Part shown: piece by piece, positions 1 through 36,038 of the stretch
Numbering within the stretch: the stretch's first letter is position 1
Layout: each line of letters opens with the position of its first letter
Program-made: the position numbers and the translations under genes
Notes under the pieces: model-generated
The model's database searches: none
What the model saw: only the letters and a program-made list of their open reading frames with translations
What the model was told of the DNA's origin: nothing
Assembly: GCF_002872335.1 (NCBI RefSeq)
Contig: NZ_NJAG01000046.1
Location: 1-36,038, forward strand
Length of the DNA: 36,038 nt
Direction: 5' to 3'
Source of the DNA: Siphonobacter sp. BAB-5405
GTDB taxonomy: Bacteria; Bacteroidota; Bacteroidia; Cytophagales; Spirosomataceae

Positions 1-283
1 CCAGAGTGGAATTGAAATTTGTAGACCGCATACTGACGCTGTGAGGTGTCAGCGGGTCTTAATCGTACCAGAGTGGAATTGAAATGTGAATCGGGTGAAT
101 CAGGCCCTGTAGCAGGCTGGGGTCTTAATCGTACCAGAGTGGAATTGAAATAAGAAAGGAGCGATAAATGAGGGGCTTATAAAAATCGTCTTAATCGTAC
201 CAGAGTGGAATTGAAATTAAGTGATTACCCAAATATCTTCATCGGCTACGCCCGTCTTAATCGTACCAGAGTAGAATCAAAAC
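1..283 (+). CRISPR. CRISPR array, leader-distal end (4 spacers visible)
   Basis: A 30-bp direct repeat that starts GTCTTAATCGTACCAGAG and ends GGAATTGAAAT occurs at 56-85, 122-151 and 188-217 without change. An 18-bp right part lies at 1-18, so the array continues left of the window. The last copy (254-283) has a degenerate 3' half, typical of the leader-distal end. Spacers are 19-55 (37 bp), 86-121, 152-187 and 218-253 (36 bp each), all unrelated to one another. A repeat ending ATTGAAA(N) with 36-37-bp spacers is common in type I-B and type III systems, where that 3' end becomes the crRNA 5' handle. By this reasoning transcription runs left to right. The subtype is inference because no cas gene is in view. 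Confidence 0.97.
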
Positions 284-1013
284 TTTAGCAAGGCAGATCA
301 ACGCTGACGCAAACCCCTACGGATTGCAACGCAAGTGAGTGAAGTCGTCCATCGAGATTAGGTTGTAATCGTCCTCCAGGCAATCAAACAAAGCCCCACT
401 TCTCACTTGCAGATTACACTACTCCATACGATCAATCACTAACAGAGATTTGGTAAGTCTTCTCTTGACTTCCTTAACGAAACACCCGTTCACTCAACCT
501 GCTGCTTTTCGCTGAGTCAAGTCCTGTCTTTCTTGTAAAATCAAACATTTTTGATCGTATTCGTTAATTAATGCGTACCTTTACGAAATAATAGGTTTCT
601 GCCTTTGCTTTTGCTGACATAGTTTAGGATCATTCTTTCCTCTATCACCAGTTTTCGCTCTCTCAGCTACCGCTTTTTTTGCACTTAAACGGTTTTTCGG
701 GCAGTTGCTGCCAGAGGCCAGATGTTTCGAATTTGCTTCTTTTTCTCACTTGATCCGGTTTTTATAGCCATTGCCTGCCTGGCTGCTCTCTGGCGAGCGA
801 CTTGCGTTTCTTAACTCACCTAACGTATACGTATCCCCAGCGTAAATTTTTAATTGATTTTCTTAGGTCTACTCGTGTAACGATAGGTTTGAACGTACCG
901 CCTCCTTGATAACGCCATCCCGACATTCCTCAAACCGCATCAAATTTACCTATATACCACAGGAAACCATTAGCTCATACTTTACTTACCGGCATACGAT
1001 TAAACCATAGACC
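284..1013. other. Intergenic region / probable long 5' leader of the helicase operon
   Basis: No convincing coding sequence lies in these 730 bases between the CRISPR array and the DEAD-box helicase. The segment 362-389 resembles a decayed array repeat (it begins GTTGTAATCG and ends AATCAAAC). A promoter-like pair at 551-583 would leave a leader of about 420 nt before the helicase start. Long structured leaders are known for cold-shock genes in other bacteria, but no conserved RNA family was recognised here. Confidence 0.5.
551..583 (+). promoter_or_regulatory. Putative Bacteroidota promoter of the helicase/csp operon
   Basis: TTG at 551-553 (inside TTTTTG) is followed after 22 bp by TACCTTTA at 576-583, one base from the Bacteroidota -7 consensus TAnnTTTG. 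Transcription would start near 590, giving a leader of about 420 nt. This is a pattern match only; other starts nearer the gene are possible. Confidence 0.35.
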
Positions 1014-2159
1014 ATGAACTTTCAAGATTTAAATTTAATTAAACCTATACTCCGGGCCTTAACCGATACAGGTTATACGCAGGCTACTGAGATTCAATAC
1101 ACGGCCATTCCACCGGTTCTGCAAGGCAAGGATATTATTGGTTGTGCCCAGACGGGCACGGGCAAAACAGCCGCTTTCGCTATTCCGGTCCTCCAGCTGC
1201 TGAGTCAGAAAACATCCGCTAAATCCGGCATCCGGGCTCTGGTCCTGACGCCCACGCGGGAACTGGCCATTCAAATCGATGAAAATTTCCGAACCTACGG
1301 AAAATATCTGCCTCTGAAACGGCTGTCCATTTTTGGTGGGGTGCCTCAGGGGAAGCAGGTAACAGCGTTAAAAAAAGGAGTAGATATTCTTATTGCCACA
1401 CCGGGCCGACTCCTGGATTTAATGCAGCAGGGATTCGTAAGCCTTTCTCAGTTGGAAATACTGGTTCTGGACGAGGCCGACCGTATGCTTGACATGGGCT
1501 TTGTGAACGATGTCAAGAAGATTCTTACGAAGATACCGGCGGCCAAACAAACGCTGTTTTTTTCAGCGACTATGCCGACTGCAATTCGTAAATTTGCCAA
1601 TACGATTTTACGCCGTCCCGTCGAAATTAATGTAACACCGGTTTCGTCCACGGCCAAAACGGTCCAGCAGTCGGTGTATTTTGTGGAGAAGAAACAGAAA
1701 ACGGGCTTACTCGTTACGCTGTTAAAAGATACTTCCATTCGCCGTACCCTGGTTTTTACCCGCACCAAACACGGAGCAGACAAGCTGGTCAAACAGTTGG
1801 CTCAGATGGGTATTCAGGCAGCGGCCATTCACGGCAATAAGTCTCAAAACGCCCGGCAGAAAGCGTTAAACGATTTCCGGGATAGCCGAATACGAGTACT
1901 GGTGGCTACGGATATTGCCTCTCGGGGCATTGATATTGACGAATTACCCCACGTCGTAAATTATGAAATTCCCGAAGTACCCGAAACGTACGTGCACCGT
2001 ATTGGACGTACCGGAAGGGCGGGATTTAACGGGGTCGCCGTTTCCTTTTGTAATTCAGAGGAAAAGGCAGACTGGATGAACATCCAGAAATTGATAGGCA
2101 TTCGCATGCCTATGATGACGTACAGCAACCCCGCTGGGGAAGCTATTAACCATAAATGA
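1014..2159 (+). CDS. DEAD-box ATP-dependent RNA helicase (RhlE-like)
   Basis: Cytoplasmic ATP-dependent RNA helicase expected to unwind short RNA duplexes in ribosome assembly, RNA decay or cold adaptation. All core motifs are present: Q-motif region at about residues 20-35, Walker A AQTGTGKT 45-52, PTRELA 80-85, TPGR 129-132, DEAD 153-156, SAT 184-186, ATDIASRGID 298-307 and HRIGRTGR 328-335. At 381 residues it is essentially the two RecA-like domains with only a short C-terminal tail, the minimal RhlE type. The ATG at 1014 precedes the Q-motif at the usual distance. The next gene starts 6 bp after the stop and encodes a cold-shock-domain protein, so the genes are very probably co-transcribed and act together on structured RNA. 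Confidence 0.95.
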   Translation: MNFQDLNLIKPILRALTDTGYTQATEIQYTAIPPVLQGKDIIGCAQTGTGKTAAFAIPVLQLLSQKTSAKSGIRALVLTPTRELAIQIDENFRTYGKYLPLKRLSIFGGVPQGKQVTALKKGVDILIATPGRLLDLMQQGFVSLSQLEILVLDEADRMLDMGFVNDVKKILTKIPAAKQTLFFSATMPTAIRKFANTILRRPVEINVTPVSSTAKTVQQSVYFVEKKQKTGLLVTLLKDTSIRRTLVFTRTKHGADKLVKQLAQMGIQAAAIHGNKSQNARQKALNDFRDSRIRVLVATDIASRGIDIDELPHVVNYEIPEVPETYVHRIGRTGRAGFNGVAVSFCNSEEKADWMNIQKLIGIRMPMMTYSNPAGEAINHK

Positions 2160-2165
2160 CCAACT

Positions 2166-2606
2166 ATGAGTGAATCTTTTTCGAAGAAAGAAAATCAGAA
2201 GAAAAAAGCGAAGAAGAAGCAGGATAAAGCTCAAAGAGTAGAAGAGCGGAAGACCAGCAATAATAAAGGCAAATCGATGGAGGACATGATGGCCTACATT
2301 GATGAAAATGGCAATCTGACTTCTACGCCGCCGGATATCCGCAATCGGAAAGAAATTAATCCGGAAGATATTCGCTTAGGAGCGGCTGCCATTATTCAGG
2401 AAGACCCGCAGCGAACCGGCATTGTAGCCGTGTTTAACGAAGCTAAAGGTTTTGGGTTTATCACCGATGATGAAACCCGGGAAGATTTGTTCTTCCACTC
2501 CAGTCAACTGGCACAACCCGTCAAACAGCGGGATCGCGTCACGTTTGAAAAAGAAAAAACGGCCCGAGGATTCAGTGCCGTTCGGATCAATAAAGTAAGT
2601 AAATAA
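2166..2606 (+). CDS. Cold-shock-domain protein with a lysine-rich N-terminal extension
   Basis: 146 residues. The N-terminal ~40 residues are almost entirely Lys/Glu/Gln/Ser and probably disordered. A linker of about 40 residues follows, then one cold-shock domain (about 84-144) with RNP1-like KGFGFI and RNP2-like LFFHSS. The domain binds single-stranded RNA/DNA through exposed aromatics; the basic tail probably adds nonspecific RNA affinity. It starts 6 bp after the helicase stop and is followed 25 bp later by a second, minimal CSP, so the three genes form one operon. A helicase linked to an RNA chaperone suggests joint remodelling of RNA structure. The extended architecture is about twice the length of CspA; the role of the tail is inference. 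Confidence 0.88.
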   Translation: MSESFSKKENQKKKAKKKQDKAQRVEERKTSNNKGKSMEDMMAYIDENGNLTSTPPDIRNRKEINPEDIRLGAAAIIQEDPQRTGIVAVFNEAKGFGFITDDETREDLFFHSSQLAQPVKQRDRVTFEKEKTARGFSAVRINKVSK

Positions 2607-2631
2607 TAAATCAGTTAAACCATCTATTTTC

Positions 2632-2823
2632 ATGCAAGAAGGAATCGTTAAATTCTTCAACCAAACCAAAGGTTTCGGATTCATTACGCCCACCGAAGGT
2701 GGCCAGGATGTCTTTGTTCATATTTCCGGTCTTACGGATGACATTCGTGAAAACGACAAAGTGGTTTTTGAAGTAGAAAACGGCAAAAGAGGCCTTAACG
2801 CCGTAAACGTACGCGTCGTTTAG
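2632..2823 (+). CDS. CspA-family cold-shock protein
   Basis: 63 residues, the standard size of a single five-stranded OB-fold cold-shock protein. RNP1 (KGFGFI) is at about residues 13-18 and RNP2 (VFVHIS) at about 27-32, both intact, as are the surface aromatics (F9, F15, F17). It should act as an RNA chaperone in the cytoplasm. It is the third gene of the helicase operon and is followed about 55 bp later by a strong intrinsic terminator. It is similar to the C-terminal domain of the preceding gene and may derive from a local duplication. Confidence 0.95.
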   Translation: MQEGIVKFFNQTKGFGFITPTEGGQDVFVHISGLTDDIRENDKVVFEVENGKRGLNAVNVRVV

Positions 2824-2877
2824 GTATCTGCGATGACTACGCTGATCTGGGTAACCCAGTTTAGCACCGAGTACAAG

Positions 2878-2930
2878 AACTCCCGAAGTGAAGCGATGGA
2901 AAGCCGCTACTTCGGGAGTTTTTCGTTTTT
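2878..2930 (+). terminator. Intrinsic terminator of the helicase/csp operon
   Basis: A 12-bp perfect stem (AACTCCCGAAGT at 2878-2889 with ACTTCGGGAGTT at 2909-2920) has an inner AGCG/CGCT extension and runs into TTTTTCGTTTTT. It closes the three-gene operon. Confidence 0.9.
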
Positions 2931-3309
2931 AAAGCCTATTGCAGCAAAACCGGACCTATCCGGTTGATTACTTCTTCGAAGCAGTCCTGACGGTTTCCAC
3001 TTCATATTTAGGTTGGGTTGAAGATCGGCCGAATCTACGGCTCTGAGAAGTTCGTAGGGGTGCGAATAAGAGCCGTAGATCCAGTAAGGAGGGATTTTAA
3101 TCCGTTCTGCATTAAAGACCAGTGCTGCATTTATGTAACGATTGTTTGCTAGTCAGGTTTTCCTGACTCATTGACTCTTGCCTTCTGAGTTTTGATCTTT
3201 GCATCGAAAAAGACATTTGTCCGAAGTCAAGGCTAAGGGTACGACCAGCTGGCACCTCCAGTACGAATCAGTAGCCCCTCTTTCGCGTCAACCGATCGCT
3301 GAGAAATTG
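2931..3309. other. Intergenic region before the DsbA-like gene
   Basis: About 380 bases with no gene I can support. The last part holds the promoter at 3171-3201 and a leader of about 100 nt. A TTG-initiated reading frame from 3199 overlaps the -7 element and is therefore unlikely to be the translated start. Confidence 0.5.
3171..3201 (+). promoter_or_regulatory. Bacteroidota-type promoter of the DsbA-like gene
   Basis: TTG at 3171-3173, 20-bp spacer, then GATCTTTG at 3194-3201, matching all but the first base of TAnnTTTG. Transcription should begin near 3208. This excludes the upstream TTG at 3199 as a start codon and favours ATG 3310 or 3430. Confidence 0.5.
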
Positions 3310-4347
3310 ATGAAAACTATTTTACCCACGTCTCTACAAATCGATAAACGTGCTGAGGCTATTTCACTGTTTATTCTTATCCTGCTTTTCCTTGCCTGTT
3401 ATCATTGTTACGCTCAAATCCCAAAAGCCATGAATACAAATCCCTTGTTATGCGATCCCGAGACGGGCGTTTGCGAAATCCCTGGACAAGTCGAAAATAA
3501 AAGCCTTGATCCCATCAAAGCAGAAGATAAACCCGTTAAAATCATTTACTTCACCGACCCCATTTGTTCATCGTGCTGGGGAATCGAGCCGCAGTTAAGA
3601 AGATTGAAACTGGAGTATGGCCCATCCGTAGCGTTTGAGTACCACATGGGTGGATTACTTCCCGACTGGAGTTACAATAGCGGCGGCATTAGTAAACCCT
3701 CCGATGTTGCTCATCACTGGGACGAAGTAAGTGCTCATTACAAAATGCCCATTGATGGCGATGTATGGCTGGAAGACCCGCTGGACTCTTCGTATCCGCC
3801 TTCCATTGCCTTTAAAGCGGCTCAGCTTCAGGATGAAAAGAAAGCCATCTCCTTTTTACGGTTACTCCGGGAAATGGTATTTCTGGAGAAAAAGAACATA
3901 ACCAAATGGGAGCACCTGGCCCATGCGGCTACCCTGGTGGGCTTAAACGCAGAAGAGCTCAGGCAAGCATATGAGCACCAGGCCCAGGACTTATTCAAGG
4001 CAGATCTGGCCCTGGCCCGTCAGATGGGCGTTCGGGGGTTTCCTTCCATTTTCGTTACGAATGCGGCGGGAAAACAGGAATTCGTATACGGCGTTAAACC
4101 CTACAGTACGTTTGAAAACGCTATTAAAACCGTTTATCCTTCCATCGAAAAGCGTGCGTTTCATTCCTCCTGGGAGAGTCTGTTCCAGCACTATCCCACC
4201 CTCACGATACGCGAATTTTCCGAACTCAGTAACCTGCCGCTGACAGAGGGAGAGGCTATTTTGAGAAAATTAGCCAGTGAACATAAACTTAACGTAGTTC
4301 CTTCCAAAAATGGTCCCCTTTTTCAAAGGGTCGATTATAAACGCTAA
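3310..4347 (+). CDS. DsbA/FrnE-family thioredoxin-fold protein (SpxH/YjbH-like)
   Basis: 345 residues from the ATG at 3310. A DsbA-like fold is indicated by a CxxC active site in the context DPICSSCWG (Cys at about residues 86 and 89), the CxxCW form seen in FrnE oxidoreductases and SpxH/YjbH ClpXP adaptors. A cis-Pro loop candidate is GVRGFPSIFV near residue 240. A second Cys pair precedes the domain (CDPETGVC). The C-terminal ~60 residues look like a small helical module after the thioredoxin fold. From 3310 the N-terminus has a hydrophobic stretch (about residues 18-34) ending ACYHCYAQ, suggesting export. The ATG at 3430 would instead give a cytosolic protein beginning at MNTNPLLC. The start and the location are unresolved. 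A strong terminator follows, so the gene is monocistronic. Confidence 0.78.
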   Translation: MKTILPTSLQIDKRAEAISLFILILLFLACYHCYAQIPKAMNTNPLLCDPETGVCEIPGQVENKSLDPIKAEDKPVKIIYFTDPICSSCWGIEPQLRRLKLEYGPSVAFEYHMGGLLPDWSYNSGGISKPSDVAHHWDEVSAHYKMPIDGDVWLEDPLDSSYPPSIAFKAAQLQDEKKAISFLRLLREMVFLEKKNITKWEHLAHAATLVGLNAEELRQAYEHQAQDLFKADLALARQMGVRGFPSIFVTNAAGKQEFVYGVKPYSTFENAIKTVYPSIEKRAFHSSWESLFQHYPTLTIREFSELSNLPLTEGEAILRKLASEHKLNVVPSKNGPLFQRVDYKR

Positions 4348-4362
4348 GGTGTAGTCAATCAA

Positions 4363-4400
4363 ACGGAGGGCATGATTAAAGAATCATGCCCTCCGTTTTT
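4363..4400 (+). terminator. Intrinsic terminator after the DsbA-like gene
   Basis: A perfect 15-bp stem (4363-4377 with 4382-4396, ACGGAGGGCATGATT and its complement) has a 4-nt loop and is followed by TTTTT. It sits 16 bp after the stop codon. Confidence 0.95.
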
Positions 4401-4820
4401 ATGTATACCGCAGTAGCATTTCTGAGCAGATAGCACAGAAAAACCATGCCGGCCAGGGATGCCTTGACAAGTACGAGCGGAACGTCGAAAATGCCAGTAG
4501 ATTTAGCCTTGTTCAACCCTCTGACTGATTCGTACCTGATCGGGTTCTAAAGGCTTTCGCTCGCTCACCATTTGTACTACAGACCTCAAAGCGAACTATG
4601 CTGGCCCTGGGTTTAGATGCGTGCCCTTTCTTCTGCACGCTTTCCCAAAGCAGGTAAGGCTTTCGGATACGAGTTTTAGGGAATCATGTCAGCTATTTTA
4701 CCCGTATTGAAATTATTAAAGTGAAATATTTGTATATCCATAAGTCAGAACCCGCTTTTGTACCTTAATCTTTCTGACGAACTGGTCTTCTCCCTACAAC
4801 GAGTATTTCAATCCGTTCCC
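4401..4820. other. Intergenic region before the MFS exporter
   Basis: About 420 bases with no supported gene. Near the right end, AATATTTG at 4725-4732 resembles a -7 element, with a TTG 15 bp upstream (4707-4709), a shorter spacer than usual. Nothing else was recognised. Confidence 0.4.
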
Positions 4821-6050
4821 ATGTCTCGCAAAACGTATGTTTTCCTAATCCTGATTTTAGGTAGCCTTACGGCATTAGGACCCTTTTCCATTGATATGTA
4901 CCTGCCGGGCTTTCCGGCCATTGCCAAAGATTTGCACACGACGGCGGCGAAAGTCTCGCTTTCGCTGTCCGGATTTTTTATTGGTATCTCCGTCGGACAA
5001 TTATTGTATGGACCCTTACTCGATCGGTTTGGGCGGAAGAAACCCTTGTACGTTGGACTGGTAATCTACATCCTGGCCTCGGCGGGCTGTGCATATACCG
5101 AAAGTATCGATAGTCTGATTTTCATGCGGGTCATTCAGGCCATTGGTAGTTGTGCGGCTTCGGTTGCTTCCATTGCCATGGTCCGCGATTTGTTCCCGGT
5201 GAAGGATAACGCCAAGGTATTTTCGCTACTCCTGCTCGTGGTAGGGGCTTCCCCCATGATTGCCCCTACCGTGGGTGGCTACGTTACTTCGGTATTTGGC
5301 TGGGAAATGGTATTTATGATCCTGATGGGGATGGGACTGCTGGTTTTACTGGCCGTTTTCCTGTGGTTACCCGATAGTTACCAGCCAGATTCCTCCATTT
5401 CCCTGAAGCCGAAACCCATTCTGCAAAACTTCTGGAAGGTCTTACGGGAACCTCAGTTTTACACCTATGCCTTCACGGGAGCCATTGCCTTTGCCGGACT
5501 CTTTGCCTACGTTTCCGGTTCGCCCATTTTATTTATGGAAGTCTTTCATACCGACGAAAAGGTGTACGGCTGGATCTTTGCCTTTCTTTCCGTGGGATTT
5601 ATCGGGTCAAGTCAGGTCAATACGTTAGTGCTAAATAGATACAAGAGCGAACAAATTGTCAGAGTAGCCCTGATGAGTCAGGTACTTATCGCTCTGACCT
5701 TTTTAATGGTAGCCTTGAACGGATGGCTGACGTTGCCCATTACGCTTGTTTTTCTATTCCTGTTCCTAAGCTGTATTGGGTTTACCAATCCCAATGCTTC
5801 CGCCTTGTCCTTAGCCCCCTTCGCTAAAAATGCGGGTAGTGCTTCGGCGTTGATGGGAGCCGTACAAATGGGCATGGGAACCCTGATCTCGGTGTTAATG
5901 AGTCAGTTTGAAGAGCCCTCGGCCTTACCGATGGTGGCTGCCATGGCGGGTTCTGCCAGTCTCGCCCTGATTGTGTTACTGGTGGGTAAGAAAACCATTA
6001 AACAGCAAGTGGAAGTGCAACAGGACGCGGAAGCAGCCTTTTTACATTAA
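4821..6050 (+). CDS. Bcr/CflA-family MFS multidrug efflux transporter
   Basis: 409 residues from ATG 4821, about the usual length for drug:H+ antiporter-1 (12-helix) MFS transporters. The N-terminus reads LTALGPFSIDMYLPGFP, the hallmark of Bcr/CflA proteins. The loop between helices 2 and 3 is GPLLDRFGRKKPLYVG, the MFS signature with D, R, G, R and K. A VRDLFPVKDNAKVFS stretch and a proline/glycine-rich helix 5 (ASPMIAPTVGGY, antiporter motif C-like) follow. It should export small hydrophobic compounds or drugs through the inner membrane using the proton gradient; the substrate cannot be told. A TTG start at 4758 would add 21 residues with no family support. It stands alone, with its own upstream region. 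Confidence 0.9.
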   Translation: MSRKTYVFLILILGSLTALGPFSIDMYLPGFPAIAKDLHTTAAKVSLSLSGFFIGISVGQLLYGPLLDRFGRKKPLYVGLVIYILASAGCAYTESIDSLIFMRVIQAIGSCAASVASIAMVRDLFPVKDNAKVFSLLLLVVGASPMIAPTVGGYVTSVFGWEMVFMILMGMGLLVLLAVFLWLPDSYQPDSSISLKPKPILQNFWKVLREPQFYTYAFTGAIAFAGLFAYVSGSPILFMEVFHTDEKVYGWIFAFLSVGFIGSSQVNTLVLNRYKSEQIVRVALMSQVLIALTFLMVALNGWLTLPITLVFLFLFLSCIGFTNPNASALSLAPFAKNAGSASALMGAVQMGMGTLISVLMSQFEEPSALPMVAAMAGSASLALIVLLVGKKTIKQQVEVQQDAEAAFLH

Positions 6051-6604
6051 CCTCGACTCTCGTTTTACATATTGAAGGGATAGTGCTGCGTTCACCTTTA
6101 TAAAACCAGCTCATCCTATTTGTATGCTTTGTATGCAAAAATTACAGGTAGTATCCGTTAAAAGACGAGTAAAGGTTTCCAGACTTTTCAGTATCCGCTC
6201 CGTCACCGTAATGATTAGTTGATACCTAGATCTGTTGCAATGAAAGTCAAACGTGAACATACGGTCGAGCGATTACAGCCGCTGGATTTAAAGCTCAAGG
6301 GCTTTAAATGTAAGAGGTGCATCCGTCTTTGCCGTGACTCCCTGACTATTCACGTCGAGACTTTTATAAAATAAGCCTTTCCAGTGGGGAGAGTGTCTTT
6401 CATTAAGCCGATCAAACTTTGTTCGTCGGGTAGCATAGTCTATCTTTTGCTACCCCCTAAATCCCGGATTCCTGGGAGGTTGAATCCATTCTGGATACGA
6501 GTTTTACCGGTTTGTTCACCTAGGCTTTTAGTAAAGAGTATTCAGAAATCGCCTTTTTCAGCAAATGCTGGAACTGTTGCCGGACGCCCTGCGGACAACA
6601 TCCG
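6051..6604. other. Intergenic region, possibly eroded coding DNA
   Basis: About 550 bases with no intact gene. A small inverted repeat GGGTAGCA/TGCTACCC lies at 6428-6435 and 6448-6455. The right end runs into the hydrolase remnant, and some of this region may be its eroded 5' part, although I could not match it to a protein. Confidence 0.35.
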
Positions 6605-6896
6605 AACCCGGACAATAAACTTCTGTACACCGGGCTCAGCCTAGCCGTTGTTTTGACAGCCTTCCATCGGACCGATCAGTTGCTGACGCAGCCCTTATGC
6701 ATTGTGGTGGGCGACAAAGTCGGTGGCTTTGGTTCGTATCGGGACAGTTTTGAACTGTACAATAAAGCGGCCTCTACTTCAATAAAAGATTCATGTGGTG
6801 GCTGGAGCCGTCCATTACGATCTATACGATGATCCAAAGGCTACGGGTGAGGCTCTTGAGCAGCTTATTCCCTTTTTCCGCAACAATCTGAGATAA
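6605..6896 (+). pseudogene. Remnant of an alpha/beta-hydrolase (C-terminal part, frameshifted)
   Basis: From about 6605 one frame reads NPDNKLLYTGLSLAVVLTAF, then a stretch with TQPLCIVVGDKVGGFGSYRD and ELYNKAAS. After about 6785-6795 the similarity moves to another frame with IHVVAGAVHYDLYDDPKATG and ends LIPFFRNNLR plus a stop at 6894. These two blocks match the C-terminal end of YcjY-like alpha/beta hydrolases, including the HYDLYD segment that carries the catalytic His. The N-terminal half with the nucleophile elbow is missing and no start is visible, so this is a decayed gene. It was recognised by eye; a protein search of both frames would settle the family. Confidence 0.6.
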
Positions 6897-6909
6897 CTGA
6901 AAAAGAAGC

Positions 6910-6937
6910 GAGTACGGTCTTAGTGGACCGTACTCGT
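6910..6937. terminator. Hairpin terminator between remnant and hydrolase gene
   Basis: An 11-bp perfect stem CGAGTACGGTC (6910-6920) pairs with GACCGTACTCG (6927-6937). On the minus strand it is followed by CTTCTTTTT, so it probably terminates the minus-strand hydrolase gene ending at 6964. On the plus strand the tail is weaker. Confidence 0.7.
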
Positions 6938-6963
6938 TCATAAAAACTTCAGTGTTCAAACAA

Positions 6964-8607
6964 TTATTCACCTAAAAAGGAAAGTACCAATTGGTTAAGT
7001 TTTTGGGGTTGTTCAAAAGGCAAATAATGGGTAGCCTCCGGGAAAATTTCCAGTCGGGCGTTTTTGATCAGTTTTTGCATCAGCTGGCTGTGCGATTCCA
7101 GAATGACATCGTTCTGACCCGCGATGAGTAATACGGGATTATTGATTTTCTGAAGATCCGTTGCCGTCAACTGCGGCTGGGCAAGCATCAACCGAAGCAG
7201 GCGATGATCCCCGGAATTCTGCTTTACCTGGTTTTTAAACATCGTCAGTACTTCTTCTTTGATTCCGTCGGGCGAAAGATTGGCCCCAATAGCGATGAGT
7301 TTCCCTACTTTTTCGGGATAGCTCCGGGCAAAAGACAGACCCGTATTTCCACCGTCGCTCCACCCCAGAATATGTACTTTAGGGAGGTTTAATTGGGCCA
7401 TTAGTTCAGTAAGATCGCTGGCAAAGGTGTCGTAAGTATAGTCAGCGGAAGATTGATTCGTACTTTTCCCCTGCCCTCGCGTATCTACGGCAATCACCCG
7501 ATAGTGTTTGGACAAAGCCGGAATTTGCTGGTAAAAATCGGCTATACCCCCGTTGTTCCCGTGCAATAAGACCAGTGGATCTCCTTGCCCATAGGTTTCA
7601 TAGTACAGCTTGGCATCTCCCAAATCCGCATAGGCACCACTGGAATCCTGCCCATAGCGGGTCTTTTTTGCTGCTTCATGATGTTGGTATACCTGCAGCA
7701 TCGTACGGGTCATTGCGTCCGGCTCTTCTAAAGATTCGGTCGAACGGTCGGCTGGCGTTTCCGTCGTATGTTTCGCGTAACTGACGGCCACGTTGGCAAT
7801 AAAAGTACCGGCGTGTTTTTCCCAATCCCCCTGACTTTGATAGCGGAACAGTAACTGATTCGCGAGCGATTTTTTGGCCGATAATCCGAAGATGAAGTTA
7901 TCCTGAGCAGCAGCCGTATGCTGAACGAGTTGCAGGGTGAAGGCAACTTTCCCCGTCCGGGTTGCTCTGAGCTGGTAGCTGGAAAGATCGATGGTTTGCC
8001 AGCCGGTAGTCGTGGTTTTGTAGAGGATCGGCGTCTGTTGTAAAGATTGGCCCGGGGTCCCGTTCGAAGCCTCGTAACTATTGAGCTTCAGGGTAATCTC
8101 GGCGTACTTTGAACTCGGCATGATGTAAAAATTGAAGGCATTCAGCCAGGCCTCCGGCGGTACAGTTAGCAACATGCCCTGCTCAACGGCAGGAGCGTGC
8201 TGATCGAACATCCTCGAAAACGTAAGCATCGGACGTGACTTTTCGCCCACTACTTTCGCTTTGTTTTTTTTGGCTGAAACGACTAACGTTTGAAGCACCC
8301 GGGCATTCGGCTCTAAAACCACGACCGATTCGGGTACGGCGGGAAAAGGGGCGATGGCCTTATCGTGATAACCTACGGCACTAAAAATGACTTCAGCGTT
8401 CCGTAAGGAATCAGCAAGGGTCAGTTTAAAATGGCCCTGCTCATCGGCTAAGGTACCAATCGGCGTACGTCGGATCCCAATGGCACAATACGGAATGCCC
8501 TCACCCGCCTGATTCACTACTCGACCCGTCAGGTTCGTCTGAGCGAACGATGAATAACACCACAAACTAAGGAAAAGAAGGAAGATACTATTTTTCATAC
8601 CATTCAT
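6964..8607 (-). CDS. Secreted carboxypeptidase-regulatory-like domain / alpha-beta hydrolase fusion
   Basis: 547 residues from ATG 8607 (an ATG at 8598 would give the cleaner signal peptide MKNSIFLLFLSLWCYSSFAQ). After the signal peptide comes a carboxypeptidase-regulatory-like beta-sandwich (about 25-100; LTGRVVNQAGEGIPYCAIGI, DEQGHFKLTL). A second beta-rich segment follows (about 125-290), then an alpha/beta-hydrolase domain (about 325-547). The hydrolase has oxyanion-loop LLHGNNGG, nucleophile GWSDGG (Ser about 417), acid GQNDVI (Asp about 500) and ATHYLP (His about 527), so the triad is complete. It is probably a periplasmic or surface esterase; the substrate is unknown. A perfect 25-bp inverted repeat stands just upstream of the start. 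The fusion is unusual because the first domain normally precedes TonB receptors or carboxypeptidases. Confidence 0.87.
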   Translation of the reverse strand: MNGMKNSIFLLFLSLWCYSSFAQTNLTGRVVNQAGEGIPYCAIGIRRTPIGTLADEQGHFKLTLADSLRNAEVIFSAVGYHDKAIAPFPAVPESVVVLEPNARVLQTLVVSAKKNKAKVVGEKSRPMLTFSRMFDQHAPAVEQGMLLTVPPEAWLNAFNFYIMPSSKYAEITLKLNSYEASNGTPGQSLQQTPILYKTTTTGWQTIDLSSYQLRATRTGKVAFTLQLVQHTAAAQDNFIFGLSAKKSLANQLLFRYQSQGDWEKHAGTFIANVAVSYAKHTTETPADRSTESLEEPDAMTRTMLQVYQHHEAAKKTRYGQDSSGAYADLGDAKLYYETYGQGDPLVLLHGNNGGIADFYQQIPALSKHYRVIAVDTRGQGKSTNQSSADYTYDTFASDLTELMAQLNLPKVHILGWSDGGNTGLSFARSYPEKVGKLIAIGANLSPDGIKEEVLTMFKNQVKQNSGDHRLLRLMLAQPQLTATDLQKINNPVLLIAGQNDVILESHSQLMQKLIKNARLEIFPEATHYLPFEQPQKLNQLVLSFLGE

Positions 8608-8618
8608 ACTTGCCAAAC

Positions 8619-8673
8619 GAACGAGTGATTACTGAAGCTTTTGTTGACCAAAAGCTTCAGTAATCACTCGTTC
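8619..8673. repeat. Perfect 25-bp inverted repeat with 5-nt loop
   Basis: The left arm (8619-8643, beginning GAACGAGTGATTACTG) is the exact reverse complement of the right arm (8649-8673); the loop is TTGAC. It ends 11 bp before the ATG (8607) of the minus-strand hydrolase and lies downstream of the lipoprotein gene at 8778. Neither side carries a T-run, so it is not a typical intrinsic terminator. In RNA it would be an extremely stable hairpin directly before the start codon. Confidence 0.95.
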
Positions 8674-8777
8674 ACTGATCTACGTTCCAGGCCGAATAAT
8701 CCAGGAAAGATCCTCTGGGAGCGAAAACGCTTGCATTAAGTGAATCAATCAGGCCATTAAGTACTGGAAACTACCTC

Positions 8778-9149
8778 TTATTTATCAGCACCTACAAACC
8801 TAACATCTATTGCTCCAGAAGCCTGCTTACCTTTGACCGTGACTTTATACTCGGCTCCTTTCTGATTCACCAGATGGATTCGCTTTTCTTCCAGCGAATC
8901 AATTTTCTTACTGAAAACAACCGAGGAGGGCGACTGAATGGAAGCCTCTAATTCACCGCCGGTTTCTTTGAATTGGTACGCGAGATAGGTATCATTATCC
9001 GGTACCCGGAGCGTAAAACTTTGCGTACCGTTTAGTTCTTTGAATGCTGCCCGGGTTCGTTCAGGGGTTGAAGAGCCTTGCCAGTTTTTAGTGGAAGTAC
9101 AGGAATTAAGCAGCAAGGGTATGGCAGCGTATACAAAAAATCGTTTCAT
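8778..9149 (-). CDS. Small lipoprotein of unknown function
   Basis: 123 residues from ATG 9149; an ATG four codons upstream at 9161 is also possible. The N-terminus MKRFFVYAAIPLLLNSC is a lipoprotein signal with lipobox LLNSC and mature Cys at about residue 17, so the protein should be anchored to a membrane and face the periplasm or outside. The rest (about 100 residues) is predicted beta-rich, alternating hydrophobic and charged stretches (SFTLRVPDNDTYLAYQFKET, EYKVTVKGKQASGAIDVRFV). I do not recognise the family. It lies on the same strand as, and upstream of, the hydrolase fusion gene, about 170 bp apart and separated by the 25-bp inverted repeat, so co-transcription is possible but unproven. 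Confidence 0.75.
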   Translation of the reverse strand: MKRFFVYAAIPLLLNSCTSTKNWQGSSTPERTRAAFKELNGTQSFTLRVPDNDTYLAYQFKETGGELEASIQSPSSVVFSKKIDSLEEKRIHLVNQKGAEYKVTVKGKQASGAIDVRFVGADK

Positions 9150-9244
9150 CGTGAAGGTCATTAAACGGGTTTAAATACGGATCAAGTTACCTTCCAGAGA
9201 TGAAGAACCGCCTCTCAACGTTGCATTCGCCTTTGACAACTGCC

Positions 9245-9274
9245 TTGTTTTTTACGATCCCCTGCGTACCATTC
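9245..9274 (+). promoter_or_regulatory. Possible promoter of the 9345 lipoprotein gene
   Basis: TTG at 9245-9247, 19-bp spacer, then TACCATTC at 9267-9274, a partial match to TAnnTTTG. Transcription would start near 9281, which supports a start codon at 9345 or 9354 rather than GTG 9288. Weak evidence. Confidence 0.3.
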
Positions 9275-9344
9275 CGATAAAAATCAGGTGGCGTCTTACA
9301 ACGCAAAGCAGATAATCAGGGTCTTAGAGAGAATCTTTAAACCA

Positions 9345-10043
9345 ATGTTCCGTATGCGACTTTTTTCGACCGGCATTTCTTTATTTTTTCTGTTTGCTCT
9401 CATGGCTTGCTCGAAAGAGCAGCTGGAACCAATCATCACGGATCCTCCCGTTCCAATCACAGTCAAGCTCGTCGCTCGTGATACCATTCGGCAGGGAAGT
9501 TATGCGGGAGTGGGCATTCATAGTTTCGTCGATGAAGTCTATACGGTTCTCGAGCAGCATCGGCAGCAAAAGTCCTTGACGTATCTCAGTCAGGTCAATA
9601 CGTATTTCTCCGATGTTACCGACCTTAAAAATCGCCTTCGTCAGTTTGATTGGCTGACGCTGGATGAATCATACGATACGGATTCGGGCGTACAGATTGA
9701 ACTAGCCGCAGGTAAGGTCAAAAGTTTAACGCTCAATAATCGCCGCTCCTTAAGCCAATGGCCCGAGGCGATCGATTCCAAAAGTGTTCTGCAACCGGGT
9801 GACACGCCCGAGCAATTGTACAGTAAACTGGTGGAGCTAAGCAAAAACCCGGCTTATGCCTCTAAATTTCAGAAGATGGTGCTTACCTCCCGGTACAGCT
9901 ATGCTATCTACGATCCCGTTAAGGCCCGTTTACCCTGGACCTTGGTTTACCCAAAAGATAACCGCTCGTTCGATCAGGTACAGATTCATTTCCAGGATAA
10001 GCAGGTAGCTTTTATTACCCTAGAGCGGTTTGAGAAACTTTAA
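9345..10043 (+). CDS. Putative lipoprotein of unknown function
   Basis: 232 residues from ATG 9345 (ATG 9354 is equally plausible; GTG 9288 would add 19 residues). The N-terminus MFRMRLFSTGISLFFLFALMACSKE is a lipoprotein signal with the mature Cys in LMAC. After a Pro-rich linker (PIITDPPVPITV) there is a globular region of about 180 residues containing helical segments (VDEVYTVLEQHRQQ, SKLVELSKNP) and strands near the end (FDQVQIHFQDKQVAFITLE). I do not recognise the family. It is convergent with the FG-GAP gene, and the two share a bidirectional terminator. Confidence 0.75.
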   Translation: MFRMRLFSTGISLFFLFALMACSKEQLEPIITDPPVPITVKLVARDTIRQGSYAGVGIHSFVDEVYTVLEQHRQQKSLTYLSQVNTYFSDVTDLKNRLRQFDWLTLDESYDTDSGVQIELAAGKVKSLTLNNRRSLSQWPEAIDSKSVLQPGDTPEQLYSKLVELSKNPAYASKFQKMVLTSRYSYAIYDPVKARLPWTLVYPKDNRSFDQVQIHFQDKQVAFITLERFEKL

Positions 10044-10101
10044 TTGATCCGAAAGTCCGTTTTAGTTGGGCATTGAGACCTTCAAACGGGACAAATAACG
10101 C

Positions 10102-10145
10102 ATTAAAAAAGGCAGTGTTCCCTCATGAACACTGCCTTTTTTAAT
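10102..10145. terminator. Bidirectional intrinsic terminator
   Basis: ATTAAAAAAGGCAGTGTTC (10102-10120) pairs perfectly with GAACACTGCCTTTTTTAAT (10127-10145) around a 6-nt loop. T-runs occur on both strands, so it ends both the lipoprotein gene (+) and the FG-GAP gene (-). Confidence 0.95.
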
Positions 10146-10157
10146 GAACGTGTGTGT

Positions 10158-12836
10158 TTACTGCACAATCCACTTGTGCGTCACTTCCCCGACACGTAAC
10201 AGATATACGCCAGGCTTCAGAGACTGTTTAGGATAGATCCGTAAGCTCTGATCATTGATCGATTCTTTCCTACATCCTAAGTTTTGTCCCTGCAACGTAG
10301 CGAGTTGAATATCAGCATCTACACTGGCTTCCACCTCCACAAAATGACCATTGGATGGGTTCGGGTAGATCAAGTCCGTTCCACTCATACGCACGGATAC
10401 GGGACGGTAGGTATTTTTACGGCCATCCTCATCCACCTGGGTAAGGCGGTAGTAGCTGAGTCCTTTCAAGGGTGCCTGGTCGTAACTTACGTACGCTCGT
10501 CCATGGTTACCCGCTGCTTTCACGAGGGCAATGGCTTCAAACGTCCTGCTATCTTTGCTGCGTTCTACCAGGAAGTGAGCGGCATCTTTTTCAGCAGCAG
10601 TAGTCCACTCCAAACGAACGGTTTCCAATTGCCGCGTAGCAGTAAAGGAGAGAAGACGAACGGGCAATGAACTTTCCGGGAAATAATTATAAAAGACGGA
10701 AACGGCTTTACCATCCAAATTGGCCAACGCAATATCAGTTTTGAAATCGCCATTAAAGTCGCCTGTTACCAGGGATACAGGACCATAGCCGGCGGTGTAG
10801 GTGGTAACCTCAGAAAATCCGCCATATCCATTTCCTAAGCCCACCAGAAGCTTATTATCCGTGTAGCTGGCAACGGCAATATCAAGCTTGCGGTCTCCAT
10901 TGAAATCACTTAAGACAACAGATCGGGGGTCGTATCCCATATGGATTGAGCTTTGGGGAATAAATCCACCCTGCCCATCGCCCAAAAGAATAGCGGTATT
11001 CGGTGAATCGATATTCATGACACCCACGATGTCCTTACTTTGATCGCCGTTAATGTCACCAATAGCTACAGACCAAACACTCCCCGAGGTTGGATAACTA
11101 ACAGGCGAGGCCCACTGGCCTCCTCCTTGGTTTAGGAGTACGGATATGCTGCTCGCATCAGCCGTAACAAGGTCTGGTAGATTATCCCCATTCAGATCTT
11201 CTACTTTCACTTCTTTCGGTGCATTGGGTATCGTTATCTTCGTAGGGGAGGCAAAGGTCTGATTGCCCGTATTACGCAGGATAAAAACGGCAGGACTAGT
11301 GACATCGGCAATTACCAAATCGGGCCGCTGGTCTCCGTCCAAATCACCGGAAGCAATAAAGAAGGGATTTGAGGCTCCGGCAATCGCATACGTTGTTTCG
11401 GTAAAGAAGCCCTTACTATCCCCCCAAAGGACAGTCAGACTCTTTCGAATCGGGTTGATGGTTATGATATCCAGGTGACCATCTCCATTCAGATCGGCTG
11501 AGGTCAACGCTTTGGGATCCGTTGAATAACCGGCCTGATACGTCTGAGCTTGCAAAAAGCCGAGAGCCCCAGCCTGCCCGGTCAGCAGCGACACCGTACT
11601 TGCAAAACGATTGGCGGTTACCAAATCAGGTACTCCATCCTTGTTATAATCATTAGCAGTCAGGTAGCTAGGGGTATTGGGTAAATTGAAGACCGTAGCA
11701 GAACCAAATTTAGCCTCACGGTTACCATATTGAATACCTACGCTAGAGACTTCTTCAAGGGCGGTCACTACATCCGGATAACCATCCTTGTTGAAATCTG
11801 CCAGGGCCACACTCGATGGATTTATATCTAGTTGATAGACTTCGGCTGCGGCGAACTCCGTATTTCCCTTTCCTTTGAAAACTGCCAGTCCATTGGCGAC
11901 TCGTAACGTAGCTACAATGTCAGGCAGGCCATCTTTATTTAGGTCACCCACGGCTACTGATGAGAGTTCGCCTCCCGCCTGTAGTTGCCCTACTAGAGAA
12001 AAGCTTCCCTTGCCGTCTCCCAGTAAGATAGATACCCTGCCAGACAGATCTGCCGAGAGCAGATCCAGATTCCCATCCTGGTTTATATCTGTTATTTTGA
12101 CAGCTACCGCTGGTCCAGTTACTGCGTAGTTCATGACTGGACTGAAAGCTGCATTTCCTAGCCCTAACAAGACCGAAACATTGCCCACCAGATTTGCAGT
12201 GACAATATCGGGCTTCGCATCTCCATTAAGGTCTTCAACGGCCACTGCTTGCGGACTATCTCCTACCGTTATAGTAAATGCCGTGGCAAAACTTCCTTGT
12301 CCATCGCCTAAAAGGATGGACACACTAGCAGATAAGCTATTCGCTGCAACCAGGTCCAGATTACCATCAGCATTAAAGTCAGCGATCGCCAACGATTGGG
12401 CGTTTGCTGGCACTGGCAATGATCGGGCTGAACTAAATTCACCTTTCCCATTACCCAGCAGGATCGAAATCGTTTTATCCCCAGAATTCGTGACCGCTAC
12501 GTCAGGATGCGTATCATTATTAACATCCCCAACCGCTACCGATGAAGGATTTTTTCCAACGCTAAGATGAACGGGAGCGGCAAAATCCCCGTTGCCTTTC
12601 CCTACTAATACGGAAACCGTTTGGGAAGCGACGTTGGCCGTTACAATATCTGCGTTCCCATCGTGAGTTAAGTCCGCTACAGTCACATGGCGGGGGGCGG
12701 CTCCCGTTTCATAGGCTTTATAAAAGCTGGGATTTAAGGTTTTAGCGAAATTCTGTCCATGAGCGGACTGGAAGGTGAAGTAACAGAAGGCAACCAGTAG
12801 GAGAGACTGCTTTTTGAAGGTAAAGGATTTGAGCAT
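10158..12836 (-). CDS. FG-GAP/VCBS repeat beta-propeller protein with T9SS C-terminal sorting domain
   Basis: 892 residues from ATG 12836 (the longer frame uses a TTG at 12851). A signal peptide (KKQSLLLVAFCYFTFQSAHGQ) is followed by 14 FG-GAP/VCBS repeats of about 50 residues between roughly 45 and 720. Each has a calcium-binding loop of the type DxNxDGxxD (e.g. DFNADGNLD, DLNKDGLPD, DLNGDGHLD) and an ILLGDGxGxF strand. Fourteen repeats fit two seven-bladed propellers. Next comes a module common in Cytophagales secreted proteins (SFTATRQLETVRLEWTTAAE), then the sorting domain with YPNP near the start and GVYLLRV..KWIVQ at the end. It should cross the outer membrane by type IX secretion and be surface-attached or released. 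The ligand is unknown; adhesion or glycan binding is inference. Confidence 0.93.
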   Translation of the reverse strand: MLKSFTFKKQSLLLVAFCYFTFQSAHGQNFAKTLNPSFYKAYETGAAPRHVTVADLTHDGNADIVTANVASQTVSVLVGKGNGDFAAPVHLSVGKNPSSVAVGDVNNDTHPDVAVTNSGDKTISILLGNGKGEFSSARSLPVPANAQSLAIADFNADGNLDLVAANSLSASVSILLGDGQGSFATAFTITVGDSPQAVAVEDLNGDAKPDIVTANLVGNVSVLLGLGNAAFSPVMNYAVTGPAVAVKITDINQDGNLDLLSADLSGRVSILLGDGKGSFSLVGQLQAGGELSSVAVGDLNKDGLPDIVATLRVANGLAVFKGKGNTEFAAAEVYQLDINPSSVALADFNKDGYPDVVTALEEVSSVGIQYGNREAKFGSATVFNLPNTPSYLTANDYNKDGVPDLVTANRFASTVSLLTGQAGALGFLQAQTYQAGYSTDPKALTSADLNGDGHLDIITINPIRKSLTVLWGDSKGFFTETTYAIAGASNPFFIASGDLDGDQRPDLVIADVTSPAVFILRNTGNQTFASPTKITIPNAPKEVKVEDLNGDNLPDLVTADASSISVLLNQGGGQWASPVSYPTSGSVWSVAIGDINGDQSKDIVGVMNIDSPNTAILLGDGQGGFIPQSSIHMGYDPRSVVLSDFNGDRKLDIAVASYTDNKLLVGLGNGYGGFSEVTTYTAGYGPVSLVTGDFNGDFKTDIALANLDGKAVSVFYNYFPESSLPVRLLSFTATRQLETVRLEWTTAAEKDAAHFLVERSKDSRTFEAIALVKAAGNHGRAYVSYDQAPLKGLSYYRLTQVDEDGRKNTYRPVSVRMSGTDLIYPNPSNGHFVEVEASVDADIQLATLQGQNLGCRKESINDQSLRIYPKQSLKPGVYLLRVGEVTHKWIVQ

Positions 12837-13186
12837 AAAGTGGAGGGACAACCCAAAACAATGGTGTGATTAAGACGACAAAGCTAGCCATACAATCCAA
12901 TTAAAAATGCCGCAAATCCGGTTATTTACTGCTTTGCAACCCAATTTAAACAGATATTTAGGTTTGTCCTCTTTGTGGGTACTTCACCTGATTCGTCGAA
13001 AGCCATATGCCGTCTCATCGAATTAAAAGTTTAACCTGATCCAGGAATCCCGAACCTGTCAACGGACATTTCATCGAAGCACCCATTGCTCTCATCCATT
13101 ACATGATTTCTGACAGAAGTTAATGACTACGTAACACTAAGCCCATTCCACTCTTACAAAAGAGCGAAAAACGATATAAAATCACC
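12837..13186. other. Intergenic region between FG-GAP gene and transporter remnant
   Basis: About 350 bases with no supported gene. It holds the FG-GAP promoter element at 12879-12886 and the 3' flank of the frameshifted transporter. No clear terminator was seen for the transporter, only a weak CTCTT/AAGAG hairpin near 13151. Confidence 0.45.
12879..12886 (-). promoter_or_regulatory. -7 promoter element of the FG-GAP gene
   Basis: On the minus strand the sequence reads TAGCTTTG, an exact match to the Bacteroidota -7 consensus TAnnTTTG, 43 bp upstream of the ATG at 12836. An AT-rich stretch lies around the expected -33 position but no clean TTG sits at ideal spacing. Confidence 0.45.
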
Positions 13187-14505
13187 TTAAACCAACTGAT
13201 CCTGTTCCCGGATCCGATACCCGAATACGGCATACGCCAGCATCACCAACTCACACAAAACGGTAAGCGACCAGGTCCAACGCCAGGAGCCGAACAGATC
13301 GGCTAATCCGCCCTGAATCAGGGTAAAAACGGCCCCGCCAAAGACGGCGGAAATAAATACGCCGGACGCTTTTGAGGTATATTTCTGTAATCCCCGGATG
13401 GAGAGCGAATAAATACAGCTCCACATCGACGAGTGTAACAGACCAATGGCTACTAAAAACCAGAGGTTTTGGGCAACCATGGCGAAAACGGCCAGTAGCG
13501 TCGCCAGAACCGTAGTGACAATCAGTTGCGTTCGGGCCGAAATAGTGGTGAAAAAACTGGAGATAGCCTCCCTACTAAAAACCCTCCCCAGTAAAGCGTA
13601 GAAAGCAGGGCGTGAATACCCAAATCCAGTCCGGCAATGGTCAGATCGGTTCGACCAAAAAACGTAATGGGATGACCGGAATCCATGAGTTCAAAGGCAT
13701 ACAGGTTGATATTGGCACCGATGGCTACTTCCGTTCCCACGTAGAAAAAAATAGCCGCGACTCCCAAGACAAAGTGGCGGAACGACCAAATGCTTCGTTC
13801 CAGTTTTTCGGTGGAACCGGCTCGGGTGTTTTCCAGGTCGGGAATGTGGAGGCGACTGGTAATCAGAATTACCGACAGGATAGTGAATATCAACAAACTC
13901 AGGGGCAATAACAATTGATGAATCTGAATCCGATCAATGGGAATTCCACTGAACATAACCACGGTTACAAAAAAAGGAGCTGACGTCGTACCGATGGAAT
14001 TAATGGCCGTTGTAATGTTCAACCGCTGAACGGGCTGGGTTCCCCGTAACGGGTAAGACGCTACGTAAGGATTGACCACTACCTGGACTACTGCCGCCGA
14101 AGTACCCATCAGATAGGAACCTAATAGAAAAATAAGGTAGCTGGTCGGGATTTGGGCATCGGTCACGCTAAAGGTCCAATTGGGAAACTGATCACTTACC
14201 AGCGAAGAAGTGAAATACATGAGCAAGCCCGCGATGGTAAATCCCAGGCCCCGCAGGATCGTCTTTTGATACCCCACGGCATTCACCCACCGACTGCCCA
14301 GCGTCCCATTGATCAGGTATCCGGAAAAGAAGAAAAAGGAAATGAGCGTTGTTAGCGTATTCCGTAAACTTCCGGCATCCGCCAACAAGGTAAATTTTAG
14401 CGGAGCCTGAAGCTGTTCGTTGATGGTAGTTAAGAATCCAATGATAAAATAAATGAAGGTAATGATCGCAAAGGGTACGATGCTGGGCTGAGATTTAGAT
14501 TCCAT
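13187..14505 (-). pseudogene. FucP-type sugar:H+ symporter (FHS family MFS), frameshifted
   Basis: Two frames together make a protein of about 439 residues, normal for the fucose/glucose-galactose:H+ symporter family. The first (14505 to about 13567) starts MESKSQPSIVPF and has the family's N-terminal pattern IYFIIGFLTTINEQLQAPLK and internal VVQVVVNPYVASYP. At about 13567 the frame must shift by one base: it reads FLVGR and then runs to an early stop at 13522, while the other frame continues as AISSFFTTISARTQLIVTTV and ends IREQDQLV at 13187. One missing G in the run AGG(G) at 13567-13571 (C on the plus strand) explains it. Eleven or twelve helices are spread over both parts. It precedes a mannitol 2-dehydrogenase-like gene, with which it would form a sugar/polyol uptake pair. 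A base-calling error is as likely as a real mutation. Confidence 0.85.
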
Positions 14506-14537
14506 ACCTTGTCGAGCTAGAATGCCTACGGGATGCT

Positions 14538-15980
14538 TTAGTGGAGAATCGATTCCAGAGTAACTTTTACCCCTTCACCCTGAATACGCTTGGCAAATGC
14601 CCGATACGGTCCGACAAAGTCCTTAACCGACTCAAGGTTCAGGCTTTGAAAAGCAGAAAGGCCTAAGAACTCAACCGGATCCTCGCTTGCGATAACCCGC
14701 TCATCTTCGGTCGTTAGCCAGGGTTCGGCTATGTCAAAAGTCTGCCCACTATCATCCGTTTTATACTTGAGGTAATGTCGGTACGAAGCGAATAAGAAGG
14801 CCAGCCGCGTCAGATCTTTCTGATCCCGAATCATGTGAGCCAGATTGGGCAGGATGTACACGGGAAATTTGGAAATACCATCGAAACACAGTCGGCTTAG
14901 CTGGTCACTGACCGACCGGTTGGCAAAACGCTCTACCAGCGTTTGTTTGTACAGCTCCAGATTGGTATTCCCCGGTGCGGGAACGTAAGGCGTAACGTCC
15001 CTATCCATAAAATTCCGAACAAACTGGACGAAGACCGGATCATGCATGGCATCGTCTACTTTACGGTACCCGGCTAAAAAGGCCGGATAGGACAACAAGG
15101 TATGCGAAGCATTCAGCAGGCTAAGCTTCATGGTTTCGTAAGCACTCACATCGGCGGTAAATTCGACTCCTACCCGCTCCCAGGCGGGCCGACCAGCCAT
15201 AAAATCATCCTCAATCACCCACTGAATGAAGTCCTCACAGTACACGGGTACCTGATCATTCAACCCACTTCGGGTATTGAGCCGCTGGACGTCTTCGGGT
15301 AAGGTGACCGGGGTAATTCGGTCTACCATACTGTTGGGAAACGTCACGTGACTTTTCACCCATTCGGCTAGTGAAGCATCCTGAGCCTCTATGAAACTTA
15401 GAAAGGCTTTCCGGGTTGTGTGTCCGTTATGTTGCAGGTTATCGCAGGATAGAATCGTCAGGCCCTGATGACCAGCCGCTTTACGCCTGCGTAGTCCTTC
15501 CGCAACAAACCCAAAAACCGTTTGGGGCTGAGCCGGAAATGCGAGGTCGTGTTTAACCCCTTCGTGCTCAAAATTAAAGGCCTGCGTAGCTTTATCCAGA
15601 TTATAACCTCCTTCGGTAATCGTCAGCGTAAGGATGCGAATGGCTTCATCGGCCATTTTATTGAGTACTGCCTCCGGGTCTGAAACACCCCAGATCACTT
15701 CGATTAAAGCCCCAATGACATACACTTGGTCCTGGCCCTCGCGTCCGCAGACGGTGAGCGAATATTCGCCCTTTTGCTGGGTCAATTTACGAACCAGGGC
15801 CTCATCCGAGGGTAGCAGGGCAACGCCGCAAATGCCCCATTGCCGCTGATCGGGTGATTCGAGAACCTGATTGGTATAAAACGCCTGATGGGCCCGGTGA
15901 AAGTTTCCCACGCCAATGTGCAAAATGCCCGCCTGGATGTCCTGACGGTCGTAGCGGTAAGAAGTTACAGAGGTGTTCAT
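14538..15980 (-). CDS. Mannitol 2-dehydrogenase / fructuronate reductase family enzyme
   Basis: 480 residues, typical for the polyol-specific long-chain dehydrogenase family. The N-terminal Rossmann domain starts with GILHIGVGNFHRAHQAFY (about 18-35). The catalytic signature KxxxxNxxH is intact in ETMKLSLLNASHTLLSY (Lys285, Asn290, His293). The enzyme should oxidise D-mannitol (or a related polyol) to the ketose with NAD+, or reduce a hexuronate such as fructuronate; sequence reading alone cannot separate these. No signal peptide, so it is cytoplasmic. It lies 32 bp upstream of the FucP-type transporter gene on the same strand, an operon for polyol/sugar import and oxidation. That the transporter is frameshifted means the pathway may be impaired in this strain. 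Confidence 0.92.
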   Translation of the reverse strand: MNTSVTSYRYDRQDIQAGILHIGVGNFHRAHQAFYTNQVLESPDQRQWGICGVALLPSDEALVRKLTQQKGEYSLTVCGREGQDQVYVIGALIEVIWGVSDPEAVLNKMADEAIRILTLTITEGGYNLDKATQAFNFEHEGVKHDLAFPAQPQTVFGFVAEGLRRRKAAGHQGLTILSCDNLQHNGHTTRKAFLSFIEAQDASLAEWVKSHVTFPNSMVDRITPVTLPEDVQRLNTRSGLNDQVPVYCEDFIQWVIEDDFMAGRPAWERVGVEFTADVSAYETMKLSLLNASHTLLSYPAFLAGYRKVDDAMHDPVFVQFVRNFMDRDVTPYVPAPGNTNLELYKQTLVERFANRSVSDQLSRLCFDGISKFPVYILPNLAHMIRDQKDLTRLAFLFASYRHYLKYKTDDSGQTFDIAEPWLTTEDERVIASEDPVEFLGLSAFQSLNLESVKDFVGPYRAFAKRIQGEGVKVTLESILH

Positions 15981-16304
15981 ACGCGTGTTTTAGGTAGGAT
16001 TGTAGAATGCACGTTAAAAACCATATTCCAACGCCGGGAAAACGCTAGACAACAGGAACCTTCCTAACCCACACACCTATCAGGCGTTGGTTTATAATTC
16101 TGCAGAGCTAAGCAATCGTCATTAGTGAATCCTGTCCAGCGATGGCATCAAAGGGATTCACTCCCCCCAACATCCCTGACTTTTCGGAGCTTCGAATCAG
16201 TCTGCTGTTTAAATCCGGAAAAAGCATACAATCTCCCGGAATTCGTATGACAGGTGTCCCGCCACCTCAGCCCACCTTTGTAGCATCACAAAAAAACAAA
16301 GAGT
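15981..16304. other. Divergent intergenic region (mannitol dehydrogenase / SDR)
   Basis: 324 bases between divergent genes, no supported CDS. The inverted pair CCAACGCC (16028-16035) and GGCGTTGG (16083-16090) is centred in the part that should hold the minus-strand promoter and could be an operator. A plus-strand -7 element lies at 16273-16280. Confidence 0.4.
16273..16280 (+). promoter_or_regulatory. -7 promoter element of the SDR gene
   Basis: CACCTTTG matches TAnnTTTG except at the first base and lies 24 bp before the ATG at 16305, leaving a leader of about 19 nt. No clean -33 TTG was found, so the call is tentative. Confidence 0.35.
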
Positions 16305-17120
16305 ATGACCCAGACGATTTTAATTACCGGTGCCAGCAGCGGCTTAGGAAAAGAGACCGCCAAATTATTTCAATCCAGCGGATGGAATGTCATTGCCACC
16401 ATGCGAAACCCCGAAAAGGAGACTGAACTACGGAACTTGCCGAATGTATGGGTAACGAAACTTGATGTGCTGGAGCCAGCGACCATCGAAAATGCCATAC
16501 GTGAAGGGCTGGAGCAATTTGGAACCATCGATGTGCTGGTGAACAACGCGGGTTATGGAGCGTATGGCCCCCTGGAATCCATTCCCCGGGATAAAGTCAT
16601 TCGTCAGTTTCATACCAACGTGATAGGGCTCATTGACGTTACGCAGGCTTTGTTGCCGCATTTCCGCCAACAACAGAGCGGTATGATCCTGAACATTTCG
16701 TCTACGGGCGGGAAAATGGCTTTCCCGCTGGGCTCCCTGTACCACGGGACTAAATTTGCCGTAGAAGGTTTCTCCGAATCGCTAGCTTATGAACTGGAAC
16801 CTTTGGGTATACGGGTGAAACTCATTGAACCCGGTGCCATAGCGACTAATTTTACGGGCCGCTCCCTCGACCTTAGCGTGGATGAGAAGCTAACCGAGTA
16901 CCAGCCTATAATTGCCAAAGCTTTAACCTCTTTTGACACCCTCTTTCAACAGGCCTCCAGTCCCGCAACCATCGCCCAGGTAGTGTACCAGGCGGCTACC
17001 GATGGCTCCGATCAATTACGCTATTCCGCAGGTGCCGATGCAGCCGTAATGATCGATCAGCGTCGGCAGTTATCCGATGAAGACTTCCGCCGGGGAATTA
17101 AAGTGATGTTTGGCTTGTAA
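16305..17120 (+). CDS. Short-chain dehydrogenase/reductase (classical SDR)
   Basis: 271 residues, NAD(P)(H)-dependent oxidoreductase with a complete classical SDR set: cofactor-binding TGASSGLG (8-15), NNAG (80-83), catalytic Ser in LNISST (about 132) and YxxxK in LYHGTK (Tyr146, Lys150). An Arg two residues after ATM in the second strand (IATMRNP) suggests NADP preference. Substrate unknown. No signal peptide, so cytoplasmic. It is followed 390 bp later by an AraC-type regulator on the same strand. AraC/SDR neighbours are frequent in Bacteroidota, and that regulator may control it, which is inference. Confidence 0.93.
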   Translation: MTQTILITGASSGLGKETAKLFQSSGWNVIATMRNPEKETELRNLPNVWVTKLDVLEPATIENAIREGLEQFGTIDVLVNNAGYGAYGPLESIPRDKVIRQFHTNVIGLIDVTQALLPHFRQQQSGMILNISSTGGKMAFPLGSLYHGTKFAVEGFSESLAYELEPLGIRVKLIEPGAIATNFTGRSLDLSVDEKLTEYQPIIAKALTSFDTLFQQASSPATIAQVVYQAATDGSDQLRYSAGADAAVMIDQRRQLSDEDFRRGIKVMFGL

Positions 17121-17507
17121 AGACAACAGGGCTTTTAGTCGCTTATAAGCATGTAAGCATGCGGTTTTCGTCCTGTAGATATAGCTGGTCTTTTAGTCCG
17201 TATCGAGAACGTCGCACTTTTCCTGCTACTCGTGTCCATCGCAATGCGATGGACTCATGCCATGGAAATGGTCAGGTGTGGCGAGGTCCAGCCTGGAAGG
17301 CTCAGGGGCTATCGAACAGCCGTGCCTACAGGGCCAATTGCAGTCTGGGTCGATAACAAAGCTTTAAAAGAACAAAGCTTTCGATACGAAGACATTACCA
17401 AACAGGCGTGCTTGCGAAGACAAATGAGTCTATTCGAAGCAACGTAATTAAATGATTGAACTCTACGGTGACGTATATTGCGACAGCGGTTAAACCTGAC
17501 CTAACTC
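17121..17507. other. Intergenic region with palindrome and short direct repeats
   Basis: 387 bases. A perfect palindrome GTCCATCGCA-A-TGCGATGGAC lies at 17234-17254, and AACAAAGCTTT occurs twice at 17355-17365 and 17371-17381. Two overlapping reading frames (17159-17447) show no recognisable domain and no plausible start, so I do not call them genes. The sites may be operators for the adjacent AraC regulator. Confidence 0.45.
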
Positions 17508-18416
17508 ATGCAGGAATTTATTCATTTTGCTACCCTTGCAGACCTGCTCCGGTTCTTCGGGTCGGGACCGCATCAGCATCCCCTGGTGGCGGTACTGGAT
17601 TTTAGCCAGGTAGAACAGCCTCCGCAGCAAAGCGTCAAGCTCTCGGCTGATTTTTATTCCATTATGTTTAAAACTTATCCCAGTAATCACATTCGGTATG
17701 GCCGCAAACTCATTGACTTTCAGGACGGATGCCTGATTAGTATGGGACCAAATCAGGTTATTGAAATGGATATACCGGAGGAGATGTCCGATGATTTGGG
17801 AGGCTGGGGTTTGTACATTCATCCCGATTTGATTCGGGGTACTTCCCTTCATACCCGGATGCAGGATTTTCATTTTTTCTCCTACGAAGTGTCAGAAGCC
17901 CTGCATTTGTCCGAGAAGGAAAAAAGTATCCTCCTCGGTTGCCTGGGTACCATTCAAGCCGAGCTACAGGAAAACATCGATGGGCACAGCCAGCCGATCC
18001 TGATTGCCGCCATTGAATTATTTTTGCAGTATTGTGACCGCTTTTACGGAAGACAGTTTATTACCCGCCAAACGTCCCACCACGGTGTAGTCATCCAGAT
18101 CGACAAAATTCTAAGTACTTATTTTAAGCAGACGGCCATTCGCGAAACGGGCTTGCCTACAGTAAAATACCTGGCGGAGGTCGTACACCTGTCGCCCAGC
18201 TATCTGAGTGACCTGCTCAAAAAAGAAACGGGCAAAAACGCCCAGGATCACATCCATTACCACCTGATTGAAGCAGCGAAAACGATTCTGTTAAGCACGG
18301 AAAAATCGGTGAGTGAAATTGCTTATTCCCTGGGCTTTGAGTATCCGCAGTACTTCAATAAACTCTTCAAACAAAAAACAGGGCGGACTCCAGTGGAATT
18401 CAGAAATCTGAATTAG
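17508..18416 (+). CDS. AraC-family transcriptional regulator
   Basis: 302 residues. The C-terminal ~100 residues carry two helix-turn-helix motifs: the first in VKYLAEVVHLSPSYLSDLLK (about 223-242), the second in SVSEIAYSLGFEYPQYFNKL (about 272-291), followed by FKQKTGRTPVEFR, the AraC/XylS signature. The N-terminal ~190 residues form a beta-rich cupin-like effector domain, with no transmembrane helix. It is a cytoplasmic DNA-binding activator or repressor. The gene is flanked by an SDR gene upstream and a small secreted protein 36 bp downstream, and may regulate the SDR; the effector is unknown. Confidence 0.92.
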   Translation: MQEFIHFATLADLLRFFGSGPHQHPLVAVLDFSQVEQPPQQSVKLSADFYSIMFKTYPSNHIRYGRKLIDFQDGCLISMGPNQVIEMDIPEEMSDDLGGWGLYIHPDLIRGTSLHTRMQDFHFFSYEVSEALHLSEKEKSILLGCLGTIQAELQENIDGHSQPILIAAIELFLQYCDRFYGRQFITRQTSHHGVVIQIDKILSTYFKQTAIRETGLPTVKYLAEVVHLSPSYLSDLLKKETGKNAQDHIHYHLIEAAKTILLSTEKSVSEIAYSLGFEYPQYFNKLFKQKTGRTPVEFRNLN

Positions 18417-18452
18417 ATCGCTTGGGAATGACCGGGTTGCCACAATTTTACA

Positions 18453-19007
18453 ATGATAAAATTTTTATTGCCAGCACTATTTTTCCTTTTAAACCTGAAG
18501 AGTTCCGGGCAGGATAAAGACATAACGATTTCCTTCGAAACGCCTATCCAGGCAAGGCTTTACCCCTACGAGGGACAAAAGCCGGTATCCGCCTTTATTA
18601 TGAAGGGAATTCTCAGTACCGAAGAAACCTCGGCTCAGTGTGAAACGATGTATGGAGAGTTTAAATTCAGGGTAAACCATCAGGGGCAAGTCGATAGCTT
18701 ACTCGTGCTTGGCAATCTCAGGGCTTATACCATTAACAAAATCAGCAAAGGTATACGCGAAACTTCAGGTCATTGGAAGGGATTGGATCAGGATACGTTC
18801 CAGCCTTTTCGATGGTTTACCTTTCCTTTTTATTCGTTTACAGTAACGGGTGAAGCGGCTTGTGAAAAGGCTCGGCCGTCTCACGAAAATTTCAAACGTA
18901 GTTTAAGCTTACTTCAGCAATTACCGTATACCGATCAGGGCTTACTGAGGACGAAGGACGGCTATTTGATTCAACCGGGCTATACCTATCCAATGGATAA
19001 AAAATGA
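18453..19007 (+). CDS. Small secreted protein of unknown function
   Basis: 184 residues. MIKFLLPALFFLLNLKSSGQ is a clear signal peptide ending before the DKDITI strand. The mature part has a possible disulphide pair (Cys in SAQCETMYGEF and GEAACEKARP) and a stretch FKFRVNHQGQVDSLLVLGNL like the beta-strands of small periplasmic domains. No family is recognised. It begins 36 bp after the AraC regulator stop, so it may share its transcript. Confidence 0.72.
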   Translation: MIKFLLPALFFLLNLKSSGQDKDITISFETPIQARLYPYEGQKPVSAFIMKGILSTEETSAQCETMYGEFKFRVNHQGQVDSLLVLGNLRAYTINKISKGIRETSGHWKGLDQDTFQPFRWFTFPFYSFTVTGEAACEKARPSHENFKRSLSLLQQLPYTDQGLLRTKDGYLIQPGYTYPMDKK

Positions 19008-19254
19008 GGGATTATTTTTCTTCCGGGACTATTGGTTTCACCCAATAATTTAAAAAACCGTTTACATTTTAACGTACTTTCTTCATGCTATCATTTCCTT
19101 GCCTGCTCGAAAGTAAAAGCATCAGGCACTACGCATCTGCCCTTCAGGAATAGCATTATATGAAGCACGGTGTCTTATCTTCGCGGTTGAACAAGGCATC
19201 CAAACCGCTGACAGAAGGACCTTGTCCATCCATTTGTAAACCTATTCTTGAAAA

Positions 19255-20229
19255 ATGCCTGAACGTAAACATCCCCTCAATTGCTCCAGCACCCATTCCA
19301 GAGCGGTCTATCTGGTTCTATTTTTATTATTGGTACAAGTCGCCTGGGGCCAATCCACCTCGAAAAAAGCAGACCGCCATGCCTTACGTTTATTCATGAT
19401 TGGGAATAGCTTCTCCCAGAATGCCTCCAAATATTTACCCGAACTCAGTCAGGAAGCCGGCCACACCCTGATTATTGGACGAGCCGAACTCGGCGGCTGC
19501 TCGCTCGAACGGCACTGGGATCACGCCCAGGCGGCCGAACGAAATCCGGAAGATCCCAAAGGCAAACCCTACCACGGTAAATCCCTGAAAATGTTGCTTG
19601 CCGAAGGCACGTGGGATGTCATTACACTGCAACAGGCCTCCATTCTCTCGGGAAATCTGGAAACCTACCAGCCCTATGCCCGACAGCTTTACGAATACGT
19701 GAAGAAATTGCAGCCCCAGGCCAAAATTGTTCTTCACCAAACCTGGGCTTACCGCGTGGATTCCAAAGACTTTACGCAGATTGGCAACGGACAGTCCGCC
19801 CGCAGTGCCCAGCAGATGTGGGAGAAATCCAGAGCCGCCTATCATGCCACGGCCAAAGAGTTAGGCATTCCCCTGATTCCTAATGGCGATGCTTTCTGGG
19901 CCATTAGCTCCGATCCGCAATGGGGATATAAGAAAGATACTGAATTCAATTTCGATCACCCCAGGCCCCCTGCCCTACCCAAGCAGAATCACTCCCTGCA
20001 CGTTGGTTACTTCTGGAAGCAGGACGAGTTAGGCTTTGATTCCCACCATGCTAACGCCGCTGGCTGTTATTTAGGCTCCTTAGTCTGGTACAGCTTTCTT
20101 TTCCAGGAATCCCCGCTAAAACTTTCCTTTCACCCTCAGGAGGTCGATGCGGATTTTGCTGAACAGTTAAAAAAGACGGCCTGGAAAACCGTTTCCAGTC
20201 CAAAGAAAAAACAACCTGTTTTAAGGTAA
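19255..20229 (+). CDS. DUF4886-like SGNH-hydrolase-fold secreted protein
   Basis: 324 residues. A signal peptide-like segment (YLVLFLLLVQVAWGQ, about 19-33) leads into a domain beginning LFMIGNSFSQNA (about 47-57) that resembles DUF4886 and the SGNH-hydrolase block I, with Ser in GNSFS (50-54). Near the C-terminus, DSHHANAAGCYLGSL (262-276) supplies the Asp and His expected for the DxxH block. A WDVITLQQAS stretch resembles an intermediate block. This suggests a periplasmic or secreted esterase/deacetylase, possibly on glycans; the substrate is inference. A TATCTTCG sequence at 19177-19184 resembles a -7 element. A hairpin with TTTTT closes the gene at 20323-20380. Confidence 0.8.
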   Translation: MPERKHPLNCSSTHSRAVYLVLFLLLVQVAWGQSTSKKADRHALRLFMIGNSFSQNASKYLPELSQEAGHTLIIGRAELGGCSLERHWDHAQAAERNPEDPKGKPYHGKSLKMLLAEGTWDVITLQQASILSGNLETYQPYARQLYEYVKKLQPQAKIVLHQTWAYRVDSKDFTQIGNGQSARSAQQMWEKSRAAYHATAKELGIPLIPNGDAFWAISSDPQWGYKKDTEFNFDHPRPPALPKQNHSLHVGYFWKQDELGFDSHHANAAGCYLGSLVWYSFLFQESPLKLSFHPQEVDADFAEQLKKTAWKTVSSPKKKQPVLR

Positions 20230-20322
20230 AATCACTTTTCCTGCAAAGCCAGTACTAGAACAAGCGGTCAACCAGACACTCACATTAAGAAAGTCTGGTT
20301 ATCTACGTACTGATCTTACTAG

Positions 20323-20380
20323 GGCAAGGATTCCGGCCTGCGACCCCACGCGATCGCCACGCCAGGATCCTTGCCTTTTT
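20323..20380 (+). terminator. Intrinsic terminator after the DUF4886-like gene
   Basis: GGCAAGGAT at 20323-20331 pairs with ATCCTTGCC at 20367-20375 and is followed by TTTTT. The loop is long (about 35 nt) but holds the self-complementary CGCGATCG. It lies between convergent genes and may also slow the aldo/keto reductase transcript. Confidence 0.7.
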
Positions 20381-20385
20381 AGTAG

Positions 20386-21360
20386 TCAATGGCCCTTAAT
20401 GGAATGGGGCTGATAATCTTCTTCCAGCCGCTGAATTTCCCCGGCAGTCAACTGCACCGAGACCGCAGCCACGGCGTCTTCCAGATGGCCAGGCTTACTG
20501 GCTCCCACAATCGGAGCGGTAATGACGGGCTTGCTAAGCATCCAGGCCAGGGCTACCTGAGCATTGGGAAGGCCCCGCTGCTGGGCCACTTCCGTCACCC
20601 GATCGGCAATGCTAAAGTCTGCTTCAGTGTAGAGGCTTTTGCCAAAGGCATCCGTACGGGCTCGTTCGGTTTCGTTACGCTCCCTGCTGCGTCCGCCCGA
20701 CAGCAGGCCGCGTGCCAGCGGGGACCAGGGAATTACGCCAATCTGCTGATCGGCACAGAAGGGTAACATTTCCCGTTCTTCCTCCCGGTACACCAGGTTA
20801 TAATGCGGCTGCATGGATACAAACCGGGTCCAGCCGTGCAGATCGGCCGTGTACTGGGCTTTGGCAAATTGCCAGGCATACATCGAAGAAGCTCCGATGT
20901 ACAGGGCTTTCCCCGCTTTAACGACGTCGTGCAGAGCTTCCATCGTTTCTTCAATGGACGTCTGATCATCCCAGCGATGTATCTGGTACAGATCCACGTA
21001 GTCCGTGCCCAGACGCTGTAAACTGGCGTCAATGGCGGCCATGATGTGTTTACGCGATAGGCCACGCTCATTGCGTCCGGGGCCCATGGGGTTGTATACT
21101 TTGGTAGCCAGAACAATTTCTTCGCGGCGGGCCAATGCTTTCAGTGCCCGACCTACCACTTCTTCACTTTTGCCGTTGGAGTAGACATCAGCGGTGTCAA
21201 AGAAGTTGATCCCCAACTCCAGAGCTTTTTGGATAAAAGGGCGACTTTGCTCTTCGTTTAAAGCCCAGGGCCAGCGTTCCGTGGGCGTACCGTAGGTCAT
21301 GGTTCCCAGACAGATCCGGGAAACCACCAGACCCGATTTACCTAAGCGAATGTATTCCAT
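20386..21360 (-). CDS. Aldo/keto reductase
   Basis: 324 residues, a cytoplasmic NADPH-dependent (beta/alpha)8 oxidoreductase of the AKR superfamily, closest in pattern to the bacterial YajO/IolS/Tas group. The catalytic tetrad is intact: Asp55 (FFDTAD), Tyr60 (VYSNG), Lys87 (LATKV), His128 (YQIHRWD). The cofactor-binding C-terminal segment (APIVGASKPGHLEDAVAAVS) is present. It should reduce aldehydes or ketones; the physiological substrate is unknown. It follows, on the same strand, the PldB-like gene across 370 bp of noncoding DNA, so it probably has its own promoter. Confidence 0.94.
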   Translation of the reverse strand: MEYIRLGKSGLVVSRICLGTMTYGTPTERWPWALNEEQSRPFIQKALELGINFFDTADVYSNGKSEEVVGRALKALARREEIVLATKVYNPMGPGRNERGLSRKHIMAAIDASLQRLGTDYVDLYQIHRWDDQTSIEETMEALHDVVKAGKALYIGASSMYAWQFAKAQYTADLHGWTRFVSMQPHYNLVYREEEREMLPFCADQQIGVIPWSPLARGLLSGGRSRERNETERARTDAFGKSLYTEADFSIADRVTEVAQQRGLPNAQVALAWMLSKPVITAPIVGASKPGHLEDAVAAVSVQLTAGEIQRLEEDYQPHSIKGH

Positions 21361-21732
21361 ACGTGTGTACCGTTAGTTTGAATACGTCATTTTGTAAAAA
21401 AGAACGGCCAGTCAGGGTGAAGGGAATGGCTTTTGAGATTGAAGGGACGAAACAGAAACGTTTATTAACCTGTATCAAGGAGAAACCTGAGTATGAACTT
21501 CTATTTCTATACGTTTATAATTTTAACAGTAACAGCTTTTGAAAAGAAGCGTATCTGAATTTCTCAAAACATCGGATTGTTTACTCAAATTTCTTGGAAC
21601 CAAGCGTAAATCCTGTCTTTACACCTGTTTGGAACTTTCAAGATTGCAACCTATTGGTTCTGCCCGGCTCTTGCCAATTGTAGTAACCAGCCCAACCTCA
21701 GATACGGGAAGCATTCACGGACAAGCATTCCT
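21361..21732. other. Intergenic region upstream of the aldo/keto reductase
   Basis: 372 bases between two minus-strand genes. No supported CDS, no clear terminator for the upstream gene and no convincing promoter match were seen. Confidence 0.4.
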
Positions 21733-22899
21733 CTACTGCCGCTTTTTGACATTTCCCATAAAGCGAAAGACCTCCTGAAAATAAGGAATGGTGTAAACGT
21801 TCGACTCCAGATAAATTTCATGACCCGCTCCCTTTACCCGGTAAAATTCGAGGTTACGAGCCCGATTGGCAAACGTGAAATGACCTTTGGGATCTACGTA
21901 GCCATCGCGTTCAGCCTGAAACAGTAAGATGGGAATGGTAATCTTTTCAACGTTTGTTCGCTTAACGACCGAGTGCGTTAGGTCCATCAGGGTGGAAGCC
22001 GTCGCCCAGGAGGCCCCAAAGCTTGGATGCTGCGTGAGGCCCAGCGTGTACCGATGCCAATACGCTCCTTTCTCGTCGCAGTAAGTCGCTGGGATGAGCG
22101 GGTGATAGACTTTATCTTTCTTCAGATCAAAAGCCCGGGCTCCCAGGGCGTAGGTACTTCCCTTTCCCAGAGACACCAGAGTCCTGGCAACGGGATCGCC
22201 CGCAAAATCCGGAATACCTTCGATCAATAGTTTAAATAGCGGCGTATTCAGAATCAGGCCATCTACCAGTTGGGGGTATTCTTCCAGGGTACGGGCAGCA
22301 ATACCCCCACCCATGGAATGCCCGTAAAGAATGGTCTTTTGACCGTTGGCTTGCGGGTGAACAATCGTCGCGATAAAAGTTTGCAGATCATCCACCCACA
22401 CGTGGTAGTCGCTACAATGCACCAGGGAAGAATCGCTGGAAGCCCGCGAGGAGCTGCCATGACCAAAATGATCCAGAATAAATACCTGATACCCCTTTTT
22501 CAAACAGTAATACACCATCTCCTGATATTTTTCCTTCCGCTCCGTAAAGCCGTGGGAGATGATGACATTGCCTATGGGTGCTGCTAATCGGTATTGATGG
22601 TAGGCAATCCGGCGGCCCCGATGAGTGAAGTAACCACTGGTCTGACGGGCTTTCACGTACGGTAACACAAGGCTATCCATTTGCCTGGCGTACTGACGCT
22701 GAGATAGATACAGAGAATCGGCTGGAACGTTCAGGTTTAGCTCCTTTTGCCTGGCGGAACGTTCATCGTAGCCGTTATAAAAGGTGTATATCCCTGCATA
22801 AACCAGAAATAAAAGCAAAACGGCGAGTGCTGCAATTAGATAAGGCCGGGTGAATAGTCCTTTTTGGTTTGGTGTCGATGGTAGACCAGTGCTGTTCAT
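21733..22899 (-). CDS. Membrane-anchored lysophospholipase L2 (PldB)-like alpha/beta hydrolase
   Basis: 388 residues. One N-terminal transmembrane helix (about 20-41; LIAALAVLLLFLVYAGIYTF) anchors the protein with the catalytic domain probably periplasmic. The alpha/beta-hydrolase domain has HGFTERKEKYQEMVYYCLKK then QVFILDHFGHGSSS, very like the PldB/monoacylglycerol-lipase pattern, and a complete triad: Ser195 (YGHSMGGG), Asp332 (AERDGYV), His360 (GAGHEIY). It should release fatty acids from lysophospholipids or monoacylglycerols; exact substrate is inferred from the family. It stands apart from its neighbours by more than 300 bp on both sides. Confidence 0.9.
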   Translation of the reverse strand: MNSTGLPSTPNQKGLFTRPYLIAALAVLLLFLVYAGIYTFYNGYDERSARQKELNLNVPADSLYLSQRQYARQMDSLVLPYVKARQTSGYFTHRGRRIAYHQYRLAAPIGNVIISHGFTERKEKYQEMVYYCLKKGYQVFILDHFGHGSSSRASSDSSLVHCSDYHVWVDDLQTFIATIVHPQANGQKTILYGHSMGGGIAARTLEEYPQLVDGLILNTPLFKLLIEGIPDFAGDPVARTLVSLGKGSTYALGARAFDLKKDKVYHPLIPATYCDEKGAYWHRYTLGLTQHPSFGASWATASTLMDLTHSVVKRTNVEKITIPILLFQAERDGYVDPKGHFTFANRARNLEFYRVKGAGHEIYLESNVYTIPYFQEVFRFMGNVKKRQ

Positions 22900-23335
22900 G
22901 GCTAGGTTTTCTGTCTGTTCAGGGGTTGAGGTCGAATCACGTTACACGTACGGTAAGCCAGTGATTTATAAAAAGTAGTAAGAACTTCTGTGAGGCGTTA
23001 AAGTAAATGAATCAACGCATACCAACCCGCCTTTTCTGGATTAACTTATGAAGAATTCACGCAGCAACCACTCTATCTCTGCAAAAGGTTGCTTTTCAAT
23101 TGATTAAAATAAAATTTCTCCAGGTCCGGGAATGATCATACGCAGCCATAAGGCTTTTTACCATGATTTTGTTTACTTAAGGATAGGCTCCTTAGGTAAC
23201 CGGAAATTTATCTGGATACTTCCCCTAATCAGGAAGCATCAACGGATCAGTGGAGAATTCGACATCGCTTGACCGGCCCCGGAAACGGTTCCTTTTTCAT
23301 CGTTAAGTAACCGACTTTCTGGCCGGAACCTTAGC
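22900..23335. other. Intergenic region, nothing recognised
   Basis: About 435 bases between two minus-strand genes. There is no supported coding frame and no clear promoter or terminator. A weak CCGGCC/GGCCGG pair occurs near 23273 and 23321. Confidence 0.4.
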
Positions 23336-24478
23336 TCATCGTACTACCCCCACATGGGGTACCTGAACCACCGGAGCGGGCAAAACCTTGTGACGGAGTT
23401 GTAAGAAGGGCCGCTCAATCGCGATGTGCATAAGATAAGCGACGCCCACCGTTAAAAGCGTGCAAAGCAAAAACATGGCGTTACCATCCTTCGCCAGCCC
23501 CCATTCGCCAGCATAGCGTTGGGTCAGATGAATTACAATTTTGTGACTCAGGTACATGCTATAGGATAATTCCGCCAGCATTCGCCAGAGCTTTCGCCCG
23601 GGAAACTTCTGTTTGGGTAAAAGAATTAACGATAAAACGATAGTTCCGTAGCCTAACGCAACGATGGGAAAGCCCACAAGCGTAGCTGTAAAGGAAGCGA
23701 GGTCGGTACAGATTAAGGCTCCGGCAGTTAAAACGAGCAAGCCGCTCACTAAAATGATGGCGGCGTACGGACGTAATTTTTCCAGCCCGCCCGCCCGATA
23801 CTGATGAAGAGCCGCTAAACTAATCCCTACCAGCAGCCCATCCAACCGGGTATACGTTGGGAAATACACCCAGATGTACCATTGACTGTAGCTGCCTTCC
23901 TGATAGTCCTGCACGTAGCTCCAGGAGAGGTACCGGATCAGTACGCCAAAGCAGAAGAATCCAAACAGCACCCACTGGCCCAGGTGGTACAGACGAAAAT
24001 GTAGTAAAATCAGCAGAAGCAACGGGAAAAACAGGTAAAACTGTTCTTCCACGCACAAGGACCAGGCGTGAGAAAAGGCACTATGATGGAGAATGTCCAG
24101 GTTTATATTCTGGGTAAAAGTCAGGTATTTATGAAGGGGAGCCAGCATTCCGCGTTCCCGCACCAAGGGAAAAAAGTAGTAGAGGGCTAAGACAAACCCA
24201 TAGGCTGGCAGGATTCGGAAAAACCGTTTGATGAAAAAAGTCTTTAGATCCAGCGTGTGCCGCTGACTGATTTCTTCCAGCAAGGGCGTCGCAATCAAAA
24301 AACCACTCAGCACAAAAAACAGATCAACGCCCGCCCAGCCAAAACTGCTGCTATCCGTAATCCAGGCAGGTGACTTGAACAGTCGACCATAGTGAAACAG
24401 ATACACCATCGTGATGGCAATACTTCTCAACAGGTCCAGGGATACAAAGCGATTTCTGAAAGCGGATTGATTCGGCAT
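23336..24478 (-). CDS. Acyltransferase-3 (OafA/YrhL) family membrane protein
   Basis: 380 residues, an integral membrane O-acyltransferase of the acyltransferase-3 family with about 10 helices. Family motifs are visible: LDLLRSIAITMVYLFHYGRL near residues 14-33 (conserved Arg and the catalytic-type His in LFHY), GVDLFFVLSGFLIATPLL (about 50-67), FFIKRFFRILPAYG (about 81-94) and EEQFYLFFPLL (about 143-153). Such enzymes transfer acetyl or other acyl groups onto extracellular polysaccharides, LPS or peptidoglycan. There is no fused SGNH domain, so it would act alone or with a separate partner. The specific acceptor is unknown. No glycan-biosynthesis genes are next to it. Confidence 0.92.
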   Translation of the reverse strand: MPNQSAFRNRFVSLDLLRSIAITMVYLFHYGRLFKSPAWITDSSSFGWAGVDLFFVLSGFLIATPLLEEISQRHTLDLKTFFIKRFFRILPAYGFVLALYYFFPLVRERGMLAPLHKYLTFTQNINLDILHHSAFSHAWSLCVEEQFYLFFPLLLLILLHFRLYHLGQWVLFGFFCFGVLIRYLSWSYVQDYQEGSYSQWYIWVYFPTYTRLDGLLVGISLAALHQYRAGGLEKLRPYAAIILVSGLLVLTAGALICTDLASFTATLVGFPIVALGYGTIVLSLILLPKQKFPGRKLWRMLAELSYSMYLSHKIVIHLTQRYAGEWGLAKDGNAMFLLCTLLTVGVAYLMHIAIERPFLQLRHKVLPAPVVQVPHVGVVR

Positions 24479-24651
24479 GTACGGATTTCAAGGGATACGA
24501 CTCATTCATCCGCTCGCCTAAACGGGTGAAATCCGGCTATCAACCTCTTCCCAAAGGTTTTGGCTACACTAGATCAACCCTTTACGAAACGGTGTATTCT
24601 TCAAACAGCAAGGTACTTAAAATACCCCGACCCAGCATAGACGCGACCCAC

Positions 24652-26007
24652 TCATTTTACTTTTTCCCAGGTACTATCCTTGCCGTGTTCCCGAAGTACA
24701 AAACCGCTTACTTCCCCGGAAGCCTTTTTTTTAAAGGTCACGTAGTTATTAAAGGTCCAGACGAAAAAATGACCGGGGCTCGTAGCGTGTAAGGCTAACT
24801 CGGGCATTTGACCAGACGTATGCCCCAGAGCATAGAGCCTCCCCTGCCTTACTACAATATCGATAGCGTACTTTTTATTTAGTCGGTATGTTCCTACGTA
24901 CGATTCAAGTTCATTTTGACTCAATTCGACTTCCTTTCTCTCCTGCCATAAATCATAGGGTTTACCGAATGCCATACTGGATAGGTCCATGACTACTGGA
25001 AAGATCGAATCGGTATAGGTACCAAAGTTGTTTAACAGAATGATCGTGAGGTCTTCGGTTGGATAATAGATGAATTCAGCCATGAAGCCCGGATAGCCCC
25101 CCGAATGCCGGACGTAGCCTTTGTTTTCATAGGTTCCGGTTTGCCAGCCGTAACCTTCTTTAAAAGCCTGTTTCCAGGTTTTTTCGGCGAGAAGCTGTTT
25201 GGTAGCCACGGCCCTGGCCCATTGAAACAAATCCCGGGCCGTGCTGTAAATGCCCCCGGCGGCATACAACACGGTCGAATCAGGATGCGGGTATGCTGAC
25301 ACATGCGTACTCGTTAGCGTATCATATCCAAAGGCCCTGGCACCAGCCGGCAGGTTCAGATAGTCAAAACCCGAATGGTTCATGCCCAGAGGTTGAAAAA
25401 TCAGCTCCCGCATCGCCTGCTCATAAGGTTTACCAGTCGCCTGCTCAATGACCAGACCCAATAGAAAATACCCCGAGTTATTGTAGCTAAACTGTTTTCC
25501 GGGAGTGAACGCCAGGGGTTTGTGCTGCATCAAATCAAAAAAGAGTTGTCTGGAAATGGGATGACAAACGATCGTGGAATCTTCCTCATCAATCAACTCG
25601 GTGTAATTAAACAGACCCGACGTATGGTTCATCAGGTGATGCAGCTTTATCTGATGGCTATGGGGGAAGTCAGGAAGGTATTTGCTGAGCTTGTCCTCCA
25701 CTGAGAGTTTTCCCTGTTCCTGAAGTTTTAAAACCAGGGCCGACGTAAATGATTTGGTAACTGATAAAATCGGAAAGCGGGTGGACGTGTCATTAGGCGT
25801 GGACCTGCTCACCTGAGCAAAGCCATAAGCTTTGTGAAGGATGACCTCTCCCCGGTGGGCCATCAGGGCGACCCCGTTAAAGCGGTAGGCCGCCTTCGCT
25901 GATCGCAGGTATTCGTCCGCCTGATGAGGTAGGGTTTTGAGGGGTTGAGCAACTACTGCTACGTAGGAAGTAAGTAGAAAGGTGACCAGACTAAGCATTC
26001 GTTTCAT
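24652..26007 (-). CDS. Class C beta-lactamase-related serine hydrolase (CubicO-like)
   Basis: 451 residues. A signal peptide (MKRMLSLVTFLLTSYVAVVAQ) is followed by a beta-lactamase/transpeptidase-like domain (about 25-350) with all three active-site elements: SxxK in SVTK (82-85), YxN in YNN (175-177) and HSGG (301-304) in place of the KTG box. A C-terminal DUF3471-like domain of about 90 residues follows (SYVGTYRLNKKYAIDIVVRQ). HSGG is usual in class C esterase/peptidase relatives, so this is more likely a periplasmic peptidase or esterase than a resistance beta-lactamase. It starts 83 bp after the transmembrane AraC gene on the same strand; co-transcription is likely, and the regulator may control it. 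Confidence 0.92.
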   Translation of the reverse strand: MKRMLSLVTFLLTSYVAVVAQPLKTLPHQADEYLRSAKAAYRFNGVALMAHRGEVILHKAYGFAQVSRSTPNDTSTRFPILSVTKSFTSALVLKLQEQGKLSVEDKLSKYLPDFPHSHQIKLHHLMNHTSGLFNYTELIDEEDSTIVCHPISRQLFFDLMQHKPLAFTPGKQFSYNNSGYFLLGLVIEQATGKPYEQAMRELIFQPLGMNHSGFDYLNLPAGARAFGYDTLTSTHVSAYPHPDSTVLYAAGGIYSTARDLFQWARAVATKQLLAEKTWKQAFKEGYGWQTGTYENKGYVRHSGGYPGFMAEFIYYPTEDLTIILLNNFGTYTDSIFPVVMDLSSMAFGKPYDLWQERKEVELSQNELESYVGTYRLNKKYAIDIVVRQGRLYALGHTSGQMPELALHATSPGHFFVWTFNNYVTFKKKASGEVSGFVLREHGKDSTWEKVK

Positions 26008-26090
26008 ACAAACGTCTTGATTGATTTCAGGCCCAAATAGGCGTGAATCGAAGCAGAAGTCTACTCAAATCCGGATTTGAGCGTTACTTT

Positions 26091-27215
26091 CTACGGGGTC
26101 TGACGTTTGAGATACGCTCTGGGGGTCAGACCCGTCATTTGCTTGAACGTTCGCTGAAACGTAGCCTGGGAGTTATAACCGCATTCAAAGGCAAGTCCCG
26201 TTAGCGTCAATTGCTGTAGGGGATCCTGGTACAGGCGTTGCTTAAACGCTTCGATCCGGTATTCGTTGACAAACAGGTTAAAGGATTTTTGCTGGTGCTG
26301 ATTAAGCACGAACGAAATGGATTTGGCGGGCTGGCCCGTATGCTGACTAACTTTTTGAACCGTTAGTTCCGGGTCCAGGTACAGTTTATCTTCGGCCATC
26401 GCTTTGGTAAGGGCATGCAGAACTGCCTGAACGGTCTCCTCCGCCAGGGTAGTCGAACTAGGTTTGCGAGCGATGGATACGGCCGGACTCAACGTTTGTA
26501 CATACCCTTTGAGGCCCAGATAGTAAATCAGTACGGCCATTGGAATATACAGAGGATACCAGCCGAACTGACTTAGAACCGCCGAACGCATCGAGGGAAT
26601 AAGCGTGGGGACCAGATGCAAAAGCCAAACGCCCTGAAACATCAGAAAGAGGGTTACTACGCCTTGCAGCCAGCGAATGTTTTGCGGTTCCGTTTCCCGT
26701 TCATTCATAGCCTGTCTATGCAGCCATTGTCTGGATAAAAGCAGGTAAACGGTCATTGAAATCCACCGGGGCAGGTCGGCATAGGTTTCATACTGATTCA
26801 TCCAATGACCCCAGGCGGGGCCTTGCTCCTTACTTACTGCCCCTACAAGCAAACCGGCCAGAAAAGTCCAGCCGATCAACTTCGCACCCCAATCCAACAC
26901 CACCGGAACCAACTGTCGCCATTCGGATTTTCCCAAACGAAACGCAGGGTCAAGCACGGCTTTCACGTAAAAATACAGCAGCGGACCTAACAGCATTATA
27001 TTGTAAAATGGGAAAAAATCAAGCAGAAGGCCCACCCAACGGTGGGTAATGGGAACACTTACACCCAGACTCGCCAGGGCCATCAGGCCAAGCAATCCAG
27101 CCAGCAATCGGTTTGCCAGCCGATTGCCTTCACGTAGGCGTACCAATACAACAGCCAGAATGAAGCCCTGCAGAGAGCCCAGTAACACCAGTAAATCCAG
27201 GGGTGAAATCGTCAT
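26091..27215 (-). CDS. Transmembrane AraC-family transcriptional regulator
   Basis: 374 residues. The N-terminal ~240 residues hold about seven hydrophobic helices (e.g. PLDLLVLLGSLQGFILAVVL, YNIMLLGPLLYFYVKAVL, WYPLYIPMAVLIYYLGLKGY), and the C-terminal ~105 form the AraC DNA-binding domain with HTH segments near LTVQKVSQHTGQPAKSISFV and LTGLAFECGYNSQATFQRTF, followed by TGLTPRAYL. The architecture is frequent in Bacteroidota, where a membrane sensor is directly fused to the DNA-binding domain. It should sit in the inner membrane. It precedes the serine hydrolase gene and may autoregulate the pair. Confidence 0.9.
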   Translation of the reverse strand: MTISPLDLLVLLGSLQGFILAVVLVRLREGNRLANRLLAGLLGLMALASLGVSVPITHRWVGLLLDFFPFYNIMLLGPLLYFYVKAVLDPAFRLGKSEWRQLVPVVLDWGAKLIGWTFLAGLLVGAVSKEQGPAWGHWMNQYETYADLPRWISMTVYLLLSRQWLHRQAMNERETEPQNIRWLQGVVTLFLMFQGVWLLHLVPTLIPSMRSAVLSQFGWYPLYIPMAVLIYYLGLKGYVQTLSPAVSIARKPSSTTLAEETVQAVLHALTKAMAEDKLYLDPELTVQKVSQHTGQPAKSISFVLNQHQQKSFNLFVNEYRIEAFKQRLYQDPLQQLTLTGLAFECGYNSQATFQRTFKQMTGLTPRAYLKRQTP

Positions 27216-28026
27216 GGCAGAAAGTTAGAATGAAGCGAGTCAAGGCCCTAACGATTTTCATTTTTTATGTAGCCTTTTATGAATCAGGGCCCTTTGGGGC
27301 TAGTATGATTAGCCGCAGAATAGTCCCGTAGTCCTACTCTACCATTCGCATTTTTAGAAATTTGAATACCCTGAAAATGGTTTACCTAGCTACTGTTAGT
27401 ATTAGGCAAAAGGCAGGTAGCGTTGAGGCTTGTAAAAGTGAACGACACTGCAATGGTTACTACTTTTGGACTTAGTCAAACGTTGCTCTACTTTCTATAA
27501 AAGCAAACGACCAATTTCCCATTCGTTCAGCACACTGATCAGCAGAATGCGATGAGATTGATACAAATTATTGTAAAATAGAGTTATAGATTCATCAATA
27601 ATCCTTGAAAATAAATGATTGTTTTAGCAATAACTCAAATTTCATAAATACAAGTAAAACCTTAATCAAATTAATTAAAAAAGCTTAAATACTATTTATT
27701 TATAAAATCCGCTTTTGATTAATGTAATACTCTATTTACACAACCAAGGCAGGATAATATCCTTTATGTACTTTTTAATTAACTTACCAACTACTTATCA
27801 TCTTCCTGAATGCATCAACTATACGAAGCCGTTGCAAAAAGGGCAACAACAAGTTTCAAATTTTTCAAAATCAGCAGTTTACCAAAAAACCATCAACTAG
27901 GTTATTGCTGAAGAATATACAGTCGAAGTTGATAAGTTCATCAGAGGGTAGCATCAGGCCCTGGTATTAATAGCAAATTTTCCACCAGAACATTTATCGA
28001 ATTATAGAAACCTTCGATAAGTATCA

Positions 28027-28067
28027 AATGCTTTTGTATAACACAGCAATGGTTATACAAAAGCATT
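28027..28067. repeat. 16-bp perfect inverted repeat in the AT-rich region
   Basis: AATGCTTTTGTATAAC at 28027-28042 pairs exactly with GTTATACAAAAGCATT at 28052-28067 around a 9-nt loop. No T-run follows on the plus strand, so it is not a clear terminator. Nearby genes do not explain it; it could be a remnant of a lost gene's terminator or a regulatory structure. Confidence 0.9.
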
Positions 28068-28367
28068 ATTAAATAACTGCAAATAGAATAAATTTTCACA
28101 ATAAAATATCATTTAATATTCTTATAAATCATTCTACTATTGGATCTAAAATTTTGATAAAACATACAATTAAATAAGTCTAATCAATTCTGATAACTAC
28201 CAGACACTTTTCCACTGAAACTTTTTGATTTTATCATTATTGCAAATAGTAATCCATTGATTAAGATAAAATCAAGCTATCAGAATATTTAAAATGACAT
28301 TCAGTACGAAGTTATCTTAGTATAGCAGAAAATACGTTTTAAAGATGATCGGAAAATTAAGTACTGG

Positions 28368-28396
28368 TTTGTTTTCAAATTTGTTTGTACCTTTTG
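28368..28396 (+). promoter_or_regulatory. Promoter of the SWIM/DUF6493 operon
   Basis: TTTG at 28368-28371 and, 16 bp later, TACCTTTT at 28388-28395 followed by G, matching six of the key positions of TTG..TAnnTTTG (spacer a little short). The start would be near 28403, leaving a leader of about 18 nt to the GTG at 28421. It is the only clear candidate before the operon. Confidence 0.5.
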
Positions 28397-28420
28397 CTTT
28401 TCATTTGATCCAGAATTACC

Positions 28421-29764
28421 GTGTCTACCTATACCTATCACTATGCAAACGCTTCTGCGTTAAAAAGCCATTCGGCGAGTCCCTTCCTAAGTTTAGCTGC
28501 TTTCAATGAAGATTCCCTGGAAGAAGATACTCCCTGTTACTTCTGGGGTTCACTCCTGGACCCGTACGTAACTGCCCGAGCCTTTATGACTTTATCGAAG
28601 GTGGTTCGTTCCCGCTTTACTTTGTCTGCTGCGGAGCGGTCAGCCATGCGGGATCCCATTGTCACGGCTGGGGCCGGTCTGATGCGGCTGGAAGCGTTTT
28701 CGGGGTGTAACGGCGTCTATGCCCGGGTCGATATGTTACCTTCCTCGCTGGATGGTGAATTCCTGGGCAGTGGTACTACGAACGTTGACTTCAACGAGCC
28801 CATGATTCAGGCTTTAAGTACCGTTAGCCGCCAGGATAAACTCCTTTTTTCAGTGGGCGAAAAAGAGGTTATTCTGGAGAAACAGGGCCAGCAAATCATC
28901 GAACGTAAAGTAACCTTACCCACTCGCTGGATTAAAGGACTCACGGCTGTTCAGGCTTATCTTTCCACGATGGAGCCTTTCGGTTCCTACAGTAAAGTAC
29001 AAACCCTTCAGCTCTTCCAGTCTCTGCCCAGGGGAGAAACTTCCAACGATTTTTTTCTGACTTATCGGGCCAATCGTCCGGTTTTCAGTCCCGTAGCTTC
29101 GGGTAAATCCCTGCGAATCGGAGGGCTACACCGGCTTCGTTTGCTGGAGGCCCTTGTGCCTCTGCAGGAGGGTCTGGACGTTTTTCAAAGTCCGGATGAA
29201 CAGGCCACTGCCTTTGTCTTCAGGCTCGGAACTCTGCGGTTCTTACTAACACTGTCCCGAGAAACAAAACGCGGATTTTCCGGGGAAGGCAATATTCTGG
29301 ATACGCTGGTGGAAGCCGTACCCGAGTCGTATATTCAGGGAGCCCGACAGCTTTTCCAAACCAACGAAGCGTTTAACCCTACGTTGCTTTCCCTGGAAAA
29401 AGACCTCGACCCCGTTGTGCTGAATCGAGTGAGTATGCATCTTTCAGCCATGGGACTGCTGGGCTACGACGTAATCGATCACCAGTTCTTCTACCGAAAA
29501 CTGCCCTTCAGGCCCAGCCGGATCCTGAGTCTGAACCCCCGCCTGAAAAATGCCCAGTCGCTGCTGGAAGCCGATGGAATCGAAATACTGGAGCAAACGC
29601 CTGATCGTGTTCAGGCCCGGGTAAGAGGTAGCAAGGATAACGTTTACCGCGTACTGATCGAAGGCAACAAAGCCCGCTGTACCTGTCCCTGGTATGCGTC
29701 CCACGAGGGCTTACGGGGGTCGTGTAAACACGTATTAGCCGTTCAGTTAGCTCTTCAGTCCTAA
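28421..29764 (+). CDS. SWIM zinc-finger domain protein
   Basis: 447 residues from a GTG start. At the C-terminus lies a SWIM zinc finger of the form CxC-x12-CxH (CTCPW, GSCKHVLAV; Cys420, Cys422, Cys435, His437), which binds zinc and usually nucleic acid or protein. The N-terminal ~400 residues have no enzyme motif I recognise; this arrangement matches SWIM proteins that accompany MoxR ATPase/VWA systems (E. coli YehQ is annotated as such). No signal peptide, so cytoplasmic. The first gene of a tight operon: the DUF6493-like gene follows after 23 bp. Translation from GTG is chosen because upstream ATG codons are absent and the promoter is only 25 bp away. Function unproven. Confidence 0.88.
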   Translation: MSTYTYHYANASALKSHSASPFLSLAAFNEDSLEEDTPCYFWGSLLDPYVTARAFMTLSKVVRSRFTLSAAERSAMRDPIVTAGAGLMRLEAFSGCNGVYARVDMLPSSLDGEFLGSGTTNVDFNEPMIQALSTVSRQDKLLFSVGEKEVILEKQGQQIIERKVTLPTRWIKGLTAVQAYLSTMEPFGSYSKVQTLQLFQSLPRGETSNDFFLTYRANRPVFSPVASGKSLRIGGLHRLRLLEALVPLQEGLDVFQSPDEQATAFVFRLGTLRFLLTLSRETKRGFSGEGNILDTLVEAVPESYIQGARQLFQTNEAFNPTLLSLEKDLDPVVLNRVSMHLSAMGLLGYDVIDHQFFYRKLPFRPSRILSLNPRLKNAQSLLEADGIEILEQTPDRVQARVRGSKDNVYRVLIEGNKARCTCPWYASHEGLRGSCKHVLAVQLALQS

Positions 29765-29787
29765 TTTGCGTTTTTATTCTTCCCTTC

Positions 29788-32589
29788 ATGTCCTATCCTG
29801 ATCAGTTTGAACAGCTGGTAAAGACCTTAACTTTTGATGCGTTACTACCCTGGGTTGACGCTTTGCCCGCTAAAGATATCAAGGAGGTAAACGTTCGTAT
29901 TCGTCAGCTGGCAAAAGCCAATCATGCTACCATCGGCTTGCATCCCAGAAAAGAATCGCGGGGGGAGTTCCTCCTTCTGGCGGCTCTGGCCTTATTTACC
30001 AATCAGGAACGCATTAACCTGCCGCAGTACCTGGCTTTCTATGTGAAGGATGTGCCCCTGTACCAGCTGGTGGAAGTTCTGAAATACGCCCAATCCCTTG
30101 CATGGGCCAATGAGTGGATTCGTCAGTCCAAACAAAAGAACCGCTGGAATGGACTGACTTACCATAAATTGAGAGTATTACTTGAGCAGGAGGTGATTAG
30201 GCACGACCGAAAGCTTTTTGCAGAAGAAATGTGTTTGGGCTACGTTGAAAGCCGTTTTAATAATACTTCTACTCCCGAGAATCTGTTGTATGCCATTTCA
30301 CGAGACTCCTTTTTAATCAGCCACGATCTCGAATCGGTCTTTTTCTACGAAACGGCTATTGCCACCGAAGTTCATTTTGCCAACCGGAACCTGAAAGCCC
30401 TGTCCTGGATGGACATTTATCGGTACCTGATCGAGCGAAAGCAACTGGATCGGTATCGAATCCTGCAACTGTGCCTGGAAGGCCTCGTCCGGGATGACTT
30501 CAGCAAAGACCTGCTGGGGTGGTTCAGGGATCTCTTTACTGGACTGGAACCTACACCAGCGGAGCTTTTCGGTTTGCAGTTGCCTTTACTGACTCTGCTC
30601 AATACTGAATCTTCTCTGCCACTGAATCTGGCTATGGGCCATTTAAAAAAAATGGTCTTTCAGGAAGACTTTGCCTGGGAAGAATTTTTACAGCGTTCGG
30701 AACAGGTACTGAGCAGAACTGACGTCAAAAATGCCCGAAAATCAATTCTGGATATTTTGCTGAAATTTCCTAAAGCCTATCCACAAACCCAAAGCCGGGT
30801 CACCGAGCTGGCGGTTGTTTCTTTACTTACTACCGATCCGGTTATTCAGGAGAAAGCCACGAAAATTATCAGTCAGTGGGGAAACACGCAGGATGAAACG
30901 CTACGTGAACAGATTGATTTGTACGGCAGTAATCTTTCGGCGAAATCCCTTGAAAAGCTGGCAGCTTATGAAACCCGTCTGGCCTCGACGGAACAGGCTA
31001 CCTATCACTACGACCCTAGTCCTAACGTTCAGCTTATCAGGGAACAGAATCGAATTCATTTCATCCGTACCTGGGAAGAACTTCTGTACGAACTGACCAC
31101 TCCCCTCCGCAGTGATGACCCAATCAAGCTGGAGCGGATCATGGATGCAATCGTGCACCTGCCGGCCTTACCCTCAGACGCCGAGGAACAAGTAAAGCCC
31201 CTGCTAAAAAGCCATTCGTACGCTGAACTGAGCTGGGACCTGGATCAGCTGGTAGCACTGCTGCTCAGAGACTGGATTGGTGGGTTTCAGTACGCCAGAG
31301 TGCATCATTACAAACCTGGTAAGTACCACGATCCCTTTATTCCTTTCTGGCAGCAGCGGTTTAAACAGATCCCATCGTTACGGGCAGCGACTTTACCTTT
31401 TCTCAGCACGCCGACCCACGCTCCGTGCTGGATCAGCCCTTCGGTATTGATCGAACGGCTGGCATGCTATCAGCGGGCAAAAATGGCCTGTCAACCCTTC
31501 GATTTTCTCCTAGCCCTGGCCCGCACCCGACTGGAAGATACCCAGGAGGCTCTCACCAGACTCGAAAAACTGGAAGAGAGTGAAGAAACCCGGGTGCTGA
31601 GGTTTTTACTTGACCCGGCTCAGGAACTAGTTCTGCCGGAGCAAAAGAAAGCATTCTGGCAAAAGATGTACCAACGCTTTGTGGCCTCCGGCGAACGTTC
31701 GGATGTCACGGTTGAGCAGAGCTATTACGCAGTCGCGGCCCGAAGTAAATCCCCTCGGGCAAACTGGGAAGCATTTAAAACCACGGATCTCGGTGTCTAT
31801 CCCAACGTATCGACGCTCTATCCATTTGCCTGGGAACATGAATTCGAGCAACAAAACCACCGGTGGAGTAAAAATCCGGTAATATTTCAACGCCTGGAAT
31901 TTGCCAGTGAAGTACATACTCAGATTCCTCAGACGCTACTTTATTCATTGCACTATCCCATACATGGCCGTTTTGAAGAGACGCAGGATTACAGCTTCGC
32001 TGCTGATTTTCTTTTCTCTGCTTCGCTCATTCCTCAGTATCGCGAGCCACTTTACTACCGCGTTTTGCAGGTACGAGCCTTACGCTACAAAACCAATCAG
32101 TCGGATCAACAGGCACTCGAAAAAGCCTTACGAAGCCTACTGCCCGAAGAGGCCGTTTTCTACGAGTACGGATTAATGGTACTCGCCCAGGGATTTATCA
32201 GTGCTAAAGCGACGGATCGGGCACTGGCACAGGAAGTGTTCGTTCAAAAAATAGAACAACAAAAGCTGGACGTGAGAACGCTAGGGCAGGAGCTGGGTAA
32301 ATTACTGAAAGAGAATTTTGCTCCGCTCCAGCGAGTGATTGATAGCCTGGAAGCATTACGACGACTCTCTCCCCTGCACGAAGACGCCCTCATTCAGTTC
32401 ATTGAACAGATTCTGCTAAATCAGGCTTATAGTCAGCCCCCTAAAAACACGGCCAAACTCCTGTCAATCTATCAGGATCTGTTGCAGATGAATCGTCGCC
32501 GTTTACCTGATCACCTATCCGAACACCTGAACCACTGGCAGCAGTACCCGGCTTTGAAAAAAACGGTTCTGGAACTAAGCCGTATCTAA
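29788..32589 (+). CDS. Large DUF6493-like protein, first paralogue
   Basis: 933 residues, mostly alpha-helical with many Leu-rich amphipathic helices reminiscent of HEAT-like repeats (e.g. QTQSRVTELAVVSLLTTDPV, IQEKATKIISQWG). No signal peptide, transmembrane helix or enzyme motif was found. It most resembles Bacteroidota proteins of the DUF6493 family, found beside SWIM proteins; the family assignment comes from memory and size and should be confirmed by profile search. Distinct segments are YDPSPNVQLIREQNRIHFIR (about 408-427) and LSTPTHAPCWISPSVLIERL (about 539-558), both conserved in the next gene. It begins 23 bp after the SWIM gene and is followed 21 bp later by its paralogue. A scaffold role is only inference. 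Confidence 0.75.
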   Translation: MSYPDQFEQLVKTLTFDALLPWVDALPAKDIKEVNVRIRQLAKANHATIGLHPRKESRGEFLLLAALALFTNQERINLPQYLAFYVKDVPLYQLVEVLKYAQSLAWANEWIRQSKQKNRWNGLTYHKLRVLLEQEVIRHDRKLFAEEMCLGYVESRFNNTSTPENLLYAISRDSFLISHDLESVFFYETAIATEVHFANRNLKALSWMDIYRYLIERKQLDRYRILQLCLEGLVRDDFSKDLLGWFRDLFTGLEPTPAELFGLQLPLLTLLNTESSLPLNLAMGHLKKMVFQEDFAWEEFLQRSEQVLSRTDVKNARKSILDILLKFPKAYPQTQSRVTELAVVSLLTTDPVIQEKATKIISQWGNTQDETLREQIDLYGSNLSAKSLEKLAAYETRLASTEQATYHYDPSPNVQLIREQNRIHFIRTWEELLYELTTPLRSDDPIKLERIMDAIVHLPALPSDAEEQVKPLLKSHSYAELSWDLDQLVALLLRDWIGGFQYARVHHYKPGKYHDPFIPFWQQRFKQIPSLRAATLPFLSTPTHAPCWISPSVLIERLACYQRAKMACQPFDFLLALARTRLEDTQEALTRLEKLEESEETRVLRFLLDPAQELVLPEQKKAFWQKMYQRFVASGERSDVTVEQSYYAVAARSKSPRANWEAFKTTDLGVYPNVSTLYPFAWEHEFEQQNHRWSKNPVIFQRLEFASEVHTQIPQTLLYSLHYPIHGRFEETQDYSFAADFLFSASLIPQYREPLYYRVLQVRALRYKTNQSDQQALEKALRSLLPEEAVFYEYGLMVLAQGFISAKATDRALAQEVFVQKIEQQKLDVRTLGQELGKLLKENFAPLQRVIDSLEALRRLSPLHEDALIQFIEQILLNQAYSQPPKNTAKLLSIYQDLLQMNRRRLPDHLSEHLNHWQQYPALKKTVLELSRI

Positions 32590-32610
32590 CATCGCCTTTT
32601 GCCTTTACCC

Positions 32611-35397
32611 ATGACCCCTGAGGACACCTTGCAAGAACTCATTTTATCCAGCCGCCCGGATGAACTGATCGCCTTTTTACAAAACACGCCACAGTGTACG
32701 CACAAAGCCAGTAAGGCTGCTATTCGCCAGCTTAGTCAGCAACTTTTCAGTGTTTTTATACCGGAAGGGGACATTCGCAATGAGCAGTGTCGAAGCTGTT
32801 ACATGGCCGCATTGCTGACCTTCACCAGAAGTGAGCTGATGAGTATTCCTTCGTATTTAACCGTACGAACGGATGTAGAAGAAGATCAACTGATCCGCAT
32901 CTTCCAGTTTAGAAACTTCGGTTCCTGGCTACCAAGCTGGATTAATACTATGATTCAAAAAAGGTACTGGATTCCTTCCTATGCCTTTTTGAAAAGACTC
33001 GAATCGGGTCAGCTTATTAGTTATGAACCTCATCTATTCGGTCGAGTCGTTAGCCCTGATCGCATGGGGTTGACTTTTGACGAGATCGAGTCATTAGTCA
33101 AAACAAGTACCCTTGCCAGGGATTTGCTGTCATTGTTTACCCATGTCGACCTGACCAGTTCTTATGGGTATGAAACCTATTGGACTCCTTTTGTAGCAGA
33201 ATTGCTTTCCAGAAAAATCATCCTTCCCGAGGATGTATTAAAAGAGGTACTTGCCAACCTGGCCCGAAATGATTTTCACCGAACCAAATTTTTGTGGCTC
33301 AAGAGCATCGCGGAAAAAATTAAGCTTAGCTCTGAAGAAACAATCCAGGTACAGTCGGAGCTATTTGCGGTACTCACTACACAACACGGCGTAGGAATCA
33401 ACTGGGTTTTACAGGAGCTGAAACCGCTGAGCAGGCATCCTGCTTTTCGATGGGCTGATTTTCTGCTCGCCATCGAACTCTTACTGAGTGGTAAACACGC
33501 GAAGCTGGGAGCCAGCAGAGCGTTACTCATTCTGGAAGAATTACCCCTCGATCATCCCGCAGCTACGGCCGAAACGGTGCGGGTTACCCTGCCGGCCTTG
33601 CTGGTAAAAGATGCTTCCATACAGGAAAAAGTCATTCGGATCGTTGCCCGCTGGAGTCAGCCGCAGGAAGAATGGCTCCGGGAGGAATTGTTGCTGTATA
33701 CCGACATCCTTCCGGCAAACGCCTATGAATTACTGGGAAGCTTTTTATCGTCCACGCCGCCTGCTCCCATCGAACGTTACGTGTATCAGCCTAAATCCAT
33801 CCGGGTACTGACGGAGGATCGGCGTATTACTGCTGTCACGAACTGGGAAGACTTGTTATTCTTAATCGGTAAGGTTACTACCCACTTTGATGTTTCAGAA
33901 GTGGAACGCTTACTGGATTCCCTTCTTCAGCAAGGATTCGATCTTCCAGCAGATTTCCAGGATCAGGTGAGTAGCTTTCATTTTGAGGCTATGTCAAGCA
34001 AAACCATTTGGCTCATTCGTGGCTTCCTGCAGGATTGGTCCAATGGGTTTGAAACGACAGCGTTGAACCATCTGGTATCACCCGCTTCCAATGATGAATT
34101 TATTACTGTTTTCTGGGTACGAATGATGTATGCGAAAGCCCTGGCGAAAGCAAACCAGCGACTCTCCCTGCTGAGTACACCCACGCATCGGCCTTTCTGG
34201 ATTGATCCCGAGATTCTGGTATAACGTCTGTTCGCGTTTGAAAAAGCGGAGGTTGTCATCAATGAAATTGATTTAGCCGTAGCAATAGCCCGCCTTCGAC
34301 TTGAACAGACAGAAGCCGCCTTAGGTAAAGCTCAGCAGCTTCGTACGCCAAATTTTAAAACTTTACTGACGTATGTACTAAATGCGGATCAGAATCTCCA
34401 GGAATCGCTTGACGCTCTGGAACCCTATCCCTTTCATTCCATTGAAACTTCGAACGTAGAATCTTTCGCTTCAGAAGAAATCTGGCCGATGCTTCTGGCA
34501 GTAGCAGCCCGTACGAAGAATTATCTGGGCATCTATCCGGAGTTTGAAAGGTATGCTTTTGGAACCTATCCCAATGTGTGTCGACCTTTTGAAACGAAAT
34601 GGGATACCAGGACTTTCCGGGTGAAGAAAGACAGGTACTACAAAGATTCTCCCGAGATTGACCTACTCTTACTCAGCACTGATGCTTTTTATTACGACTC
34701 AAATCCTTTGCCGCTGCTGTATTCCCAACATTTTCATGGATCGTATCTTTCCAAATACACGGTCTGGGAAGAGTCGAAAGATTTTGAGATTGAACCCGGT
34801 CTTCATTATCTGTTCTCGTTGCTACCCAATCAGCCTGAACCCTTGTTTTTCAGGGCGTTGAGAAGCAGTGGACAAGGATCGGAGTCGGGTCCGTCGGGTA
34901 CCCAAAGTACGCTCCAGGGGAGTCTGACCCAACTTCTGGAAACCGAAACCCCACTTCTGGAAAGTGCTCATCTGCTTTTGGCAGCAGGGATACTCAAAGA
35001 AACGGCGAACAGTCGGCAACTGGCTATGGATATACTGGCCCAACTGATTTCAGAGCAGCGGGTCGATGCGGACCTGCTCACACAAATTATTGGCGTTTTA
35101 CTGAATCATGCGTATAGTCCCGTTCAACGCTTTGTCGATACGCTCGCGGCAATGATCAATCTGTCTCCCACACATAATGACGTGGCCTGTCAGCTGCTGG
35201 AAGGTATCCTAAAACGAATGAATGCAGAAAAGCCGCTGAAAAACACGAAGAAAATACTTTTGCAATACATTGACTTACAGCAAAAAACGGCAAGGCCTAT
35301 GCCAGCCGTCCTCGAAGAACGGCTTCAATACTGGGAAAAATCTTCAGCTTTAAAAAAGGAAGTAGCTCAACTAAAACGTTCACCCCTTACGGTCTAG
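32611..35397 (+). pseudogene. DUF6493-like protein, second paralogue, interrupted by an in-frame TAA
   Basis: The frame runs from ATG 32611 to a stop at 35395 (about 928 codons), matching the 933-residue paralogue just upstream, but a TAA stands at 34222-34224 (codon 538). Before it the protein reads LSTPTHRPFWIDPEILV and after it, in the same frame, RLFAFEKAEVVINEIDLAVA. The paralogue has LSTPTHAPCWISPSVLIERL, so the TAA replaces a Glu codon; a single G-to-T change (GAA to TAA) explains it. The rest of the frame is well conserved and shows no second lesion. As it stands it gives a 537-residue product (32611-34224) and possibly a 302-residue product from ATG 34489. Recent mutation, stop readthrough and sequencing error are all possible. 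Overall the fold and operon position equal those of the first paralogue. Confidence 0.85.
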
Positions 35398-35409
35398 TCA
35401 TTATTGCTT

Positions 35410-35961
35410 ATGGGACAATCCCTGTCATTGTATACGCTGGATACCAGCAATTTTGAACAACTTCACGCCAGTAAGGGTCAGGATAAGGCAGCAATGGCTG
35501 AAGCCAAATTTAGTCTTCTGCTACAGAAAACCTTTATGGGCTTGGAGTACGTTCTGCTCAAAGGAAGATCGGAGGATGAAAAAGAAATCCTTCAATGGCT
35601 ATTCACTCCCGATCAGTTCATCACTCCTTATGATTTCAAAAATGTTGATCCTGAGTCGTTAAGTGACGAGGAGACGGCCGACTACTGGGATGCGGTTGAA
35701 CGTATGATTCCTTACCTGAGTCCGGATCAGATCAAGACCATTCATCAGGTTTTACAAACCATTCCGGTCGATCACATCCGGCAAAACTTTAATGCCCAGG
35801 AACTCAACGAGGAAAACATTTATCCCTGGGCCTGGGCCGACTCTGATGATCCGAATGTGGCGTATACCGCCCGCGAGCTAAGTGAAAATCTGGAAGGTTT
35901 GAAGGCAACCTTTCAGCAAGCGGATGAGCAACAGGCCTACATCCTTTGCTACATAGGCTAA
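35410..35961 (+). CDS. DUF1877 (YfbM)-like protein
   Basis: 183 residues from ATG 35410 (a TTG two codons earlier is less likely). It shows the DUF1877/YfbM pattern: an early SLSLYTLDTSNFEQLHAS, then LQKTFMGLEYVLLKG (the family's W/F-x-G-L-x-x-L-L-x-G), a central LSPDQIKTIHQVLQTI helix and near the end ENIYPWAW followed by acidic residues. The family is small, cytoplasmic and of unknown function, with no catalytic motif recognised. It starts 12 bp after the second DUF6493-like frame, so it belongs to the same operon. It could be an accessory or regulator of that system; this is inference. Downstream (35962-36038) nothing else can be called before the window ends. Confidence 0.72.
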   Translation: MGQSLSLYTLDTSNFEQLHASKGQDKAAMAEAKFSLLLQKTFMGLEYVLLKGRSEDEKEILQWLFTPDQFITPYDFKNVDPESLSDEETADYWDAVERMIPYLSPDQIKTIHQVLQTIPVDHIRQNFNAQELNEENIYPWAWADSDDPNVAYTARELSENLEGLKATFQQADEQQAYILCYIG

Positions 35962-36038
35962 TACTTACCAGGCGAAGCTCTTTGAATTCCCTATCAGGCA
36001 AACGTTTACTCATAACAGCCAGTCGACGCCTGAGTTTA

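Follow-up and report, generated by a model that had tools for sequence, protein, structure and literature searches.

A SWIM zinc-finger protein and a DUF6493-DUF7824-DUF7825 protein are encoded side by side as a conserved two-gene unit in scattered bacteria and, as judged by profile comparison, the closest kin that we found for the SWIM protein belongs to type XIII retrons, as their SWIM subunit. The unit lies in a 36,038-nucleotide stretch of DNA from Siphonobacter sp. BAB-5405 (contig C193 of the assembly; the whole stretch is called the window). We document here the linkage of the two genes, their domain make-up, the homology of one of them to a retron subunit and the different rates at which the two proteins evolve. 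We read the pair as one without ATPase or reverse transcriptase (RT) that is related to the effector pair of type XIII retrons and that probably acts on the ends of DNA or on other nucleic acid. The first-pass annotation had described a four-gene candidate system with two tandem large proteins, a DUF1877 component and a possibly missing MoxR/VWA part, and this interpretation was partly supported.

Results

The SWIM-DUF6493 operon of the window

The operon exists, though its first description needs correcting: the SWIM gene and the first DUF6493 copy are intact, and the second copy is broken. Four co-directional genes on the + strand are separated by gaps of 23, 21 and 12 bp, and the coordinates and strand first assigned to this run were confirmed. 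The first gene (28421..29764, GTG start) codes for a 447-aa SWIM protein that matches the PADLOC model SWIM_XIII (E 4.5e-52). Its zinc finger (29645..29743; Pfam PF04434, 24.4 bits) carries C420, C422, C435 and H437, which are invariant in the alignment columns and which we take to be the zinc ligands. The second gene (29788..32589) codes for the 933-aa DUF6493 protein A, in which DUF6493 (29788-30732), DUF7824 (31039-31803) and DUF7825 (31831-32580) score above the curated Pfam cut-offs for PF20103, PF25148 and PF25149 (292, 220 and 248 bits). Gene B (32611..35397), which had been taken for one intact DUF6493 gene, is split by an in-frame TAA at 34222-34224, as read from the ORFs, and thus consists of two open pieces in one frame (32611-34224 and 34225-35397). 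Across the two pieces it scores above the same curated cut-offs (110, 72 and 58, 184 bits; 110 for DUF6493). The fourth gene (35410..35961), 12 bp beyond gene B, codes for a 183-aa DUF1877 protein (54.6 bits). The contig stops at 36038, 77 bp past this gene, in a genome assembled in 246 contigs. No WGR domain was detected by Pfam in the proteins of the window.

The spacer upstream of the operon (27216..28420) is AT-rich, as first noticed (30.9% GC vs 47.6% for the window). Of the gaps of more than 150 bp measured in the window, 13 including this one, no other is as long or as AT-rich. The Bacteroidota promoter consensus (TTTG, 17-23 bases, TAnnTTTG) is absent from the spacer, so that the single promoter proposed for the four genes is putative. 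Elsewhere in the window, a 327-aa ORF (13522-14505) has by eye the look of an MFS-type transporter, possibly shortened, and adjoins a dehydrogenase-like ORF.

SWIM and DUF6493 genes form a conserved pair

Genome contigs searched with a profile from the SWIM alignment gave at least 568 relatives. The best 80, all Bacteroidota by their titles, were kept, and DUF6493 genes near SWIM were detected with HMMs built in this analysis. Among these best 80 of at least 568, all loci but L080, 79 in number, had a DUF6493 gene close to SWIM and in the same orientation, and the proposed link between the two families therefore held. The distance between the SWIM and DUF6493 HMM matches had a median of 6 bp and did not exceed 200 bp in 76 of the 79 loci, and the next commonest cluster of ORFs (at least 80 aa) was found in 13 of the same 80. 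The tandem duplication, which had been thought to build a multi-subunit scaffold, does not appear to be required, since two or more full-length DUF6493 copies occur in 6/79 loci (L028, L031, L048, L081, L085 and L091). At L081:1-9991 (Flavobacterium collinsii) and L085:223-8507 (Dysgonomonas sp. 521), at least three tandem DUF6493 genes are followed by one SWIM gene.

Across 247 Bacteroidota genomes, including that of the window, DUF6493 was present in six, the SWIM type in six, and both in five. The corresponding Fisher p of 4.9e-9 is uncorrected for kinship and overstates the independence of the cases, because three of the five two-gene genomes belong to one genus. The genome with SWIM and no DUF6493 (G300) carries a type XIII retron, as found by phmmer with the proteins of L069, and the one with DUF6493 and no SWIM (G272) has a short ORF of 553 aa (72.9 bits). 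Scattered homologues would have spoken against a system; the surveys of loci and genomes bore out the SWIM/DUF6493 pair and did not bear out the other proposed links. In a plasmid collection the SWIM type was found in eight records, all outside Bacteroidota where loci were fetched; a DUF6493 match adjoins it in 6 of the 7 fetched loci, two of the six matches being weak (36-40 bits). In this collection L111 has SWIM with no DUF6493 beside it, and L109 has a plasmid DUF6493 gene beside which SWIM was neither annotated nor found. No WGR was detected in the plasmid-collection loci. On a Diaphorobacter plasmid (L012:8720-18259), the run SWIM-DUF6493-DUF6493 comes after genes annotated as an integrase, a DNA-binding protein and a VapBC-type pair. 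A search of genome contigs with protein A of the window alone gave no match.

The SWIM protein is related to a subunit of type XIII retrons

Type XIII retrons, reportedly defined by Mestre et al. in 2020, presumably consist of RT_XIII, WGR_XIII, HEAT-ARM_XIII and SWIM_XIII, a make-up that follows the PADLOC model names. Besides the match of the window protein to SWIM_XIII given above, the SWIM family profile aligned with two retron SWIM proteins at full length (436 columns, E 1.8e-29). Of 100 near-invariant SWIM positions, 43 are kept in the single retron row of the alignment and 57 differ. The likeness also extends to the gene arrangement: in retrons and in our pairs the homologous full-length SWIM subunit has an adjacent large helical-repeat partner, with a WGR domain in many pairs. 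The partners themselves differ, since the retron has an RT and a WGR-HEAT protein, whereas the pairs have DUF6493/DUF7824/DUF7825 and no reverse transcriptase, and the DUF6493 copies of the window lack WGR. RT_XIII was matched nowhere in the genome (246 contigs) at E ≤ 0.001, and protein A and both pieces of B had no PADLOC match at E ≤ 1, the WGR and HEAT-ARM retron models included. The retron WGR-HEAT protein aligns with DUF6493 proteins over WGR only; homology of its helical part to DUF6493 beyond WGR was considered and not found. In Flavobacterium sp. ov086 (L069:109-18373), the WGR-DUF6493/SWIM pair has a type XIII retron immediately upstream and bpMoxR-bpX genes immediately downstream.

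In the literature searched, one paper (PMC11953036) mentions 'retron type XIII' a single time, among defence systems detected by PADLOC, and another (PMC10910872) mentions a SWIM domain a single time, in the legend of a figure about CRISPR-linked genes.

WGR, gene order and rates of evolution

When DUF6493 lies upstream of SWIM it carries a fused WGR in 45 of 50 loci (phmmer, with a Pfam check on L014), and when it lies downstream it does so in none of 29 (phmmer). The window has the downstream layout and no WGR, and two members of its own family are of the WGR layout, L014 as judged by Pfam and L016 as judged by eye. A WGR label given to L030 by regular expression was not borne out by phmmer and was not used. 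The SWIM tree comprised 89 rows, with L110 and L026 (a split ORF) left out and with L014 and L060 being an identical protein. WGR and gene order each change three times on this tree, so both follow it. The window SWIM groups with L019, the locus of another Siphonobacter (support 100/100), and then with 12 Hymenobacter rows (99/97), although the latter is a long-branch join that may be false according to the tree tool.

In each of 12 hand-picked species pairs SWIM was better conserved than DUF6493, with a dN 1.8 to 14 times lower, and pN was below pS for both genes in each pair. Between the window and L019, conservation stands at 88% for SWIM and at 57% and 53% for the two pieces of gene B. The DUF6493-DUF7824-DUF7825 protein is probably a helical-repeat protein: HEAT matches were found in L012, and the DUF6493 alignment weakly matches designed proteins (E 3.2e-5, 37 positions). 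Searches for related solved structures found none for the SWIM protein and none useful for DUF6493.

Neighbouring genes and inheritance of the pair

DUF1877, first listed as a component, was present in 7 of the 50 whole genomes among the 80 loci and adjoins the unit in one of the seven (L036); L038 has a DUF1877-homologous ORF beside the unit. It was rejected as a component, being rarely beside the unit and there on the opposite strand. In these two Sphingobacterium species the gene is divergent and lies just upstream of WGR-DUF6493 (L036:6051-6596 and L038:6053-6562; Pfam on L036 only). The phmmer search with the window DUF1877 protein was too weak and found none; the family model recovered L036. 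In L019 (1503-6078 and 15139-17400), a DinB-type polymerase gene (Pfam IMS), a DnaE-like gene (by eye) and a SIR2 plus HATPase gene flank the pair. A link to the DinB/DnaE genes was discarded, as the ORF set of the 80 loci contained no second case.

For the flank scan, the nearest ORF of 150-1000 aa per side was taken, one per cluster (114 in total); ORFs above 1000 aa were dropped, and with them the large retron protein next to L069. Matches at 1e-10 were obtained with 31 PADLOC models, a raw count, and the 25 of these that were listed, with one member each, include short-pAgo/SIR2, SoFic, WYL and ThiF-like. A defence-island location was not supported, the scanned flanking genes being mostly ordinary, and carriage by phages was set aside, since no relative was found in the viral contigs or phages searched.

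Such ordinary surroundings, and the absence of relatives from the viral contigs and phages searched, would suit a chromosomal DNA-maintenance or repair complex, not a defence system, which is inherited vertically in some genera. For several genera, neighbours are often common to the species of one genus, clusters 2 and 3 being present in 13 loci each out of the 80, which speaks for stable inheritance there. The strong purifying selection on SWIM fits this reading as well. The distribution argues against it. DUF6493 is patchy, being present in 5 of the 79 genomes of the kin set including our own, 2 of 6 of the genus and 6 of 247 of the phylum; the two Siphonobacter loci (the window and L019) have no common flanking DNA on the 17.4-kb contig of L019; copies occur on plasmid-collection records; and the SWIM family is common to type XIII retrons. 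We consider a repair complex possible, but rather unlikely.

The interrupted gene B could also mean that the operon of the window is decaying, copy B being a pseudogene of a unit that no longer matters in this organism. The in-frame stop favours this, as does L019, which has one DUF6493 copy, uninterrupted and related to gene B. Yet SWIM and copy A are open, and the two pieces of B are equally diverged from L019 (pN 0.289 and 0.296, with synonymous sites saturated), which points to a recent stop or to an assembly error. Decay of the unit is thus improbable.

MoxR/VWA genes are a minority association

The SWIM gene had at first been connected with MoxR ATPase and VWA genes, thought to be missing from the window or to follow it. 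No MoxR ATPase or VWA gene was found among the operon ORFs up to the contig end at 36038, and the MoxR-DUF5682-VWA operon of this genome lies elsewhere, on contig C8, with its own, different SWIM protein (SWIM-DUF5691-MoxR-DUF5682-VWA_CoxE, L106:6749-14116). The C8 operon is reminiscent of E. coli yehL-M-P-Q. Its SWIM protein and the window family align in the finger region only, for about 72 columns, so that in this genome the MoxR/VWA link belongs to another SWIM family. YehQ of E. coli had no match to SWIM_XIII, and the window SWIM is not of the YehQ type as judged by its alignment with the C8 protein, taken to represent that type (about 72 columns). In E. coli K-12, genes for WGR, DUF4132, MoxR, DUF5682, VWA and SWIM proteins form one cluster (yehF-H-I-K-L-M-P-Q). 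This cluster and the C8 operon resemble our unit in that a protein with a SWIM finger has large proteins nearby, and the yeh cluster also in its WGR gene and two long tandem genes, one of them a pseudogene. They differ from it in that the SWIM protein is of another family with the finger near the N-terminus, DUF4132 or DUF5691 takes the place of DUF6493, and MoxR and VWA are present.

The association of bpMoxR-bpX with the pair is a minority link. These genes of the MoxR-vWA-beta-propeller ternary system (bpX0-bpX4, bpMoxR) are immediate neighbours of the pair in five loci out of 80 (L057, L059, L069, L078 and L097; Pfam on L069 only), and in L037 and L061 they lie at the edge of the locus; the system is absent from the window, and 73 of the 80 loci have no MoxR-cluster gene in their flanks of up to 10 kb, some of which are cut by contig ends. 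The main text of eLife 52696 does not contain the words SWIM and WGR. Hence, with the five adjacent loci and the E. coli cluster on one side, and the 73 loci with no such gene in their flanks, the finger-only kinship of the C8 protein and the separate C8 operon on the other, it is decidedly improbable that the pair is part of a MoxR/VWA chaperone-like system left incomplete in the window.

Discussion

We propose that the pair is a DNA-sensing effector, a two-gene module complete without an ATPase; the proposal is tentative, and we put its chance at somewhat below even. The slowly evolving SWIM protein, with a conserved N-terminal region and a C-terminal zinc finger, would be one subunit, and the faster-evolving DUF6493-DUF7824-DUF7825 solenoid, with an N-terminal WGR in one large clade, the other. 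The two would assemble into a complex. Recognition of DNA ends, or of some other unusual nucleic acid, may fall to the solenoid with its WGR or to the SWIM finger, and the SWIM N-terminal region, which is conserved, may carry an output that responds to stress or to phage. Nucleic-acid binding, complex and output are all inferred from sequence. The WGR and SWIM domains point the pair towards nucleic acid, and the SWIM family common to the pair and the retron suggests an output in stress or defence. WGR is described as bridging DNA ends in PARP2 (PMC8190142). Such an output is opposed by the mostly ordinary genes in the scanned flanks and by the finding of no relative in the viral contigs or phages searched. 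Other points that weigh against the proposal are the WGR-less proteins of the window and of the plasmid-collection loci, the helical part of the retron protein, for which no kinship to DUF6493 was detected, the 57 near-invariant SWIM positions that differ in the retron row, the neighbours common to species of one genus, and the cases in which one gene lies without the other (L080, L111, L109 and G272).

A further reading, which we regard as possible but rather unlikely, is that the pair is a self-standing nucleic-acid-sensing effector and that type XIII retrons were built on an effector of this kind. On this view the WGR-solenoid/SWIM effector would be the older part, over which the retrons would have set their RT-msDNA as a guard, and the RT-free pair would sense with its own solenoid.

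In the open-access literature searched, no paper on the SWIM-DUF6493 pair or on its retron link was found and none carries the word DUF6493, in keeping with the view that the system is undescribed. If the effector reading is true, the pair would offer a route to the type XIII retron effector without a reverse transcriptase. It would also name a conserved two-gene unit whose larger partner bears 'unknown function' labels only, and would set apart two families of SWIM proteins that have little in common beyond the finger.
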